Shown: piece by piece, positions 1 to 64,000 of the stretch | Numbering within the stretch: the stretch's first letter is position 1 | Layout: every line of letters begins with the position of its first letter | Assembly: GCF_002127215.1 (NCBI RefSeq) | Contig: NZ_NFUT01000001.1 | Location: 434,001 to 498,000 of the forward strand | Origin: Hydrogenophaga sp. IBVHS2 | GTDB lineage: Bacteria > Pseudomonadota > Gammaproteobacteria > Burkholderiales > Burkholderiaceae_C | DNA length: 64,000 nucleotides | Direction of reading: 5' to 3' | Made by a program: the position numbers and the translations under genes | The notes under the pieces: generated by a model | What the model saw: the letters and a program-made list of their open reading frames with translations, nothing else | Told to the model about the DNA's origin: nothing | The model's database searches: none

Positions 1-27
1 ATCGATCACGATCAGACACGATTTCAT
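1..27 (-). CDS. 5' end of a gene leaving the window (possible isochorismatase-type hydrolase)
   Basis: Only the first nine codons (MKSCLIVID) lie inside the window. The ATG is at 27-25 and a good AAGGAG ribosome-binding site lies 7 bases upstream (complement of 35-40), so the start is well supported. An N-terminus of the form LIVID is common in cysteine hydrolases of the isochorismatase family, but many Rossmann-like proteins begin similarly, so the product is only a guess. The gene runs leftward, in the same direction as purM, 94 bp downstream of the purM stop. Confidence 0.55.
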
Positions 28-121
28 CGGGGGACTCCTTCGACGGTGGGGTTGCGAAGTCCCGAGTGTGGGTGGCGGCGGTCGTGCTGTCCGCCACCCG
101 GTCAGACAGAAAACGGACGTT

Positions 122-1159
122 TCAGGACACGACCACCGGGGCGGTGGTGCCGCGCTCGGCGATCACGCCGATGGTGTGCACCGTCTCGCCCAGGCTGCGC
201 AGGGTGGCAGCGCAGGCCTCGGCCTGGTCGGCGGCGATCACCACCACCATGCCGATGCCGTTGTTGAAGGTGCGGTTCATCTCGATGTCGTCGATGCCGG
301 CGGTGGCCTGCAGCCACGCGAACAGCTCGCTCTGCGGCCAGCTGCCTTTCCTGAGGTGGGCGGCGGTGCCCTCGGGCAGCACGCGCGGGATGTTCTCCAG
401 CAGGCCGCCACCGGTGATGTGGGCCAGCGCCTTGATCGGGTGCTGGGCAAGTGCGGCCAGAACGTTCTTGACGTACAGGCGGGTCGGCTTCATCACGGCT
501 TCCTTGAAGGGCATGCCGTCCAGGGTGGCGGGCAACTGGCTGGCAGCGCGTTCGATGCACTTGCGCACCAGCGAGAAGCCGTTGGAGTGCACGCCGTGCG
601 AGGCCAGACCCAGCACCACGTCGCCCGGCTTCACGTTGTGGCCGGTCAGGATCTTGCTCTTCTCGACCGCGCCGACACAGAAACCGGCCAGATCGTATTC
701 ACCGGCCGGGTACATGCCCGGCATCTCGGCGGTCTCGCCGCCGATCAGGGCGCAGCCCGAGAGCTCGCAGCCCCTGGCGATGCCGCCGACCACGGCGGCT
801 GCCGTGTCCACATCGAGCTTGCCGCAGGCGAAGTAGTCCAGGAAGAACAGCGGCTCGGCGCCCTGCACCAGCACGTCGTTCACGCTCATGGCCACCAGAT
901 CGATGCCCACCGTGTCGTGCATGTTCCACTCGAAGGCCAGCTTGAGCTTGGTGCCCACGCCGTCGGTGCCGCTCACCAGCACCGGCTCCCGGTAGCGCTT
1001 GGGCACCTCGAACAGGGCACCGAAGCCGCCGATGCCGGCCAGCACGCCTTCGCGCATGGTTTTCTTCGCCAGCGGCTTGATGCGGTCGACCAGGGCATCG
1101 CCCGCGTCGATGTCGACGCCGGCGTCTTTGTAGGAGAGGGGGGTGTGGTTCTGGCTCAT
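122..1159 (-). CDS. purM: phosphoribosylformylglycinamidine cyclo-ligase (AIR synthetase)
   Basis: This 345-residue cytoplasmic enzyme converts FGAM plus ATP to aminoimidazole ribonucleotide in purine synthesis. Family signatures are plain: [10 protein letters not shown] (about 63-72), [19 protein letters not shown] (about 85-103), [11 protein letters not shown] (about 140-150), [11 protein letters not shown] and [16 protein letters not shown]. The length is typical. I place the start at the ATG giving [14 protein letters not shown], because the first 25 residues of the longer reading are basic and not family-like. No strong ribosome-binding site precedes this ATG. The gene diverges from the permease gene across 86 bp, as in many Burkholderiales. 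Confidence 0.97.
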
Positions 1160-1245
1160 GAGGGGCGGACGCAGGGCGCCCGAATAGAATTTGGGCTGGA
1201 TTTTAAGGGCTGGCCTCCTGCGGCGGCTCGCCACATCGGACCTGC

Positions 1246-2352
1246 ATGACCTTCACACCCACCCAGACCCGCGCCGCCGTCTGGGCCTGCATGGCCCTGG
1301 CCATCGGCTGGCTTCTGTCCCTGCTGGCGCCGGTGCTCATGCCCTTCCTGCTGGCCATCGTGGTGGCCTATGCGCTCCATCCGCTGGTGGAGCGGTGGGC
1401 CGCCCGCCGCATTCCGCGCTGGCTGGGTGCCGGCGTCGCCATCGCCCTGCTGATGCTCGTGCTGCTGGCGGTGGTGCTGCTCATCGTTCCGGTCATCACG
1501 GCCCAACTGCCCCTGTTGCGCGACCAGGTGCCCGCCCTGCTGGATCGGGCCAACAACCACATCGTGCCGCTGGCGGCCCGCTTCGGCATCGACCTGCAGA
1601 TCGACACCGCGCAGGTGCGCGAATGGCTCAGGCAGGTGGTGACCGGCCACGAGAGCCAGCTGATCGGCAGCCTGCTGTCGTCGCTGCGCATCGGCGGCAG
1701 CGCCCTGGCAGCGGTCATCGGCAACCTCTTCCTCATGCCCATCGTGGCCTTCTACCTGCTGCTGGACTGGGCGGCGCTGGTGCAGCGCTTCAAGACCCTC
1801 ATCCCGCCGCGCTGGCGCGAGACGGTGCAGTCCTTTCTGGACGAGACCGACGAGGTGCTCGGTCAGTACCTGCGAGGGCAGCTGATGGTCATGGGACTGC
1901 TGGCGGTGTTCTACACCGTCGGCCTGGCCCTGACCGGACTGAAGCTGGCCCTGCCCATCGGCGTCTTCACCGGGCTGGCGGTGTTCGTGCCGTACCTCGG
2001 TTTCGGCCTGGGTCTGGTGCTGGCGGTGCTGGCCGCCCTGCTGCAGTTCCAGACCCTGTTCGGCGTGCTGGCCGTGCTGGCGGTCTACGGTGTGGGACAG
2101 GTGCTGGAGAGCCTCTACCTCACACCCCGCCTGCTGGGCGAGCGCATCGGCCTGCACCCGATCGCGGTGATCTTTGCCCTGCTGGCCTTCGGCCATCTCT
2201 TCGGCTTTGTCGGCGTGCTCATCGCGTTGCCGGCCAGTGCGGTGCTGCTGGTGGCCATCCGCCGGGCCCGCACCACCTACCTGGAGAGTCCGCTGTACCG
2301 CGAGAGCGCCCAGCCAGCGTCCGAGCCGGCACCGGACCCGCAGCGGGACTGA
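1246..2352 (+). CDS. AI-2E family transporter (PerM-like permease)
   Basis: This 368-residue inner-membrane protein belongs to the AI-2E/PerM family. Members are associated with export of small molecules or with Na+/H+ exchange, and the substrate cannot be read from the sequence. Hydrophobic stretches fall at about 13-48, 62-88, 150-175, 208-288 (a long multi-helix block) and 305-337, fitting the family's eight-helix fold. The conserved [11 protein letters not shown] glycine/proline region lies in the central block. It ends 13 bp before hda and is probably co-transcribed with it. This permease-hda adjacency is common in betaproteobacteria. Confidence 0.93.
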
Positions 2353-2365
2353 TGCCGTGTCGACC

Positions 2366-3052
2366 ATGAAGCAGCTCGCGCTCGACATCGGCCTGGCCCC
2401 GGTGCCCACGCTGTCCAACTTCGTTCCGGTGGGCAACGAGGCGGCCCTCGAGCATCTGCGGCTGTGGTCCGGCAGCCCGACCCGCTCCCCGGTGCCCACG
2501 TTCCTGTGGGGTGCCGGTGGCAGCGGCAAGACCCACCTGCTGCTGGCGGTGCGCGAGGCCTTCCGGGAGCACGGCGCCCGGGTCGGCTGGATGGACGCGT
2601 CCACGCTGAACCCGCCCGACTACGACGAATCGTGGGAGGCGGTGCTGCTGGACGACTGCCACCTCTTCACCGCGGCCCAGCAGGCCATGGCCTTCAACTG
2701 GTTCGTGCATGCGCAGACCCCGCCGCAGGGCAGTGCCCGCTGGGTGCTGGCGGCCGGTGCGCTGCCGCCCTCCGACCTGCAGCTGCGTGAAGACCTGCGC
2801 ACCCGGCTGGGCTGGGGCCATGTGTTCCAGCTGCACGCCCTGGGCGAGACCGAACGCCGTGCCGTGCTGCGCCGTGCCGCCGACGAGCGCGGCGTGTTCC
2901 TGAGCGACGAGGTCATGGACTTCATGCTCAACCGCTTCTCGCGCGACCTCTCCAGCCTGATGATGCTGCTCGACCAGCTCGATGCCTACGCCCTGCGCAC
3001 CCAGCGGGCCATCACCATCCCGCTGATCCGCTCGATGCTGGAAAACGAATGA
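2366..3052 (+). CDS. hda: DnaA regulatory inactivator Hda
   Basis: Hda is an AAA+ DnaA-like protein of 228 residues without the DNA-binding domain IV. With the DNA-loaded sliding clamp it stimulates ATP hydrolysis by DnaA, preventing re-initiation. The N-terminal MKQLALDIGL fits the clamp-binding QL-type motif, which fixes the start at 2366. Walker A is GAGGSGKTHLLLAV (about residue 48) and Walker B is VLLDDCHLF. The C-terminal helical lid (NRFSRDLSSLMMLLDQLD) is present. It overlaps the next gene by 4 bp (ATGA), indicating translational coupling. Confidence 0.95.
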   Translation: MKQLALDIGLAPVPTLSNFVPVGNEAALEHLRLWSGSPTRSPVPTFLWGAGGSGKTHLLLAVREAFREHGARVGWMDASTLNPPDYDESWEAVLLDDCHLFTAAQQAMAFNWFVHAQTPPQGSARWVLAAGALPPSDLQLREDLRTRLGWGHVFQLHALGETERRAVLRRAADERGVFLSDEVMDFMLNRFSRDLSSLMMLLDQLDAYALRTQRAITIPLIRSMLENE

Positions 3053-3729
3053 CCGCCCCCATGCGACTGACCCTGTTTGACCTTGACCACACCCTGCTGC
3101 CGCTGGACTCCGACTACGCCTGGGGCCAGTTCACCGTGAAGCTGGGCTGGCGCGACGAGGCCGATTTCGGCCGCGCCAACGACCGCTTCTACCAGGCCTA
3201 CAAGGACGGCACGCTCGACATCCACGAGTACGTGCGCTTTGCCACCGACGCCGTGCGCGAGCGCGGCATGGCGGTCGCCCAGGCGGCGCACGAGCGCTTC
3301 ATGGCCGAGGTGATACGCCCGGCCATGACCGAGCAGGCCCGGGCCCTGGTGCGTGCCCACCAGGCGGCCGGCGACACGGTCGTCATCGTCACCGCCACCA
3401 ACGAATTCGTCACCCGCCCGATCGCCCGCGCCTTCGGCGTGGACGAGCTCATCGCCATCGATCTGGCCACCGGGCCGGACGGCGCGATCACCGGCGACAT
3501 CCGGGGCATCCCGTCCTTCCGCCAGGGCAAGGTGCTGCGTGTGGAACAATGGCTGGCCGATCGGGGCCTGCGCTGGTCCGATCTGCAGCACACCACCTTC
3601 TACAGCGACTCGCCCAACGACCTGCCGTTGCTCGAGAAGGTGCACGAGCCGGTGGCCACCAACCCCGACGAGCGCCTGAGCGCCGTGGCCCGCGAACGCG
3701 GCTGGCGCATCCTCCAACTCTTCGAATGA
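3049..3729 (+). CDS. HAD family hydrolase, subfamily IB (SerB-like phosphatase)
   Basis: This 226-residue cytoplasmic phosphatase belongs to the haloacid dehalogenase superfamily. Motif I is LFDLDHTLLPLDSD, with the nucleophilic Asp near residue 9. Motif II is VIVTATNEF, the motif III lysine is in FRQGKVLRVEQW, and motif IV is YSDSPNDLPLLEKV. The substrate is unknown: the group resembles phosphoserine phosphatase but is usually annotated only as HAD-IB. It is joined by ATGA overlaps to hda upstream and pcnB downstream, so the three are probably translated from one message. Confidence 0.92.
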   Translation: MTAPMRLTLFDLDHTLLPLDSDYAWGQFTVKLGWRDEADFGRANDRFYQAYKDGTLDIHEYVRFATDAVRERGMAVAQAAHERFMAEVIRPAMTEQARALVRAHQAAGDTVVIVTATNEFVTRPIARAFGVDELIAIDLATGPDGAITGDIRGIPSFRQGKVLRVEQWLADRGLRWSDLQHTTFYSDSPNDLPLLEKVHEPVATNPDERLSAVARERGWRILQLFE

Positions 3730-5375
3730 TCAAGAAACTCATCGACAAGCTGCTCGGCAAGTCCGGCAGCGGCCCGGCCCGCAAGGGCTCGCCCTTCGGC
3801 CAGCGGCAGGACGTCCCCGCCAGCGTCCACGGCATCAACCCCCAGCTGGTGGACCAGCGGGCGCTGGATGTGGTCAACACCCTGCAGAACGCCGGCTTTG
3901 CTGCCTACATCGTGGGTGGCGCGGTGCGTGACCTGCTGCTGGGCCTGCGGCCCAAGGATTTCGACGTGGCCACCAACGCCACGCCCGAGCAGGTCAAGGG
4001 CCTGTTCCGACGCGCGTTCATCATCGGACGGCGCTTCCGCATCGTGCACGTGGTGTACGGCCGGGGCCGCGAACACGAGGTGATCGAGGTCTCCACCTTC
4101 CGCGCCTACCTCGACAGCAACGATGCCGAGCAGGTGGCCGGCAACGAGCGCACCAGCAAGGGCGAGCTGGCCGGCATGAAGCACGCCGTGGACGCCAGCG
4201 GCCGGGTGCTGCGCGACAACGTGTGGGGGCCCATCGAGCAGGACGCCGCGCGCCGCGACTTCAGCATCAACGCCATGTACTACGACCCGGCCACCCAGAC
4301 CGTGGTCGATTTCCACCACGGCATCCGCGACGCGCAGAAGCGCGTGCTGCGCATGATCGGCGACCCCGCCACCCGCTACCGCGAAGACCCGGTGCGCATC
4401 ATCCGCGCGGTGCGCTTCGGCGCCAAGCTCAATGCGCTGGGCTTCCAGTTCGATGCCAAGACCCTGGCCCCGCTGGTGTCCTCGCGCAAGCTGCTGGCCG
4501 ATGTGCCGCAAAGCCGCCTGTTCGATGAAATGCTCAAGCTGCTGCAGACCGGCCATGCGCTGGCCAGCGTGGCGCAGCTCAAGGCCGTGGGCCTGGACAC
4601 CGGCATCTACCCGCTGCTCGACATCGTGGTGCAGCGCGCCGACGAACCCTTCGTGAAGGCCGCCCTGCAGGACACCGACCGCCGCGTGGCCGAAGGCAAG
4701 CCGGTGGCGCCGAGCTTCCTGCTGGCCTGTGTGCTGTGGGCCGATGTGCGAAAGGCCTGGGAACAGCGTCTGCAGACCCGTCCGGGGCAGCGCCCGGTGC
4801 CGCCGTTCGCCGCCCTGCAGGACGCGGTGGACGAGGCCTTCGAGGCCCGCATCGGCGACGTGTCCGGGCGCGGCAAGCTGGGCACCGACATGCGCGAGAT
4901 CTGGATGATGCAGCCGCGCTTCGACAAGCGCGTGGGCAGCTCGCCGCTGACCCTGGTGGAGCAGCCGCGCTTCCGGGCCGGCTTCGACTTTTTGCGCCTG
5001 CGCGCCCAGACCGGTGAAGTGGACGAAGAGCTCGCCCACTGGTGGGAAACCTTCAGCACCGCCAGCGACGACATGCGCCAGGACATGCTGGACGAACACC
5101 GCCGCGCCAGCGGCAAGGCCCAGCCGCGCCGCGTGCGCAAGGGCGACGCCGAGCATCCGGGCGATGCACCGGCGGCCGCCAGTGGCCGCACCCACCGGGT
5201 GCCGCCATCGGCCGGCGAGCCCAACGACGCCGATGGCGACGGTGATCGGGATGACGACACGGTCGATCCGCAGGTTGATCCGGCCGCCCCGCCGAAGAAG
5301 CGCCGCCGCCGTCGCCGCAAGCCCGGTGGCGGGGCAGGGGGCGCAGGCGGTGCCGATGCCGGCAGCGCGCCCTGA
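3726..5375 (+). CDS. pcnB: poly(A) polymerase I
   Basis: This enzyme adds 3' poly(A) tails that promote RNA decay. The 549-residue protein begins MIKKLIDKLLGK at 3726. The class II nucleotidyltransferase core shows VGGAVRDLLLGLRPKDFDVA (about 65-84) with catalytic aspartates in DFDVAT. LFRRAFIIGRRFRIVHV is typical of poly(A) polymerases rather than CCA-adding enzymes. The head domain carries RRDFSINAMYYDP. The C-terminal 100 residues are low-complexity and end in an arginine/lysine-rich RNA-binding tail (KKRRRRRRKPGG). It overlaps folK by 20 bp and hda/HAD lie upstream. Confidence 0.96.
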   Translation: MIKKLIDKLLGKSGSGPARKGSPFGQRQDVPASVHGINPQLVDQRALDVVNTLQNAGFAAYIVGGAVRDLLLGLRPKDFDVATNATPEQVKGLFRRAFIIGRRFRIVHVVYGRGREHEVIEVSTFRAYLDSNDAEQVAGNERTSKGELAGMKHAVDASGRVLRDNVWGPIEQDAARRDFSINAMYYDPATQTVVDFHHGIRDAQKRVLRMIGDPATRYREDPVRIIRAVRFGAKLNALGFQFDAKTLAPLVSSRKLLADVPQSRLFDEMLKLLQTGHALASVAQLKAVGLDTGIYPLLDIVVQRADEPFVKAALQDTDRRVAEGKPVAPSFLLACVLWADVRKAWEQRLQTRPGQRPVPPFAALQDAVDEAFEARIGDVSGRGKLGTDMREIWMMQPRFDKRVGSSPLTLVEQPRFRAGFDFLRLRAQTGEVDEELAHWWETFSTASDDMRQDMLDEHRRASGKAQPRRVRKGDAEHPGDAPAAASGRTHRVPPSAGEPNDADGDGDRDDDTVDPQVDPAAPPKKRRRRRRKPGGGAGGAGGADAGSAP

Positions 5376-5829
5376 AGTAAGGGCCTTCGTGGCCCTGGGC
5401 GCCAATCTGGGCGATGCGGCCGGCACCGTGCAGCGCGCCCTGCAGACCCTGGGCGACACGCCGGGTCTGCGCCTGGTCAAGGCCTCCAGCCTCTACCGCA
5501 CCGCCCCGGTGGATGCCACCGGCCCCGACTTCATCAATGCCGTGGCCGAGGTCGCCACCACCCTCACCGCGCCCGATCTGCTGGACGCCTTGCAGGCCAT
5601 CGAGACCGCCGAGGGCCGCGAACGCCCTTACCGCAACGCACCGCGCACGCTCGATCTCGATGTGCTGCTGTATGGCGATGCCCGCATCGATTCACCCCGC
5701 CTGACGGTGCCGCACCCGCGCATGCACGAGCGGGCGTTCGTGCTGGTGCCGCTGGCCGAGGTGGCACCGGCCAGGGTGGACGACGGAGCGGCGCTGGCGG
5801 TGCGGCAACAGCCGATCGAACGGATCTGA
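5356..5829 (+). CDS. folK: 2-amino-4-hydroxy-6-hydroxymethyldihydropteridine pyrophosphokinase
   Basis: HPPK transfers pyrophosphate from ATP to 6-hydroxymethyl-7,8-dihydropterin in folate synthesis. The 157-residue reading from MPAARPEVRAF has the family marks FVALGANLGD near the N-terminus, SSLYRTAPVD, FINAVAEVATTL and the Mg/ATP-binding YRNAPRTLDLDVLLYG. The start lies 20 bp inside pcnB, and pcnB-folK adjacency is conserved in proteobacteria. No downstream folate gene is present in this window. Confidence 0.95.
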   Translation: MPAARPEVRAFVALGANLGDAAGTVQRALQTLGDTPGLRLVKASSLYRTAPVDATGPDFINAVAEVATTLTAPDLLDALQAIETAEGRERPYRNAPRTLDLDVLLYGDARIDSPRLTVPHPRMHERAFVLVPLAEVAPARVDDGAALAVRQQPIERI

Positions 5830-5872
5830 GTCGCGCTAGGATCTCCGCTCCATTCACACAGGGAGCAGGAAC

Positions 5873-6307
5873 ATGAAACGCGTCGTTCTTTCGTTGGCCA
5901 TGGTGGTCGCGCTGGCCGGATGTGCATCGGTGCCGATGGGCGATCCGGCACGCGATGCCGCCGCCAAGACCTTCACCGTACCGGCCGACAAGGCCGGCAT
6001 CTATGTCTTCCGGAACGAGTCGATGGGGGCGGCGGTCCGCATGGACGTTGCCATCGACGGCCAGCCCATCGGCCAGACCGCCGCCAAGACCTATCTGTAC
6101 AAGGAGGTCGCCCCGGGCCGGCGGGTCGTCACTTCCAAGGCCGAAAACACCGAGACGCTCGAAATCGATGCCCGCCCGGGCATGCTCTATTTCGTCTGGC
6201 AGGAAGTGAAGATGGGCCTCCTGTATGCCCGCAACAAGCTCCAGCTGGTGGACGAGACCACAGGCAAGAAGGGCGTGACCGAGACCACGCTGGCCGACAC
6301 GCGCTGA
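5873..6307 (+). CDS. DUF2846 domain lipoprotein
   Basis: This is a 144-residue predicted lipoprotein. The signal MKRVVLSLAMVVALAGC ends in an LAGC lipobox with Cys17. The mature part resembles DUF2846 (GIYVFRNESMGAAVRMDVAI, then LYKEVAPGRRVV and a C-terminal beta-rich segment), a small periplasmic or outer-membrane-anchored domain without assigned function. A GGGAGC ribosome-binding site lies upstream. The gene follows folK by 43 bp and faces pdxH tail to tail. Confidence 0.85.
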   Translation: MKRVVLSLAMVVALAGCASVPMGDPARDAAAKTFTVPADKAGIYVFRNESMGAAVRMDVAIDGQPIGQTAAKTYLYKEVAPGRRVVTSKAENTETLEIDARPGMLYFVWQEVKMGLLYARNKLQLVDETTGKKGVTETTLADTR

Positions 6308-6319
6308 GCGCTCAAGGCG

Positions 6320-6955
6320 TCACGGCGCCAGCCGTTCCCGCAGCCAGCCGCCATCGGCCTGCTGCGTGTAGCGCAAGCGGTCGTGCAGACGGCTCTTGCG
6401 GCCCTGCCAGAACTCCCAGCGGTCGGGCACCAGCCGGAAGCCGCCCCAGTGCGGCGGGCGCGGCGGGTTCAGCAGGAACTGCGCGCCGTACTTCGCTGCA
6501 TTCGTCACCAGGACGGTGCGGCTCTCGATCACCTGGCTCTGCGGGCTGGCCCAGGCGCCGATGCGGCTGTCCAGGGGACGGCTGTGGAAGTAGGTGTCGC
6601 TCTCGGCTTCACTGACCTTCTCGACCCGGCCTTCGATGCGCACCACGCGTTCGAGCTCCACCCAGTGGAACTGCAGCGCGGCGAACGGGTTGCCGGCCAG
6701 TTCGCGGCCCTTGCGGCTCTCGAAGTTGGTGTACCAGACCACGCCGCGCTCGTCATAGCCCTTGATCAGCACCACGCGGGTGCTGGGCCGCAGGTCGGAA
6801 CCCACGGTGGCCAGGGTCATGGCGTTGGGTTCGGGCAGCTCGCCGCTGATGGCCTCCTTCAGCCATTGGTCGAACTGCTGCAGGGGATCGGCGTGCGAGG
6901 CGGATTCGCTGAGTTCGGCTTTTTCGTAGCTCTTGCGCAGGTCGGCGATGTTCAT
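6320..6955 (-). CDS. pdxH: pyridoxamine 5'-phosphate oxidase
   Basis: This FMN enzyme oxidises pyridoxine or pyridoxamine phosphate to pyridoxal phosphate. The protein has 211 residues, the usual length. Features include [15 protein letters not shown] at the N-terminus, [22 protein letters not shown] (FMN/substrate region, about 45-66), [32 protein letters not shown] and the C-terminal dimerisation segment with [15 protein letters not shown]. It is transcribed leftward and converges on the lipoprotein gene with 12 bp between stops. Confidence 0.97.
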
Positions 6956-6981
6956 GCGCGGCAGTATAGGCAGCGGCCGAT

Positions 6982-7596
6982 TCAGCTCGGGGCTGTGGGG
7001 TCGGGTGCCAGGCGCAGCAGCCGCTCCAGGGCCCGGTCATGGATACCGTGCTCGGCCAGGCCGCGCAGGGTCTGGCGGGCATAGTCCAGCGTGGTGCCGT
7101 AGCGACCGCAGCTCTGCGCGAAGATCTGGCGGTAGCGTTCCGGCGGCAGCACGCCGGTGTAGCTGGGGCTGCGGCGCGAGAGGGTGAAGGCCAGCGCCCG
7201 CACCGGGCCCTGTGGCGTATGGCAGAGCAGCCATTTGGGGTCGTAGGTCGGGCGCGGCATTTCGCGGGCCCACAGGGCCGGCATGCGGGCCTCCACCTCG
7301 TCGTGCGGCAGGCGCAGCACCAGCCCGTCGCAGCATCCGCCGGGCAGCAGCGCGAACACCAGGCCCGGACAGTCCTCGGTGCCCCGGTTGATGCGGCTCC
7401 ACATCTGCAGCGCGCGGTGCTGGCCGTGCACCCGGGCCGGCCGGCTTTCGGCCACCTCGAACTCGGGGCGCCACACCAGCGAGGCGTAGGCGAACAGCCA
7501 GAGGTCCGGCTTCGGCCCCTGCGCGCGCCACTGCTGCAGGGTCTGCTGCAGCATGCGGGCACCGTCGCGCGGCATAGAATCAGAGGCTTTGCTCAC
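6982..7596 (-). CDS. gamma-glutamylcyclotransferase, ChaC family
   Basis: ChaC-type enzymes cleave glutathione to 5-oxoproline and Cys-Gly. [16 protein letters not shown] is the family's YGSL substrate-binding loop. [20 protein letters not shown] and [10 protein letters not shown] follow as in ChaC proteins. The longest sensible start is a GTG at 7596 (204 residues) with AGGTG just upstream; an ATG seven codons later (7575) is the alternative. It lies 26 bp upstream of pdxH on the same strand and diverges from the OmpA-like gene. Glutathione synthesis (gshA) is also encoded in the window, at 50.8 kb. Confidence 0.88.
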
Positions 7597-7626
7597 TTCA
7601 CCTCACTTTTGTCGGAGATTCGATTC

Positions 7627-8127
7627 ATGGCCTCGCAGGATAACGATCAGGACGTTCGCGTCGCATTTGCAGTGATCATCGCCATCATCGTGCTGCTGGT
7701 CGGCAGCGTGGTGGGCATCGGCATCCAGCGCGCTGGCAGCCCCAAGTCGGCCAAGCCGGCCGCCGCGGCTCCGGCTGCCGCCACCGTGGTGGTGGAAGAC
7801 GCCAGCGTGGTGGTCGAGAACGGCGTGGTGAAGTTCTACTTCGCGGTGGGCCAGGCCGATCTGGCCCCGGGCGCTGTCGATGCCTTGGCCGAAGCCATTG
7901 CCGCGGCCCAGGCCGGCAGCACCCTGGCCATCTCCGGCTTCCACGACGCCACCGGCAGCCTGGAGGCCAACGAGGAACTCGCCAAGCGCCGCGCCCTGGC
8001 CGTGCGTGACGTGCTCGCCGCAGCGGGCGTCAAGCCCGAGGGCCTGCAGCTGCGCAAGCCCGAGGTCACCACCGGCACCGGCAACAACGCCGAAGCCCGT
8101 CGGGTGGAAGTCAGCATCGTCCGCTGA
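7627..8127 (+). CDS. OmpA-family C-terminal domain membrane protein
   Basis: This 166-residue protein has an N-terminal anchor, VAFAVIIAIIVLLVGSVVGIG (about 11-31), an Ala/Pro linker and a C-terminal OmpA-like peptidoglycan-associated domain. The domain shows VVKFYFAVGQADLAPGA, then LAISGFHDATGS and ELAKRRALAVRDVLAAAGV. The usual NxxLSxxRA is replaced by NEELAKRRA. The anchor is probably uncleaved, placing the domain in the periplasm against the cell wall. GGAG lies upstream of the ATG. It converges with the LysR gene, with 7 bp between them. Confidence 0.85.
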   Translation: MASQDNDQDVRVAFAVIIAIIVLLVGSVVGIGIQRAGSPKSAKPAAAAPAAATVVVEDASVVVENGVVKFYFAVGQADLAPGAVDALAEAIAAAQAGSTLAISGFHDATGSLEANEELAKRRALAVRDVLAAAGVKPEGLQLRKPEVTTGTGNNAEARRVEVSIVR

Positions 8128-8134
8128 AGCGCGC

Positions 8135-9067
8135 TCAGCGCAGGGCGCTGTTGCGCAGCGCCTGGTCCACCCGCTGCCGGGTCTGGGCCACCAGATAGTC
8201 CAGAAACACCTGGGTGCGGCGGGGCATGAACTTGCGGCTGGGCAGGGCCGCGTACAGGTTCAGCCGGTCGGTGATCCAGGGTGAGAGCACGCGCACCAGC
8301 TGGCCATTGGCCAGCATGGGTGCGGCGAGCTCCAGCGTGGTGGCCGTGATGCCGGCACCGTCCAGCGCGGCGTGCATCAGGGTGTCGGTGTGGTTGGCCC
8401 ACAGCACCGGCTCCACCTCCACCTCGGTCGGGCGATCGCCATCGGCCGCATTCAAGAGCCGCCACACCCGCGTGCGGCCCACCGAGGGCTTGAGCCTGAG
8501 GCAGTCATGCCGGGCCAGGTCTTCCGGCCGCTGCGGCATGCCCCGGCGGCGCACATAGTCGGGGGAGGCCAGCAGGATGGCTTCGGAGGCGATCACCTTG
8601 CGGGCGATGACGTTGGCATCGAAGCCGGTGCTGGTGCCCAGCAGGGTGATGTCGTAGGCCTCGATGGGCGGCTCGCGGTGCGAGGCCACCTCGATGTCGA
8701 GCCGGATCTTGGGATAGGTCTGGCGAAAGCCGGACACCAGCGGGGCCAGCACGTGGGTCGCCAGCACCGGCGGAGCCAGCACCCTCAGCACGCCCGCGAG
8801 TTCGCGCGTCTGCGAGCTCACCAGCTCGCCGGCCTCGTCCAGATCGATCAGCACCTGCCGGATGCGCTCCAGATAGGCCTCGCCGGCCTCGGTGAGCGAC
8901 ACACGCCGGGTGGTGCGGTGCAGCAGCCGGGTGCCCAGGTGTTCCTCGAGATCGGCCACCAGCCGGGTGACCACGGCAGGCGAGAGGTCCAGGGCACGGG
9001 CGGCGGCGGCAAATCCGCCTTCTTCGATCACCTTCTGGAAGGCGCGCAGGGAACTGAGTCGGTCCAT
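8135..9067 (-). CDS. LysR-family transcriptional regulator
   Basis: This is a 310-residue LysR regulator. The N-terminal winged helix-turn-helix is clear (LSSLRAFQKVIEEGGFAAAA, then LSPAVVTRLVADLEEHLGTR and LLHRTTRRVSLTEAGEAYL). An effector-binding domain follows from about residue 90 (RVLAPPVLATHVLAPLVSGF). I use the ATG giving MDRLSSLRAF, since the upstream extension is not family-like. The inducer is unknown. It is divergent from the DUF4148 gene across 222 bp that contain a T-N11-A operator-like site, so it probably controls itself and perhaps that gene. Confidence 0.93.
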   Translation of the reverse strand: MDRLSSLRAFQKVIEEGGFAAAARALDLSPAVVTRLVADLEEHLGTRLLHRTTRRVSLTEAGEAYLERIRQVLIDLDEAGELVSSQTRELAGVLRVLAPPVLATHVLAPLVSGFRQTYPKIRLDIEVASHREPPIEAYDITLLGTSTGFDANVIARKVIASEAILLASPDYVRRRGMPQRPEDLARHDCLRLKPSVGRTRVWRLLNAADGDRPTEVEVEPVLWANHTDTLMHAALDGAGITATTLELAAPMLANGQLVRVLSPWITDRLNLYAALPSRKFMPRRTQVFLDYLVAQTRQRVDQALRNSALR

Positions 9068-9136
9068 GGTGGTGGGGGGGCAGAGGGCGCACCAAACGCC
9101 CTCTGATACGGGTTTACCCAAAAGATTGTTGCTGAT

Positions 9137-9151
9137 TTGGAAATATACCAA
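9137..9151. promoter_or_regulatory. LysR-type operator-like palindrome
   Basis: The sequence TTGGAAATATACCAA is a dyad with TTGG/CCAA arms around an AT-rich 7-base centre. It contains the T-N11-A spacing typical of LysR-family sites. It lies 70 bp upstream of the LysR start and about 140 bp upstream of the DUF4148 start, in the shared divergent region. The site is seen directly; its use by this regulator is inferred from position. Confidence 0.5.
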
Positions 9152-9289
9152 TCAGTCACATGATGTTTTTCATCGTGAGGAGAAACTTTACAGTCCATCC
9201 CATCGATGCACGGTTCTCACAGCAATCGGGCACCGAGGTCAGTGAACCCTCTGTTTCCTCGTCATTCAACCCTCTAAAGGAGTTACCCC

Positions 9290-9736
9290 ATGAAAGCACA
9301 ACGCCTGTCCCTGATCGCCCTGTCCTTCGCTGCCCTGGCCGCCGGCAATGCCTTCGCTGCCGATCCGTCGGCCGCCAAGACCCGCGAGCAGGTTCGCGCC
9401 GAACTGGCCGAAGCCCGCGCCACCGGCAAGATCATCGCCAACAGCGAAGTCCACATGACCGAGCGCGAGCTGTTCCCCGGTCGGTATGAGCAGGCCGCTG
9501 CCCCCGTGGCCGCCAAGGCCGCCCCGGCCGCTGCAGCCGTGACCACCGGCAAGACCCGCGCCGAAGTGCTGGCCGAACTGGCCGAAGCCCGCCGCACCGG
9601 CGACATCATCGCCAACAGCGAAGTCTCGATCACCGAGCGCGAACTGTTCCCGGGCCGCTACGCCGCCCAGGACACCCTGCAGGCCGGTCAGCCCGCTGCC
9701 ACCGCATCGGCCAGCGACAGCACCGTCCGCCAGTGA
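9290..9736 (+). CDS. exported DUF4148 protein with two tandem repeats
   Basis: This 148-residue protein carries a Sec signal peptide (MKAQRLSLIALSFAALAAG, cleaved after AFA) and an AAAGGAG ribosome-binding site. The mature protein consists of two near-identical units of about 40 residues. Each begins KTR.(Q/E)V.AELAEAR and ends IIANSEV.(M/I)TERELFPGRY. An Ala/Pro linker separates them. DUF4148 proteins are small Burkholderiales periplasmic proteins, usually with one unit and no known function. A rho-independent terminator follows at 9779-9810. Confidence 0.88.
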   Translation: MKAQRLSLIALSFAALAAGNAFAADPSAAKTREQVRAELAEARATGKIIANSEVHMTERELFPGRYEQAAAPVAAKAAPAAAAVTTGKTRAEVLAELAEARRTGDIIANSEVSITERELFPGRYAAQDTLQAGQPAATASASDSTVRQ

Positions 9737-9769
9737 TGCACCTGGCCCGGCCAGGCCGGGTCGGTGTGA

Positions 9770-11233
9770 TCAGCCAGAAACCGCCACCGGTTCGCCCGTG
9801 GCGGTTTTTTCATGGTGGACCGGCAGGCGGATGCGCACCGTGAGCCCGCCGCCCGGCGTCTCCAGCAGTTCCAGATCCCCGTCGAGCTGGCCGACGATGC
9901 TCGCCGCGATGGCCAGCCCCAGGCCGCTGCCGTTGCCGCTCTGGGGGTTGAGGCGGACGAACCGCTGCAGGGCGCGCTCGCGCTGCGCCGGTGCAATGCC
10001 GGGTCCGTTGTCGCGCACCTCCAGCACCACCCGATCGCCGTCCAGCACCACGTTCAGGTCGACCCGGCAGCCCGGGTCGGCATGCCGCAGGGCGTTGTCC
10101 ACCAGGTTGTCCAGCAACACCCGCATCTCGGCCGGGTCGGCCCAGACATCGGCGCGGTCACGCCGCACCAGTCCCAGGTCCATGCCGCGTGCATCGGCCT
10201 GGGCCGAGAACGCGGCCACCACGCGGGCCGCCAGGGCATCCAGCGCCACCGGCTGGGGCGTGCGCTCCTGTTCCCGCACATCGGGCTCCAGACGGGCCAT
10301 CTGCAGCAGCTGGGCGACCAGCCGGGTGGCGCGGGCGATGCCCCGGTCGAGCTCGTCCAGCGCCAGACCCCGCTGGGCGTCGCTCGCCCTGCGCGCCAGC
10401 TGCGCCTGCAGCTTGATGGCCGCCAGGGGGGTGTTGAGCTCGTGGGCGGCATCGGCCAGCAAGGCCCGTTGTCCGCTGAGCAGGGCGTCCACCCGCGCCA
10501 GCAGCTGGTTCAGGGCCTGACCGAGCGGCAGCAGTTCCTCCGGCAGCCGGCTGTTGTCGATGGCCGGGAGTTCCTGCAGGTTGTCGTGCTGGCGGATCTG
10601 CCGGCCCAGTGCATGCAGCGGTGCCAGCGCACGCGACACGGCGGTGTGGATGAGCAGCGTGAGCACCAGCACCAGCAGGCACAGAGGCACCACCAGCGAG
10701 GGCAGCAGTTCGGTGAAATCGCTGGCCCGGTCGGCCGATGTGACCGCCACCTGCACCCGCTGGTGCCGGTCGACCACCGTGTACACCCGCCAGGGTTCGT
10801 CCTGCCACTGCACCAGATGAAAGCCCGGCTGCTGCAGCGGCGGACCGATGTTGTCCAGCGACGAGTACATCAGCTCGCCGTCCTCCAGCCAGATCTGGCT
10901 GACGAACTGCCCCAGGTCTTCGACCGGCACTTCCGCCGGCAGTGTGGAGGGCGTCGGCTCCAGCGGCTCGCCGGTGGCCGGGTCGACGGCGGCATCCATC
11001 GGTGCGCCGGCCGGCCGGTCCGGCGAGACCGGCACCCGGCGCGACGCATCGACCCCCTGCGTGGGTTGCACGCCGTGTCGCACCACCGACCAGGCGATCT
11101 GCTCCAGTCCGTAATCGCGGATGCGGTTGAAGGCGTCCCAGGCCAGGCGGTAGGTGAGGGCGCTGCACAGCACCGAGGTCACCACCAGCGCGGTGATCTG
11201 CCACAGCAGCAAGCGCTGGCGGATGGAATTCAA
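9770..11233 (-). CDS. sensor histidine kinase (QseC-like)
   Basis: This 487-residue inner-membrane kinase has TM1 at about 10-28, a periplasmic sensor loop of about 140 residues, TM2 in SLVVPLCLLVLVLTLLIH, a HAMP-like linker and an H-box LLADAAHELNTPLAAIK. Asn replaces the common Arg in HELRTPL. The N-box is LLDNLVDNALRHADPG and the G-box includes NGSGLGLAIA. The start is a TTG at 11233 overlapping the response regulator stop as TTGA, so translation is probably coupled. Its last codons contain the terminator hairpin of the facing DUF4148 gene. The stimulus is unknown. Confidence 0.92.
   Translation of the reverse strand: MNSIRQRLLLWQITALVVTSVLCSALTYRLAWDAFNRIRDYGLEQIAWSVVRHGVQPTQGVDASRRVPVSPDRPAGAPMDAAVDPATGEPLEPTPSTLPAEVPVEDLGQFVSQIWLEDGELMYSSLDNIGPPLQQPGFHLVQWQDEPWRVYTVVDRHQRVQVAVTSADRASDFTELLPSLVVPLCLLVLVLTLLIHTAVSRALAPLHALGRQIRQHDNLQELPAIDNSRLPEELLPLGQALNQLLARVDALLSGQRALLADAAHELNTPLAAIKLQAQLARRASDAQRGLALDELDRGIARATRLVAQLLQMARLEPDVREQERTPQPVALDALAARVVAAFSAQADARGMDLGLVRRDRADVWADPAEMRVLLDNLVDNALRHADPGCRVDLNVVLDGDRVVLEVRDNGPGIAPAQRERALQRFVRLNPQSGNGSGLGLAIAASIVGQLDGDLELLETPGGGLTVRIRLPVHHEKTATGEPVAVSG
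9779..9810 (+). terminator. rho-independent terminator after the DUF4148 gene
   Basis: A perfect 9-bp stem, AACCGCCAC (9779-9787) with GTGGCGGTT (9798-9806), encloses a 10-base loop and runs into six T residues (9805-9810). It is oriented for rightward transcription and lies 43 bp past the DUF4148 stop. It also lies inside the last codons of the convergent histidine kinase gene. Confidence 0.85.
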
Positions 11234-11895
11234 CCGGCCACCTCGACCAGCTTGTAGCCCACCCCGCGCACGTTCTTGATCCAGTCGCTGCCGATCTTGC
11301 GGCGCAGGTGGTGGAGGTGCACCTCCACGGCGTTGCTGGAGGGCTCGCCCTGCCAGCCGTAGAGGCGGCTTTCCAGCTGCTCGCGCGACAGCACCGCACC
11401 GGGCTGTTCCATGAGGGCCGCCAGCAGATCGAACTCGCGCGGTGCCAGCAGCACGGGTTCATCGGCCAGCATCACCTCGCGCCGGACCGGGTTGAGCACC
11501 AGGGCACCGACGCGCATTTCCGGCTGCGGCCGGCCCTGCCGGCGCCGCGCCAGCGCATGCACCCGGGCGACCAGCTCGTCGAGGTCGAAGGGTTTGGTGA
11601 GGTAGTCGTCGGCGCCCTGGTTCAGGCCCAGGATGCGGTCGCTCACCGCATCGCGGGCCGACACCACCAGCACCGCCACCTCCAGCTTGCGCGATCGCAG
11701 CCATTGCAGCAGCTGCAGGCCGTCCAGACCCGGCAGACCGATGTCGAGCAGCAGCACGTCGTAGGTCTGGGTCTGCAGGGCCGCCTGGGCGGTGGGGCCG
11801 TCGCGCACCCAGTCGACCGTCATGCCGGCCTGGCGCAGGCCCTTGTCCATGCCTTGCCCGAGCATGGCATCGTCTTCAGCGAGCAGGAGTTTCAT
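11230..11895 (-). CDS. OmpR-family response regulator (QseB-like)
   Basis: This 221-residue regulator has a receiver domain: acidic pair EDD near the N-terminus, phospho-acceptor Asp in DVLLLDIGLPGLDG at about residue 51, and the conserved Lys in DDYLTKPFDLDE. A C-terminal winged-helix DNA-binding domain follows (LLAPREFDLLAALMEQPG, then VEVHLHHLRRKIGSDWIKNV and RGVGYKLV). It is transcribed first and the kinase second, overlapping by 4 bp. No target promoter can be identified here. Confidence 0.95.
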   Translation of the reverse strand: MKLLLAEDDAMLGQGMDKGLRQAGMTVDWVRDGPTAQAALQTQTYDVLLLDIGLPGLDGLQLLQWLRSRKLEVAVLVVSARDAVSDRILGLNQGADDYLTKPFDLDELVARVHALARRRQGRPQPEMRVGALVLNPVRREVMLADEPVLLAPREFDLLAALMEQPGAVLSREQLESRLYGWQGEPSSNAVEVHLHHLRRKIGSDWIKNVRGVGYKLVEVAG

Positions 11896-11982
11896 GGGCG
11901 GCTAGTGTGCGTCAAAAGCCCTGCAGCGGTACAGCAGGCGGGTGCCTTCTGGTACAACCCGCGCAGCTTCTGGAGCCTGCCC

Positions 11983-12366
11983 ATGTCCACCTTCCGCAAA
12001 GTCGTGCTGTTCACCGATGCCGACGGCCGTGCCCGCTTCCGCGAGGAAGACATTCCGCTCGATCAGGGCACGCCCGCCGCTCGGTTGTCGGTCCTGCACG
12101 GCGCCTCGGCCTTGCAGCTCCGGGAGAGCCCGGTGGGCTTTCGCAGCAGTTTCCATTGCACCGGCCAGCCGCAATGGCTGTTCGTGCTGCGGGGCGTGAT
12201 GGAGATCGGGCTGCAGGATGGCAGCACCCGGCGGTTCGGGCCGGGCGAGCACTTCTATTCGGCCGACACCCTGCCCCAGGGTGCGACCTTCGATCCGCAA
12301 CTGCACGGCCACTGGAGCCGCCAGGTGGGGGACGAGCCCCTGGTCACGCTGTTCGTGCGCGACTGA
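11983..12366 (+). CDS. small cupin-fold protein
   Basis: This 127-residue protein begins MSTFRKVVLFTDADGRARF. A single conserved barrel can be read from FRSSFHCTGQPQWLFVLRGVMEIG to RRFGPGEHFYSADTLP and LHGHWSRQVGDEPLVTLFV, matching the two cupin motifs loosely. The metal-binding His/Glu set is partial. No enzymatic role can be assigned. It is divergent from the response regulator and converges on the rhlE-type helicase gene. Confidence 0.75.
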   Translation: MSTFRKVVLFTDADGRARFREEDIPLDQGTPAARLSVLHGASALQLRESPVGFRSSFHCTGQPQWLFVLRGVMEIGLQDGSTRRFGPGEHFYSADTLPQGATFDPQLHGHWSRQVGDEPLVTLFVRD

Positions 12367-12379
12367 GGCCCGGCGTCGG

Positions 12380-14149
12380 TCAGCGGATGCGGCCGAAGCT
12401 GGTGCGCAGCGGATCGGCCGGGCCGCCCTGCGGGCCACCCTTGCCGCCTTTGCCACCCTTGTGGTTGCGGTTGCCGGTGCGCATGGCGTCGATGCTGGTG
12501 CGCAGCGGATCGGGCTGACCGCCCGGATTGGCCGGACGCGGGCGCGGCTCGCGGATGCGCAGGCTGCCCAGGTGGGCATTGGGGCCGGGCTGGCGCTCGG
12601 CACCGGGTTCACGGTCGCCGCGGTCTGCGCGGTCGCCCCGATCACCCCGATCGCCCCTGGGAGGACGCTGCCCGCCCTGGCCACCTTGGCCTCCACGGCC
12701 ACCGCGTCCCTGGCCGTTGCCGTTCGCCTGCTGCGGGCGCGGTGCGCCCTGGCGACGGCCTTCACCCCGGGCTTCGCGGGGTTCACGCGGCAGGTCGCCG
12801 TCGGCCTCATCGCCCGCCGGGCGCGGACCCTGACCCCGGCCGCCACGGCCCTGGCCTTCCGAACCCTTCTTCTCGCGGATGCGCTGCATCATCTCCTGGC
12901 GCGCGGCCTTGGCGGCGGCGGCCATCACCTCGCGGCTGGGCGGCTTGCCGGCGCCGCCCCAGATGGTCTGGCGGCCCATGGCGATGGGCTCGGCCTTTTC
13001 GCCCGGCTCGGGCATGAACTCCTGGAAGATCTCCACCGGGATCTGCTGCTTGGTGAAGCGCTCGATCTCCATCATGAAGCCTTCCTCGTCCAGGCTCACC
13101 AGGTTGACGGCGTGACCTTCGCGGCCGGCGCGACCGGTGCGGCCGATGCGGTGCACGTAGTCCTCGCAGACGTTGGGGATCTCGTAATTGACCACGTGCG
13201 GCAGTTCGTCGATGTCGATGCCGCGTGCCGCGATGTCGGTGGCCACCAGAGCCCGGATCTCGCCACTCTTGAAGCCGGCCAGCGCCTGGGTGCGGGCGCC
13301 CTGGCTCTTGTTGCCGTGCAGCGCCATGGCGCTGATGCCGTTCTTCTCGAGGTAGTCGGCCACGTTGTTGGCGCCGAACTTGGTGCGGGTGAACACCAGC
13401 ACCTGGCTCCAGTTGTGCTGATTGATGATGTGCACCAGCAGGGCTTTCTTCTTGCCGCGGCCCACCGGGTGGATCACCTGGCTGATGCGCTGCACCGTGG
13501 TGTTGCGCGGCGTGACCTGGATGTGCTGCGGGTCCTTGAGCAGGCCCTGGGCCAGGTCGCGGATCTCGTCGCTGAAGGTGGCCGAGAACAGCAGGCTCTG
13601 CTTGTCGCGGGGCACCAGGGCCAGCACCTTCTTGACGTCGTGGATGAAGCCCATGTCGAGCATGCGGTCGGCCTCATCCAGCACCAGGATCTGCACCTGG
13701 GACAGATCGAGGAAGCCCTGCTGCTGCAGGTCGAGCAGTCGGCCGGGGGTGGCCACCAGGATGTCCACGCCACGTTTCATGGCGTTGATCTGCGGGTTCA
13801 TGCCCACGCCACCGAAGACGACGGTGGAGCTCAGGTCCAGGTGCTTGCCGTAGGTCTTGACCGACTCTTCCACCTGGGCGGCGAGTTCGCGGGTGGGGGT
13901 GAGCACCAGCGCGCGGATGCCGATGCCGCCGAAGCGGCTCTGGCCCCGGGGCGAGGTGGACAGGCGCTGCAGCATGGGCAGGGTGAAGGCCGCGGTCTTG
14001 CCGGTGCCGGTCTGGGCTCCGGCGAGCAGGTCGCGGCCCGCCAGCACGGCCGGGATGGCCTCGGCCTGGATGGGTGTGGGCGTGTCGTAGCCTTGCTCGC
14101 GCACCGCTTGCACGATGGCCGGGGCCAGGTTCAGTTCGTCAAATGTCAT
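12380..14149 (-). CDS. rhlE: DEAD-box ATP-dependent RNA helicase, RhlE type
   Basis: This 589-residue RNA helicase starts at [10 protein letters not shown]. Motifs occur in order: [11 protein letters not shown] (Q motif), [12 protein letters not shown] (I), PTRELAAQV (Ia), TPGRLLDL (Ib), [13 protein letters not shown] (II), FSATF (III), [13 protein letters not shown] (V) and [10 protein letters not shown] (VI). From about residue 400 the tail is basic and glycine-rich, with GRGG and a run of RGD repeats, and ends with two DPLRTS motifs, one of them C-terminal. Such tails bind RNA nonspecifically. Likely roles are ribosome assembly or mRNA decay. It is divergent from ettA. Confidence 0.93.
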
Positions 14150-14407
14150 GTCGTTCGAGGCGCCCGTCCAGGGCGCTGGGATCACCGGCCACATCGGCCG
14201 CCGTGGAGGCGGACCGCTCAGTGCAGGGTCGGCGGATTCAGGATCTGGCGCCGCCCGGGTAAGGGTGGGGCGCCCCAGCAGGGGGCTGGTTGCGGGCCGA
14301 CTGATGTGCCCGCAAGGCCCGTATTGTGGCATGCGGGGATAATCCGGGGTTTTGCGCCGCCGCCCGACGGTGGCCCACCCCCTTTTTTCAATCCCACACA
14401 GGCTCCC

Positions 14408-16068
<1,661 letters not shown>

Positions 16069-16069
<1 letters not shown>

Positions 16070-16614
16070 TGACCGACGACGAGATCCTGATCCGCACCCG
16101 CGAATGGGTGGAGAAGGCCGTCATCGGCCTGAACCTCTGCCCGTTCGCCCGCGCCGTCTGGGTCAAGGACCAGGTGCGGGTGGTGGTGAGCCGCGCCCGC
16201 CATGTCGATGCCTTCCTCGACGAGCTGGACCGCGAGCTCGATCTGCTGGCCGGCACCCCGGCCGAGCAGATCGACACCACGCTGCTGGTGCACCCGACGC
16301 TGTTCCCGGACTTCGAGGTGTTCAACGATTTCCTGGGCATCGTGGACGACGTGGTGGTGGAGCACGACCTGGAGGGCGTGATCCAGGTCGCACCGTTCCA
16401 CCCGCAGTTCCGCTTCGAGGGTACCGAGGCGGACGACATCACCAACGCCACCAACCGTTCCCCCTTCCCCATCCTGCACCTGTTGCGCGAGGACAGCGTG
16501 GAGCGGGCGGTGGCCACCGACGCGGGCGATGCCGATGCCATCGTCGAGCGCAACATGCAGACGCTGCGGGATCTGGGCCATGAAGGTTGGTCCCGTCTGT
16601 GGAATAAGTCCTGA
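16069..16614 (+). CDS. DUF1415 family protein
   Basis: This 181-residue soluble protein starts at a TGATG junction with ettA. Recognisable DUF1415 features are the N-terminal [39 protein letters not shown] and [20 protein letters not shown] followed by [15 protein letters not shown]. The conserved Cys, His and Asp residues suggest metal or substrate binding, but the family has no established activity. It is probably co-expressed with ettA. Confidence 0.88.
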
Positions 16615-16718
16615 GACGGTCCCTCGAAAGTACACGCGGCCGAACACGGCGGGTGGCAACGGGCAGAATACGGTACGGGGTTACGAGCCCCTCTTTTGTA
16701 TTCCTTGGGAAATCCACC

Positions 16719-18827
16719 ATGAATGCCACCGTCCGACCCGACGTCGACGTCTATATCCAGGAAGCGCTGTCGCAGACGGCGCAATGGCTGCCCCGCTGGC
16801 TCGACCAGGTCAGCGTGAGCCTGAAGAACCTGGAAGCCACCGAGCCCGGCGTGATGGAGCGCAAGGCCCTCAACCAGGCCCGGCTGGAGGCCGATCGCCA
16901 CCGCGAATCCATGGTGGCGGCCTTTCGCCATGAACTGGAGACGGCCACGAAAGGGCCTGCCGGCACCGCCGGAGCGGGCAAGACCGGCGTGAGCTTCGAC
17001 GAGCTGGAGCTCATGGGCGACGACCAGGTCCAGGAAACGGTGGAGTTCGCCCGCCTGCAGCAGGTGGTGGAGATGGCGCTGGAGGATCTGGACGTCGAGC
17101 TCACCGCCCGCATCTGCAGCGCCCTGGGCCTGACCCAGATCAATCCCGATGCCAACCCGCTGCGCCCCTCGGCGTTCATCGGTGCCCTCTCGCGCGCCAT
17201 GAAGGCCGACAAGGTGGATGCGTCGGTGCGGGGCCGCTGGCTCAAGGCCGGAGCGGCGGCGCTGGGCGAACAGCTCTCCGGGGTGTTTCTGGCGTTGATC
17301 GAACGGCTCGATCAGAGCGGTGTGCGCCCGGTGGGTTTCGGTGTCACCCGGCCGTTCGCGGCCTCCCGGGGCGGCGACACCCGCCCGATGTCGGCCGCGA
17401 CCGGCCCGCGTTCGCGCCGCGACGAAACCACCACCATGAAGCCCGGCACGCGCAGCGCGGCGGGCGATCCGCTGCTGACCCTGGACCAGCTGCACCGCCT
17501 GCTGGTGGGCAACCTGGGATCCGGGGAGGCGGCCGAGCCGGGCGTGCCGGTGCCGCAGGTCAACCAGGCCATGGTGCGCAACCTGGCCAGCGAGGTGGTC
17601 TCGCTCATGATGCGCCAGATCACCGAAGACAAGCGCATCCTGCAGCCCATCCGCGACATCCTGCATGGCATGAAGCCGGCCCTGCTGGACCTGGCCCGGG
17701 ACGATCCGCGCTTCTTCGCTGACCGCCACAACCCGGCCCGACGCCTGCTGGACGCCATCATTGAGCGCTCGCTGGGCTTCAAGACCGAGGCCGAGTCCGG
17801 CTATGCCCCGTTCGCGGCCGAAGTGCGCGGCATCCAGCGGGCGCTGCTGCGCGCCGGCGACGATGTGCCGCAACGTTTTCCGGCCCTGCTGGAGCGGCTG
17901 CAGCAGTTCAGCTCGCGTGCGGTCGAGCCGTCGCAGGAGGCGCGTGGCCTGGCGGTCAACACGCTGGTCCGGGTGGAGCAGCGCAACCTGCTGGCCGAGC
18001 GCCTGGTGCACGAGTTCCGCGACCTCAAGGATTTCCCCAAGGCGCCCGGTGTGGTGCGTCGCTTCCTGACCGGCCCCTGGGCCCAGGTGGTGGCCCAGGC
18101 CCGTCTGGAAGAGGGCGCCCGGCCGCCGCTGCTGCCGGCCGAGGCCGCCTCACGCCGCTACACCGAGGTGATCAACGACCTGCTGTGGTCGTGCCAGGTC
18201 GGCCTGGCCAGCCTGAACCGGCCCCGGCTGGTGAAGGTGATCCCGGTCATCCTGCGCACCCTGCGCGAGGGGCTGGATTCCATCGATTACCCGCGTGCGG
18301 CCACCGAAGGCTTCTTCCAGGCGCTCATGGGGCTGCATGAGGCGGCCTACAAGACCCAGCGCCCCGGCGTGCCGGAGGACAACCCGCCCAGCCGCCAGGA
18401 CATGGAAGACGTGTCCATGTGGATGCAGAGCCAGGAAGCCAAGGACACCGGCTTCATGACCGATCTGCCGCCCGAGACCCAGCCGCCGGCCTACGAGAAC
18501 ACCCAGCCCCTGCCGCCCGGCGAGCTGCCGGACGCCCGCGGAACGGACAGCCGCGTCCCGGTGGAGTTCACGGTGGGTGCCTGGTTCGAGATGCCGCTGG
18601 ACGGTGTGACCACCCGGTGCCAGATCACCTGGGCCAGTCCGCACGGCACCCTGTTCCTCTTCAACACCGTCAGCGGCAAGTCGGTTTCCATGACCCGGCG
18701 CAATCTGGACCGCCTGATCGACCAGGACCGGCTGCGCATGGTGGCCCGCCAGAGCGTGGTGGACGAGGCGCTGGACGCCGTGGCCCAGCAGGCGCTGCAG
18801 AACTCGTCGTCGTCCGGCAAGGCCTGA
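16719..18827 (+). CDS. DUF1631 family protein
   Basis: This 702-residue, mainly helical cytoplasmic protein belongs to DUF1631 (thymidine phosphorylase in some older annotations, without support). I place the start at MNATVRPDVDVYIQEAL. Visible segments include LDDLDVELTARICSALGL-like helical repeats, an Arg/Thr-rich linker near 210-245, and a C-terminal beta-rich domain (about 620-700) with VGAWFEMPLDGVTTRCQITW, LFLFNTVSGKSVSMTRR and a final helix. That C-terminal domain resembles PilZ-like barrels, but the RxxxR signature is not clear. Function unknown. It converges with the TAXI gene. Confidence 0.82.
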   Translation: MNATVRPDVDVYIQEALSQTAQWLPRWLDQVSVSLKNLEATEPGVMERKALNQARLEADRHRESMVAAFRHELETATKGPAGTAGAGKTGVSFDELELMGDDQVQETVEFARLQQVVEMALEDLDVELTARICSALGLTQINPDANPLRPSAFIGALSRAMKADKVDASVRGRWLKAGAAALGEQLSGVFLALIERLDQSGVRPVGFGVTRPFAASRGGDTRPMSAATGPRSRRDETTTMKPGTRSAAGDPLLTLDQLHRLLVGNLGSGEAAEPGVPVPQVNQAMVRNLASEVVSLMMRQITEDKRILQPIRDILHGMKPALLDLARDDPRFFADRHNPARRLLDAIIERSLGFKTEAESGYAPFAAEVRGIQRALLRAGDDVPQRFPALLERLQQFSSRAVEPSQEARGLAVNTLVRVEQRNLLAERLVHEFRDLKDFPKAPGVVRRFLTGPWAQVVAQARLEEGARPPLLPAEAASRRYTEVINDLLWSCQVGLASLNRPRLVKVIPVILRTLREGLDSIDYPRAATEGFFQALMGLHEAAYKTQRPGVPEDNPPSRQDMEDVSMWMQSQEAKDTGFMTDLPPETQPPAYENTQPLPPGELPDARGTDSRVPVEFTVGAWFEMPLDGVTTRCQITWASPHGTLFLFNTVSGKSVSMTRRNLDRLIDQDRLRMVARQSVVDEALDAVAQQALQNSSSSGKA

Positions 18828-18839
18828 GCCGGACCGGCA

Positions 18840-20165
18840 TCAGGCCGTCTTGCGCAGGAGCTTCTTGCGCACCAGGTGGATGTTGCTGCGCAAGGCGTAG
18901 AGCTCGTCGGTGTAGCTCAGCGGCACCACCACCTTCTCGACCTTGGCCTCCATGGCCTCGATCTGGCTCACCAGACGGTCGGCGGCCTCGCCGGCTTCGT
19001 GCCGCTGCTCGATGTCGCGCAGCTCGGCGTACCAGCGGAACACCCTTGAGCGGATCCGGAACGTGTAGAGCGGCGGAATGATGCGCGAGAGCGGCAGCGC
19101 CAGCGCGATGATCAGGCCCATGGCCAGCCACATGCGCTCGATCAGGTTGGCCAGCCAGAAGGGCAGGTAGCGCTGCAGGAACGGCTGGCCGCCCTGGATG
19201 GCCCGCTGTGCCTCGTCGGCCACCGGCACCTCGCTGTGCTCCAGGCTGGGGTACTCGCGGGCCCGGCTGAACCAGCCGGCGCTGCCATGCAGGCGGGATG
19301 CGGTCTGGGCGAACAGCTGCAGCACGGCCGGGTGGGTGTCGGCCTGGGCCAGCAGGCTGGTGGTGGAAGCCACCAGCCGCACCCGTCGGGGCGGCACGTT
19401 GGCCGACAGGTCCACCATGCCCTGCGGCATGACCACCGGCGTGAGGTAGGCAAAGCGGCGCGAATAGGCCTCGTTCTGCGTGAAGTCCATCAGCTTCACG
19501 CCGGGTGTCTGCAGCAGCATCTGCACCATCAGGGATTCGGGTGCCGAGGCGAACACCAGCGCATCCAGGTCGCCGTCCAGGAAAGCCACCGTGGCCGGTG
19601 TCTGTTCCAGCCGGCTCAGGCGCAGGTCGCGCGGGTCCATGCGGTTGACCTCCAGCAGGGTCTCGAACAGGCGCGGCACGCCGCTGCCGTCGGTGCCCAC
19701 GTTGACCCGCCAGCCGTGCAGGTCCGACAGGGTCTCCAGCGTGGCGTTGCGGCGCAGCTTGCGGGCCCGGTCCTCGCGGTAGAACACCCACAGCGGTTCG
19801 ACGAACAGGCTGCCGAGCGAGGTGAGGTCCTCGGTGTCGGTCTCGGTGATGGTGCCGGTGCCGCCCTGCACGAAGCCCAGATCGGCCTCGCCCCGGCGCA
19901 GCCGCTCCAGGTTGTCGGACGAGCCCTCGGTCTGCAGCAGTTCCACCGTGATGCCCTCCCGGGACAGCGCTTCGGCGTAGCGGCGGCCGAAGGTCTCGTA
20001 GGCACTTTGCGCCGGACCGGTGGCCAGCACCACCGTCTTGGGCGGCGTGGGGTTGAGCCACCAGTAGGCAGCCACCAGCAGGGCCACGGTGAGCAGGGCG
20101 AACGGCCCGAAGGACAGCAGCATCTCGCGCAGCGAGATGAGGGTGTAGCGCAGGGTTTTCGGCAT
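18840..20165 (-). CDS. membrane-anchored TAXI family solute-binding protein
   Basis: This 441-residue protein has an N-terminal transmembrane anchor (GPFALLTVALLVAAYWWL, about 20-37) rather than a cleavable signal. A TAXI-type periplasmic binding domain follows: TVVLATGPAQSAYETFGRRY, LGFVQGGTGTI and VNVGTDGSGVPRLFETLL. A second TM segment lies near 350-372 (MWLAMGLIIALALPLSRII), with a C-terminal cytoplasmic helical region. TAXI proteins normally feed a TRAP permease, but none lies nearby. The double anchoring suggests a sensor or fixed receptor role, by inference. Confidence 0.85.
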   Translation of the reverse strand: MPKTLRYTLISLREMLLSFGPFALLTVALLVAAYWWLNPTPPKTVVLATGPAQSAYETFGRRYAEALSREGITVELLQTEGSSDNLERLRRGEADLGFVQGGTGTITETDTEDLTSLGSLFVEPLWVFYREDRARKLRRNATLETLSDLHGWRVNVGTDGSGVPRLFETLLEVNRMDPRDLRLSRLEQTPATVAFLDGDLDALVFASAPESLMVQMLLQTPGVKLMDFTQNEAYSRRFAYLTPVVMPQGMVDLSANVPPRRVRLVASTTSLLAQADTHPAVLQLFAQTASRLHGSAGWFSRAREYPSLEHSEVPVADEAQRAIQGGQPFLQRYLPFWLANLIERMWLAMGLIIALALPLSRIIPPLYTFRIRSRVFRWYAELRDIEQRHEAGEAADRLVSQIEAMEAKVEKVVVPLSYTDELYALRSNIHLVRKKLLRKTA

Positions 20166-20337
20166 GGGTGCGGACGGTATCACGCGCCGGCACCGTGGCT
20201 TGGCGTTCGTCGGTGAATCACGTGTCGAAGGGTTTCGTTGTGTCTTGGTGATGACATCAGCGGGGTTGCCCGGCGAGGATCGCCGGCTGCCCGGATTCCG
20301 GGTATCCGGATCTTTCCTGCCCCGCCCTGCGTCCTTC

Positions 20338-21738
20338 ATGAAAACGTCCCTGTCTGCTTTTGCCCTGGTCCTGGTGTGCGGGGGCGGGCATGCCGCCCCC
20401 GCAACGGTGTCCGAACCTGCCAATGCGTCGCTGACCTCGCTGCCGGCCGTCCAGCTCGGTGGCTGGCAGATCGGCCCGCAGTCCACCCGGTACAGCTCGC
20501 AGGACACCGATCACCGTATCGATGCCCGCCTGATCCACTCCTCCCGCTACCGCCAGCAGTTCGGGCTGGATGCGGGCTGGCTGGTCACGGACCAGTGGGC
20601 GCTGGGCCTGAACCTGGCCGCTGGCCGCACCGGTGATTTCCGCGATCTGGTGGGCAATCTGGTCTACACCCCGGTGCCCGGATGGCACGGACGCCTGTCC
20701 CTGGGCCGTCTGCAGAGCACCGATCCCTATGCCTTTGCCTCGGGCACCGCCGAGGCGCGGGTGCGCCAGGACGCCTGGCTGGCCGGACTGGTGCGGGCGT
20801 CGCCCGACGCCGGGCCCCTGGGTGATCTGCGGTGGGCGGTCTATGGCGCGCGAGCACATGTGCCCACGCTCGCACCGGTGGTCATCCAGGGCCAGGCCGG
20901 CAACCTGCTGCAGGCAAGCAGCGATCCGCGCCGGCTCTCGGCCGGGCAGCTGCTGGGCGCCGACATGGGGGTGGGGTGGCATCCGTGGGCCACCACCCGC
21001 CTCGACCTGGCGCTGGGCGGCGAGCGCACGCGCTACCCCATGGCCGACGGGTCGCAGATCGCCACCACCCGGCTGGTCAGCCGCGCTGGCTGGCAGCAGG
21101 ACCTCGATGCCTGCCGGCGCATCGGACTGAGCCTGGCATCGACGGCGGCCAGCACCTCGGGCGGCATCAGCTGGGACACCGGTCGATGGACGCTGGGTGT
21201 TTCGCGCACGCTGCATGCGGCATCGGCGGCCGACACCCGGCTGTCCCTGGCCTGGCGGCTGCCGCTGGACGGGGAGGTCGGGCCTGCGACCTCGGGCAGC
21301 CGCTGTGCGCTGCCGCCCTTGCGCGGCAGCAACGCCCTGTCGCGCCTGCAGCTGGTGTCGCAACGGCCGGTGCAGCTGCCGCAGGCGGTGCTGGCCCGGG
21401 TGGACCGCAGCCTGCAGCCGCAGGCGCTGGCCTCCATCGACACCTCGCTGGTGGCGCCCGGTTACGGGATTGCCATCGTGGGCGGGCAGCTGGTCTTCAC
21501 GCTGGAGCGGCCGGCCCAGGGGCTGGTGGAGATCCGCACCCTGGAGAACGGTGCCACCGTGCCCAACGTGGGCGTGAATGGCCAGCCCTTCCTGTTGCTG
21601 GCTGGCGACCGGGTCACCATCCCGCTGGACAACGTCCCCAGCCCGGGACCGGGCCAGCAGCTCACCTACGAGGCGGACTTTGCCTCGGTGGCGCCGGTCA
21701 TCGTCATGCGCATCAGTTTCACCGTGAAGGGGCGTTGA
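20338..21738 (+). CDS. exported protein with predicted beta-barrel and C-terminal Ig-like segment
   Basis: I do not recognise this 466-residue protein. It has a Sec signal (MKTSLSAFALVLVCGGGHA). From about residue 60 to 340 it shows many short alternating polar/hydrophobic strands with aromatic ends (for example WLVTDQWALGLNLAAGR and WHGRLSLGRLQ), as in outer-membrane barrels. The last 100 residues (LVAPGYGIAIVGGQLVFTLE onward) look like a separate beta-sandwich. I use the ATG at 20338, before the signal peptide. It is 3 bp upstream of the Ig-repeat gene, so the two form an operon. The 172-bp upstream gap contains a CCCGG/CCGGG hairpin (20290-20302). Confidence 0.7.
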   Translation: MKTSLSAFALVLVCGGGHAAPATVSEPANASLTSLPAVQLGGWQIGPQSTRYSSQDTDHRIDARLIHSSRYRQQFGLDAGWLVTDQWALGLNLAAGRTGDFRDLVGNLVYTPVPGWHGRLSLGRLQSTDPYAFASGTAEARVRQDAWLAGLVRASPDAGPLGDLRWAVYGARAHVPTLAPVVIQGQAGNLLQASSDPRRLSAGQLLGADMGVGWHPWATTRLDLALGGERTRYPMADGSQIATTRLVSRAGWQQDLDACRRIGLSLASTAASTSGGISWDTGRWTLGVSRTLHAASAADTRLSLAWRLPLDGEVGPATSGSRCALPPLRGSNALSRLQLVSQRPVQLPQAVLARVDRSLQPQALASIDTSLVAPGYGIAIVGGQLVFTLERPAQGLVEIRTLENGATVPNVGVNGQPFLLLAGDRVTIPLDNVPSPGPGQQLTYEADFASVAPVIVMRISFTVKGR

Positions 21739-21741
21739 TCC

Positions 21742-23322
21742 ATGTTCACCCATCGAATCGCAGGCGCCGTCCGCAGGGCGTTGCACGGCCTGGTCGGCTG
21801 GTCGGCGTTGCTGCTGGCCGGTACCTTTGCAGGGCCGGGTCTGGCTCAGGTGCAGGTGGTCGGCGGCAGTGCCGGCAGCGTGCCGCAGATCGCTTTCCGG
21901 CAGCCCGAGATCTCACGGGTCTGGAATGCCGGCAGCTTCGTCCAGCTGGCTTCGGTGGCCGGCAGCAAAGGGGCCGTCAGCTACAGCAGCAGCGATACGA
22001 CCGTGGCCACGGTGCATGCGGTCACGGGTCTGGTCACGCCGCTGCGTCAGGGGCAGGCCACCATCACCGCGGTGCAGGCAGCACAAGGTTTTTTCCCGAG
22101 CGCACAGGCCCGCTACACGCTGCGTCTGAACGCGGCTGCGGCGGTGCTGCAACCCTGGAGCCTGCCGCCGGTGTCGCTGGTCTCGGGGCCGGTGCCGCTG
22201 ACCCCGCCCGGGTCGAACAGCCCGGGCAGCTTCAGCTTCAGCAGCAGCGACCCTGCCGTGGCCAGCATCGTCGGCAGTCAGCTCACGGTGCATCGCAGCG
22301 GCGAGGCGGTCATCACCGCCACCCAGGCGGCCACCGACAACTACAGCGCGGCCAGCACCACGGCCCGGCTGCTGGTGAACCTGCAGGCACCCACCCTGGG
22401 TGCGTTGCAGCTGCCGGTCGATCTGGTGCATGGCGGTCCGCCCCGCACGCTGGTGGCCCCGGTCAGCGACAGCCCGGCCGCATTCAGTTATGCCAGCAGC
22501 AATCCGCAGGTGGTGCAGGTGTCGGGCAACCAGCTGCAGGTGGTGGGGGCGGGTGTGGCCGTCATCACGGCCACCCAGCCGGCCCAGGGCGCCTACGCCG
22601 GGGGCAGCGTGAGCGCCTCGCTGACGGTGGCCAAGTCAACGCCGGTCCTGAACACGCCCACCTCGGCAGCCATGCTGGAGGGCCGCTGGCAAAACGCCGA
22701 CTGGCCGGTGTTCTTCGGCATCACCTACGCCGCCATGGGGGTGGCGGGTGGGTCGTGGTCGGTGGTGGACGGTGACCGGGTGCAGTCCGTGGTCACCAAC
22801 CTGGAAGGAAACCTGCTGGTGCGCGCCAGCAGTCCAGGGCCATTCACCCTGCGCTACACCGTGCCTGAGACGGCCAACACCCTGCAGGTGTCGCGTGATG
22901 TGCCGTTCCTGGCCTATGCCAATTCGCCGTTCGAGCTGCTGGACGTGGCCGCCATCCGGCCCGATGCCCTGCCCGATGGCACCGTCATCGGATCGGTCAC
23001 CGGGGTGTCGGTCAACCCCTTGTCCACGACGGTCAGCCTCCAGGTGTGCATCGACCGGAGCACCACCTACCGCTTCCGGTTTGCCGTGCCTCGGGATGAG
23101 GCCTTCGGTGTGGGCTGGACCGATCCGGTGGCCACGCCGCTCACGCCGTCGGGGGGCGAGGTGTCGGTGGACATGGCGCTGGGTGGCAACCCGGGCGACC
23201 TGGCCACTCCGCGCAACCTTCGGGTGCGTCAGCTCGGCAGCGCCGATGGCGTGTACCGCGACGTGACCCGTTCGGTCACGCTGCAGGTCACGCCGATCCT
23301 GTGTCCGAGCTCGCCGGTCTGA
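21742..23322 (+). CDS. secreted protein with three bacterial Ig-like repeats
   Basis: This 526-residue protein has a long basic signal peptide cleaved near GLAQ (residue 36). Three repeats of about 80 residues follow, at about 50-130, 136-213 and 217-297. Each has an (S/A)S(S/N)-rich strand such as YSSSDTTVATV, a conserved (V/I)ITATQ or ITAVQ strand and a Tyr- or Phe-containing end, as in BIG_2 domains. Residues 300-526 form an unrecognised beta-rich domain with two Cys residues (LQVCIDRS and ILCPSS) that could be disulfide-linked. It probably acts outside the cell or at the surface with the preceding barrel-like protein. Confidence 0.75.
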   Translation: MFTHRIAGAVRRALHGLVGWSALLLAGTFAGPGLAQVQVVGGSAGSVPQIAFRQPEISRVWNAGSFVQLASVAGSKGAVSYSSSDTTVATVHAVTGLVTPLRQGQATITAVQAAQGFFPSAQARYTLRLNAAAAVLQPWSLPPVSLVSGPVPLTPPGSNSPGSFSFSSSDPAVASIVGSQLTVHRSGEAVITATQAATDNYSAASTTARLLVNLQAPTLGALQLPVDLVHGGPPRTLVAPVSDSPAAFSYASSNPQVVQVSGNQLQVVGAGVAVITATQPAQGAYAGGSVSASLTVAKSTPVLNTPTSAAMLEGRWQNADWPVFFGITYAAMGVAGGSWSVVDGDRVQSVVTNLEGNLLVRASSPGPFTLRYTVPETANTLQVSRDVPFLAYANSPFELLDVAAIRPDALPDGTVIGSVTGVSVNPLSTTVSLQVCIDRSTTYRFRFAVPRDEAFGVGWTDPVATPLTPSGGEVSVDMALGGNPGDLATPRNLRVRQLGSADGVYRDVTRSVTLQVTPILCPSSPV

Positions 23323-24906
23323 TCAGGCCGGGATGGCGGCGCGGCGCTCCAGGCGGAAGATGCGAACCGCCTCGTTCATCACCTGGGCCTGTGCCTGCAG
23401 CGAGCTCGCCGCCGCGGCGAGTTCCTCGACCATGGCCGAGTTCTGCTGGGTGACGGAGTCGAGCTGGCCCACGGCCTGGTTGATCTGGGCAATCCCCATC
23501 GACTGCTCGTTGGTGGCGTTGGTGATGTCCCCGATGAGTCCGTTCACCTGCTCGACCGCCTTGACCACGTTGCCCATGGTCTGACCGGCGTTGTGCACCA
23601 GCTGGCTGCCCTGGGCCACCTTGCTGGACGACTCGTCGATCAGCACCTTGATTTCCTTGGCGGCCGACAGCGTGCGCTGCGCGAGGTTGCGCACCTCGCC
23701 GGCCACCACCGCAAACCCGCGGCCCTGTTCGCCGGCCCGGGCGGCTTCCACCGCTGCGTTGAGCGCCAGGATGTTGGTCTGGAACGAGATGCCGTCAATC
23801 ACCTGGATGATCTCGCCGATGCGGGCAGACGACTTGCTGATGTCGTCCATGGTGCTGACCACCTGGCCCATGGCCATGTTGCCTTCGCGGGCCACCAGGG
23901 CGGCCTTCTCGGACAGCACGGCGGCTTCGCGCGACGAGTTGGCGCTCTGGGCCACGGTGCTGGTGAGCTCTTCCATCGAGGCAGCGGTCTCTTCCAGGCT
24001 GCTGGCCTGGGCCTCGGTGCGCGACGACAGGTCCTGGTTGCCGCTGGCGATCTCGTTGGAGGCCACCTGCACGCCCTCGACCTCGTGGCGCACATCGGAC
24101 ACCACGGCCTGCAGGTTCACGTTGAGCTGGTTGAGCGCCTTCGCCAGTTCACCGAACTCACCGGCGGTGGCGCCCTTGAAGCGGGCCGACAGGTCACCGG
24201 CGGCCATGGTGTTGGCAAAGCGGATGGCGTCGTTCAGGGGGGCGATGAGCTGGCGGCGCAGCACCAGGGCCCCGGTGGCTGCAATCGCCAGCAGGACGGT
24301 CGCTGCGGCCGCATGCACCGCCATGCCGTGGGGGGCCGCCAGTTCGCCCACCACCAGGCCGGCGGCGGCCAGGCCCACCGACATCAGCGCGATGCGCCGA
24401 CCCAGGGTGAGCCTGAGCGCACGGCGCAGGGTGCCGGCCAGTCCGCTGCGCACCAGCTGGCCCTTGTGCAGGCCCAGCGTCTGGCGGCCGGCGTCGCGCT
24501 CGGCGCGCATCTGGGCATAGAGGGCCTCGGCCGCCTGCACCTGCTCGCGGGACGGTTTGGTGCGCACCGACATGTAGCCCACCGCCTGGCCGTTTTCCAT
24601 GATGGGTGTGGCATTGGCCACCACCCAGTAGTGGTCGCCGTTCTTGCGCCGGTTCTTCACCAGCGCCGACCAGGGTTGTCCGCCCTTGAGCGTCTCCCAC
24701 ATGTCCCGGAAGGCTTCCTGCGGCATGTCGGGGTGGCGCACGAGGTTGTGCGGCTGACCGATCAGTTCGTCCTTGTCGTAACCGCTGACCGCAATGAAGG
24801 CCGGGTTGCAGTAGGTGATGTGGCTCTGCAGGTCCGTGGTGGAGACCAGCGTCACTCCATCGGGAATGACGAATTCGTTGTGGGTGACGGGCAGATTGGT
24901 GCGCAT
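23323..24906 (-). CDS. PAS-domain methyl-accepting chemotaxis protein (Aer-like)
   Basis: This 527-residue chemoreceptor has an N-terminal cytoplasmic PAS domain (about 1-120, with [20 protein letters not shown] and [17 protein letters not shown]). A membrane hairpin follows at about 165-215 ([18 protein letters not shown] and [14 protein letters not shown]), then HAMP and a signalling domain. The tip is [20 protein letters not shown]. No C-terminal NWETF-like pentapeptide is present (it ends RRAAIPA), so methylation probably relies on other receptors. This layout matches redox/energy sensors of the Aer type. Its stop codon abuts that of the Ig-repeat gene. Confidence 0.92.
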
Positions 24907-25000
24907 GGGGCCTCGCTCGGTGCAGGACTGGAATCGGTTCCCGCCGGGGATCTCGGATCGGGTGAAGTGCAGTCTAGGGACCGCACTCCGCGCCGATGGG

Positions 25001-25032
25001 CCGATATCACGGGCGATTGCCGGTCATATCGG
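25001..25032. promoter_or_regulatory. inverted repeat upstream of the chemoreceptor gene
   Basis: CCGATATCAC (25001-25010) and GTCATATCGG (25023-25032) form a 9-of-10-match inverted repeat with a 12-base spacer. The half-site centres are about two helical turns apart, as expected for a dimeric regulator. It lies 95-126 bp upstream of the chemoreceptor ATG and just beyond the 3' end of the copper cluster. The structure is seen directly; the regulator is unknown. Confidence 0.45.
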
Positions 25033-25108
25033 GAGGCTTGGCACCGCGCTTGAGGCTTTTGTGTCAAAAAATGACGACGTTTGTATTTGTCCTGGACAGA
25101 TTGACGCT

Positions 25109-25468
25109 TCAGCGCAGCGGCTCTATACGCAAAACGGTGTACGTGCCGTTGATGCGGTCGGCGGTGAAACGCACCTTGTCGCCGGCCTTGATGCCGTCCA
25201 GCACGCCCGGCTGCTGGGTCTGGAACACCATGGTCATGGGCGGCATGTCGAGGTTGCGGATGTCGCCGTGCCGCAGGGTGACCGCGCCCGCGCCGGCGTC
25301 GACCCGGCGCACTTCGGCCTCGGCCCAGGGCAGGGCGTCGGGCGCGGTGGCGGGGGACGCGGGTGCCGCAGCTGCCGAGGGCGTGCTGCCATGGGAATGG
25401 CCGCTGTGCTGGGCATGGACGAGGGAGAGGGCGCTGCCCAGCAGCGCCGCGGTGAGGAGGTGTTTCAT
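25109..25468 (-). CDS. CusF-like periplasmic copper-binding protein
   Basis: This 119-residue protein has a Sec signal (MKHLLTAALLGSALSLVHA), a His-rich start to the mature chain (HSGHSHG) and a C-terminal CusF_Ec small beta-barrel. The metal site reads HGDIRNLDMPPMTMVF. The His and the two Met of MTM match E. coli CusF, but Met occupies the place of its Trp44. It probably carries Cu(I), or Ag(I), in the periplasm. It is the last gene of the leftward copper cluster, 24 bp after the DUF411 gene. Confidence 0.88.
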   Translation of the reverse strand: MKHLLTAALLGSALSLVHAQHSGHSHGSTPSAAAAPASPATAPDALPWAEAEVRRVDAGAGAVTLRHGDIRNLDMPPMTMVFQTQQPGVLDGIKAGDKVRFTADRINGTYTVLRIEPLR

Positions 25469-25492
25469 GGTTGAACTCCGTGCCGCAGCCGG

Positions 25493-25993
25493 TCAGCTGC
25501 GGAAATACGACTGGTACACGCGCGAGCTGCCGTCCTTGAGGACCAGCACCACGTCGTAGGGGTCGCGCCGGTCGCCATAGACCGGCCCGTCCATGCCGGG
25601 GCTGCCCACCGGCATGCCGGGCACGGCCAGGCCCAGGGCGTCGGGCTTCTCGGTCAGCAGGCGGCGGATCTCGCGGGCGTTCACATGCCCTTCGATCACA
25701 TAGCCGCCCACCAGACCGGTGTGGCAGGAGCCGTAGCGGTCGGGCAGGCCCAGACGGCGGCGCACCGCGGTGTTGCCGGTGTCGAACACCTGCACCACGA
25801 AGCCGTCGGCCTTGAGGTAATCGACCCAGTCCTGGCAGCAGCCGCAGTTCGGGTCTTTCCAGACCTGCAGCACCGGCAGGGCGCTCGGGGACTTCTGCGC
25901 CATGGCCGCACCCGCCAGGCCGGCCAGGGGCAGGGCGGTGGCGGCGCGCAGCAGGCGGCGGCGGGAGAGCAGCGGAGTGGAAGCGAGGGTCAT
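25493..25993 (-). CDS. DUF411 metal-binding protein with Tat-type signal
   Basis: This 166-residue protein has a twin-arginine-like leader (LSRRRLLRAATALPLAGL). The DUF411 core follows: VWKDPNCGCCQDWVDYLKAD, with a CxCC-type metal/thiol motif near residue 50, then GSCHTGLVGGYVIEGHV and IRRLLTEKPDALGLAVPGMP. The family commonly lies in copper or silver resistance clusters and is thought to bind metal in the periplasm. AAGGA precedes the ATG, which starts 4 bp after the cupredoxin stop, implying co-translation. Confidence 0.88.
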   Translation of the reverse strand: MTLASTPLLSRRRLLRAATALPLAGLAGAAMAQKSPSALPVLQVWKDPNCGCCQDWVDYLKADGFVVQVFDTGNTAVRRRLGLPDRYGSCHTGLVGGYVIEGHVNAREIRRLLTEKPDALGLAVPGMPVGSPGMDGPVYGDRRDPYDVVLVLKDGSSRVYQSYFRS

Positions 25994-25997
25994 GGGG

Positions 25998-26516
25998 TCA
26001 TCCTTGGGCAGGTTTCACACGGAGGGTGCCGCGCATGCCGGCCTCGAAATGGCCGGCGATCAGGCATGCGAATCCGAATTCGCCGGCCCGGTTGAAGTTC
26101 CACACGATGTCGCCCGTCTTCCCCGGCGGCACATGGGCCATGTAGGGCTCGTCGTGCGCCATGCCGGGAAACCGCTTCATGAGCTCGGCATGGGCCTGCA
26201 GCTCTTCCTCGGTGCCGATCACGATTTCGTGCATCACCGCGCCGGCGTTCACGGCGCGCAGGCGCAGCGTCTCGCCCTGGCGGATGTCCAGGTGCGACGG
26301 GGTGAGCTTCATGTCGTCGCTCATGCGGATGGTGATGGTGCGGCGGACCTTGCGCGGGTCGCCGGCGATGCCCCAGGGCTTCTGCTCCGGCGGCAGGCTG
26401 GAGGCCTTGGGCTGGCCGTGGCTGTCGCCATGCGCCAGCACCAGGCCCGGCCAGGTCAGGGTGATCAGGCCGGCCACGAGGCCGGTCTGGGCGGTTCGTC
26501 GGTTCGGGTTTGTCAT
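25998..26516 (-). CDS. periplasmic cupredoxin
   Basis: This 172-residue exported protein has a signal peptide ending near LVLAHG and a plastocyanin/azurin-like domain. The type 1 copper ligands can be read as His in GAVMHEIVIG, then Cys, His and Met in FACLIAGHFEAGMRG, the usual Cx4Hx4M spacing. Several Met residues (FPGMAHDEPYMAHV) may add Cu(I) sites. It lies between the multicopper oxidase and DUF411 genes with gaps of 4-8 bp, and could exchange electrons or copper with the oxidase. Confidence 0.9.
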   Translation of the reverse strand: MTNPNRRTAQTGLVAGLITLTWPGLVLAHGDSHGQPKASSLPPEQKPWGIAGDPRKVRRTITIRMSDDMKLTPSHLDIRQGETLRLRAVNAGAVMHEIVIGTEEELQAHAELMKRFPGMAHDEPYMAHVPPGKTGDIVWNFNRAGEFGFACLIAGHFEAGMRGTLRVKPAQG

Positions 26517-26524
26517 GGGCGTGT

Positions 26525-27958
26525 TCAGTGGGAATGGCCGGAGCCGGGTTTGCGGGCCGTACCCTCAAGGGTACCTTGGCGTGGTGGGGCAGATGGAGCA
26601 GGGCGCGACGCGGCGGGGGCCTGGCCCACCTCGACCGGACGGGCCTGGGTGCCCGGCGGCATGGCGTAGACACCGGGGTCGCGGTAGTCGTTGGCGCCCA
26701 GGCCGGCGCGCACCTTCAGGGTGGTGAACATGCCGCCCATCTCGATGGGGCCGTACGGCCCGCTGCCGGTCATCATGGGGAAGGTGTTGGCCGGCAGCTC
26801 CATCTGCATCTCGCCCATGTCGGCCATGCCACGTTCCCCCATGACCATGTAGTCGGGGTTGGCGCGCTGCAGCGGCTTGACCAGGCCCTTGTGGTCGGTG
26901 CCGATCATGGTCGGCACGCCATGGCCCATGGCGCCCATGGTGTGGTGGCTCTTGTGGCAGTGCATGGCCCAGTCGCCCGGCTCGTCGGCGATGAATTCGA
27001 GCTGGCGCATCTGGCCCACGGCGATGTCGGTGGTCACCTCGGGCCAGCGGGCGCTCCGGGGGACCGGGCCGCCGTCGGTGCCGGCCACCTCGAACTCGAT
27101 GCCGTGGATGTGGATCGGGTGGTTGGTCATGGTCAGGTTGCCCACCCGCACGCGCACCCGGTCACCCAGGCGGGCCACCAGGGGCGTGATGCCCGGGAAC
27201 ACCCGGCTGTTCCAGGCCCAGATGTTCTGCTCGAGCATGGTGTTGACCTGCGGCGTCATGCTGCCGGGCTGCACGTCGAAGGCGTTGAGCAGGAAGCAGT
27301 AATCGCGCTGCACCGGATCGATGTGCGGGTGCCGTCCCTTGGGGTGCGTCACCCAGAAGCCCATCATGCCCATGGCCATCTGCACCATCTCGTCGGCATG
27401 CGGGTGGTACATGAAGGTGCCGGGGCGCCTGGCCTCGAACTCGTAGACGAAGGTCTTGCCCACCGGAATCTGCGGCTGGTTCAGGCCACCCACACCGTCC
27501 ATGCCGTTGGGCAGACGCTGGCCGTGCCAGTGGATGGTGGTGTGTTCGGGCAGGCGGTTGGTCACGAAGATGCGGACCCGGTCGCCCTCGACCACTTCGA
27601 TGGTCGGGCCCGGGCTCTGGCCGTTGTAGCCCCACATGTTGACCAGGAAGCCGGGCGCCATCTCGCGCACCACCGGTTCGGCCACCAGATGGAATTCCTT
27701 GACGCCGTTGTTCATGCGCCAGGGCAGGGTCCAGCCGTTGAGCGTGACCACCGGGTTGTAGGGGCGGCCGGCCCCGGTGACGCCGGGTGGCGTCCAGGGG
27801 CCGGCGGTGTCGGCCGAGGTCTGTTGCGGGGCTTCGGGCAGGGCCGCCAGGGCCACGCGGCTGACGCTGGCAGCGGCCACGGCCGTGGCCGCGGTGGTGA
27901 CGGCGCCGGTCAGCCATTGGCGCCGGCTGGTCGACGAGGGGGAGGGAGCGTGCTTCAT
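26525..27958 (-). CDS. multicopper oxidase (copper resistance type)
   Basis: This 477-residue oxidase carries a Tat signal (SRRQWLTGAVTTAATA) for export of the folded enzyme. Copper motifs are TIHWHGQRLPNGMDG, FMYHPHADEM, NHPIHIHGIEF and AMHCHKSHHTMGAMGHG, covering the type 1 and trinuclear sites. Met-rich segments near 215-235 and in the last third fit cuprous oxidase activity. The C-terminus ends in a Pro/Ala-rich tail and GHSH. It starts 1 bp after the TolC-like stop. I infer oxidation of Cu(I) to Cu(II) in the periplasm, analogous to CopA/PcoA. Confidence 0.92.
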   Translation of the reverse strand: MKHAPSPSSTSRRQWLTGAVTTAATAVAAASVSRVALAALPEAPQQTSADTAGPWTPPGVTGAGRPYNPVVTLNGWTLPWRMNNGVKEFHLVAEPVVREMAPGFLVNMWGYNGQSPGPTIEVVEGDRVRIFVTNRLPEHTTIHWHGQRLPNGMDGVGGLNQPQIPVGKTFVYEFEARRPGTFMYHPHADEMVQMAMGMMGFWVTHPKGRHPHIDPVQRDYCFLLNAFDVQPGSMTPQVNTMLEQNIWAWNSRVFPGITPLVARLGDRVRVRVGNLTMTNHPIHIHGIEFEVAGTDGGPVPRSARWPEVTTDIAVGQMRQLEFIADEPGDWAMHCHKSHHTMGAMGHGVPTMIGTDHKGLVKPLQRANPDYMVMGERGMADMGEMQMELPANTFPMMTGSGPYGPIEMGGMFTTLKVRAGLGANDYRDPGVYAMPPGTQARPVEVGQAPAASRPAPSAPPRQGTLEGTARKPGSGHSH

Positions 27959-27959
27959 G

Positions 27960-29336
27960 TCAGTGTCCTGGAGCGGCTGCGCCGGTGTTGCCGGCGGGGG
28001 CGTTGTCGGGGTTGATGCCCACGGCGGAGGCGGGCGCACCGGCCAGCAGGGCCTGGCCGTCGGCCAGGGCCCGCCAGTACGCCGCGCGGGCCTGTTGGGC
28101 GGTGTCCAGCGCGGCGATGCGCTCGCGCGCGCTGGCCAGCAGGTCCCAGGTGCTCTGCAGCATGCCGTTGTAGCGCAGCAGGTTTTCCTGATCGAGCGCC
28201 GTCTGCAGCTGCAGCAGCCCGTCGCTGGCCTGACGCGCTGCGGCGTGCCGCGCGGCGATCTGTTGCCAGGCCAGGCGGGCCGCAGAGCGGCGTTCAGCGG
28301 CGTGTGCCAGCAGCCGTGCCTGGCCGTGCAGCGCGCGCTCGGCGGCGGCGTCGCCCGTGCGTTCCAGGGCCTCGATGTGGGGCGGCCCAGCCTGGCCGGA
28401 CCGGGTCAGCGCCTGGTCCATCCGGGCCTGCAACAGCGCTTCCCGGGCGGGGTCGGATGCACGCCGGTCGCGTTCCACGTCGGTGCGCATGAGGGCGAGT
28501 TCGGGATCGGCCTGCAGGGCCAGCGCTTCGATGCGCTCGGCCTGGGCACCGGCATCCGGCCAGATCGCTTCGGGCAGCGGCGGCAGTTCCTGCGGCAGCC
28601 GGGCGGCCAGCGCCACCGCGTCCTGGCCTTGCCACAGCCCCAGGCGCACGGCCAGCGCCTCCACGGCGGCGCGTTCGGCCAGCCGGGCCGACACCAGCGC
28701 CTGCCAGGCGTTCGATTCACCCAGCTGCTCCCGCATCTGGCGGGCCTGGCTCCAGTTGCCGGCCACCACCATGCGTCGGCCCAGTTCGGCACCGGTGCGG
28801 GTGATGTCGTGGGCCTGGGCCATCAGGCGGGCCCGGGTGCGGGCCGCGACTGCATCGATCCAGGCCTTGCGGACCGCCTGCACATGGCGGGCCCAGGCCG
28901 CCTGCACGGCGGCCCGTTCGCGGGCATTCATTTCCGCGCGGGTGAACAGGTCGGGTTGGTGCCGCAGCGATGCCGTCACCGCTGCTTCCAGGGTCAGCGG
29001 ATCGGTGATTGGGGCTTCCCTGGGCGGCGCAGAAGGATCGGGCCGGGCCTGTTCCCAGCGCAGCAGATCGATGTGGCCGCGTGCGAAGCCGGCCACCTGC
29101 TCGTTGACGCGCTGCCACTGGGCCCGGGCGGCCGCAGCGCCGTCGGGCAAGGCGGGGACCTGGGCCGAGGGTTCGGCCGGCAGGACCGGCCAGGCCGGAG
29201 GCGGCGCAGGCCGGGCGGGATCGGCGGCGGCCAGCCCGCCCTGAGCAGGGGTGATGGCGGCAGCCGGGGACAGGGCGCAGGCGGCCGCCATGGCCAGCGC
29301 CAGGCAGGCCGGCCGGGGCCGACGGAATGGGGTCAT
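27960..29336 (-). CDS. TolC-family outer membrane protein of the copper cluster
   Basis: This 458-residue exported protein has a signal peptide (LALAMAAACALSPAAA) and long amphipathic helices rich in Ala, Arg, Gln and Glu, as in TolC/CusC proteins. Examples are AAVQAAWARHVQAVRKAWID and RMVVAGNWSQARQMREQL, which echo the TolC helical repeat. AGGAG lies upstream of the ATG. No RND pump or membrane-fusion partner is encoded nearby, so it may work with pumps encoded elsewhere or take the place of CopB/PcoB beside the oxidase. Confidence 0.85.
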   Translation of the reverse strand: MTPFRRPRPACLALAMAAACALSPAAAITPAQGGLAAADPARPAPPPAWPVLPAEPSAQVPALPDGAAAARAQWQRVNEQVAGFARGHIDLLRWEQARPDPSAPPREAPITDPLTLEAAVTASLRHQPDLFTRAEMNARERAAVQAAWARHVQAVRKAWIDAVAARTRARLMAQAHDITRTGAELGRRMVVAGNWSQARQMREQLGESNAWQALVSARLAERAAVEALAVRLGLWQGQDAVALAARLPQELPPLPEAIWPDAGAQAERIEALALQADPELALMRTDVERDRRASDPAREALLQARMDQALTRSGQAGPPHIEALERTGDAAAERALHGQARLLAHAAERRSAARLAWQQIAARHAAARQASDGLLQLQTALDQENLLRYNGMLQSTWDLLASARERIAALDTAQQARAAYWRALADGQALLAGAPASAVGINPDNAPAGNTGAAAPGH

Positions 29337-29432
29337 GGGTCATCTCCTGACAGACTGAACGGGGGCCGTGCGGGTGCCATGCGGCGCCTTGCAGCGCCGG
29401 CTCAGGCCCTCGCCCGGCAGGGCGGGTTCAGG

Positions 29433-29801
29433 TCAGGCGATGGGGGGTTTGTGGCGCCGCGGCGGCACCAGGCTGGCGAAATCGGCCGACGGCGGCACCG
29501 GCGGCCGATGACGGGCCACCGCGCCTTCGGCCTTCCACACCGGCAGGCTCAGCACCGGGCCGTTGCACACGTCGCAGGCCACATGGCTGGGGCAGTCGTC
29601 GGGCGACTGCGCCGCGGCATCGTGTGCGGCATGGCCGGCCGGCATGTCGTGTCCGCCGTGCATGTCGTGTGCCGAGTGGTCGGTCGGCATGGCCACGGCA
29701 GCCGCTGCGGCACCGTGGGCCATGGACAGGACCATGGCGTCGCCTGCCCATGCCCGCAGGGGCAGCAACAGCATCAGCAGGGCCAGGACGAACACGCGCA
29801 T
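29433..29801 (-). CDS. small His-rich exported protein of the copper cluster
   Basis: This 122-residue protein has a signal peptide (MRVFVLALLMLLLPLRAWA), a His/Met-rich middle (DHSAHDMHGGHDMPAGHAAH), two CxxC-like pairs (CPSHVACDVC) and a conserved-looking end, FASLVPPRRHKPPIA. This arrangement resembles small CopL/DUF2946-like proteins found beside copper genes, but I cannot assign the family firmly. It probably binds copper in the periplasm. It is the most promoter-proximal member of the cluster, 96 bp upstream of the TolC-like gene. Confidence 0.75.
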   Translation of the reverse strand: MRVFVLALLMLLLPLRAWAGDAMVLSMAHGAAAAAVAMPTDHSAHDMHGGHDMPAGHAAHDAAAQSPDDCPSHVACDVCNGPVLSLPVWKAEGAVARHRPPVPPSADFASLVPPRRHKPPIA

Positions 29802-29871
29802 GGTCGGAATGATACGGGTCGGGGTGTGCGAGTTCCCATGGGCCGGGCGGATTCCAGGGTCGGCCGTCGGG

Positions 29872-30141
29872 TCAGGCCTGTAGCTGCGTGGCCGCCTTGT
29901 CCAGCCACAGCCGCATGCTGTCGGTCAGGTCGCGCTGGCTGAAGGAGCAGCTCTCGGCGTCGAACAGCGCGCTCGACTCCAGCCGGTCCAGCAGGCCGTG
30001 CAGCACCTCGGCGTAACGCGGGGGCAGCTGCTCCAGCAGTTCGGTCTGGTCGCGGGCCAGCGCCACGAAGCGGCGGGTGTCGATCTGGCCGGCCTGCAGG
30101 TCGGTCAGGGCGGCGTCGAGTCGGGTCAGGGACGGGTTCAT
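29872..30141 (-). CDS. hypothetical protein, 89 residues
   Basis: I do not recognise this small soluble protein. It is predicted to be all helical and acidic (LDAALTDLQAGQIDTRRFVA, then LLDRLESSALFDAE), with no signal or membrane segment. Its ATG overlaps the glycerophosphodiesterase stop as ATGA, so it is probably translationally coupled to that gene. Confidence 0.7.
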   Translation of the reverse strand: MNPSLTRLDAALTDLQAGQIDTRRFVALARDQTELLEQLPPRYAEVLHGLLDRLESSALFDAESCSFSQRDLTDSMRLWLDKAATQLQA

Positions 30142-31142
30142 GGCGGCACGCTGGAAGAGGCGGTTGCGGGCGGTACGGCGGGCAGTATGGCGGGTGGCAG
30201 CGGCATGCCGCGCCGGGACAGGACCTGGCGCAGCCGATCCGGTCGATCGGTGATGAGGCCGTCCACCCCCTGGTCGATCAGCCGCTCCATGTCGGCCGTC
30301 TCGTTGACGGTCCAGGGGATCACCTGCAGGCCCAGCTCGCGGGCCTGCGCCAGGGTCTCCTGGTCCAGGTCGGCATGGTGGGGCGACCAGATGCGGCCGC
30401 CGGCCGCCCGCACCAGGGCGGGCACGCTGTCGTGATCGGCCAGGCGCCGGCCTCCGGTCCAGGCGGTGCCGGCCAGGGTGTCGAAGCGGGGCAGGCGGGC
30501 GGTGAGGTAGACCCGTGGCCAGGACGGTTCCAGGCGCCTGGCCACGTCCAGCGTGCGCCAGTCGAAACTCTGGAGCCGGGTGCGCTGGAGCATGCCGTGC
30601 TGGCGGGTGACCTGCAGCACCGCCTGCACCAGCCGGCGCGGATCGCTGGAGGCCTGGGGCCGGCGCGGGTCGATCTTGGTCTCGATGCTCAGGTGCACAT
30701 GGTCGGCGCCCAGCCGCTGCACCAGCCGGTACACCTCGGCCAGCGAGGGCATGCGTTCACCGTCGACCGGCTGCTGGTCGGGGAACTCGCGCGCGTAGCG
30801 GCTGGCCGGATGGATGCGGCCCACATCCCATTGACGGATCTCGCGCCAGGTCTGCCGGATGAACGGCGTGCCGGCGCTCTGCAGCCAGCGGCCCCGGCGG
30901 TCGCGGGTGATGTCGGGGTTGGGCGCCAGATCGTGCGCCACCACCGGCACCCCGTCGGCGCTGAGCACCACGTCGAGCTCGAGGGTGCTCACGCCGATGG
31001 ACAGGGCCCGGGTGAAGCCGGCCAGCGTGTTTTCCGGGGCCAGGGCGCGGGCGCCCCGGTGGCCCTGCAGATCGAAGTCGGCAGCCATGGCTGCCGTGGC
31101 CATGCACAGCAGCGCCCCCAGCAGCCAGACCGCCAGACGCAT
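30138..31142 (-). CDS. periplasmic glycerophosphodiester phosphodiesterase
   Basis: This 334-residue GDPD enzyme releases glycerol-3-phosphate from deacylated phospholipids. It has a Sec signal (MRLAVWLLGALLCMATAAMA), then the catalytic start LQGHRGARALAPENTLAGF and metal residues in LELDVVLSADGVPVVAHD. HLSIETKIDPRR, LQSFDWRTL and IPWTVNETADMERLIDQGVD follow in the expected TIM-barrel order. The C-terminal 20 residues are Pro/Ala-rich. It lies 9 bp downstream of gltL on the same strand, so it may be read through from the glt operon. Confidence 0.92.
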   Translation of the reverse strand: MRLAVWLLGALLCMATAAMAADFDLQGHRGARALAPENTLAGFTRALSIGVSTLELDVVLSADGVPVVAHDLAPNPDITRDRRGRWLQSAGTPFIRQTWREIRQWDVGRIHPASRYAREFPDQQPVDGERMPSLAEVYRLVQRLGADHVHLSIETKIDPRRPQASSDPRRLVQAVLQVTRQHGMLQRTRLQSFDWRTLDVARRLEPSWPRVYLTARLPRFDTLAGTAWTGGRRLADHDSVPALVRAAGGRIWSPHHADLDQETLAQARELGLQVIPWTVNETADMERLIDQGVDGLITDRPDRLRQVLSRRGMPLPPAILPAVPPATASSSVPP

Positions 31143-31151
31143 GGAGCGGAC

Positions 31152-31889
31152 TCAGTGCCCCAGGATCTTGGAGAGGAAGTCCTGGGTGCGCGGCTGCCGG
31201 TTCTCCGGGTGGGCAAAGAACTCCTCCTTGGAGCAGTCCTCCAGGATGTGGCCGCCGACGTCGATGAAGATCACCCGGTTGGCCACCTTGCGGGCAAAGC
31301 CCATCTCGTGGGTGACGACCATCATGGTCATGCCTTCCCGGGCCAGGTTCACCATGACGTCCAGCACCTCGCCCACCATCTCGGGGTCGAGCGCCGAGGT
31401 GGGTTCGTCGAACAGCATGACCACCGGGTCCATCGACAGCGCGCGGGCAATCGCCACGCGCTGCTGCTGACCACCCGAGAGCTGGCCCGGGAACTTGTCC
31501 TTGTGGGCCATCAGGCCCACGCGGTCGAGCATCTTCAGGCCACGCACCTTGGCTTCGTCGGCGCTGCGGCCCAGCACCTTGATCTGCGCGATCGTGAGGT
31601 TCTCGGTCACGCTCAGGTGCGGGAACAGCTCGAAGTGCTGGAACACCATGCCCACGCGGCTGCGCAGCTGCGGCAGGTTGGTCTTGGGGTCGTGCAGGCC
31701 CACGCCGTTGACGTAGATCTCGCCCTTCTGGAAGGGCTCCAGGCCGTTGACGGTCTTGATGAGCGTGGACTTGCCCGAGCCCGACGGGCCGCACACCACC
31801 ACCACATCGCCCTTGTTGATGGACACCGAGCAGTCGTTGAGCACCTGCACCGGGCCGTACCACTTGGAGACGTTCTTGATTTCGATCAT
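31152..31889 (-). CDS. gltL: glutamate/aspartate ABC transporter ATP-binding protein
   Basis: This 245-residue ATPase drives amino-acid import. It has Walker [18 protein letters not shown]-loop [13 protein letters not shown], signature [15 protein letters not shown], Walker [14 protein letters not shown] and H-loop [10 protein letters not shown] prefer the ATG at 31889 ([12 protein letters not shown]); a GTG three codons upstream is also possible. It is the last of four glt genes, 12 bp after gltK. Confidence 0.94.
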
Positions 31890-31901
31890 GTTGTTCACCG
31901 A

Positions 31902-32570
31902 TTAACGAATGATGGCGATGCGCGCCTGCAGACGCTTGACCAGCCAGGACAGGGCAAAGCAGATGATGAAATACACCACCGCCGCGATCAGGTAGACCTC
32001 TTCGGGACGGCCGTAGATCTTGCCCGCGGTCACGAAGCCCTTGAGCATGTCGTAGGCGCCGATGGCGTAGACCAGCGAGGTGTCCTGGAACAGGATGATG
32101 GTCTGCGTGAGCAGCACCGGCAGCATGTTGCGGAAGGCCTGCGGCAGCACCACCAGACGCATGTTCTGGCTGTAGGTCATGCCCAGTGCCTGGCCGGCAA
32201 ACACCTGGCCGCGCGGGATCGACTGGATGCCCGCCCGCATGATCTCGCTGAAGTAGGCCGCCTCGAAGGCGATGAAGGTGATCACCGCCGACATTTCCGC
32301 GCCGACGGGCCGCCCGATCAGGGTGGGCACCAGCAGGAAGAACCACAGGATCACCATCACCAGCGGGATGCTGCGCATGCCGTTGACGTAGATGGTGGCC
32401 GGAACGGCCAGGATCGGGTTGCCCGACAGCCGCATGAGCGCCAGCACCGTGCCCAGCAGGATGCCGCCGATGGTGGCCACGATGGTCAGCTGCACGCTGA
32501 ACCACAGGCCGCTGAGCACGAACTTGCTGAAGACGTCCCAGTTGAAGAAGGCAAGGTCAAGTCCGCCCAT
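31902..32570 (-). CDS. gltK: glutamate/aspartate ABC transporter permease
   Basis: This 222-residue inner-membrane permease belongs to the His/Glu/Gln family. It has about five hydrophobic helices, starting with SGLWFSVQLTIVATIGGILLG and NPILAVPATIYVNGMRSIPL. The EAA loop is EIMRAGIQSIPRGQVFAGQA. It is 1 bp downstream of gltJ and pairs with it to form the membrane channel. Confidence 0.94.
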   Translation of the reverse strand: MGGLDLAFFNWDVFSKFVLSGLWFSVQLTIVATIGGILLGTVLALMRLSGNPILAVPATIYVNGMRSIPLVMVILWFFLLVPTLIGRPVGAEMSAVITFIAFEAAYFSEIMRAGIQSIPRGQVFAGQALGMTYSQNMRLVVLPQAFRNMLPVLLTQTIILFQDTSLVYAIGAYDMLKGFVTAGKIYGRPEEVYLIAAVVYFIICFALSWLVKRLQARIAIIR

Positions 32571-32571
32571 G

Positions 32572-33294
32572 TCAGTGGCCCCCCCCGGTCTGGCCGGCCA
32601 CGATCAGGCCGGGCACGCGGGCACGCCGCTCGATGAAGGCGAACACCCGGTTCACCGCAAACGCCGAGATGGCGTACAGCGCGGTCACCGCGATGTAGAT
32701 CTCGATGCCGCGCGAGGTTTCCTCCTGCGCCTGCATGGCGAACATGGTGAGTTCGGCGATCGAGACCGCGAACGCCACCGACGAGTTCTTCAGCAGGTTC
32801 ATCGATTCGCTGGTGAGCGGCGGCAGGATGATGCGGAAGGCCATCGGCAGGATCACGTAGCGGTAGGACTGCGCGGTGGTGAAGCCCATGGCCATGGCTG
32901 CGTAACGCTGGCCGCGCGGCAGGGCCTGCACGCCGGCGCGCACCTGCTCGGCGATGCGGGCCGAGGTGAAGAAGCCCAGCGCCAGCACCACCAGCACGAA
33001 GCCCGACAGCTGCTGCATGACCGGGAAGATCTTGGGCAGCACGAAGTACCAGATGAAGATCTGCACCAGCAGGGGGATGTTGCGGAAGAGCTCGACCCAG
33101 GCGTTGGCCAGCCGCACCAGCCAGGGGCTGTTGGGCAGGGTGCGCAGCGTGCCGATGAGCGTCCCCATGACGATGGCGACCACCCAGGCCCAGGCCGCCA
33201 CGGACAGCGTCCAGCCCCAGGCTTCCATCATCCATTCGAGGTAGGTGCGGCCGCTGCCGTCGTCGGTCAGGAATACCTGCCAGTCCCAGTTCAT
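32572..33294 (-). CDS. gltJ: glutamate/aspartate ABC transporter permease
   Basis: This 240-residue permease begins MNWDWQVFLTDDGSGRTYLE, typical of GltJ. It has hydrophobic helices from about 28 onward and an EAA loop EQVRAGVQALPRGQRYAAMA. It follows gltI across a 104-bp gap that contains a strong hairpin, so gltJKL are probably expressed at a lower level than the binding protein. Confidence 0.94.
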   Translation of the reverse strand: MNWDWQVFLTDDGSGRTYLEWMMEAWGWTLSVAAWAWVVAIVMGTLIGTLRTLPNSPWLVRLANAWVELFRNIPLLVQIFIWYFVLPKIFPVMQQLSGFVLVVLALGFFTSARIAEQVRAGVQALPRGQRYAAMAMGFTTAQSYRYVILPMAFRIILPPLTSESMNLLKNSSVAFAVSIAELTMFAMQAQEETSRGIEIYIAVTALYAISAFAVNRVFAFIERRARVPGLIVAGQTGGGH

Positions 33295-33335
33295 GTTGTC
33301 ACCATGTTGTTGTGTTGCGTTCGGGTGTGAAAGCA

Positions 33336-33369
33336 GAAACCCCGCAGACGGGTCTCGCTGCGGGGTTTC
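33336..33369 (-). terminator. intercistronic hairpin between gltI and gltJ (partial terminator)
   Basis: GAAACCCCGCAG (33336-33347) and CTGCGGGGTTTC (33358-33369) form a perfect 12-bp stem with a 10-base loop. On the transcribed leftward strand the stem ends GGGGTTTC and continues TGCTTTC. It lies 30 bp after gltI. Such hairpins after a binding-protein gene commonly terminate part of the transcripts or protect the upstream message. Confidence 0.75.
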
Positions 33370-33398
33370 GTGTCGGGCGTGCCCTGTTCAGGCCGCCA

Positions 33399-34298
33399 TC
33401 ACTTCTTGGCGTACTCTTCGACGGGCTTGTCGTTCGGAGTGGCCCAGGCGGCCTTGGTGGCCTCGGTGGCGGGCAGGCCGACGCGGGTGTTGGACGGCGG
33501 GATGGGCTGCACGAACCACTTGTCGTAGAGCTTGGCGATCTCGCCGGACTTCATCATGGCCTTGATGCTGTCGTCCACGGCCTTCTTGAATGCCGGGTCG
33601 TCCTTGCGGATCATGATGGCGATCGGCTCGACCGACAGCACCTCGCCGACGATCTTGAAGTCGGCCGGGGACTTGGCCTTGGCGATGTTGCCGGCCAGGA
33701 TCTGGCCATCCATCACGAATGCGTCGGCACGGCCCGACTCGAGCAGCAGGAAGCTCTCGGCATGGTCCTTGCCGAACACCTCTTCAAAGTTCACGCCGGC
33801 GCCGCGCTCGTGCTTGCGCAGCAGCTGCACCGAGGTGGTGCCGGTGGTGGTGGCGACCTTCTTGTTGGCCAGCTGGGCAATGCTGGTGATGCCCGAACTG
33901 GCCTTGACGGCGATCCGCACTTCCTCGACGTAGGTGGTCACGGCGAAGGCGACATCGCGCTGGCGGGCCAGGTTGTTGGTGGTGGAGCCGCACTCGATGT
34001 CCACGGTGCCGTTCTGCACCAGCGGGATGCGGTTCTGCGAGGTGACGGAGAGGTACTTGATCTCCAGCTTGGGCAGGGCGAGCTGCTTCTGCACATCGGC
34101 CAGCACGCGCTGGCAGATTTCCACGTGGTAGCCGGCGTACTTGCCATCGCCCAGGGTGTAGGACAGCGCCCCGGACGAATCGCGCACGCCCATGGTGGCG
34201 GTGCCGGAAGCCTTGATCTTGGCCAGGGTGTCGTTGGCCTGCGCCAGGGCGCCGGTGGCCGCCAGGGCCAGTGCGAGGGTGAGTACGTGTGTTTTCAT
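33399..34298 (-). CDS. gltI: glutamate/aspartate ABC transporter substrate-binding protein
   Basis: This 299-residue periplasmic binding protein has a signal peptide (MKTHVLTLALALAATGALAQ). SBP_bac_3 features include SGTATMGVRDSSGALSYTLG, KYAGYHVEICQRVL, VDIECGSTTNNLARQRDVAF, VATTTGTTSVQLLRKHERGA and DAFVMDGQILAG. The ACGGAG ribosome-binding site supports the start. The closest well-known relatives by pattern are GltI/DEBP proteins; exact specificity is inferred. It is the first gene of the operon. Confidence 0.94.
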   Translation of the reverse strand: MKTHVLTLALALAATGALAQANDTLAKIKASGTATMGVRDSSGALSYTLGDGKYAGYHVEICQRVLADVQKQLALPKLEIKYLSVTSQNRIPLVQNGTVDIECGSTTNNLARQRDVAFAVTTYVEEVRIAVKASSGITSIAQLANKKVATTTGTTSVQLLRKHERGAGVNFEEVFGKDHAESFLLLESGRADAFVMDGQILAGNIAKAKSPADFKIVGEVLSVEPIAIMIRKDDPAFKKAVDDSIKAMMKSGEIAKLYDKWFVQPIPPSNTRVGLPATEATKAAWATPNDKPVEEYAKK

Positions 34299-34615
34299 GA
34301 GTTCTCCGTCGTGATGATCGAAACGAACGCCGGGCAGGGATGGGGGCCCGGACAACCCCGGATGCGCCACCGGGTGGGTGGAAACCGTCCGCGACTATAG
34401 TGCGCCGCGGAGAGCTTGCGGGCGGGGGTTTCCTTGATCCGGTATGCAAAACGCTTATGAAACCATCCGCAAAGCGGAGGTTCCCGGGGTTCGCGAATGC
34501 ACGTTTCGTGCCACCGTCCCGGTTGCGACACGCTCCGGATGCGCCCGGATACCGCCCGCCGTATGCTGATCCCGGCCCGCCGGGGCCCCACAAGAACGAC
34601 AGCAGGAGACAGCGC
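34299..34615. other. 317-bp divergent intergenic region between gltI and the acyl-CoA ligase
   Basis: No coding sequence is convincing here. On the leftward strand a TATAGT hexamer (complement of 34394-34399) could serve as the -10 of gltI, but no good -35 is visible. An imperfect palindrome lies at 34459-34484. The rightward gene has a clear GCAGGAG ribosome-binding site just before its ATG. The remainder shows no repeat or RNA gene that I can recognise. Confidence 0.5.
34459..34484. promoter_or_regulatory. imperfect palindrome, possible operator
   Basis: GAAACCATCCGC and GCGGAGGTTCC flank AAA. The inner TCCGC/GCGGA core is perfect, and the outer arms pair with one mismatch and one bulge. 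It lies 161 bp upstream of gltI and 132 bp upstream of the acyl-CoA ligase. The TCCGC-N3-GCGGA form suits a dimeric regulator; which one is not shown. Confidence 0.4.
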
Positions 34616-36328
34616 ATGACCCCCCCCGCCACGCCCGCCCGCGCCCATCACCGAGTCTGGCCCAAGCGGCTGCCGCACAGCCTGCGGCCACCGTCCACGT
34701 CGCTCTGGACCAATCTGGAGGTCAGCGCCCGGCGCTACCCCGACAAGCCCGCGCTGGTCTTCTTCGACCGCAGCACCACCTACGCCGATCTGATGCAGCA
34801 GGCCGAACGGATGGCCGCCCACCTGCGCTCGGTCGGCGTGCAGGACGGCGACCGGGTGATCCTCTACATGCAGAACTGTCCGCAGTGGGTGGTGGCGCAT
34901 TTCGCCATCCTGCGGGCCAATGCGGTGGTGGTGCCGGTCAATCCCATGAACAAGGCGGACGAGCTGCAGCACTACATCACCGACCCGGATGCCCGGGTGG
35001 CGATCTGTGCGGCCGATCTCGCCGGTGAACTGGCCAGGGCCGACGCCGGACTCCCCGAGGCCGACCGGCTCGGGCACATGGTGGTGGCCCATTACGCCGA
35101 CGCGATCGGTCCGGACGCCGACATCCCGCCGGCCTGGCAGGCCTGGCTGGGCACCCGGCACGAACGCCCGGTGCTCACGCGGGGCACGGTGACCGACTGG
35201 TCGCAGGCCCTGGCCTGCAGCGCCGACCTGCCCGCCCACAACCGCCGCCCGGACGACCTGGCCGTGCTGCCCTACACCAGCGGCACCACCGGCCTGCCCA
35301 AGGGCTGCATGCACCCGCACCGCACCATCATGCACAACGCGGTGGCCAGCACGCTGTGGGGCAATGCCTCGCCCGAGACGGTGATGCTGGTGGTGGTGCC
35401 GCTGTTCCACATCACCGGCATGGTCACGGGCATGCACGCCGGTCTGTACGGCGGGGCCACCATCGTGCTCATGCCGCGCTGGGACCGCGAGCTGGCCGGA
35501 CGCCTCATCTCGCACTGGAAGGTGACCAGCTGGACCAACATCCCCACCATGGTGATCGACCTGCTGGCCAGCCCGAACTTCAGCCAGTACGACCTCTCCA
35601 GCCTGGTCTACATCGGCGGCGGCGGCGCGGCCATGCCGGCGGCCGTGGCCCAGCGCCTGTTCGACCAGTTCGGGCTGCGCTATTCCGAAGGGTACGGCCT
35701 GACCGAGACCGCCGCGCCCTCGCACAGCAACCCGCCCGACGCGCCCAAGCAGCAGTGCCTCGGCGTGCCCTTCATGAGCACCGACGCCCGCGTGATCGAC
35801 CCCGAGACGCTGCAGGAGATGCCGGTGGGCGAGGCGGGCGAGATCATCATCCACGGCCCCGAGGTGTTCGACGGCTACTGGAAGCGCCCCGAGGCCACCG
35901 AGGCGGCCTTCATCACCTTCGAGGGCAAGCGCTTCTTCCGCTCCGGCGATCTGGGCCGGGTGGACGAGGACGGCTACTTCTTCATCACCGACCGGCTCAA
36001 GCGCATGATCAACGCCAGCGGCTTCAAGGTCTGGCCGGCCGAAGTCGAGGCCCTGATGTTCAGGCACCCGGCCATAGCCGAAGCCTGCGTGATCGCCACC
36101 CAGGACAGCTACCGCGGCGAGAGCGTCAAGGCGGTGGTGGTGCTGCGCCAGGATGCCCAGGGCGTGAGCGAGCAGGACATCCTGGACTGGTGCCGCGAGC
36201 ACATGGCGGTCTACAAGTGCCCCAGGAGCGTGCAGTTCGTGCCGGCGCTGCCCAAGAGCGGCAGCGGCAAGGTGATGTGGCGCCTGCTGCAGGAGCAGGA
36301 GAAGGCCGGGGCCGCCGCGCCACAATGA
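34616..36328 (+). CDS. AMP-dependent acyl-CoA synthetase (FadD-like)
   Basis: This 570-residue adenylate-forming enzyme activates a carboxylic acid, probably a medium- or long-chain fatty acid, as its CoA thioester. Motifs are LPYTSGTTGLPKGCMHPHRT (P-loop), YGLTETAAPSHSNPP, GYFFITDRLKRMINASGFKV and the C-terminal catalytic lysine in LPKSGSGKVMWRLL. GCAGGAG precedes the ATG at 34616. A small membrane protein and an acrylyl-CoA reductase gene follow, consistent with acyl-CoA metabolism. Confidence 0.92.
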   Translation: MTPPATPARAHHRVWPKRLPHSLRPPSTSLWTNLEVSARRYPDKPALVFFDRSTTYADLMQQAERMAAHLRSVGVQDGDRVILYMQNCPQWVVAHFAILRANAVVVPVNPMNKADELQHYITDPDARVAICAADLAGELARADAGLPEADRLGHMVVAHYADAIGPDADIPPAWQAWLGTRHERPVLTRGTVTDWSQALACSADLPAHNRRPDDLAVLPYTSGTTGLPKGCMHPHRTIMHNAVASTLWGNASPETVMLVVVPLFHITGMVTGMHAGLYGGATIVLMPRWDRELAGRLISHWKVTSWTNIPTMVIDLLASPNFSQYDLSSLVYIGGGGAAMPAAVAQRLFDQFGLRYSEGYGLTETAAPSHSNPPDAPKQQCLGVPFMSTDARVIDPETLQEMPVGEAGEIIIHGPEVFDGYWKRPEATEAAFITFEGKRFFRSGDLGRVDEDGYFFITDRLKRMINASGFKVWPAEVEALMFRHPAIAEACVIATQDSYRGESVKAVVVLRQDAQGVSEQDILDWCREHMAVYKCPRSVQFVPALPKSGSGKVMWRLLQEQEKAGAAAPQ

Positions 36329-36332
36329 CGGG

Positions 36333-36572
36333 ATGAACTTCTTCACCGACGCCTGGCGGCGCCTGTGGCAACCGCGCAAGCCCCTGTTCTGGCTGGCGTT
36401 CGGTTTCAATGCCCTGGCGTCCTTCATGAGTTTCTTCATCCAGACCCGGCAGCCGCCGACCGGCATCGCCTTGCTGGTCGGCCTGCTGGCCCTGACCAAC
36501 AGCCTCATTGGCGCCTGGCTGACCTGGCGCCTCTGGAACGACCCGCCCGAGACCCGCGACGACCCATCCTGA
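36333..36572 (+). CDS. small two-helix membrane protein
   Basis: This 79-residue protein is unrecognised. It has two hydrophobic segments, at about 16-37 ([19 protein letters not shown]) and 43-66 ([20 protein letters not shown]), and an acidic C-terminus. It starts 4 bp after the acyl-CoA synthetase stop without an obvious ribosome-binding site, so it is probably expressed by coupling. It ends 16 bp before acuI. Confidence 0.7.
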
Positions 36573-36588
36573 CGACACCGGAGACACC

Positions 36589-37584
36589 ATGTTCAAAGCC
36601 CTGCAGATCACCCAGCCCGAGACCGGCTACCGATGCGACCTCACCGAGCTTGACGAATCGAGCCTGCCCGAGGGGGACGTGACGGTGCAGGTGGCCTGGT
36701 CGACCATCAACTACAAGGACGGTCTGGCCATCACCGGCCGCTCGCCGGTGGTGCGCAAGTTCCCCATGGTGCCGGGCATCGATTTCGCCGGCACCGTGAC
36801 CGACAGCCAGCACCCGCGCTTCAAGCCCGGTGACCGGGTGGTGCTCAACGGCTGGGGCGTGGGCGAGACGCACCCCGGCGGCCTGGCGCAGAAGGCCCGG
36901 GTCAAGGGCGACTGGCTGGTGGCCCTGCCGGCCGGGTTTTCCGAGCGCGACGCCATGGCCATCGGCACCGCCGGCTACACCGCCATGCTGTGCGTGCAGG
37001 CCCTGCAGGACCACTGGGCCGCGCGCGGCGTGGCCGCCGGCAGCGGCGAGGTGCTGGTGACCGGCGCCGGTGGCGGCGTGGGCAGCGTGGCGATTGCGCT
37101 GCTGGCCGCGCTGGGCCACACCGTGGTGGCCTCCACCGGCCGCCCGGCCGAGGCCGACTACCTGCGCTCGCTGGGCGCGGCCGACGTGATCGACCGGGCC
37201 ACCCTGTCGGCCCCGGGCAAGCCGCTGCAGAAGGAACGCTGGATCGGCGTGGTCGATTCGGTGGGCAGCCACACCCTGGCCAATGCCTGCGCCAGCAGCC
37301 GCTACGGCGGCGCGGTGGCGGCCTGCGGCCTGGCCCAGGGCATGGACCTGCCGGCCAGCGTGGCGCCCTTCATCCTGCGCGGCGTCACCCTCTACGGCAT
37401 CGACAGCGTGATGGCGCCCATGGCCCGCCGCGAGGCGGCCTGGGCCGCGCTGGACCGCCTGATCGACCGCCCGAAACTGGCCGCCATGACCCGCGCCATC
37501 AACCTGGCCGAGGCCATCCAGGCCGGACACGACATCCTGGCCGGCCAGGTGCGCGGCCGGCTGGTGGTGGACGTGAACGCGTGA
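36589..37584 (+). CDS. acuI: acrylyl-CoA reductase (NADPH), AcuI/YhdH family
   Basis: This 331-residue medium-chain reductase lacks catalytic zinc. It begins [18 protein letters not shown]. Family marks are [51 protein letters not shown], the nucleotide-binding [11 protein letters not shown] (about 157-167) and [17 protein letters not shown]. AcuI enzymes reduce acryloyl-CoA to propionyl-CoA and protect against toxic acryloyl-CoA. GGAG precedes the ATG. It converges with the DUF2189 gene. Confidence 0.93.
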
Positions 37585-37597
37585 CGGAAAAGCCGGA

Positions 37598-38392
37598 TCA
37601 GCCCGCCGGCACGATCTGTCGGTAGGCGTGCCAGGTGGCATGGCCCACCACCGGGCCGGCCACGAACAGGCCGGCGAACCACGGCAGCATGGCCAGCCCG
37701 ATCACCAGCGTGATGAGGGCGCCCCACCACAGCATCACGCCCGGGTTCTGCAGGCTGGCGCGGATGCTGGTCAGGCCCGACGACACCGCATCGGACTGGC
37801 GGTCCAGGATCATGGGGATGCTGATGGCGCTGGTGATGAAGATCAGCCCGGCAAACAGCCCGCCCACCAGCGTGTAGGTGATCAGGAACTCGACGTTCTC
37901 GCGGCTGAAGAGCTGCTGCAGCAGGTGGGCTGCGTCGGGCATGGTGTTGAAGGTCACGGCGAACACCACCAGCGAGGCCCGGCCCCAGAGCATTTCCAGG
38001 ATGAGCAGCACGCCGGCAAAGATGGCCATGGTGCCCAGCATCGGCCGCCAGGCCATCAGCGAGGCGCGCAACGAGGGGCGGCGCCCCTGCTCCAGCGCCC
38101 GGCTGGCGTCGTACAGACCCAGGCACAGGAAGGGGCCCATGAGCAGGAAGCCGGCCGAGAGCGCCAGCACATAGGCCGGCGCCGAACGGAACACCGCCAT
38201 CAGCGCATGGCCCATGAGGAAGAAGCACAGGCCGTAGAACAGGCCGATGCGCGGGCAGCGCACGAAATCACGCCAGCCCGCGGCCAGCCAGCGCAGCGGG
38301 TCACCGGCCCGCAGATCGGCCAGCTTCAGGTCGAACACCGAGGGCCCTGGGCCCGAGGGTTCCGGTGCGTCGTGGTTCAGGGTGTCGGCCAT
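37598..38392 (-). CDS. DUF2189 family integral membrane protein
   Basis: This 264-residue inner-membrane protein begins MADTLNHDAPEPSGPG. A short soluble segment with LRAGDPLRWLAAGWRDF leads into at least five hydrophobic helices, including LFYGLCFFLMGHALMAVF and AYVLALSAGFLLMGPFLCLG. It ends with VGHATWHAYRQIV, the usual end of this family. No function is established. The ATG at 38392 is preferred over a GTG-like extension. Confidence 0.85.
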   Translation of the reverse strand: MADTLNHDAPEPSGPGPSVFDLKLADLRAGDPLRWLAAGWRDFVRCPRIGLFYGLCFFLMGHALMAVFRSAPAYVLALSAGFLLMGPFLCLGLYDASRALEQGRRPSLRASLMAWRPMLGTMAIFAGVLLILEMLWGRASLVVFAVTFNTMPDAAHLLQQLFSRENVEFLITYTLVGGLFAGLIFITSAISIPMILDRQSDAVSSGLTSIRASLQNPGVMLWWGALITLVIGLAMLPWFAGLFVAGPVVGHATWHAYRQIVPAG

Positions 38393-38478
38393 GGCACTGC
38401 GGGGTGAAGCGATGGCGCATTGGGCCATCGCCCGCCGGCGCCGGCAACCGGTTTTTCCCGGGGCTACACTGCCCGCCC

Positions 38479-39219
38479 ATGACCCAGGAATTCCAGCCTC
38501 CGTACGTGTCCCCGGCCGCCATGGCCGATGCCCTGAAGCGCCAGGGCTTCGCCCTCATCGACGCTGCGGGCGTGGCGCGCTGGCTCGATGCAGCGCCCGG
38601 TGAACTCGAGGCGCTGGGTGCCGCCTGGGACCGGCTGGTGCCCGATGCCTATCTCAAGGACGGCGGGCGCTACCGCAAGCGCCGCCACAGCTGCTTCGTC
38701 GTCGACGGCGCACAGGTCAGCCAGGTGCCCCACCGGGCCCACTGGCAGCCGCTGGAATACAACGCCCTGCACGGCGGCATGCAGCGCTGGTTCGAGCCCA
38801 TGGAGCCGCAGCAGGTGGCGCACCCCCTGTGGCAGCGCCTGCTGCAGCGGCTGGGCGAAGCCGCCAGCACCCTGCGCGGCGTGCAGCCCTGGTTCGTGGA
38901 AGCCCACCCGTTCCGCATCGACACCACCGACGGCATCGGCCGGCCCACCCCCGAGGGCGCGCACCGCGACGGGGTGGATCTGGTGGCGGTGTTCCTGGTC
39001 GGGCGCCACGCCATCAAGGGTGGCGAGAGCCGGGTGTTCGAGGCCGACGGCCCGGCCGGCCAGCGCTTCACGCTGCGCGAGCCGTGGTCGCTGCTGCTGC
39101 TCGACGATGCCCGCGTCATCCACGAGAGCACGCCCATCCAGCCGCTGGACCCGCAGGGCTTCGGCTGGCGCGACACCCTGGTGGTGACCTGCCGCGCCGG
39201 CGGCTTCCAGGGCGACTGA
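38479..39219 (+). CDS. 2-oxoglutarate/Fe(II) dioxygenase family protein
   Basis: This 246-residue protein matches the 2OG-Fe dioxygenase family typified by isoleucine hydroxylase-like enzymes. The iron ligands can be read as HRDGVD (HxD) and the distal His in DDARVIHESTPI. RRHSCFVVDGAQV and a C-terminal WRDTLVVTCR with an Arg for 2-oxoglutarate are also present. The substrate is unknown, probably a free amino acid or small molecule. TACACT eight bases before the ATG, with no ribosome-binding site, suggests a very short leader. Confidence 0.85.
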   Translation: MTQEFQPPYVSPAAMADALKRQGFALIDAAGVARWLDAAPGELEALGAAWDRLVPDAYLKDGGRYRKRRHSCFVVDGAQVSQVPHRAHWQPLEYNALHGGMQRWFEPMEPQQVAHPLWQRLLQRLGEAASTLRGVQPWFVEAHPFRIDTTDGIGRPTPEGAHRDGVDLVAVFLVGRHAIKGGESRVFEADGPAGQRFTLREPWSLLLLDDARVIHESTPIQPLDPQGFGWRDTLVVTCRAGGFQGD

Positions 39220-39231
39220 CCCGCGTCGGCG

Positions 39232-39747
39232 TCAGACCCCGCCGGTGGGGTGGGTGGGGTCCACCCACAGCACGGTCTGCGGCTTTTCCACCGGCTCGAT
39301 GTCCAGGTTGACCGCCACCGCCTGACCGTCGCTGCGGCACAGCACGCACTCCAGCACCTCGGTCGGGCTGGCGTTGATCTCCTGGTGCGGCACATACGGT
39401 GGCACGTAGATGAAGTCGCCCGGCCCGGCCTCGGCGGTGAACTCCAGCCGCTCGCCCCAGCGCATGCGGGCCCGCCCCTTGACCACGTAGATCACGCTCT
39501 CCAGCGGGCCATGGTGGTGGGCGCCGGTCTTGGCATCGGGGTGGATGGTGACGGTGCCGGCCCACAGCTTCTGGGCACCCACCCGCGCAAAGTTGATGGC
39601 CGCCTTGCGGTCCATGCCCGGGGTGGAGGGCACGTTGGGGTCGAGCTGGTTGCCGGGGATCACCCGCACGCCGTCGTGCTTCCAGGCGGGGGCGCCGTCG
39701 TCGTGGCCGTCGTGGTCGTGGGGGTGATGATCGTGGTCGTGTGCCAT
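39232..39747 (-). CDS. cupin-domain protein with His-rich N-terminus
   Basis: This 171-residue protein starts with MAHDHDHHPHDHDGHDD, a likely metal-binding tail. A single cupin barrel follows: motif 1 TGAHHHGPLESVIYVVKGR and motif 2 PGDFIYVPPYVPHQEIN, with three His and a Glu placed to bind metal. No signal peptide is present. The family is sometimes called mannose-6-phosphate-isomerase-like, but no activity can be assigned. It converges with the dioxygenase gene. Confidence 0.85.
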   Translation of the reverse strand: MAHDHDHHPHDHDGHDDGAPAWKHDGVRVIPGNQLDPNVPSTPGMDRKAAINFARVGAQKLWAGTVTIHPDAKTGAHHHGPLESVIYVVKGRARMRWGERLEFTAEAGPGDFIYVPPYVPHQEINASPTEVLECVLCRSDGQAVAVNLDIEPVEKPQTVLWVDPTHPTGGV

Positions 39748-39843
39748 GGCCTGTCTCCGAGGATTCCGGGTCGGACGCCAGTGTGCCAGCCGCCTGTCGT
39801 CACTGCACGGACAATCGTGACATCAGCTTTCCGGAGACCTGCC

Positions 39844-40386
39844 TTGCCTTTGCCCGATCCCGCCCCGCGCACCCCCATGCACACCCGCCGCGTCACCTAC
39901 CAGGGTTTCCGGCGTGACGATGGCCTGTGGGACATCGAGGGCGAGCTGCACGACAGCAAGCCCCATGCCTTCGAGATCGAAGGCGAAGGCCGGTGGCAGC
40001 CGCATGAGGCCATCCACCACATGCGGCTGCGGGTGACCTTCGACGAGGCCATGGTGATCCGCGCCATCGACGTGGCCATGGACAGCCATCCGCACGACCC
40101 CTGCCCGCAGGCCATGGCCCCGATGCAGCGCATGGTGGGCGAGACCCTGGGTCGGGGCTGGCGCCAGACCATCCAGCGCCACCTGGGCGGCGTGCAGGGC
40201 TGCACCCACCTGCGCGAGCTGCTGTTCAACCTGGCCACCGCCGCCTTCCAGACCCGCTCGGCCTCGTTCGCCCCGCCGGCCGACGGGCGTCCGCCAGCCC
40301 ACCTGGGCCAGTGCCTGGCCTGGGACTTCAATGGTCCGGTGGTCGAGAAGGTCTACCCGATGTTCTTCCGCTGGAGCCCGCCATGA
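39844..40386 (+). CDS. DUF2889 family protein
   Basis: This 180-residue soluble protein contains the DUF2889 core: YQGFRRDDGLWDIEGELHD, HHMRLRVTFDEAMVIRAID and CTHLRELLFNLATAAFQT. I place the start at a TTG (39844), giving MPLPDPAPRTPMHTRR. CCGGAGACC lies just upstream of it, whereas the ATG at 39877 has no ribosome-binding site, and family members often begin with this Pro-rich segment. Function unknown. It overlaps the next gene by 4 bp. Confidence 0.82.
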   Translation: MPLPDPAPRTPMHTRRVTYQGFRRDDGLWDIEGELHDSKPHAFEIEGEGRWQPHEAIHHMRLRVTFDEAMVIRAIDVAMDSHPHDPCPQAMAPMQRMVGETLGRGWRQTIQRHLGGVQGCTHLRELLFNLATAAFQTRSASFAPPADGRPPAHLGQCLAWDFNGPVVEKVYPMFFRWSPP

Positions 40387-40814
40387 AACGACTCGCCGTC
40401 CTGCTGCTCCCGGTGCTGCTGGCCGGCCAGGCCCAGGCCATCGACCCGCGCTACGCCCGCCAGCTGGAACGCTCTGGCTGCACCCAGATGAGCGAGCAGC
40501 AGGGCTGCGACATCCACCGCAGCCGGGCCGAGAACGAACGGGCTGGCTTCAAGGCCGGGGAGCCGGTCACGCCCTATGCCGGGCGCTGGCTGGCCCGCCG
40601 CGACGACGGGGTGCCGGTGGCCCGCATCCGCATCGACGGGCGCGAACGGGTGTGGGTGGACGACCGGCCGGTCAAGGCCCGGCGCAGCGATGGCGCGCTG
40701 GTCTTCCGCCGGGGCTCGGTGATGTTCACCCTCCAGGGCGACCGCCGCCTGGTGGGCGAGGACGTCTGGATGGACACCGACGCGGGCACGCGCGGCCCCA
40801 TCGTGGCCGATTGA
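40383..40814 (+). CDS. exported hypothetical protein
   Basis: I do not recognise this 143-residue protein. It has a signal peptide (MKRLAVLLLPVLLAGQAQA) and two Cys residues close together in the mature chain (SGCTQMSEQQGCDIH), likely a disulfide. A basic beta-rich C-terminal half (VARIRIDGRERVWVDD, then VMFTLQGDRRLVGEDVWM) follows. It starts by ATGA overlap with the DUF2889 gene and converges with the serine hydrolase gene. Confidence 0.72.
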   Translation: MKRLAVLLLPVLLAGQAQAIDPRYARQLERSGCTQMSEQQGCDIHRSRAENERAGFKAGEPVTPYAGRWLARRDDGVPVARIRIDGRERVWVDDRPVKARRSDGALVFRRGSVMFTLQGDRRLVGEDVWMDTDAGTRGPIVAD

Positions 40815-40834
40815 GGCTGCCTGGGCCGCGAGGT

Positions 40835-42034
40835 TCAGCCGACCATGGCCGCATAGGCCAGGGTGCGAAACAGCAGCCGGTATTCCTCGCGCTGGTTGGG
40901 CGCCTGGGCCAGGAAGATGCCCCAGGTGTCCTGCACCGGATCGATGAAGAAGCTGGTGCCGCCGATGCCGCTCCAGTGGTTGGTGCCCACCGAACCCGGC
41001 ATGAAGGCCTCGCCGGCCTGCGTGCGCACCGCCATGGCCAGGCCGAAGCCGTGGCCGGGCGGCAGCAGGGCGTCGTCCGGCTCGGCGCGGATCGGTCCCA
41101 GGTGATCGGCCATGGCAAAGGCCAGGGTCTGCGGCCCGAGCAGCCGCACGCCGTCGAGCTCGCCGCCGTGGGCCAGGCACTGCAGGAAGCGGGCGTAGTC
41201 GCGGGCAGTGGACATCAGGCCGCCACCTCCGCTTTCCATGACCGGAGCGGTGCGCGGGTCGATCAGGCGCATGTTGAGGCCGCCGTCCGGGTCCTGGGCG
41301 AAGGGTTCGGCAATGCGCCCGTGTTCGGAGGCCGGCACCGCAAAGCCGGTGTCGTGCAGGCCCAGCGGGTCCAGGATGGCCTGCTGCAGGTGCCGCCCCA
41401 GGGTCTGGCCGGTGGCGGCCTCGATCACGCAGCCCAGCACGTCGGTGGCGCGGCTGTAGGCCCAGCGGCTGCCGGGCTGGCAGAACAGCGGGATGGCCGC
41501 CAGTGCCTCGGCAAATTCGGCGTTGCTGCGCTGGCGCGAGCCGATGTTGGCCTCGGCGTACAGGCGCTGCACCTTCGATGCGCCGAGAAATTCGTAGGTC
41601 AGGCCGGCGGTGTGGCGCAGCAGGTCCTGCACCGTGGGTGGGCGCGCCGGGGGCTGCAGCTGCACGCCGTCGGGCGTTTCCACCAGCACCGGCGTGTGGG
41701 CAAAGGCCGGCAGGTGCTTCGCAATCGGATCGGCCAGCGACAGCCGCCCTTGCTCCACCAGCATCAGGGCGGCCACCGAGACCATGGGCTTGGTCATGGA
41801 GTAGATGCGGAAGATGGCTTCCGGCGGCATGGCAGGCCCGCCCGGGGCGAGGCGGCCCACCGCCTCGTGCAGCACCACCCGGCCGCGCCGGCCCAGCATC
41901 AGCACCGCGCCGGGCAGACGGCCCCGGTCCACCTCGCGCTGGAACACCTGCACCAGCCGGCGGGTGCGGTCGGGGCACAGGCCGGCATCGGCCGGTTCGC
42001 CGCGCGGCAGTTCGGGGATGCGGGGCGTGCTCAT
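40835..42034 (-). CDS. serine hydrolase, class C beta-lactamase-like
   Basis: This 399-residue enzyme belongs to the beta-lactamase/esterase EstB-like superfamily. The nucleophile motif is YSMTKPMVS (SxxK, about residue 80) and the second motif is WAYSRATDVLG with the tyrosine. A C-terminal NHWSGIGGTSFFIDP provides the third-motif region. There is no signal peptide, so a cytoplasmic esterase or peptidase is more likely than an antibiotic-resistance enzyme. It starts 1 bp after the methionine synthase stop and is co-transcribed with it. Confidence 0.87.
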   Translation of the reverse strand: MSTPRIPELPRGEPADAGLCPDRTRRLVQVFQREVDRGRLPGAVLMLGRRGRVVLHEAVGRLAPGGPAMPPEAIFRIYSMTKPMVSVAALMLVEQGRLSLADPIAKHLPAFAHTPVLVETPDGVQLQPPARPPTVQDLLRHTAGLTYEFLGASKVQRLYAEANIGSRQRSNAEFAEALAAIPLFCQPGSRWAYSRATDVLGCVIEAATGQTLGRHLQQAILDPLGLHDTGFAVPASEHGRIAEPFAQDPDGGLNMRLIDPRTAPVMESGGGGLMSTARDYARFLQCLAHGGELDGVRLLGPQTLAFAMADHLGPIRAEPDDALLPPGHGFGLAMAVRTQAGEAFMPGSVGTNHWSGIGGTSFFIDPVQDTWGIFLAQAPNQREEYRLLFRTLAYAAMVG

Positions 42035-42035
42035 G

Positions 42036-43058
42036 TCAGGCGCCGTAACGCTGGCGGGCCAGGGCCGCGCCCTGGGCCAGGGCTTCGAGCTTGGCCATGG
42101 CCACCTCGCGGCTCATGGGGGCCAGGCCGCAGTTGGTGCAGGCGATCAGGCGTTCGCGCGGCACGTATTTCAGCGCGAGGCCGATGGTGTCGGCAATCTG
42201 CTCCGGCGTCTCGATCTCGTTGCTGGCCACGTCGATCACACCCACCATCACGTCCTTGCCTTTGAGTAGCGCCATGAGTTCGGGCGGCACATGCGAGTGG
42301 AAGCATTCCAGGCTGACCTGCTGGATGCTGCTGGCGGCCAGGGCCGGGAACACCTTTTCGTACTGGCGCCACTGGTCGCCCAGGGTCTCCTTCCACTTCA
42401 CGTTGGCCTCGATGCCGTAGCCGTAGCAGATGTGCACGGCGGTGGTGCAGGTCAGGCCCTGGGCGGCGCGTTCCAGCGCCTTCACGCCCCAGTCGGCGGC
42501 CTCGTCCATGTAGACGTTGAAGGCCGGCTCGTCGAACTGGATGATGTCCACGCCGTCGGCCTGCAGGGCCAGGGCTTCCTGGTTGAGCAGCTCGGCAAAG
42601 GCCATGGCCATCTTGACCTTGTCGCCATAGAAGCGGTCGGCCACGGTGTCGACGATGGTCATGGGGCCGGGCAGGGTGAACTTGAGCTTCCTGCTGGTGT
42701 GCTTGCGGGCCAGCTGGGCCTCGAAGGCGTGCACCCGGCCCTTCAGGCGCAGCGGTGCCACCACCTGCGGGACCATGGCGTCGTAGCGGTTGTTGCGGAT
42801 GCCCATCTTGACCTTGTTCTCGAAGTCGATGCCCTCGACCTGTTCGACAAAGCCGTGCACGAAGTGCTGACGGGCCTGCTCGCCGTCGCCGATCACGTCC
42901 AGGCCGGCGTCCTCCTGGGCCTTGATCCACAGCAGGGTGGCATCGGCCTTGGCCTGCAGCAGCTCGGGGCCCTGGGTCTTCCATTGCGGCCAGAGTTTTT
43001 CGGTCTCGGCGAGCCAGTGGGGTTTGGGGAGGCTGCCGGCAATCGCGGTGCGGAACAT
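42036..43058 (-). CDS. core-type methionine synthase (MetE C-terminal domain only)
   Basis: This 340-residue protein matches only the catalytic C-terminal half of cobalamin-independent methionine synthase. It begins MFRTAIAGSLPKPHWLAE. Key parts are TLPGPMTIVDTVAD, DIIQFDEPAFNVYMDEA, HICYGYG and CTNCGLAPMSREVAM, whose His, Cys and Cys can bind the catalytic zinc. Related stand-alone core proteins use other methyl donors than methyl-tetrahydrofolate polyglutamate. AGGAG precedes the ATG. No partner flavin or corrinoid gene is adjacent. Confidence 0.88.
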   Translation of the reverse strand: MFRTAIAGSLPKPHWLAETEKLWPQWKTQGPELLQAKADATLLWIKAQEDAGLDVIGDGEQARQHFVHGFVEQVEGIDFENKVKMGIRNNRYDAMVPQVVAPLRLKGRVHAFEAQLARKHTSRKLKFTLPGPMTIVDTVADRFYGDKVKMAMAFAELLNQEALALQADGVDIIQFDEPAFNVYMDEAADWGVKALERAAQGLTCTTAVHICYGYGIEANVKWKETLGDQWRQYEKVFPALAASSIQQVSLECFHSHVPPELMALLKGKDVMVGVIDVASNEIETPEQIADTIGLALKYVPRERLIACTNCGLAPMSREVAMAKLEALAQGAALARQRYGA

Positions 43059-43101
43059 GGGGTGTGTCTCCTGGGGTCTCGGTGAAAAAAGGGGTGAAGT
43101 G

Positions 43102-44577
43102 TCACGCAGAAGGCGTGCGCCGGATGGCGTTGGGGAAATACAGGGCGGTCAGGCTGGCGCTGTGCACCGGCGAGAAGCCGTCGGCCGTGACGGTGCCGCC
43201 GCTGGCATGCCGGCGCCAGTCCTGCACCCAGTGCAGGGTGTCGCACACCTCCACCAGGCCCACGGTCTCGCGGTCACCGATCAGGATGCCGTGCACCCGC
43301 AGGCCCAGGCGGGCCTTGGCATCGCGCAGCAGGGCCAGGGTGTGGTGGGTGACGCCGAACTCGCCGTCGCTGACGATCAGGATGTCGGCGTCTTCCCAGC
43401 CGGTCTCCTGCACGCGGTCGATGGCGGTCTCCAGCGGTGTCTGCACATCGGTCCCGCCGTCGAAGCTCTGGCCCATCACGTCCAGCAGCCGCTCCAGCCC
43501 TTCGGGGGTCAGCGCCAGCTCGCGCTCCAGCAGCTCGTCGCGGCCGCCGAAGGCCAGCAGCCGGCAGCCGCGCCGCCCGGCCAGGGCGCTGCGCAGGGCC
43601 TGCAGCACGCAGGCCTTGGCCACGTTCTCGGGGGCGCCGCGCATGGAGCCGGAGGTGTCCAGGCAGACGATCATCGGTCCGCGTCCCGCCGGCACCGGCT
43701 GCGGTCGGCGGGCCTGGGGTTCGGGCCGGGGCAGCGGGCGCTGGCTGTGGTGGGGTGCCCGGTCGTCGTAGCTCTGCAGCTGGGACTCGGCAAACCGGGC
43801 CCGCCACAGGCGGCGCAGCGTGGGGTGGGTGAGGTTCAGGCTCTCGCTGCCGGTCATGCGCGCGAGGTCGCGGGCGCGGCGCACACCGTCGACCGACTGC
43901 GGCTCCGGCCGCCGTTCCTGCTCGTCGGCCGGGTGGCGTGCGGCGCCGGTGGCGGGCAGCACATCGGGCCGGGGCTGCCGGGCGGTGGGCAGGCGCGGCT
44001 CGATGCGCCGGCGGCCCACGCCGTCGATGAAGGCCGCCAGCCGTGGCAGGCGCTGCAGCACCTCGCCGATGCGCCGGGCCTCCTGCCATTCGCGCCGGCT
44101 GAGCTGGCCCTGCAGGTCGTCCCAGCGCAGCCGGGCCAGGTCGCCCAGCGACTGCAGCAGCGCCAGCACCTCGTCCCAGCCCTTGCGCTGCAGGTCCCAG
44201 CTGTCGCGGAATTCGGCGCGCATGCGTTCGATGGCCTCGCTGCGCGAGACACCGGGTGCGCGGTCGATCAGGCTGTCCAGGTGCCACATCAGGCTCTGCA
44301 GCACCTGCAGCGACAGCGCCTCGCTGCCCCGGGTGAGCGCGGTGAGTTCGAGTTCGGCCAGCAGCGGACGCAGGGCATGGCTGGCCTCGGGGTCGCCCAG
44401 ATCGGCGGTGGGGACAGGCAGGGCGCCGTCGAGCAGGGCCTGGCGCCAGCGGGCCAGATCGGGCAGCCGGTGACCGGGGCTGCCGCTGCTGCAAACCACC
44501 GCCCAGCGCCACAGCTCGCGCGGCAGGGCATCAAGCCTGTGCCAGGGCCGGTCGAAACGGCTCAGTTCGCCGTCCAT
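43102..44577 (-). CDS. VWA-domain protein, ViaA-like partner of the MoxR ATPase
   Basis: This 491-residue protein has a helical N-terminal half and a C-terminal von Willebrand A domain. The MIDAS is CLDTSGSMRGAPENVAK, with later metal residues in FDGGTDVQTPLETA and DILIVSDGEFG. Its length, order and pairing match E. coli ViaA, which binds RavA and respiratory or Fe-S enzymes. It overlaps the ATPase gene by 16 bp. The Pro/Arg-rich linker before the VWA domain (about 290-325) is probably disordered. Confidence 0.85.
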   Translation of the reverse strand: MDGELSRFDRPWHRLDALPRELWRWAVVCSSGSPGHRLPDLARWRQALLDGALPVPTADLGDPEASHALRPLLAELELTALTRGSEALSLQVLQSLMWHLDSLIDRAPGVSRSEAIERMRAEFRDSWDLQRKGWDEVLALLQSLGDLARLRWDDLQGQLSRREWQEARRIGEVLQRLPRLAAFIDGVGRRRIEPRLPTARQPRPDVLPATGAARHPADEQERRPEPQSVDGVRRARDLARMTGSESLNLTHPTLRRLWRARFAESQLQSYDDRAPHHSQRPLPRPEPQARRPQPVPAGRGPMIVCLDTSGSMRGAPENVAKACVLQALRSALAGRRGCRLLAFGGRDELLERELALTPEGLERLLDVMGQSFDGGTDVQTPLETAIDRVQETGWEDADILIVSDGEFGVTHHTLALLRDAKARLGLRVHGILIGDRETVGLVEVCDTLHWVQDWRRHASGGTVTADGFSPVHSASLTALYFPNAIRRTPSA

Positions 44578-46010
44578 GCCACGGGGGCGGGTTGGGTCGG
44601 CGGCAGTTGGCGGTCCACCGGCAGGGCGGCAAATCCGTCGCGGTGGGCCTGCAAGGCGGCCCGCAGGGCGTGCAGGCGTTGCAGCCGCCCGTGGTGCACC
44701 GCCTCGATCTGCCGTAGCCACGAGGGCGGCAGCCAGTCGTGCGTGGACGCGGCGCCGAGCACCTGGTCGGCGGTGGCCTGCACCATGCCCTGCAGCTGGC
44801 CGAGCTGGTCCAGCAGGTCGTCGCACTGCCGGGTGCGGGCTTCGATGTGCACCGGGCTGTAGCGGCGCTGGGCGCGTTCGCTGGTCAGGCGCACCAGCTC
44901 GTTCTGGCCGGCCTCCGGTCCGGCAATCGCCTTGGCCAGGGCCAGCTTGCCGGCGCTGTCGTCCTGGGCGTCGGCCGGGGCGCGGCGTTCGATGTCGAGC
45001 TGCTGCTCGAAGGCCAGCACGGCGCGCTCCAGCCCGTCCATGGGCAGCGGGCCGGCCTCGGCCACGCGGTGCATGAACAGCTCGGTCCAGCCGGGTACCT
45101 GGGCGGGTTCGTGGGCCAGCACGAAGGGCAGCAGCCAGAGGTCCCACGCATCCACCGCGGCCGCATCGCGGCTGGCGGCCTGCACCTGCAGCAGCGCCAC
45201 CAGCTGCCGCCAGCGCCGGTCGGACACGGTCTGGCCGGTCTGTGCGGCGTGTTCGCGGGCGGTGTGCAGCAGGGCGCGGGCCTCCTCCCCGAGGGTCACG
45301 CGGGCGGCGGCGGTGCGCACCGCCTGCAGCTCGGCCAGGGTCAGGCTGGTGGCGGGAGCGTCGCAGGCGTCGGCATCGAGCAGCGCGTCGAAGTGGGCGT
45401 CGTCCACCGGCTGCACCGGCACCCGCAGCAGGAAGCGGTCGTGGAAGGCGAGCAGGCTGTCGTCCTGCGGCGGCTCGTTGGTGGCACCCACCAGCGTGAT
45501 CAGCGGGGAAGGCAGGCGCTGGCTGCCGTTGTCGAACAGCCGCTCGTGCAGCAGGCCCAGCAAGGTGTTGAGGATGGCCGAGTTGGCCTTGAACACCTCG
45601 TCCAGGAATGCCACTTCGGCCGCGGGCAGGTAGCCGTGGGTCAGGCGCTCATAGCGGTCGGCCTCGAGCGCCTTGAGCGAGAGCGGGCCGAACAGTTCTT
45701 CGGGCACCGAGAAGCGGGTGAGCAGGCGCTCGAAGTAGCGCGAGCCGGGCAGCAACCGCTGCAGCCGCCGCGCCAGCTCGCTCTTGGCGGTGCCGGGCGG
45801 GCCGATGAGCAGCAGGTGCTCGCCGGCCAGGGCCGAGAGCAGCAGCGCCCGCGCCGCCACGTCGCGCTGCAGCAGACCGTGCTCCAGCACGGCCAGCGCA
45901 GCAGCCCAGCGGCCGGCCTTTTGAGGCGACCCCGGCGAAGGGCCGCCCCGAGCCGGGTCAGCCCCCTCGGGGGACAGCGACCCGCGCAGCGGCGGAGCGT
46001 GGGGGCTCAT
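44562..46010 (-). CDS. MoxR-family AAA+ ATPase, RavA-like
   Basis: This 482-residue ATPase has Walker A GPPGTAKSELARRL (about 70-83), FSVPEELFGPLSLKALE, Walker B VAFLDEVFKANSAILNTLLG and sensor 1 TLVGATNEPPQDD. A C-terminal LARA-like region follows. It works with the VWA protein encoded next, probably as a chaperone. The only ATG is at 46010, overlapping the thiolase stop. The first 33 residues (Pro/Gly/Ser-rich, SPHAPPLRGSLSPEG) are encoded by a probable dispersed repeat and are not family-like, so the true start may be a non-ATG codon inside. Confidence 0.87.
   Translation of the reverse strand: MSPHAPPLRGSLSPEGADPARGGPSPGSPQKAGRWAAALAVLEHGLLQRDVAARALLLSALAGEHLLLIGPPGTAKSELARRLQRLLPGSRYFERLLTRFSVPEELFGPLSLKALEADRYERLTHGYLPAAEVAFLDEVFKANSAILNTLLGLLHERLFDNGSQRLPSPLITLVGATNEPPQDDSLLAFHDRFLLRVPVQPVDDAHFDALLDADACDAPATSLTLAELQAVRTAAARVTLGEEARALLHTAREHAAQTGQTVSDRRWRQLVALLQVQAASRDAAAVDAWDLWLLPFVLAHEPAQVPGWTELFMHRVAEAGPLPMDGLERAVLAFEQQLDIERRAPADAQDDSAGKLALAKAIAGPEAGQNELVRLTSERAQRRYSPVHIEARTRQCDDLLDQLGQLQGMVQATADQVLGAASTHDWLPPSWLRQIEAVHHGRLQRLHALRAALQAHRDGFAALPVDRQLPPTQPAPVAWTAN
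45918..46007. repeat. probable dispersed GC-rich repeat overlapping the RavA-like start
   Basis: This stretch has strong internal symmetry: AGCCCCC (45960-45966) with GGGGGCT (46001-46007), a CCCCCTCGGGGG core at 45962-45973, and GCGGCGGAGCG just before the last arm. From memory, very similar sequence occurs repeatedly near gene ends in Comamonadaceae chromosomes, which I cannot confirm here. Only one copy is in this window. It encodes the odd N-terminus of the MoxR ATPase. Confidence 0.5.
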
Positions 46011-47191
46011 ACCCGTTCAAAGATGGCGGCGATGCCCTGGCCGCCGCCGATGCACATCGTCACCAGCGCGTAGCGGCCCTGGACGCGCTGCAGCTCGTGC
46101 AGCGCCTTGACCGTGATGAGCGCGCCGGTGGCACCGATGGGGTGGCCCAGCGAGATGCCCGAGCCGTTGGGGTTGACCTTGGCAGGGTCCAGACCCAGGT
46201 CGCGGGTGACGGCACAGGCCTGGGCGGCGAAGGCTTCGTTGGCCTCGATCACGTCCAGGTCGTTGACGCTCAGGCCGGCCTTCTGCAGGGCCAGCTTCGT
46301 GGCCGGCACCGGGCCGATGCCCATGTACTTGGGGTCCACGCCGGCATGGGCATAGGCCACCAGGCGGGCCAGGGGCTGGATGCCGCGGGCCTTGGCGGCA
46401 CCGGCTTCCATCAGCACCACGGCAGCGGCCGCGTCGTTGATGCCCGAGGCATTGCCGGCGGTGACGGTGCCGTTCTCCTTGAGGAACACCGGCTTGAGCT
46501 TGCCCAGGTCTTCCAGGGTGGCGTTGGGGCGGAAGTGCTCGTCGGTCTCATAGGCCACCTCGCCTTTGCGGCTCTTGAGCATGACCGGGACGATCTGGCC
46601 CTTGAAGCGGCCCTCTTCGGTGGCGCGCTGGGCGCGGTTGTGGCTCTCCACCGCCAGACGGTCCTGGTCTTCGCGGGTGATGCCCCACTTGGCCGCGATG
46701 TTCTCGGCCGTGACCCCCATGTGGATGGTGTGGAACGGGTCGTGCAGGGCGCCGACCATCATGTCGACCAGGGTGGCGTCGCCCATGCGGGCGCCCCAGC
46801 GGGTGTTGAGGCTGGCAAACGGCGCGCGGCTCATGTTCTCGGCACCGGCACCGATGGCGATGTCGGCATCGCCCAGGGCAATGCTCTGCGCCGCCGACAC
46901 GATGGCCTGCAGGCCCGAGCCGCACAGGCGGTTGACGTTGAAGGCCGGCGTGCCTTCGCCGCAGCCGCCCTGGATGGCGGCCACGCGCGAGAGGTACATG
47001 TCCCTGGGCTCGGTGTTGACCACATGGCCGAACACCACATGGCCCACGTCCTGGCCGTCCACGCCGGCGCGGGCGAGCGACTCGCGCACCACCTGGGCGC
47101 CGAGCTGGGTGGGGGGCACGTCCTTGAGGCTGCCGCCGAAAGTGCCGATGGCGGTGCGCACCGCGCTGGCGACAACGATGTCTCGGGTCAT
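46007..47191 (-). CDS. acetyl-CoA C-acyltransferase / beta-ketothiolase (BktB-like)
   Basis: This 394-residue thiolase begins MTRDIVVASAVRTAIGTFGG. The active-site Cys is in NVNRLCGSGLQAIVSAAQ (about 90), the catalytic His in ISLGHPIGATGALI and the second Cys in VTMCIGGGQGIAAIFERV. It cleaves or forms 3-ketoacyl-CoA in fatty acid or PHA metabolism; chain-length preference is unknown. GGAG precedes the ATG. Its stop overlaps the RavA-like start (ATGA), an unusual functional pairing. Confidence 0.94.
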   Translation of the reverse strand: MTRDIVVASAVRTAIGTFGGSLKDVPPTQLGAQVVRESLARAGVDGQDVGHVVFGHVVNTEPRDMYLSRVAAIQGGCGEGTPAFNVNRLCGSGLQAIVSAAQSIALGDADIAIGAGAENMSRAPFASLNTRWGARMGDATLVDMMVGALHDPFHTIHMGVTAENIAAKWGITREDQDRLAVESHNRAQRATEEGRFKGQIVPVMLKSRKGEVAYETDEHFRPNATLEDLGKLKPVFLKENGTVTAGNASGINDAAAAVVLMEAGAAKARGIQPLARLVAYAHAGVDPKYMGIGPVPATKLALQKAGLSVNDLDVIEANEAFAAQACAVTRDLGLDPAKVNPNGSGISLGHPIGATGALITVKALHELQRVQGRYALVTMCIGGGQGIAAIFERV

Positions 47192-47250
47192 GGAAAGGTC
47201 TCCGCTGGGGGGTGGGTGGGATGGATACCCGCCATGGTAAGCGGAGCGTC

Positions 47251-47841
47251 TCAGAAGGCCTGTCGCGCCAGCAGCCGCAGGCGTTCCGGCTGGGCGGGAT
47301 CGAAGCGGGTGACGAACACCTCGCCGCTGGCCGGGTACTCGCCGGTCAGGGCCGTCATGTTGACCTGGTGGGTGACCAGCATCCAGTTGGCCGGGGCCTT
47401 GAGACGGGCCACGTCCTGCATCACGGCACGGGTCTGGCTGGCGCGGTCGCCCACCTGGAAGAACGAGTTCAGCGGCGTCCAGACGGTGTGGCGCCCGAAG
47501 GTCAGCTGCGCGGTGTCGACGCAGCGGCACCAGGCGCTGCTGCGCACCTCGGCCAGTTCCACGCGCTCGCGCCGGAAGGCCTCGCCCAGGGCGCGGGCCT
47601 GCGCCCGGCCGGCATCGCTCAGGTTGCGCTGGCTGCTGCAGTCGTCCAGCCGGAAGCCGGGCGGATCGCCCACGCCGGCCACGGTGACCGCATGGCGCAT
47701 CAGCACCACGCAACCCCCGGCGCGCAGCAGGTCCCAGAAACCCGCCGGGCTGTCGCTGGTCTGGGCGCCCAGCGAGGTGGGCAGCAGGGCCGGCAGGGCG
47801 ATGATCGAGGCCGATCCGGCCAGAAACAGACGGCGTTGCAT
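47251..47841 (-). CDS. exported histidine phosphatase family protein
   Basis: This 196-residue protein has a leader beginning MQRRLFLAGSASIIALPALL, Tat/Sec-like, then a histidine phosphatase core. The RH motif is CVVLMRHAVTVAGVGDPPGF, with RNLSDAGRAQARALGEAFRR and ANWMLVTHQVNMTAL giving the second His. It probably removes phosphate from a small molecule in the periplasm; the substrate is unknown. AAGGAACC lies upstream of the ATG. It is 19 bp downstream of the SDR gene. Confidence 0.85.
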   Translation of the reverse strand: MQRRLFLAGSASIIALPALLPTSLGAQTSDSPAGFWDLLRAGGCVVLMRHAVTVAGVGDPPGFRLDDCSSQRNLSDAGRAQARALGEAFRRERVELAEVRSSAWCRCVDTAQLTFGRHTVWTPLNSFFQVGDRASQTRAVMQDVARLKAPANWMLVTHQVNMTALTGEYPASGEVFVTRFDPAQPERLRLLARQAF

Positions 47842-47860
47842 GGAGGTTCCTTGTCGGGTT

Positions 47861-48628
47861 TCAGGCGTCGCGCACGTCGGCCACCGGGTTCTGGCCGAAG
47901 TCGGGGCGGTCCAGCCAGGCCAGCACACGGGCGGCGGCCTGCTCGGGCGATGTGAGCTGCCCGCCGCGCTGCAGTTCCACGAAGCGCGCGCGGTCGGGGA
48001 AGGCGGCGGCATCGGCGCCCCGCAGCTGCACCTGCATGTCGGTGTCGATCACGCCCGGCGCCAGCGACACCAGCCGGGCGCCGTGCGGCTGCTGCGCCTG
48101 ATCGAGCGCCGCGCAGCGGGTGAAGTGGTCCAGCCCGGCCTTGGCCGCGCAGTACGGCGCCTGCGAGGCCATGGGGTAGCGCCCCAGACCGGAGGAGATG
48201 TTGAGCACCCGGCGGGGTCCGCGCCAGCCCTGATCGACCCAGCGGGCCGTGGCGGCCAGGAAGGCGCCGGTGAGCAGCATGGGCGCTTCCAGGCCCACCC
48301 GCAGGGCCTGGGCCACCTCGGTGGGCGGCACGGCCTCCAGCGGGGCCACGGTGGGGATCACGCCGGCATTGTTGATGAGGGTGGCACTGTGCAGGCCGGT
48401 CGCGGGCTGACCCGCCAGCCATTCGCCCAGGCGCCGGGCCGCCGGTTCGGGCTCGGCCAGATCCACCGGCCACTGCAGCAGCGGTGCGTGCAGGGCGTCG
48501 GCACGGGCCTGGAGTTCGGCATTCGTGCGGCGCGACAGGCACAGCAGCAGGCGGTCGGGGGAGAGCAGCTGCTGCGCCATGGCCAGGCCCATGCCCCGCG
48601 AGGCGCCGGTGAGGACGGTGAGGTGCAT
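47861..48628 (-). CDS. short-chain dehydrogenase/reductase
   Basis: This 255-residue SDR begins MHLTVLTGASRGMGLAMAQQ, with the TGxxxGxG cofactor motif. LINNAGVIP, the catalytic Ser in VLNISSGLGRY and the Tyr-Lys pair in YCAAKAGLDHF follow, then LAPGVIDTDMQ. The substrate is unknown; length and motifs resemble sepiapterin-reductase-like SDRs. It lies 4 bp downstream of the pseudouridine synthase gene. Confidence 0.9.
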   Translation of the reverse strand: MHLTVLTGASRGMGLAMAQQLLSPDRLLLCLSRRTNAELQARADALHAPLLQWPVDLAEPEPAARRLGEWLAGQPATGLHSATLINNAGVIPTVAPLEAVPPTEVAQALRVGLEAPMLLTGAFLAATARWVDQGWRGPRRVLNISSGLGRYPMASQAPYCAAKAGLDHFTRCAALDQAQQPHGARLVSLAPGVIDTDMQVQLRGADAAAFPDRARFVELQRGGQLTSPEQAAARVLAWLDRPDFGQNPVADVRDA

Positions 48629-48632
48629 GGCG

Positions 48633-49283
48633 TCAGAACGGGCAGGGGCTGTGGAAATGAAGGGTCTGGCCGGTGGCCGGGTGGGGCAGCGACAGATCGC
48701 AGGCGTGCAGCAGCAGGCGGCCGGACCAGCCCTGCTGTTCGCTGGTGGCGTACAGCGGGTCGCCCACGATGGGGTGGCCGATGGCCTGCAGGTGCACCCG
48801 CAGCTGGTGGGTGCGGCCTGTCACGGGTTCGAGTTCTACACGGGTGGTGATGACCGGGTGCGGTGCCGGGGCATCGGGCTGCCACGGCGCTGCGTCCAGC
48901 CGTTGCCAGCGGGTGAGGCTGGGCTTGCCGTGCTGGTGGTGCACAATGCTGCGGGGCCGGTTGAGCCAGTCGATCATCAGGGGCAGGTCGATCTGTCCCT
49001 GCTCGGGCTCCAGCGCGCCGGCCACCACCGCCTGGTAGCGCTTGTGCACCTGGCGTTTCTCGAAGGCCAGGCTGAGTGCCCGCTGCATGGGCAGGCCGCG
49101 CGCCATGACCAGCAGGCCCGAGGTGGCCATGTCCAGCCGGTGCACGATGAGGGCATCGGGCCACACGGCCTGGGCGCGCGCACTCAGGCAGTCCTGCTTG
49201 TCCGGGCCCCGGCCGGGCACGGCCAGCAGGCCGGCGGGCTTGTCCAGCACCAGCAGGTGCTCGTCGAGGTACAGCGGGGTCAT
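48633..49283 (-). CDS. RluA-family pseudouridine synthase
   Basis: This 216-residue enzyme isomerises uridine in rRNA or tRNA. The catalytic Asp is in HRLDMATSGLLVMARG; KPAGLLAVPG, VHKRYQAVVAG and VTGRTHQLRVHLQAIGHPIV complete the family pattern. It has no S4 domain, like the shorter RluA/TruC forms, and the exact target is uncertain. It begins by a 4-bp overlap with the HugZ-like gene. Confidence 0.9.
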   Translation of the reverse strand: MTPLYLDEHLLVLDKPAGLLAVPGRGPDKQDCLSARAQAVWPDALIVHRLDMATSGLLVMARGLPMQRALSLAFEKRQVHKRYQAVVAGALEPEQGQIDLPLMIDWLNRPRSIVHHQHGKPSLTRWQRLDAAPWQPDAPAPHPVITTRVELEPVTGRTHQLRVHLQAIGHPIVGDPLYATSEQQGWSGRLLLHACDLSLPHPATGQTLHFHSPCPF

Positions 49284-49774
49284 GGCCGGCCGGCGGCCAG
49301 GGCGGCACACAGGTCCGTCCCGTCGATGCGGCGCGCTGCGCCGAAACCCGCGATCTGCCGGCCTTGCAGCGGGTGCAGCAGCACGAAGCGGAAGTCGGGC
49401 AGGGCGGTCATGTCGGCGGCCTCGGGGAAACGCGTCAGGTAGTCCTGTCGGGCCACCGCCAGGGCCTCGCCGCCGGCGGTCTCGGCCCGCACCGACAGGC
49501 TCAAGCGGTGCAGCGCATGCACCGGCTCGCCATCGACCTCGCCGGCGTCCACCAGCACGGCGGCACGCGGGTCGGCCTGCAGCTGGGCGGTGTGCGGCGA
49601 CAGGGCACTGACATGGATCACCAGGCATTGCAGCGCCGGGCAGACCGCAAACGGCACCAGCGACACGGCGGGCGCACCGGCCTCGTCGCGCGTGGCCAGG
49701 GCGGCGGTGCGGCGCTGCCACAGCAGCTGGCGCAGGGCGGAGGTCAGGCGCGGTTCGTGGGATTCGGAGCTCAT
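49280..49774 (-). CDS. pyridoxamine-phosphate-oxidase-fold protein (HugZ-like)
   Basis: This 164-residue split-barrel flavin/heme-binding type protein shows LWQRRTAALATRDEAGAPAV near the N-terminus, VIHVSALSPHTAQLQADPRA and a C-terminal PDFRFVLLHPLQGRQIAGFG. That matches HugZ/pyridoxamine 5'-phosphate oxidase-related proteins. It has no signal peptide. It may bind FMN or heme; activity is unknown. It is upstream of, and coupled to, the pseudouridine synthase gene, and divergent from dusC. Confidence 0.82.
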   Translation of the reverse strand: MSSESHEPRLTSALRQLLWQRRTAALATRDEAGAPAVSLVPFAVCPALQCLVIHVSALSPHTAQLQADPRAAVLVDAGEVDGEPVHALHRLSLSVRAETAGGEALAVARQDYLTRFPEAADMTALPDFRFVLLHPLQGRQIAGFGAARRIDGTDLCAALAAGRP

Positions 49775-49832
49775 GCCGGGATGCTAAACCTCAGACCGGG
49801 CGGGGCCGGTGCCCAGCAGGGACAATCGCCCC

Positions 49833-50831
49833 ATGCTGCTGCTGGCCCCCATGGAAGGATTGCTCGACGCCACCCTGCGCGATGTGCTCACGCGCCTGGG
49901 CGGCATGGACCGTTGCACCAGCGAGTTCATCCGCATCACCCACATGCTGCTGCCCGAGCGGTCGTTCACCCGCGTGGTGCCCGAGCTGCTGCAGGGCGGG
50001 CGCACCCGGGCCGGCGTGCCGGTGCGCCCGCAGCTGCTGGGCTCCGACCCGGCCTGCATGGCCGACAACGCCGCGCGGCTGGCCACCTTCGAGCCGCCCG
50101 GCATCGACCTGAACTTCGGCTGTCCGGCCAAGACGGTCAACAACAGCCGGGGCGGCGCCATCCTGCTGGAAGAACCGTGGCTGGTGCACCAGATCGTGCG
50201 CGCCGTGCGCCGCGCGGTGCCGGCCCACATTCCGGTGTCGGCCAAGATGCGCCTGGGCTTCAACGACGACACCCGCGCCGAGGACAACGCCCTGGCCATC
50301 ACCGAGGCCGGCGCCAGCGAGCTGGTCATCCATGCCCGCACCAAGGCCGACGGCTACCGCCCCCCGGCCTGGTGGGAGCGCATCGCGCAGGTGCGCGAGT
50401 CGTTGCCCGAGCAGCGCCCGGTGCTGATTGCCAACGGCGAGATCTGGTCGGTGGACGATGCGCGGCGCTGCCGCGCCGTCTCGGGTTGCGAGCACCTCAT
50501 GATCGGCCGCGGCCTGGTGGCCGACCCCGGTCTGGCCCGGGAACTGGGCGGGGGGCAGCCAGCGGCATGGGCCGAGATCGAGCCGCTTCTGCTGCCCTTC
50601 TGGGAGCAGGTGAGTGAGCGGGTGGAGCGCCGCCACCGGGCCGGCCGCCTGAAGCAGTGGCTCAACTACCTGCGCCGCCGGCATCCGGGTGCACAGCAGG
50701 CTTTCGACGAGCTGCGGCTGTCCAATGACGCGGCCTTCGTGGAGGCCTGGCTGGCCGGGCGCGCTGCCTGCAGAAATGCGGCAACCGTGTTAACTTCTGC
50801 GCCCCTGTTGCCGACACCCGATCCCGTATGA
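49833..50831 (+). CDS. dusC: tRNA-dihydrouridine synthase, DusC type
   Basis: This 332-residue flavoenzyme reduces uridine in tRNA (position 16 for DusC). Family features are LLLAPMEGLLDATLRDVLTR, the catalytic Cys in LNFGCPAKTVNNSRGGAILL (about 95-100), VSAKMRLGFND, LVIHARTKADGY, IANGEIWSVDDA and MIGRGLVADP. The start at MLLLAPMEG has GACAAT six bases upstream and no ribosome-binding site, suggesting a very short leader. It overlaps gshA by 4 bp. Confidence 0.93.
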   Translation: MLLLAPMEGLLDATLRDVLTRLGGMDRCTSEFIRITHMLLPERSFTRVVPELLQGGRTRAGVPVRPQLLGSDPACMADNAARLATFEPPGIDLNFGCPAKTVNNSRGGAILLEEPWLVHQIVRAVRRAVPAHIPVSAKMRLGFNDDTRAEDNALAITEAGASELVIHARTKADGYRPPAWWERIAQVRESLPEQRPVLIANGEIWSVDDARRCRAVSGCEHLMIGRGLVADPGLARELGGGQPAAWAEIEPLLLPFWEQVSERVERRHRAGRLKQWLNYLRRRHPGAQQAFDELRLSNDAAFVEAWLAGRAACRNAATVLTSAPLLPTPDPV

Positions 50832-52405
50832 CTTCCCTGCCTTCCCGTCTGGACGCCCTGGGCACCGAGCGCCTGGCCGGCATGCGCCGAGGCCTCGAGA
50901 AAGAGAGCCTGCGTTCCCAGCCGGATGGCAAGCTGGCCCTGACCCCGCATCCGGCCGCGCTGGGCAGCGCGCTGACCCATCCGCACATCACCACCGATTA
51001 CAGCGAGTCGCAGCTCGAGCTCATCACCGGCGTGCATGCCAGCGTGGAGTCCACCCTGGCCGAGCTCACCGAGGTGCACCAGTACACGGTGCGAACCCTG
51101 CGCAGCCAGGGCGGCGCCGCCGGCGAAGAGATGCTCTGGGCCTCCAGCATGCCCTGCGGCCTGCCGACCGACGAGACCATCCCCCTGGGCCGCTACGGCA
51201 GCAGCAACGTGGGCCGGGCCAAGAGCGTCTACCGCATGGGACTGGGCCACCGCTACGGCCGGCGCATGCAGACCATCTCGGGCATCCACTACAACTGGTC
51301 GCTGCCCGGCGTGGACAACGACGGCTACTTTGCCCTCATCCGCAACTTCCGCCGCCATGCCTTCCTGCTGCTGACCCTGTTCGGCGCTTCGCCGGCCGTG
51401 TGTTCCAGCTTCGTCGAAGGGCGCCAGCACGAGCTGCTGCCGGTGGGCCAGTGCGGCACGCTGCACATGCCCCACGGCACCTCGCTGCGCATGGGCCGCC
51501 TGGGCTACCAGAGCGAGGCCCAGGCCACGCTGGCGGTGAGCTACAACGGGCTGGAGGGCTATGCGGCCTCATTGCACGACGCGCTCACCCGCCCCTGGCC
51601 GGCCTACGAGGCGGTGGGCATCCGCAACCCGGGCGGCGACTACAACCAGCTCGCCACCACGCTGCTGCAGATCGAGAACGAGTTCTACGGCACCATCCGG
51701 CCCAAGCGCGTCATCTTCCCCGGCGAGCGTCCCCTGCATGCCCTGCGCGAGCGGGGTGTGGAGTACATCGAGGTGCGCCTGCTCGACCTCAATCCGTTCG
51801 AACCCATCGGCATTGCGGCCAGCACGCTGCGCTTCATCGACGTCTTCCTGCTGCACTGCCTGCTGGCCGACAGCCCGCCCGACACGCCGGCCGAGATCCG
51901 CGAGCTGGCCCACAACCAGCACCTCACTGCCGCGCGGGGCCGCGAGCCGGGCCTGCAGCTCATGCGCGACGGCCAGCCGGTGTCGCTGGTGGACTGGGGC
52001 ACCGAGATCATCGACGCCCTGGCACCGCTGGCCGACCGTCTGGACGCCCTGCATGGCGGCCACGACCATGCCCTGGCGGTGTCGCAGGCCCGGGAGGCCC
52101 TGCACGCACCCGACACCCTGCCGTCGGCCCGCGTGCTGCGCGCCATGGCCCAGCAGCACGACGATTCCTTCATCGGTTTCGTGCGGGCGCAGTCGGCCGA
52201 GATCCATCGCCAGCTGCTGGCCCTGCCCTGGAGCACCAAGCAGCAGGCCCGGTTCGAAGCCATGGCGGCCCAGTCGGTGCTGGACCAGCGCGCCATCGAG
52301 GCGGCCGACTCGCTGCCGTTCGAGATCTACCGCCAGGAATACGTGTCGCCGCAGCGGCTGGGCCGACCCCGCAGCATGGCCTCCGAGGCCCTGCCCACTT
52401 CTTGA
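50828..52405 (+). CDS. gshA: glutamate-cysteine ligase, E. coli type
   Basis: This 525-residue enzyme makes gamma-glutamylcysteine, the first step of glutathione synthesis. Family features are RRGLEKESLRSQPDGKLALT, ITTDYSESQLELITGVH, SGIHYNWSLPG, GTSLRMGRLGYQSEAQ, NPGGDYNQLATTLLQIENEF and YIEVRLLDLNPFEPIGI. The length is close to the E. coli enzyme. It is coupled to dusC by ATGA. The product feeds the pool on which the ChaC and Kef-type proteins in this window would act. Confidence 0.96.
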   Translation: MTSLPSRLDALGTERLAGMRRGLEKESLRSQPDGKLALTPHPAALGSALTHPHITTDYSESQLELITGVHASVESTLAELTEVHQYTVRTLRSQGGAAGEEMLWASSMPCGLPTDETIPLGRYGSSNVGRAKSVYRMGLGHRYGRRMQTISGIHYNWSLPGVDNDGYFALIRNFRRHAFLLLTLFGASPAVCSSFVEGRQHELLPVGQCGTLHMPHGTSLRMGRLGYQSEAQATLAVSYNGLEGYAASLHDALTRPWPAYEAVGIRNPGGDYNQLATTLLQIENEFYGTIRPKRVIFPGERPLHALRERGVEYIEVRLLDLNPFEPIGIAASTLRFIDVFLLHCLLADSPPDTPAEIRELAHNQHLTAARGREPGLQLMRDGQPVSLVDWGTEIIDALAPLADRLDALHGGHDHALAVSQAREALHAPDTLPSARVLRAMAQQHDDSFIGFVRAQSAEIHRQLLALPWSTKQQARFEAMAAQSVLDQRAIEAADSLPFEIYRQEYVSPQRLGRPRSMASEALPTS

Positions 52406-52468
52406 GCAACCCAGAAAAGCCCCTTGTGCCACAGGCACTTGCGGCACCCGTACACGGCTGACCCGATC

Positions 52469-52503
52469 TTATTCACACCCTTGTCCCCACTTTCCGGGGA
52501 CAA
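52469..52503. promoter_or_regulatory. DnaA-box-like element and hairpin between gshA and the SRPBCC gene
   Basis: TTATTCACA (52469-52477) fits the relaxed DnaA box TTWTNCACA. Four bases later TTGTCCCC (52481-52488) and GGGGACAA (52496-52503) form an 8-bp hairpin with a 7-base loop. No T-run follows on either strand, so it is not a standard terminator. The rest of the 115-bp gap has a GTGCC/GGCAC half-palindrome near 52430. Function is unknown. Confidence 0.4.
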
Positions 52504-52520
52504 CTGTGACGGACCCGGGA

Positions 52521-53003
52521 TCAGGCCTCGCCGCCGAAACGCTTGATCAGGTTGGCGATGTACTTGTCGACCAGCTTCTCGAACTCGGCTTCCACCACCG
52601 GAGCCACCACCATCTTCATCAGGCCGGGCAGGGGCACGTCCACCGTGCCTTCGATGGCCAGCTCCAGCGCGGTGGTCTTGCCCTGGCCGGTGATCTTCCA
52701 GTGGCCGCCCACCAGGGCGTTGCCTTCCCCCTTGACCGGCGTCCACTTGACGGTGCCCGTACCCTTGGCAGCGTCGAACTTGCTGGTGTACTTGCTGGCG
52801 TACACCGTCTGGATGTTCACCTGCGCGGTGCCCACCTTCTCCATCTCCCAGCGCCAGGTGCCACCGCCCAGGTCGACCAGCTGCTCCACCTTGGGGAAGT
52901 GGCTGACCGACTCCGGCACGTCCGACAGGACCGCGAACACGTCGGCGGCGGCGGACTTGACGGCGAACTCGTAACCCAGATCGATCTTGACGGTGATGCT
53001 CAT
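52521..53003 (-). CDS. SRPBCC family protein
   Basis: This 160-residue START/Bet v 1-like protein begins MSITVKIDLGYEFAVKSAAA. FAVLSDVPESVSHFPKVEQL marks the ligand-binding fold of polyketide-cyclase/CoxG-like proteins, with VPLPGLMKMVVAPVVEAEFE at the C-terminal long helix. No signal peptide is present. The ligand is unknown. It converges with gshA and is divergent from the GTPase gene across 117 bp. Confidence 0.87.
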   Translation of the reverse strand: MSITVKIDLGYEFAVKSAAADVFAVLSDVPESVSHFPKVEQLVDLGGGTWRWEMEKVGTAQVNIQTVYASKYTSKFDAAKGTGTVKWTPVKGEGNALVGGHWKITGQGKTTALELAIEGTVDVPLPGLMKMVVAPVVEAEFEKLVDKYIANLIKRFGGEA

Positions 53004-53120
53004 GTGGCTCTCGGCTGAAGGGATGCGGGTCATTCTAGGCAGCGCCCCTGTCGCCTGCGCTCGGGGCTTACACCGAGGCTGCCAAGGCACAATCCCGGCT
53101 CCGCCAACACGAACAAGTCC

Positions 53121-54050
53121 ATGAGCATCCAGTGGTTCCCCGGTCACATGCACCTCACCCGCAAGGCGATTGCCGAACGGGTCAAGGCCATCGACGTGGT
53201 GATCGAGATGCTCGATGCCCGCCTGCCGGGGTCCAGCGCCAACCCGCTGCTGGCCGAACTCACCGGCCACAAGCCCACGCTGAAGGTGCTCAACAAGCAG
53301 GACATGGCCGACCCCGCGCGCACCGAGCAGTGGCTGGCCCACTACCGCGCCCAGCCCGGCACGCGCGCCATTCCGCTGGACGCCAGCCACACCTCGCCGG
53401 CGCGGGCGCTGGTGGCCGAATGCCGCGAACTCGCCCCGCTGCGCGGCGGCATGGTCAAGCCGCTGCGGGTGCTGATCTGCGGCATTCCCAACGTGGGCAA
53501 GAGCACGCTCATCAACACCCTCATGGGCAAACGCGCCGCCAAGACCGGCGACGAAGCCGGCGTGACCCGCAACGAGCAGCGCGTGGCGCTGGCCGACGAC
53601 TGTTATCTGTTCGACACCCCGGGCGTGCTGTGGCCGCGCATCGTGGTGCCCGAGAGCGGCACGCTGCTGGCTGCCAGCGGCGCGGTGGGCCGCAACGCCT
53701 ACGACGACGAGACGGTGGCGCTGGACCTGCTGGACCTGCTGAAGGTGGCCTATCCGGCGTTGCTGGAAGAGCGCTACCGGTTCGGACTGGATGCGGCCGC
53801 GCTGGCCCAGGCCCATGCCGACGGCCTGATGGAAACCATCGGCCGCCAGCGCGGCGCGCTGGTGGCCGGAGGCCGGGTCAACCTGACCAAGGCGGCCGAG
53901 CTGGTGATTGCCGATTTCCGCCAGGGCCACATGGGCCGCATCACGCTGGAGACGCCGGAGCAGTTCGGGCGCTGGCTGGCTGCCGGTGAAGCGGCCGATG
54001 CCGAGCGCCGCAAGGAGCGGCCGGATCGGCCCAAGGCCCGGCGCCGCTGA
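53121..54050 (+). CDS. circularly permuted ribosome-assembly GTPase (YlqF/RbgA-like)
   Basis: This 309-residue GTPase has the permuted order G4-G1-G3. It starts MSIQWFPGHMHLTRKAI, then LNKQDMAD (G4, NKxD), GIPNVGKSTLINTLMGKRA (G1, about 118-136) and YLFDTPGVLWPRI (G3). A C-terminal ANTAR-like helical segment and a basic tail (RRKERPDRPKARRR) bind rRNA in RbgA proteins. It probably aids large-subunit maturation. It converges with the DUF4399 gene, 4 bp apart. Confidence 0.92.
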   Translation: MSIQWFPGHMHLTRKAIAERVKAIDVVIEMLDARLPGSSANPLLAELTGHKPTLKVLNKQDMADPARTEQWLAHYRAQPGTRAIPLDASHTSPARALVAECRELAPLRGGMVKPLRVLICGIPNVGKSTLINTLMGKRAAKTGDEAGVTRNEQRVALADDCYLFDTPGVLWPRIVVPESGTLLAASGAVGRNAYDDETVALDLLDLLKVAYPALLEERYRFGLDAAALAQAHADGLMETIGRQRGALVAGGRVNLTKAAELVIADFRQGHMGRITLETPEQFGRWLAAGEAADAERRKERPDRPKARRR

Positions 54051-54054
54051 CGCC

Positions 54055-54654
54055 TCATTTCACCGTGATGGTGATGCGCTCGCTGCTCACCACCGGGTGG
54101 TGGGGAATGTGGTTCTGGTCGGCCAGCACCAGCTGCAGCGTGTGCACGCCGGGCGCCAGGTTGACCGTGGTCTCGGTCTGGCCCAGGCCGAAGTGGCGGA
54201 AGTTGTCGTTGGCCGGCAGCGGCGCGTTGGCGTCCCAGGCAGCCACATCCACCAGCAGATGGTGGTGACCGGTGCCGGCCTTCTCCAGCCCAGCCGGTGC
54301 CACGCCCATGCCCGAGAGGCCGAACACCACCTTCACCGGGTTGCTCACCGTCATGCCGTTGCGCAGGTTCAGGAAGTAGACCCGGGCACCGGGTGCAGCC
54401 GCCACCTTCTGGTAACCCGACGGCAGCCTGGGCGTGCTCTCGGTCACCTGGGCCGGCGCCGTGGGCGGCGCCTTCATGGCGGCCATCATGGCCATGTGCT
54501 CGGCGTGCATGCTGGCATGGGCGGGGTCGTTGTGCATGGCGTGCATGCTGGCATGGGCGGGGTCGTTGTGCATGGCGTGCATGCCGCCGTGCGGGGAGCC
54601 GGCGCAGCCGGCCAGCACGGTGCCGGCCACGGTGAGAAGGGCGAGGGTTTTCAT
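54055..54654 (-). CDS. DUF4399 lipoprotein with His/Met repeats
   Basis: This 199-residue lipoprotein has signal and lipobox MKTLALLTVAGTVLAGC, Cys17. The next 35 residues are two copies of MHAMHNDPAHAS plus a partial third, encoded by an exact 36-bp tandem duplication. The C-terminal DUF4399 domain (about 85-199) includes VYFLNLRNGMTVSNPVKVVF, GTGHHHLLVDV and GVHTLQLVLADQNHIPHHP. The His/Met-rich repeats could bind metal, by inference. Function unknown. Confidence 0.85.
   Translation of the reverse strand: MKTLALLTVAGTVLAGCAGSPHGGMHAMHNDPAHASMHAMHNDPAHASMHAEHMAMMAAMKAPPTAPAQVTESTPRLPSGYQKVAAAPGARVYFLNLRNGMTVSNPVKVVFGLSGMGVAPAGLEKAGTGHHHLLVDVAAWDANAPLPANDNFRHFGLGQTETTVNLAPGVHTLQLVLADQNHIPHHPVVSSERITITVK
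54505..54584. repeat. 36-bp tandem repeat inside the DUF4399 gene
   Basis: A unit beginning GTGCATGCTGGCATGGGCGG is repeated exactly at 54505-54540 and 54541-54576, followed by a partial copy (GTGCATGC). The length is a multiple of three, so each copy adds 12 residues in frame. It is a likely site of copy-number change by slippage. Confidence 0.85.
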
Positions 54655-54696
54655 GGGATGTCTCCTGGGTTCACGGGGACACCCAGCATACGCCCG

Positions 54697-55116
54697 TCAG
54701 CGGCTGAAGATGGCATGGGCGATCAAGCCGGTGGCCACCGCCACCAGCAGGAATTCGCCGTCCACGTTCACCCACTGGTGGCCGCGGGGCGGCGCGTACA
54801 GATGGCGGTGGTGGCGGTGGTCGATCACCACATGGCGCTGCTGCACCACGTGGCGTGGCAGGTACTGGCCCTTGTGCCAGCGCGGCCCGCCCCGGTAGGC
54901 GCGTGGCCCGCCGTGGTAGTGGTGGTGCTGCTGCACGATGCGCACGTCCGGACGGTGGTCGCGGCGGTGATCGCGCCGGTCGTCCCAGCGGTCGTGGCGC
55001 TGCTCGTGGCGGTGATCCCAGCGGTGGCCGCGGCGGTCGTCGTCGGCCAGGGCGAGCGTGCCCATGCCGAGGGTGCTGGCAGCCACCAGCGAGGTCATGA
55101 GGCGGCGAAGTGTCAT
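54697..55116 (-). CDS. RcnB-like periplasmic protein
   Basis: This 139-residue exported protein has signal MTLRRLMTSLVAASTLGMGT ending ALA, a middle rich in His, Arg and Asp (DDRRGHRWDHRHEQRHDRWD), and a C-terminal RcnB-like region, PRGHQWVNVDGEFLLVAVAT, with a final hydrophobic helix. RcnB takes part in nickel/cobalt tolerance in E. coli; here metal binding is inferred from composition. CAGGAGACC precedes the ATG. Confidence 0.82.
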   Translation of the reverse strand: MTLRRLMTSLVAASTLGMGTLALADDDRRGHRWDHRHEQRHDRWDDRRDHRRDHRPDVRIVQQHHHYHGGPRAYRGGPRWHKGQYLPRHVVQQRHVVIDHRHHRHLYAPPRGHQWVNVDGEFLLVAVATGLIAHAIFSR

Positions 55117-55216
55117 GGCAGGTCTCCTGTGGGTTTCGGAGCCCTCATGCTCGCGGCGCTGTGTGTCCGTCCTGTCAATGCCGGGCACCGCCGCCGCAAA
55201 GACCGGCACCCGCCTG

Positions 55217-55846
55217 TTACGTCGCGGCCGCGCGGTGCTGCCACACGAGCAGCAGGTTGTTGGCCGGCATCGCGATGCGCTGGGCCAGCACCAGCCCGGC
55301 GGCATCGGCCTGGGCCTGCACCTCGTGCAGCCAGCGCAGTCCCCAGGCGGGATCGCGCTCGCGCAGGCTCTGGTCGAAGGCCCGGTTGCCGGGCGATGTG
55401 TCGACCCCGCGCTCCAGGTACGGTCCATAGGTGAGCAGCAGGCCGGTCGGGCGCAGCACGCGGGCGCTGCCCCGCATCAGCCCGGCACACACCGGCCACG
55501 GAGCGATGTGCAGCAGGTTGGCGCAGTACACCGCATCGAAGCAGGCGGTCCACGCGGGCTGCGGTGGCCCGGGCCACTCGGTGGCGGTCACGTCCAGCCG
55601 CAGCGGTGGACGCACCGCCGGAAGACCGGCGGTCCGCGCGGCGATGGCGGGCAGTGCCTGCCCATCGTGCTCGGTGGGCTGCCAGGTCCATCCGGGCAGG
55701 GCCGGGGCCATGTGCTGGGCGTGCTGGCCGGTGCCCGACGCCACCTCCAGCAGATGACCTTGAGGCGGCAGCCGCTGCAGCAGCTGTTCCAGGATGGGTT
55801 GTCGGTTGCGCTCGGCGGCGGGGCTGAAGGGCAGGTCTTCGTGCAT
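55217..55846 (-). CDS. DUF938 SAM-dependent methyltransferase-like protein
   Basis: This 209-residue protein belongs to DUF938. It begins MHEDLPFSPAAERNRQPILE. The SAM-binding glycine motif is LLEVASGTGQHAQHMAPALP (about 34-53), followed by AVYCANLLHIAPW and LLLTYGPYLERGVDTSPGNR. The substrate is unknown. It is divergent from the lipoprotein gene with only 27 bp between starts, so the promoters must overlap coding sequence. Confidence 0.88.
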   Translation of the reverse strand: MHEDLPFSPAAERNRQPILEQLLQRLPPQGHLLEVASGTGQHAQHMAPALPGWTWQPTEHDGQALPAIAARTAGLPAVRPPLRLDVTATEWPGPPQPAWTACFDAVYCANLLHIAPWPVCAGLMRGSARVLRPTGLLLTYGPYLERGVDTSPGNRAFDQSLRERDPAWGLRWLHEVQAQADAAGLVLAQRIAMPANNLLLVWQHRAAAT

Positions 55847-55873
55847 GGGCCGATTCTGGCGAGAATGCGCGCC

Positions 55874-56509
55874 ATGCATACCCCGTACCGATTCTTTCGC
55901 GCCGGCCTGGCGATCGGCCTGCTGGCCCTGCTGCAGGGCTGCGCCTTGACCTGGATCCGCCATGCCGCCCCGCAGGACGCGTCCACGCCCGAGTACACCG
56001 TGGTGGCCGGGCGGATGAACTACATCGTCGACGGCGAGCTCATGGCGCCTTACGGCAGCGCGCCGCGCTGGGGCCCCCCGAACCTGATCGCCCTGCGCAT
56101 GGAGGACGGCAACCCGTTCGTGTTTCCGCAGGTCGACGAGGTCACCGGTGCGTTCCGGCTCAAGGTGCCGCCAGGGGCCTATGTGGTGACCCAGATCGGC
56201 CCGCCCATCCAGCCCGACCGGCACACCACCTGGCCGCGCCTGGTGCTGTGCGTGCCCGCCACCCAGGGGGAGGCGTTGCACGTGGGCCACCTGCAGCTGC
56301 TGGGCACCCGCTACCGCGAGACCTACACGCTGAGCACCGGCACCGAGCGGGTGTCGCAAGGGGTGCGCTACCGCTTCGCGGTGGTGGACGAGGGCGGCGA
56401 CGGTCGCCGCTCGCTCTTTCGCGAGCTGCCCGACCTGCCGATCGGCCAGCGCCTGCAGGAACGGTGGCAACAGGACAAGGCCGGGCTCATCCGCCAGATC
56501 TGCGGCTGA
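55874..56509 (+). CDS. predicted lipoprotein
   Basis: I do not recognise this 211-residue protein. The signal MHTPYRFFRAGLAIGLLALL is followed by QGC, giving an LQGC lipobox. The mature part is beta-rich with VVAGRMNYIVDGELMAPYG and FRLKVPPGAYVVTQIGPPIQ, like small carboxypeptidase-regulatory-type folds, and a C-terminal helix. An ATG three codons upstream (55865) is possible, but GAGAAT seven bases before 55874 fits the short-leader pattern seen at other genes here. Confidence 0.75.
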   Translation: MHTPYRFFRAGLAIGLLALLQGCALTWIRHAAPQDASTPEYTVVAGRMNYIVDGELMAPYGSAPRWGPPNLIALRMEDGNPFVFPQVDEVTGAFRLKVPPGAYVVTQIGPPIQPDRHTTWPRLVLCVPATQGEALHVGHLQLLGTRYRETYTLSTGTERVSQGVRYRFAVVDEGGDGRRSLFRELPDLPIGQRLQERWQQDKAGLIRQICG

Positions 56510-56539
56510 CCGGCCGGGCCGGGTTGCGACAATCGGCCC

Positions 56540-57283
56540 ATGACCCACGCCGTCGCCCGCCTGCGCCAGACCCGTCTGGCCGCCAGCACCAAACCCTTCA
56601 ACGCCCGTGGCTCCAGCCTGGTTCGCTGCGACGGATGCCGCCTGCCGGCCAGTCATTGCGTCTGTGAGTGGCGACCCAGCGTGCCCACCCGCGCCGGCAT
56701 GTGCCTGCTCATGGGCGACATCGAATCCCTCAAGCCCAGCAACACCGGCTGGCTGATCGCTGACGTGGTGCCCGACACCTTCGCCTTCGGCTGGTCGCGC
56801 ACCCAGCCCGACCCCGGCTTCGTGGCCCTGCTGGCCGACCCGGCCTGGCAGCCGGTGGTGGTGTTCCCCGGCGACCTGGTGGAACCCGAGCGGGTGGTGG
56901 GCGACCTCTCGGGCCTGGCCCCGGTGCCGTCGCCGGGCGCACCCGCCACCGGCCCGCGACCGCTGTTCGTGCTGCTCGACGGCACCTGGACCGAGGCCCG
57001 CAAGATGTTCCGCAAGAGCCCGCACCTGCAGACCCTGCCGGTGCTCAGCCTGGACCCCGGCCACGCCTCCACCTACCGGCTGCGGCGCTCGCAGTTCGAC
57101 CACCATTTCTGCACCGCCGAGGTGGCCGCCATGTGCCTGCACATGGCCGGTGACGAAGCGGCGGCCTCGGCCCTGTCGGCCTGGCTGCAGGTGTTCAGCC
57201 ACCACTACCTGCGCTGCCGCCAGAACCAGCCGCCGGACACCGGCAGCGAAGCGCACGCGCAGCTCGGCCATGCCCCCGTCTGA
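56540..57283 (+). CDS. DTW-domain tRNA-uridine aminocarboxypropyltransferase
   Basis: This 247-residue enzyme is related to E. coli TapT (YfiP), which makes acp3U in tRNA. The N-terminal cysteine cluster CDGCRLPASHCVC probably binds zinc. FVLLDGTWTEARKMFRKSPH is the DTW motif region, and RRSQFDHHFCTAEVAAM follows. GACAAT six bases before the ATG with no ribosome-binding site suggests a very short leader. It overlaps pcp by 14 bp. Confidence 0.9.
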   Translation: MTHAVARLRQTRLAASTKPFNARGSSLVRCDGCRLPASHCVCEWRPSVPTRAGMCLLMGDIESLKPSNTGWLIADVVPDTFAFGWSRTQPDPGFVALLADPAWQPVVVFPGDLVEPERVVGDLSGLAPVPSPGAPATGPRPLFVLLDGTWTEARKMFRKSPHLQTLPVLSLDPGHASTYRLRRSQFDHHFCTAEVAAMCLHMAGDEAAASALSAWLQVFSHHYLRCRQNQPPDTGSEAHAQLGHAPV

Positions 57284-57935
57284 TCTGCCCACCGTCCTGC
57301 TGACCGGGTTCGACCCTTTCGGCGGCGCCACCCGCAACCCCAGCAGCGAGGCGGTGCAGGCCCTGCACGGCGCCACGCTGGCCGGTCACCGGGTGCAGGC
57401 GCGGGAGCTGCCCACCGTGTTCGGCGATGCCTGGCAGGTGCTGCACGCCGCGCTGCGGCAGCACCGCCCCGCGCTGGTGGTGTGCGTGGGCCAGGCCGGC
57501 GGCCGCCAGGGCCTGCACATCGAACGCGTGGCGATCAACCTGGACGACGCCAGCATCCCCGACAACGCCGGCCAGCAGCCGCGCGACCGCCCCATCGAAC
57601 CCGGCGCCCCCGCCGCGTACTTCAGCAGCCTGCCGCTGCAGGCCGTGGTGGCCGAACTGCGCGCACAAGGCCTGCCGGCCGAAGTGTCCAACAGCGCCGG
57701 CACCTTCGTGTGCAACCACGTGCTCTACCGGTTGATGCACGCCCTGGCCACCGACCCCGAATGGCGCGGCACCCGTGGCGGCTTCGTGCACGTGCCGTGG
57801 CTGCCGGAGCAGGGGAGCCCCAGCCTGGACCTGGGGGGTGTGGTGCGGGGGCTGCGGGTGGTGGTGGAGGTCAGCACCGGCGCCATCGGCATGCACAGGG
57901 GCCCGGTTGAACACACAGCCTCGTTGCCGTCCTGA
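57270..57935 (+). CDS. pcp: pyroglutamyl-peptidase I
   Basis: This 221-residue cytoplasmic cysteine peptidase removes N-terminal pyroglutamate. The fold marker is VLLTGFDPFGGATRNPSSEA. The catalytic Glu is in GGRQGLHIERVAIN, Cys in NSAGTFVCNHVLYRLM and His in GGFVHVPWLPEQG. All three catalytic residues are present. It starts inside the end of the DTW gene and converges with the toxin gene. Confidence 0.94.
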   Translation: MPPSDLPTVLLTGFDPFGGATRNPSSEAVQALHGATLAGHRVQARELPTVFGDAWQVLHAALRQHRPALVVCVGQAGGRQGLHIERVAINLDDASIPDNAGQQPRDRPIEPGAPAAYFSSLPLQAVVAELRAQGLPAEVSNSAGTFVCNHVLYRLMHALATDPEWRGTRGGFVHVPWLPEQGSPSLDLGGVVRGLRVVVEVSTGAIGMHRGPVEHTASLPS

Positions 57936-57947
57936 ACAGACCACCCC

Positions 57948-58658
57948 TCAGTCGGTCTTCAACACCCGGCGCAAGGCCCGGATCTTCTGCCAGACCAACG
58001 CCTTCGGCTGGGTCATGGCCATGACCTGCATGCACCGCTCCAGCCAGCCCGGGCGCTCCTGCAGCCGGTCGATCGCCTTGGCCAGATCGCGTGCCACCGC
58101 CGGCCCGTACGCCTCGGTGGCCTTGGTCAGTGCGGCGCGCAGCGCAGGCAGGCGCAGGTCCATCATGGCGAGGTCGATCACATCACGGCTGAACACGCCA
58201 TCGTCGGCCTGGCGGTCGGCGTTGGCCAGCAGCTTGGACGTGGCCAGGTCCAGCGGGGTCAGCGTGCTGATGCCACACACCACATCGGCAGGCCCTGGCG
58301 CCTCCAGGGTGATGCGTGCCTCGCGGACGATCTCAAACTTGATCGCCTGACTGTCCATCAGCACCACCGTGCGCACGCCGTACTGGTCGGCCCGCACCTC
58401 GCGCTGCTGCATCAGGGGCTGTGCTCCCGGTCGCACCAACGCGTTGATGCCCGCAGGCCCCGTGACCAGCCCGCGCAGCTCCCGGTAGCCTGTGGCGTCG
58501 GCCACCAGAAAGTCCATGTCCAGCGACTCGCGGTACTCACCGTGGCGCAGGGCGATGCAGGTGCCTCCGCCGAACAGGCAGCTGTACCTGCGCAAGGCGT
58601 CGCCATCCAGCGCACCCAGCACATGCGCGATGCGTTGGTGGTGCGGGCGTTCAAACAT
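57948..58658 (-). CDS. nucleotidyltransferase toxin, AbiEii/AbiGii family
   Basis: This 236-residue protein shows the nucleotidyltransferase pattern FGGGTCIALRHGEYRESLDM followed by DFLVADATG. The GG and D(M)D residues match the AbiEii/DUF1814 active site, with ISTLTPLDLATSKLLANADR and a helical C-terminus. Known relatives block translation by modifying tRNA. It overlaps the antitoxin gene by 8 bp and is transcribed second, as expected for a type IV-like AbiE or related pair. The target here is unknown. Confidence 0.85.
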   Translation of the reverse strand: MFERPHHQRIAHVLGALDGDALRRYSCLFGGGTCIALRHGEYRESLDMDFLVADATGYRELRGLVTGPAGINALVRPGAQPLMQQREVRADQYGVRTVVLMDSQAIKFEIVREARITLEAPGPADVVCGISTLTPLDLATSKLLANADRQADDGVFSRDVIDLAMMDLRLPALRAALTKATEAYGPAVARDLAKAIDRLQERPGWLERCMQVMAMTQPKALVWQKIRALRRVLKTD

Positions 58659-59166
58659 CGGGCCTGTCCATGACCGCAGTGCCGCCCAGCCCGGCCCGCA
58701 AGGCCTGCAACAGCGCCTGTTCGGCGGGCGTCATCGCGGCCGTATCCAGATGGCGCGCATTGCGCTCATAGATGCCCAGCGCCTCCAGGGGCGTGAGCGT
58801 GTCGGTGCCGTGCACCTGCCAGGCCAGCGCCTGGAGCTGCGGATAGCCGGCCAGGCGCACGCGGACGGGTATCCACTGCGACAGGTCCGCTTCGGGGATA
58901 TCACCTTCACGCATGGCGGTGGTGTCATCGGCATCGAGAGCCACCAGCGACAGGCCCAGCACCGCCATGGCATTGGCCCAGGCGCCCGCTGCCACCGAAG
59001 CCTCGCCCTTCTCGATGCGGTGCAGCGTCACCCGCGACATCCCGGCGGCCTCGGCGGCCGCCGTGCTGCTCACCTTCAGCGCCTTGCGGCGGGCGCGAAG
59101 TTGTGCCCCCAGGGCTTGCAGCTGGGCGGCACTGTGCGTGAGAGTGAGGGGAGTTCTTGCTGGCAT
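58651..59166 (-). CDS. XRE-type helix-turn-helix antitoxin/regulator
   Basis: This 171-residue protein has an N-terminal Cro/C1 HTH (LGAQLRARRKALKVSSTAAA then GMSRVTLHRIEKGEASVAAG, about 20-60). Its C-terminal half is helical and ends in DRPDV. It is the promoter-proximal partner of the nucleotidyltransferase and very probably represses the operon through the palindrome directly upstream. No ribosome-binding site is evident. The ATG lies only about 10 bases after the best -10 sequence. Confidence 0.87.
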   Translation of the reverse strand: MPARTPLTLTHSAAQLQALGAQLRARRKALKVSSTAAAEAAGMSRVTLHRIEKGEASVAAGAWANAMAVLGLSLVALDADDTTAMREGDIPEADLSQWIPVRVRLAGYPQLQALAWQVHGTDTLTPLEALGIYERNARHLDTAAMTPAEQALLQALRAGLGGTAVMDRPDV

Positions 59167-59167
59167 T

Positions 59168-59215
59168 TGTTTCTCATTTTGATCATTTATTGATTAATGT
59201 CAATTTTGAGAAACA
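59168..59215 (-). promoter_or_regulatory. AT-rich promoter and palindromic operator of the toxin-antitoxin operon
   Basis: Perfect 9-bp arms TGTTTCTCA (59168-59176) and TGAGAAACA (59207-59215) flank an AT-rich centre. On the leftward strand TTGACA (complement of 59198-59203) is followed after 16 bases by CAAAAT (complement of 59176-59181). Both hexamers lie within the palindrome, so a bound repressor would cover the promoter. The predicted start of transcription is within a few bases of the antitoxin ATG. Confidence 0.7.
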
Positions 59216-59277
59216 GATAAATGCCTGGAAGTTGGCGCGGCTCTGTGCTCCTTGCCGCTTCATGCGCGCTGTGCGCG

Positions 59278-61131
59278 TCACTTCCCCCAGGAATCCTTCA
59301 ATCCCGTCACCCGGTTGAACACCACTTTCCCCCCCACCCCGTGATCCACCCGATCCGCCACGAAGTACCCGTGCCGCTCGAACTGGAACTTCTGGTCCGG
59401 CTTCGCGGCGGCCAGTGACGGTTCCACATAGGCGGTCACCACCTTCAGGCTGTCGGGGTTGAGGGCGTCCAGGAAGTTCTTGCCACCGGCGTCGGGTTGG
59501 GGGTCGGTGAACAAGCGGTCATACAGGCGCACTTCGGCGCTCACGCCGTCGGCCACGCCCACCCAGGTGATGGCGGCCTTGGCCTTGACGCTGTCGGCGC
59601 CGGGGGTGCCGCTCTTGGTGCCGGGGATCACCTTGGCGTGCACTTCGGTCACCTGGCCCGCCGCATCCTTGGCGCAGCCGGTGCACTCGATCACATAGCC
59701 GCCCTTCAGGCGCACCACATTGCCGGGGAACAGGCGCTTGTAGCCCTTGGGCGGCACTTCTTCAAAGTCCTCGCGCTCGATCCACACGGCTTTGCCGATC
59801 TGGAACACGCGGTCGGGCGGGGGCGTCTGGCCTTCGGCAATGGCCGAGTGGGGCAGGGCGGGCTGGGTGCAGGGCTCGGTGTAGGCGTCCGACCCGAACA
59901 CCTCGGCCCAGTTGGTCAGCACCAGCTTGACCGGGTCGAGCACGGCCATGCCGCGGTGGGCCTTGTTCTCCAGGTCTTCGCGCAGGCAGCCGTCGAGGGT
60001 GCTGTAGTCGATCCAGCTGTCGCTCTTGGTCACGCCGATGCGTTCGGCAAACAGCTGGATGGCTTCGGGCGTGTAGCCGCGGCGGCGCAGGCCGACGATG
60101 GTGGGCATGCGCGGGTCGTCCCAGCCGCTCACCTTGTGCTCGTTCACCAGCTGGGCCAGCTTGCGCTTGCTGGTGATCACATAGGTGAGGTTGAGGCGCG
60201 CAAATTCGTACTGGCGCGGCGGCGGGGCCTGCAGCAGGCCGCATTCGGTCAGGCGTTCCAGCAGCCAGTCGTAGAAGGGGCGCTGGTCTTCAAACTCCAG
60301 CGTGCAGATGCTGTGGGTGATCTGTTCCAGCGCGTCCTCGATGGGGTGCGCAAAGGTGTACATGGGGTAGATGCACCAGGCATCGCCCGTGTTGTGGTGG
60401 GTGGCACGGCGGATGCGGTAGATGGCCGGGTCGCGCAGGTTGATGTTGGGCGACTGCATGCTGATCTTCGCGCGCAGCACGGCGGCACCGTCGGCCAGTT
60501 TCCCGTCGCGCATCTCGCGGAAGCGGGCCAGGTTCTCTTCCGGGGTGCGGCTGCGGAACGGGCTGTCCACGCCGGGCTTGTTGAAGTCGCCCCGGTTGAT
60601 GCGCATTTCTTCAGCGGTCTGTTCGTCCACATAGGCGTGGCCGGCGGTGATCAGCGCTTCCGCCGCGCGGTACATGAAGTCGAAGTAGTTCGACGCGTAG
60701 TACAGGTGGCTCTCTTGTTGGCCGTTGAAGCTGGACTCCCAGTTGAAGCCCAGCCACTGCACCGCGTCCAGGATGGAGTCGACGTATTCCTGCTCTTCCT
60801 TCTCGGGGTTGGTGTCGTCGAAGCGCATGTGGCACACGCCGCCGTAGTCGCGCGCCAGACCAAAGTTCAGGCAGATGCTCTTGGCATGGCCCACGTGCAG
60901 GTAGCCATTGGGCTCGGGCGGGAAGCGGGTGCGGATGCGGGCGGGGTCGGGCTCGCCGGTGGCGTGGTGGGCGGCATCGCCGGGTCCACCGCCCCAGCGG
61001 CGGCTGGCGTAGGTGCCGTGCTCCAGGTCCTTCTCGATGATCTGGCGCAGGAAGTTGCTGACCTTGTGTTCGCCATCAGGGCTGGCGGCGGGGGTGGAGG
61101 CGGTGTTGTTCGGGTGCGGGGTGGAGCTCAT
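59278..61131 (-). CDS. glnS: glutamine-tRNA ligase
   Basis: This 617-residue class I synthetase charges tRNA-Gln. It has RFPPEPNGYLHVGHAKSI (HIGH region), FDDTNPEKEEQEYVDSI, LVNEHKVSGWDDPRMPTI and the KMSKS-like VITSKRKLAQ. The anticodon-binding C-terminal barrels contain FPGNVVRLKGGYVIECTGC. The N-terminal 40 residues include a polar extension. It is longer than E. coli GlnS by about 60 residues, as in other betaproteobacteria. Confidence 0.97.
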   Translation of the reverse strand: MSSTPHPNNTASTPAASPDGEHKVSNFLRQIIEKDLEHGTYASRRWGGGPGDAAHHATGEPDPARIRTRFPPEPNGYLHVGHAKSICLNFGLARDYGGVCHMRFDDTNPEKEEQEYVDSILDAVQWLGFNWESSFNGQQESHLYYASNYFDFMYRAAEALITAGHAYVDEQTAEEMRINRGDFNKPGVDSPFRSRTPEENLARFREMRDGKLADGAAVLRAKISMQSPNINLRDPAIYRIRRATHHNTGDAWCIYPMYTFAHPIEDALEQITHSICTLEFEDQRPFYDWLLERLTECGLLQAPPPRQYEFARLNLTYVITSKRKLAQLVNEHKVSGWDDPRMPTIVGLRRRGYTPEAIQLFAERIGVTKSDSWIDYSTLDGCLREDLENKAHRGMAVLDPVKLVLTNWAEVFGSDAYTEPCTQPALPHSAIAEGQTPPPDRVFQIGKAVWIEREDFEEVPPKGYKRLFPGNVVRLKGGYVIECTGCAKDAAGQVTEVHAKVIPGTKSGTPGADSVKAKAAITWVGVADGVSAEVRLYDRLFTDPQPDAGGKNFLDALNPDSLKVVTAYVEPSLAAAKPDQKFQFERHGYFVADRVDHGVGGKVVFNRVTGLKDSWGK

Positions 61132-61171
61132 CCGGCCATTCTAGGCACCCGCGTGGCCCCGCATGCCCTGC

Positions 61172-61501
61172 TCAGATGCTGCCCAGCGTGATCAGCTGCA
61201 GCACATCGGGCTGCATGAGTTCTTCCAGCGCCGGGTCGGGGCGATGGAGCCAGGCAGCGGCCAGCACCACGGCCAGGGCCAGCGCCCCGGCAGCCCAGCC
61301 GGCCCGGCGCAGGCGCTGGCCCTGTGCGCCATGGCCCGGGCCACCGGCGGTGGCCGCCTGCAGGGCCAGCTGACCGGCGTGACGCTGCGCCCACTGGGCC
61401 ATGACCCTCTCCTGCAGGGCCTGGGTGCTGGCATGGTCGGGCGGGTTCTGGTGCAGGCTGTCCTGCAGGGCGCGCTGCAGGTCGGTGTCGGACGGGTTCA
61501 T
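61172..61501 (-). CDS. DUF3619-like membrane protein, probable anti-sigma factor
   Basis: This 109-residue protein has a cytoplasmic N-terminus (about 1-68), one transmembrane helix (GWAAGALALAVVLAAAWL, about 70-87) and a short periplasmic tail. Length and topology fit the DUF3619 family often found behind ECF sigma genes. It overlaps the sigma gene by 4 bp and is therefore the prime candidate to hold the sigma factor at the membrane. No zinc-binding anti-sigma motif (HxxxCxxC) is visible. Confidence 0.78.
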   Translation of the reverse strand: MNPSDTDLQRALQDSLHQNPPDHASTQALQERVMAQWAQRHAGQLALQAATAGGPGHGAQGQRLRRAGWAAGALALAVVLAAAWLHRPDPALEELMQPDVLQLITLGSI

Positions 61502-62166
61502 GCGGTGCCTCCGGGGGTGAGGGCGCTGCGCAGCTGGCGCTTGGCCCGGTGCAGCAACTGGTGGGCGGCGTTGGCCTCGATGCCCAGGGCCTGGCCGATG
61601 GCAGCGGCATCGGCGTCGGCATAGGCCCACAGGGCCAGCGCCAGGCGCTGGCGCGGGGGCAGGGCGGTCAGGGCCGCGTGCAGCTGGTGGTGCTGCCGGG
61701 CGTCGTCCAGGGGCTCTTGGGCCATCAAGGCGCCGGTCTGCTGCTCCTGCAGGGTCTGGAGTTCGTCCGGGTCGGTGGCCCATTCGCGCTGGCGGCTCAG
61801 AACGCTGCGGCAGCGGTTGAGCACGATGGTGTGAAAGTAGGTGCCGATCCGGGCCGAAGTCTGGTCGTCCGGCCGGGCGCTCCACAGGCGCAGAAAGCTG
61901 TCCTGCACCACGTCTTCGGCGTCTTCGGGGCGGCCCAGCACCTGCCGCGCCAGGGCCAGGGCGGGCGGCGTCAGGCGGGCCACCAGGGCGCGGGCGCTGG
62001 CCGGGTCGCCGCCGGTGGCGGCCCGCCATTCGGCCCAGCCGTCGGCGGTGGGACTGAGGGCGCGGCGGGCGCGGTGCAGCAGGCCGGCCATGGCGGTCAG
62101 CAGGCGGCCAGCCTGCACGTGGGGCGCCGGAGCGAGGGCGGGCGGGTGTTCGGTGGCGGTGTTCAT
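61498..62166 (-). CDS. ECF-type RNA polymerase sigma factor
   Basis: This 222-residue sigma-70 family factor of the extracytoplasmic type has region 2 at about 70-125 (LARQVLGRPEDAEDVVQDSF, then LRLWSARPDDQTSARIGTYF) and region 4 at about 165-215 (LPPRQRLALALWAYADADAA, then IGQALGIEANAAHQLLHRAK). No region 1 or 3 is present. It lies in an operon between DUF3106 and DUF3619 genes with 4-bp overlaps on both sides, and probably recognises the paired promoter motifs at 62653-62761. Confidence 0.92.
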   Translation of the reverse strand: MNTATEHPPALAPAPHVQAGRLLTAMAGLLHRARRALSPTADGWAEWRAATGGDPASARALVARLTPPALALARQVLGRPEDAEDVVQDSFLRLWSARPDDQTSARIGTYFHTIVLNRCRSVLSRQREWATDPDELQTLQEQQTGALMAQEPLDDARQHHQLHAALTALPPRQRLALALWAYADADAAAIGQALGIEANAAHQLLHRAKRQLRSALTPGGTA

Positions 62167-62648
62167 CGCAGCGGCAGTTTCTCGCGCAGGGCGGCGCGTT
62201 CTTCGGGGGACATGGTCTCCAGCAACGCGCGGCGCTGGCGCAGCATTTCGCGGCGCTCGGCCGGACTCATGGACTCCACCTGCCGCCGCCGCTCGGCCGC
62301 CAGTGCCTGGCGCTGTGCGGGGCTGAGCTGGTCCCACTGGGCGCGGGCATCGCCGATCAGGGCCTGGCGCTGTTCCGGGCTGAGGTTCTGCAGCCGCTGG
62401 CGCAGCTCGCGCCGGAAAGCCTGGCGCTGCTCGGGGCTGGCGTTCTGCAGCTGGCGGCGGATGGCCTCGCGCTGGGCGGCCTGTTCGGCCGGGCTCAGGC
62501 GCGACCAGGCTTGCGGGTCGGGCACGGCCGGGGTCTGGGCCCGGGCCGTCGGGTGGACGGACGCCACAGTGGCTGCAGCGGCCAGCAGCAGCGCGGCCCG
62601 CCAGCGCCGGGCGCGGGCGCGTGCAGGGGGGATGACGGTTCTTTGCAT
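62163..62648 (-). CDS. exported DUF3106 protein with SPEQR-type repeats
   Basis: This 161-residue protein has a signal peptide (LLLAAAATVASVHPTARA). A helical, Arg/Gln-rich mature chain follows, built on repeated (L/M/A)SP(A/E)(E/Q)(Q/R) units: RLSPAEQ, NASPEQR, NLSPEQR, QLSPAQR, SMSPAER and TMSPEER. Such repeats resemble periplasmic Spy/CpxP/ZraP-like chaperones loosely. As first gene of the sigma operon it may sense or buffer an envelope stress, by inference. Confidence 0.85.
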   Translation of the reverse strand: MQRTVIPPARARARRWRAALLLAAAATVASVHPTARAQTPAVPDPQAWSRLSPAEQAAQREAIRRQLQNASPEQRQAFRRELRQRLQNLSPEQRQALIGDARAQWDQLSPAQRQALAAERRRQVESMSPAERREMLRQRRALLETMSPEERAALREKLPLR

Positions 62649-62652
62649 GACG

Positions 62653-62683
62653 CTGAAACCCGGCTGGGCGCCGTCTCTTACGC
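62653..62683 (+). promoter_or_regulatory. predicted ECF-sigma promoter, rightward
   Basis: CTGAAACC (62653-62660) is followed after 16 bases by CTTACGC (62677-62683), the arrangement of a -35/-10 pair for an ECF sigma factor. It would start transcription near 62690 toward the secreted-protein gene at 62827. The same two words recur on the opposite strand in front of the sigma operon. Confidence 0.65.
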
Positions 62684-62729
62684 GCCGGTCGGCAAAACCC
62701 GGCCGCCGGCCGGGGCATGGGCCGGCGCA

Positions 62730-62761
62730 GCGTAAGTGCGCCCTGTGTGCGGCGGTTTCAG
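62730..62761 (-). promoter_or_regulatory. predicted ECF-sigma promoter, leftward
   Basis: On the leftward strand CTGAAACC (complement of 62754-62761) is followed after 17 bases by CTTACGC (complement of 62730-62736). It would start transcription near 62723 toward DUF3106, sigma and anti-sigma, giving autoregulation. The two promoters face each other, so their 5' regions overlap by roughly 30 bases. Confidence 0.65.
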
Positions 62762-62826
62762 TGCCAGCCCCGGCTGCGGGGTGCGTGCCGGGATGGTCCC
62801 GGCGCCATTCGATCTGAGGAGTTCCC

Positions 62827-63192
62827 ATGACCTTCCATGCTTCGTTTCGCCGTGCCCTTCCCCTGGCCCTGACGCTGGCACTGGCCGGCCTGGCCGCGCA
62901 GGCCCATGCCCAGGGCGGCTGGCAGGATGCCCAGGCCGACCGGGTGGATGCCCGCCAGGACCGGCAGGCCGACCGCATCCGCCAGGGCGTGGCCTCCGGC
63001 GAGCTGACCCGGCCCGAGACCGCCCGGCTGGTGGAACAACAGCGCCACATCCGCCGGCTGGAGCGCCGCACCGAGGCCGACGGCCAGGTGACCGCCCGGG
63101 AAGCCGCCCGGGTGGAGGCGGCCCAGGACCGTGCCAGCCGCCGCATCCACCATGCCAAGCACGACGGCCAGGCCCGCCCCCGGGCGCGCTGA
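62827..63192 (+). CDS. small exported protein with two internal repeats
   Basis: I do not recognise a characterised family for this 121-residue protein. A Sec signal (LALTLALAGLAAQAHA) is followed by a helical chain rich in Arg, Gln and Asp. Two similar units can be read: GELTRPETARLVEQQRHIRR and GQVTAREAARVEAAQDRASR. GAGGAG precedes the ATG. Its predicted ECF promoter links it to the neighbouring sigma operon, suggesting a role in the same periplasmic response. Confidence 0.78.
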   Translation: MTFHASFRRALPLALTLALAGLAAQAHAQGGWQDAQADRVDARQDRQADRIRQGVASGELTRPETARLVEQQRHIRRLERRTEADGQVTAREAARVEAAQDRASRRIHHAKHDGQARPRAR

Positions 63193-63198
63193 CCGGTC

Positions 63199-64000
63199 TC
63201 AGGCCGGCGGGCCGTCGTCGCGCTGCCAGCCACCGTCGCCGGGGCGGCGTTGCTGGCGGGCCAGGTCGGCCTGCATCTGGCGCTCGAACTGCTCGCGCGC
63301 CTCGCGCACCCGGCGGATTAGGTCGTCCTGGTTGTGGCGGTCGGCCCGGGCGCTGCGCAGGAAGCCTTCGGAATAGCGCCGGAAATCGTCCGCCAGCTGG
63401 CGGGCCTGGTAGGGCGCGAAGTCGAGCGCTTCCAGCACCGCACGGCCGCTGCGCAGCGAGCTCTCGAACAGTTCGCGCTGCACATGGTGCACGCCGTCTT
63501 CCATCAGGTCCATGGCATGCACCGCGTCGCGCGCGCGGGCCACGATGCGCAGCTGCGGCCAGTGCTCGCGCACCAGTGCCACCACCCGGCTGGCCTGCTG
63601 CGGATCGTCGATGGCCACCACCATCACGCGGGCCTGGGCAGCCCCGGCGGCGGCCAGCAGGTCGGCCTCGGTGGCGTCGCCGAAGTGCACCACGAAGCCG
63701 GCGCGCCGCGCGCTGTCGATGGTGTCGGCGTCGTGGTCGATCACGGTGGGGCGGATGCCGGTGGCCAGCAGCAGGCGGGCCACGATCTGGCCGTAGCGGC
63801 CGAAGCCGGCCAGCAGCACCGGGGCGTGGTCGGGTTCGATGGCATCCGCTGGCCGCACCGGGGCTTCCTCGGCCTGCAGCCAGCGGTCATGGGCCATGAG
63901 CAGCAGCGGCGTGGTGGCCATGGAGAGGGCGGCGATCAGCGTCAGCAAGGCGGCGGTGTCGGTGGGCAGCACCCCGCTGAGCTGGCCGGCGGCCAGCACC
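63199..64000 (-). CDS. Kef-type monovalent cation/proton antiporter, C-terminal part
   Basis: The gene runs past the right edge; about 267 C-terminal residues are present. The last membrane helices (LLTLIAALSMATTPLLLMAH) are followed by an RCK/TrkA-N domain, VLLAGFGRYGQIVARLLLAT, with VIDHDADTIDSARRAGF and VHFGDATEADLLAAAGA. A charged C-terminus rich in Arg/Gln (REAREQFERQMQADLARQQ) follows. This matches KefB/KefC, potassium efflux systems gated by glutathione adducts. The exact subtype cannot be decided from the fragment. Confidence 0.88.
   Translation of the reverse strand, partial: VLAAGQLSGVLPTDTAALLTLIAALSMATTPLLLMAHDRWLQAEEAPVRPADAIEPDHAPVLLAGFGRYGQIVARLLLATGIRPTVIDHDADTIDSARRAGFVVHFGDATEADLLAAAGAAQARVMVVAIDDPQQASRVVALVREHWPQLRIVARARDAVHAMDLMEDGVHHVQRELFESSLRSGRAVLEALDFAPYQARQLADDFRRYSEGFLRSARADRHNQDDLIRRVREAREQFERQMQADLARQQRRPGDGGWQRDDGPPA

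Follow-up and report, generated by a model that had tools for sequence, protein, structure and literature searches.

Facing promoter words of a putative ECF sigma switch, and a loosely conserved palindrome between them, in Hydrogenophaga and related bacteria

Why would an ECF sigma operon and the gene next to it be preceded by two copies of the same promoter words that point at each other? The question is raised by a gap in the window (the whole stretch of 64,000 nucleotides from Hydrogenophaga sp. IBVHS2 that was analysed), in which 178 bp separate the start codon of a DUF3106 gene from the start codon of a gene encoding a secreted-type protein. The original prediction placed CTGAAACC-N16-CTTACGC on the forward strand (62653-62683) and CTGAAACC-N17-CTTACGC on the reverse strand (62761-62730), and both were found exactly there. 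It also proposed that the two transcripts overlap, and that the promoters thereby interfere with each other or the leaders pair as antisense RNAs. The features of the locus are the following:

61172..61501, minus strand: presumed anti-sigma factor, judged from its position and its relatives; a small protein in which a single membrane helix is seen by eye
61498..62166, minus strand: ECF sigma factor gene, regions 2 and 4 (Pfam and NCBIfam matches)
62163..62648, minus strand: DUF3106 gene, predicted secreted helical-repeat protein (Pfam DUF3106, 2.1e-10; helical model, mean pLDDT 84)
62653..62660, plus strand: -35 word of the rightward (secreted-protein) promoter, CTGAAACC; in relatives mostly TTGAACC or TTCAACC
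62677..62683, plus strand: -10 word of the rightward promoter, CTTACGC; spacer of 16 in 31/31 pairs
62690..62723, no strand: predicted overlap of the transcripts, with starts estimated 7 nt after each CTTACGC
62693..62719, no strand: 27-bp loose palindrome, proposed operator, approximately CAWRYCC-N13-GGRYWTG; here CAAAACC...GGGCATG, one base off
62730..62736, minus strand: -10 word of the leftward (operon) promoter, CTTACGC
62754..62761, minus strand: -35 word of the leftward promoter, CTGAAACC; in relatives mostly TTGAACC
62827..63192, plus strand: gene that follows the rightward promoter and encodes a small, probably secreted protein, whose N-terminus looks signal-like by eye

The gene layout first described stood for the DUF3106 and ECF sigma genes, which read leftward, and for the secreted-type protein, which reads rightward; the name anti-sigma was assigned solely from position and shape. 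The sigma factor has only regions 2 and 4 (Pfam Sigma70_r2, 4.9e-14, and Sigma70_r4_2, 8.7e-08; TIGR02937 above cut-off), its profile matched solved ECF structures, CnrH among them (E 3.1e-10), and its closest named relatives are four Hydrogenophaga records with 54-66% identity over the best segment. The presumed anti-sigma protein matched no Pfam or NCBIfam family, and the versions of two relatives also gave no Pfam match above the cut-off. The secreted protein (62827-63192) had no Pfam family above the cut-off, and its structure model and that of DUF3106 had no PDB match at E 0.001. The operon resembles those of the CnrYXH kind, ECF sigma/anti-sigma systems with a periplasmic partner, in that a sigma factor, a membrane protein, and a predicted secreted helical protein are encoded together. 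It differs from this kind in that an identical promoter lies opposite the operon's own one, and in that the fold of DUF3106 is without a match among solved structures at that threshold. The secreted protein is made up in part of two repeats, in which G-x-[LV]-T-x-x-E loops connect the helices; by eye they look like worn EF hands. Its gene is preceded by a good GGAG site; the first start codon of the operon is without a clear ribosome-binding site, and the -35 word of the opposite promoter sits there (62648-62662), as it does in L188 and L246.

The word pattern has two matches in the window against none in 100 dinucleotide shuffles. When the whole genome of 3,171,179 bases was searched with TGAAACC-N15..18-TTACGC, the same two matches were found (none with the reversed pattern), and the 11-base core GAAACC-N15..18-TTACG again matched twice, both times in the gap, against one match of the reversed control. 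These genome-wide counts come from exact-word searches, and weaker sites are outside their scope. The original prediction had judged a chance pair improbable and had proposed such a genome-wide search; the shuffles, the lack of a third exact match, and the conservation of the locus in relatives all bear it out.

This conservation was assessed in genomes carrying the sigma factor. A first search for it in 118 genomes (E 1e-25) returned, apart from the window's own genome, 16 members of the genus and a single genome from a different one; a second, profile-based search of 399 family genomes (E 1e-35) returned 19 others, four of which were already in the first, and the two together gave 32 different sigma-positive relatives. 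The aligned gaps of 30 of them contain the facing pair, with at most three mismatches allowed over the four boxes and the TGAAACC form counted as half a mismatch. Together with the window this makes 31 pairs, of which 18 are exact in all four boxes and all have a homolog of the secreted-protein gene beside them. The consensus is TTGAACC-N16-CTTACG towards this gene and TTGAACC-N16/17-CTTACG towards the operon; the rightward spacer is 16 in every pair, and the leftward one is 16 in 18 pairs and 17 in 13 (window included). Two genomes, G037 and G058, have the sigma gene on one contig and the pair on another; both contigs have DUF1501 ends, from which we deduce the linkage. Many relatives have DUF1800 and DUF1501 genes between the pair and DUF3106, and the pair stays beside the secreted-protein gene. 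This insertion was seen in L187, L188, L189, L193, L194, L197, L199, L200, L205, L246, and L250 and is absent from the window.

It had been stated at the outset that the proposal would fail if close relatives with the operon had lost the words. The pair is lacking in only two of the 32, G066 and G168, which still have one exact site each; these are also the two where searches of 9.7 and 8.5 kb, respectively, did not turn up the secreted-protein gene. In both genomes (L249/L274 and L255/L273, respectively) the promoter reading into the operon is unrecognisable, and the one reading away and traces of the palindrome persist; in G168, a frame resembling RlpA by eye ends at the site of the pair.

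The words also co-occur with the sigma factor. Within the genus, TTGAACC-N15..18-CTTACG is present in 16 of the 16 other sigma-positive genomes versus 1 of the 50 sigma-negative ones (17/67 in all; Fisher 2e-14, with genomes counted as independent and kinship ignored). As many as 25 of the 26 matches fall at the sigma locus. The control with reversed -35 and -10 words gave 37 scattered matches, more than the true pattern, so the argument is carried by location and pairing and not by the count. At the family level the motif occurs in 23/299 genomes; ten of these are outside the sigma-positive set and show no facing pair among the matches tabulated, and we take them as background; the reversed control also matches many genomes. 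Homologs of the secreted protein occur in 84/299 family genomes, and of the 85 matches other than that of the window, the 60 with the best scores were compared with their surroundings. Among these 60, the sigma operon lies within 6.5 kb upstream in 15, all of which have the pair with at most two mismatches per promoter; in the other 45, where the operon was not found (six stretches being shortened by contig ends or by lying close to them), there is no pair (0/45). A search for the pair in 399 genomes across the order (12 in this family, including that of the window) gave two matches, neither resembling the locus: they are near-identical stretches from one other genus, and the one that was checked lies inside a 743-aa reading frame. 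Since the pair is found in 15/15 regions with the operon and 0/45 without it, and is kept in 30/32 relatives, it is very probable that the ECF sigma encoded alongside uses both words as its promoters. The facing pair is thus a real and well-kept putative gene switch in about thirty related bacteria.

The words themselves are unusual. ECF promoters typically have words of the GGAAC/CGTC type, from which TTGAACC/CTTACG differ. ECF groups with group-specific motifs are mentioned in PMC7406223. Both -35 words of this species read TGAAACC, and TTGAACC is found in 29/31 leftward and 21/31 rightward words. A like change in both words is expected if one sigma reads both, which suggests a single reader for the two promoters. 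In region 4 of the sigma factor we saw no residue exclusive to the window that would account for the change; the residues peculiar to the window fall outside this region.

What is new here is the palindrome between the -10 boxes (62693-62719), which lies within the predicted transcript overlap (62690-62723). We aligned the gaps between the -10 boxes of 30 genomes (G167 left out), and the position of the palindrome rests on this one alignment. Its CC columns have C in 30/30 and 29/30 rows, and its GG columns have G in 28/30 and 30/30. The eight best columns hold 10.99 bits in 25 less redundant rows, compared with 4.67 (sd 0.48, max 5.61) in 60 single-base row shuffles, and shared descent contributes to this conservation. 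The promoter spacers serve as an inner control and are little conserved, except for a T before the rightward -10 box. The palindrome is kept loosely, with 20/30 rows within two mismatches of its 14 letters (0 mismatches in 3 rows, 1 in 7, 2 in 10, 3 in 4, 4 in 4, 5 in 1, and 6 in 1), and when the best palindrome was sought freely, gap by gap, the score was 6.55 versus 6.32 in shuffles (sd 0.13), which is not clearly above; the element stands out in the alignment only. Across the 67 genus genomes the consensus occurs 85 times and its reversed control 18 times, with 0-4 places of the consensus per genome and none in the genome of the window. Among the places listed, those inspected, in five loci, were unrelated (e.g., before fusA) and revealed no wider palindrome regulon. 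Nor was a conserved regulator gene seen, by eye, downstream of the operon in 14 loci, where the genes differ.

The distances around the palindrome fall into classes. From -10 box to -10 box there are 46-48 or 35-38 bp in 30/31 pairs; the remaining one, G167, has 145 bp, with about 97 bp extra on one side. The palindrome is 8-11 bases from the rightward -10 box in 19 genomes and 0-1 in 11, and 9-11 bases from the leftward box in 28 and 0 in two; no intermediate distances were seen in the 30 aligned genomes. On a tree of the sigma factor, DUF3106, and the third protein (30 rows, G167 left out), the spacing classes require five changes, at least four of which are forced for the long class by well-supported branches; the hypothesis that the rightward-short class arose only once is rejected (p-AU 0.00017). 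A first tree, which included G167, required six changes, and its secreted-protein rows overran the stop in G037, G049, G167, G295, and G388. Several class changes on the tree indicate that about one helical turn was repeatedly lost or gained, on either side. A rule of helical-turn spacing is not proven by these distances, because any shortening past an offset of 0-1 would in any case cut into the box or the palindrome.

The boxes, their conservation, their co-occurrence with the sigma factor, and the palindrome with its spacing can be read directly from the genomes; from them we infer the use by this sigma, the start sites, the exclusion, and the binding factor. We favour a switch at the DNA level, where polymerases would exclude each other over the operator of a hypothetical factor. 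This would involve 1) free ECF sigma driving transcription in both directions, leftward into its own operon and rightward into the secreted-protein gene, the activation of both promoters by free sigma being well supported by the comparative sequence data; 2) a circuit with no third target, as far as the exact-word genome searches go, which give only these two sites; 3) overlap, competition, and mutual exclusion of the facing open complexes; and 4) a second, hypothetical DNA-binding factor on the central palindrome that would gate both promoters at once. Bacterial polymerase covers some 20 bases beyond the start. With two facing promoters, each inside the leader of the other gene, the open complexes would overlap and should exclude one another. 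That a sigma self-promoter and a secreted-gene promoter are mutually exclusive and gated by an operator palindrome is, on balance, the reading we hold to be probable, if by a modest degree of confidence. A more specific proposal is tentative and somewhat unlikely: that the main or only regulon of this sigma is one facing pair, forming a phased nucleoprotein switch in which two holoenzymes with the same sigma compete over a factor-bound palindrome and the three sites lie on one face of the helix. If this were true, one DNA segment would set the choice between making more sigma and making the secreted protein. ECF promoters are usually treated as plain on/off sites read by sigma alone. The locus is a small and nearly self-contained system in which to study the way facing polymerases exclude each other, a possible dependence of promoter spacing on the helix, and a possible gating of an ECF circuit by a second DNA-binding factor. 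It also links DUF3106 and a nameless secreted protein to one circuit.

The effects proposed in the original prediction offer a different explanation, which requires no extra protein: some 24-34 complementary 5' bases would pair, polymerases would collide, or both, and the two genes would repress each other. With the starts as estimated, the predicted leaders overlap by about 34 nt here and by about 24 nt where the gap is 10 bp shorter, the geometry is kept in 30/31 pairs, and a modelled precedent is found in scbA/scbR of Streptomyces (PMC7384680). Three single genomes also have fairly stable operon leaders (z of -2.95 in G295, -2.20 in G407, and -1.81 in G191). Yet an overlap needs no conserved sequence, and the palindrome is conserved within it. 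Moreover, 45-nt leaders from 25 genomes fold on average like shuffles (mean z 0.11 rightward; -0.32, se 0.21, leftward), and no pair of columns between the palindrome arms covaries significantly (24 rows, lowest per-pair p 0.07). We thus regard this explanation as unlikely. Swapped bases in both arms, noticed by eye in G295 and G191, made an RNA hairpin at the palindrome a candidate, which we rejected given the unsupportive covariation and average folding. In the short spacing classes, with starts as estimated, one transcript would lose part of one arm. A role of the palindrome at the DNA level fits better. What the overlap preserves is a loose palindrome that keeps one of two separate spacings from the boxes, and this suggests in the first place a DNA-binding factor or the geometry of the polymerase. 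Antisense pairing of the leaders is possible, since the plain complementarity of overlapping transcripts needs no structure. What stands of the earlier interpretation is the facing ECF-type promoters of the adjacent sigma (conservation, co-occurrence, no other exact copies) and the predicted geometrical overlap of the leaders; mutual interference and antisense pairing are candidate effects, and folding and covariation lend no support to a structured leader.

The locus could also be a compact divergent regulon, with promoters that share a short gap and do not interact, and a palindrome that serves something else or is a relic. Divergent pairs of sigma-target genes are common, the palindrome is loose, and in G167 both promoters persist although their -10 boxes are 145 bp apart. 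Nevertheless, two discrete spacing classes reached several times, together with conserved palindrome columns, suggest a constraint beyond packing and render this explanation distinctly unlikely. Still harder to sustain, and in our view improbable, is the idea that the palindrome is part of the promoters, each half being a downstream element of the promoter that points at it. In the long class the halves on both sides do follow their own -10 boxes at 9-11 bp, but a half abuts the rightward -10 box in 11 genomes and the leftward one in two, and a fixed downstream element would therefore be broken in one promoter of each such genome. Finally, a chance match, or an inverted repeat that is not a promoter, has a negligible probability and was rejected, as far as sequence goes, given the shuffles (0 matches), the genome-wide uniqueness, the placement of the genus matches at the locus, the 15/15 vs 0/45 co-occurrence, and the conserved geometry.

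The favoured DNA-level switch has relatives among known systems. In the bio genes of E. coli the operator lies between the facing promoters, which use the housekeeping sigma, and a known repressor binds it. Our locus resembles bioA/bioBFCD in its facing promoters, its predicted overlapping transcripts (31 genomes), and its loosely conserved central palindrome; it differs in having the same ECF-type words at both promoters, a sigma that is itself a product, and a binding factor that is hypothetical. Facing promoters are already known from the bio genes with their BirA repressor (PMC3494674) and from scbA/scbR of Streptomyces coelicolor, where convergent promoter regions overlap by 53 bp and both interference and antisense pairing were proposed (PMC7384680). 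The latter system differs in its regulator, ScbR, and the excerpt of that source mentions neither a shared ECF sigma nor helical-turn spacing. In the literature searched, no paper contains DUF3106, and none has "ECF sigma" together with DUF3619; among titles and abstract beginnings we found no description of this sigma, motif, or locus.

Some further observations concern the surroundings of the locus and other genomes. The minus-strand frame at 58651-59166 has, by eye, an N-terminus resembling a helix-turn-helix. Records of the Polynucleobacter type (L007, L008, L009, and L022) contain a distant DUF3106-sigma pair with 32-36% identity, and no homolog of the secreted protein was detected in them. 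An identical 27-bp palindrome of the same consensus lies around the start of one gene in three genomes, with no relation to the sigma locus (L284, L288, and G021:C1:2794204-2794230), and is possibly another operator or a hairpin. In G293, a lone exact motif on the second contig (L265, ~3177-3205) immediately precedes a reading frame, is next to a distant DUF1800 homolog, and may be an extra target of the sigma in that species.
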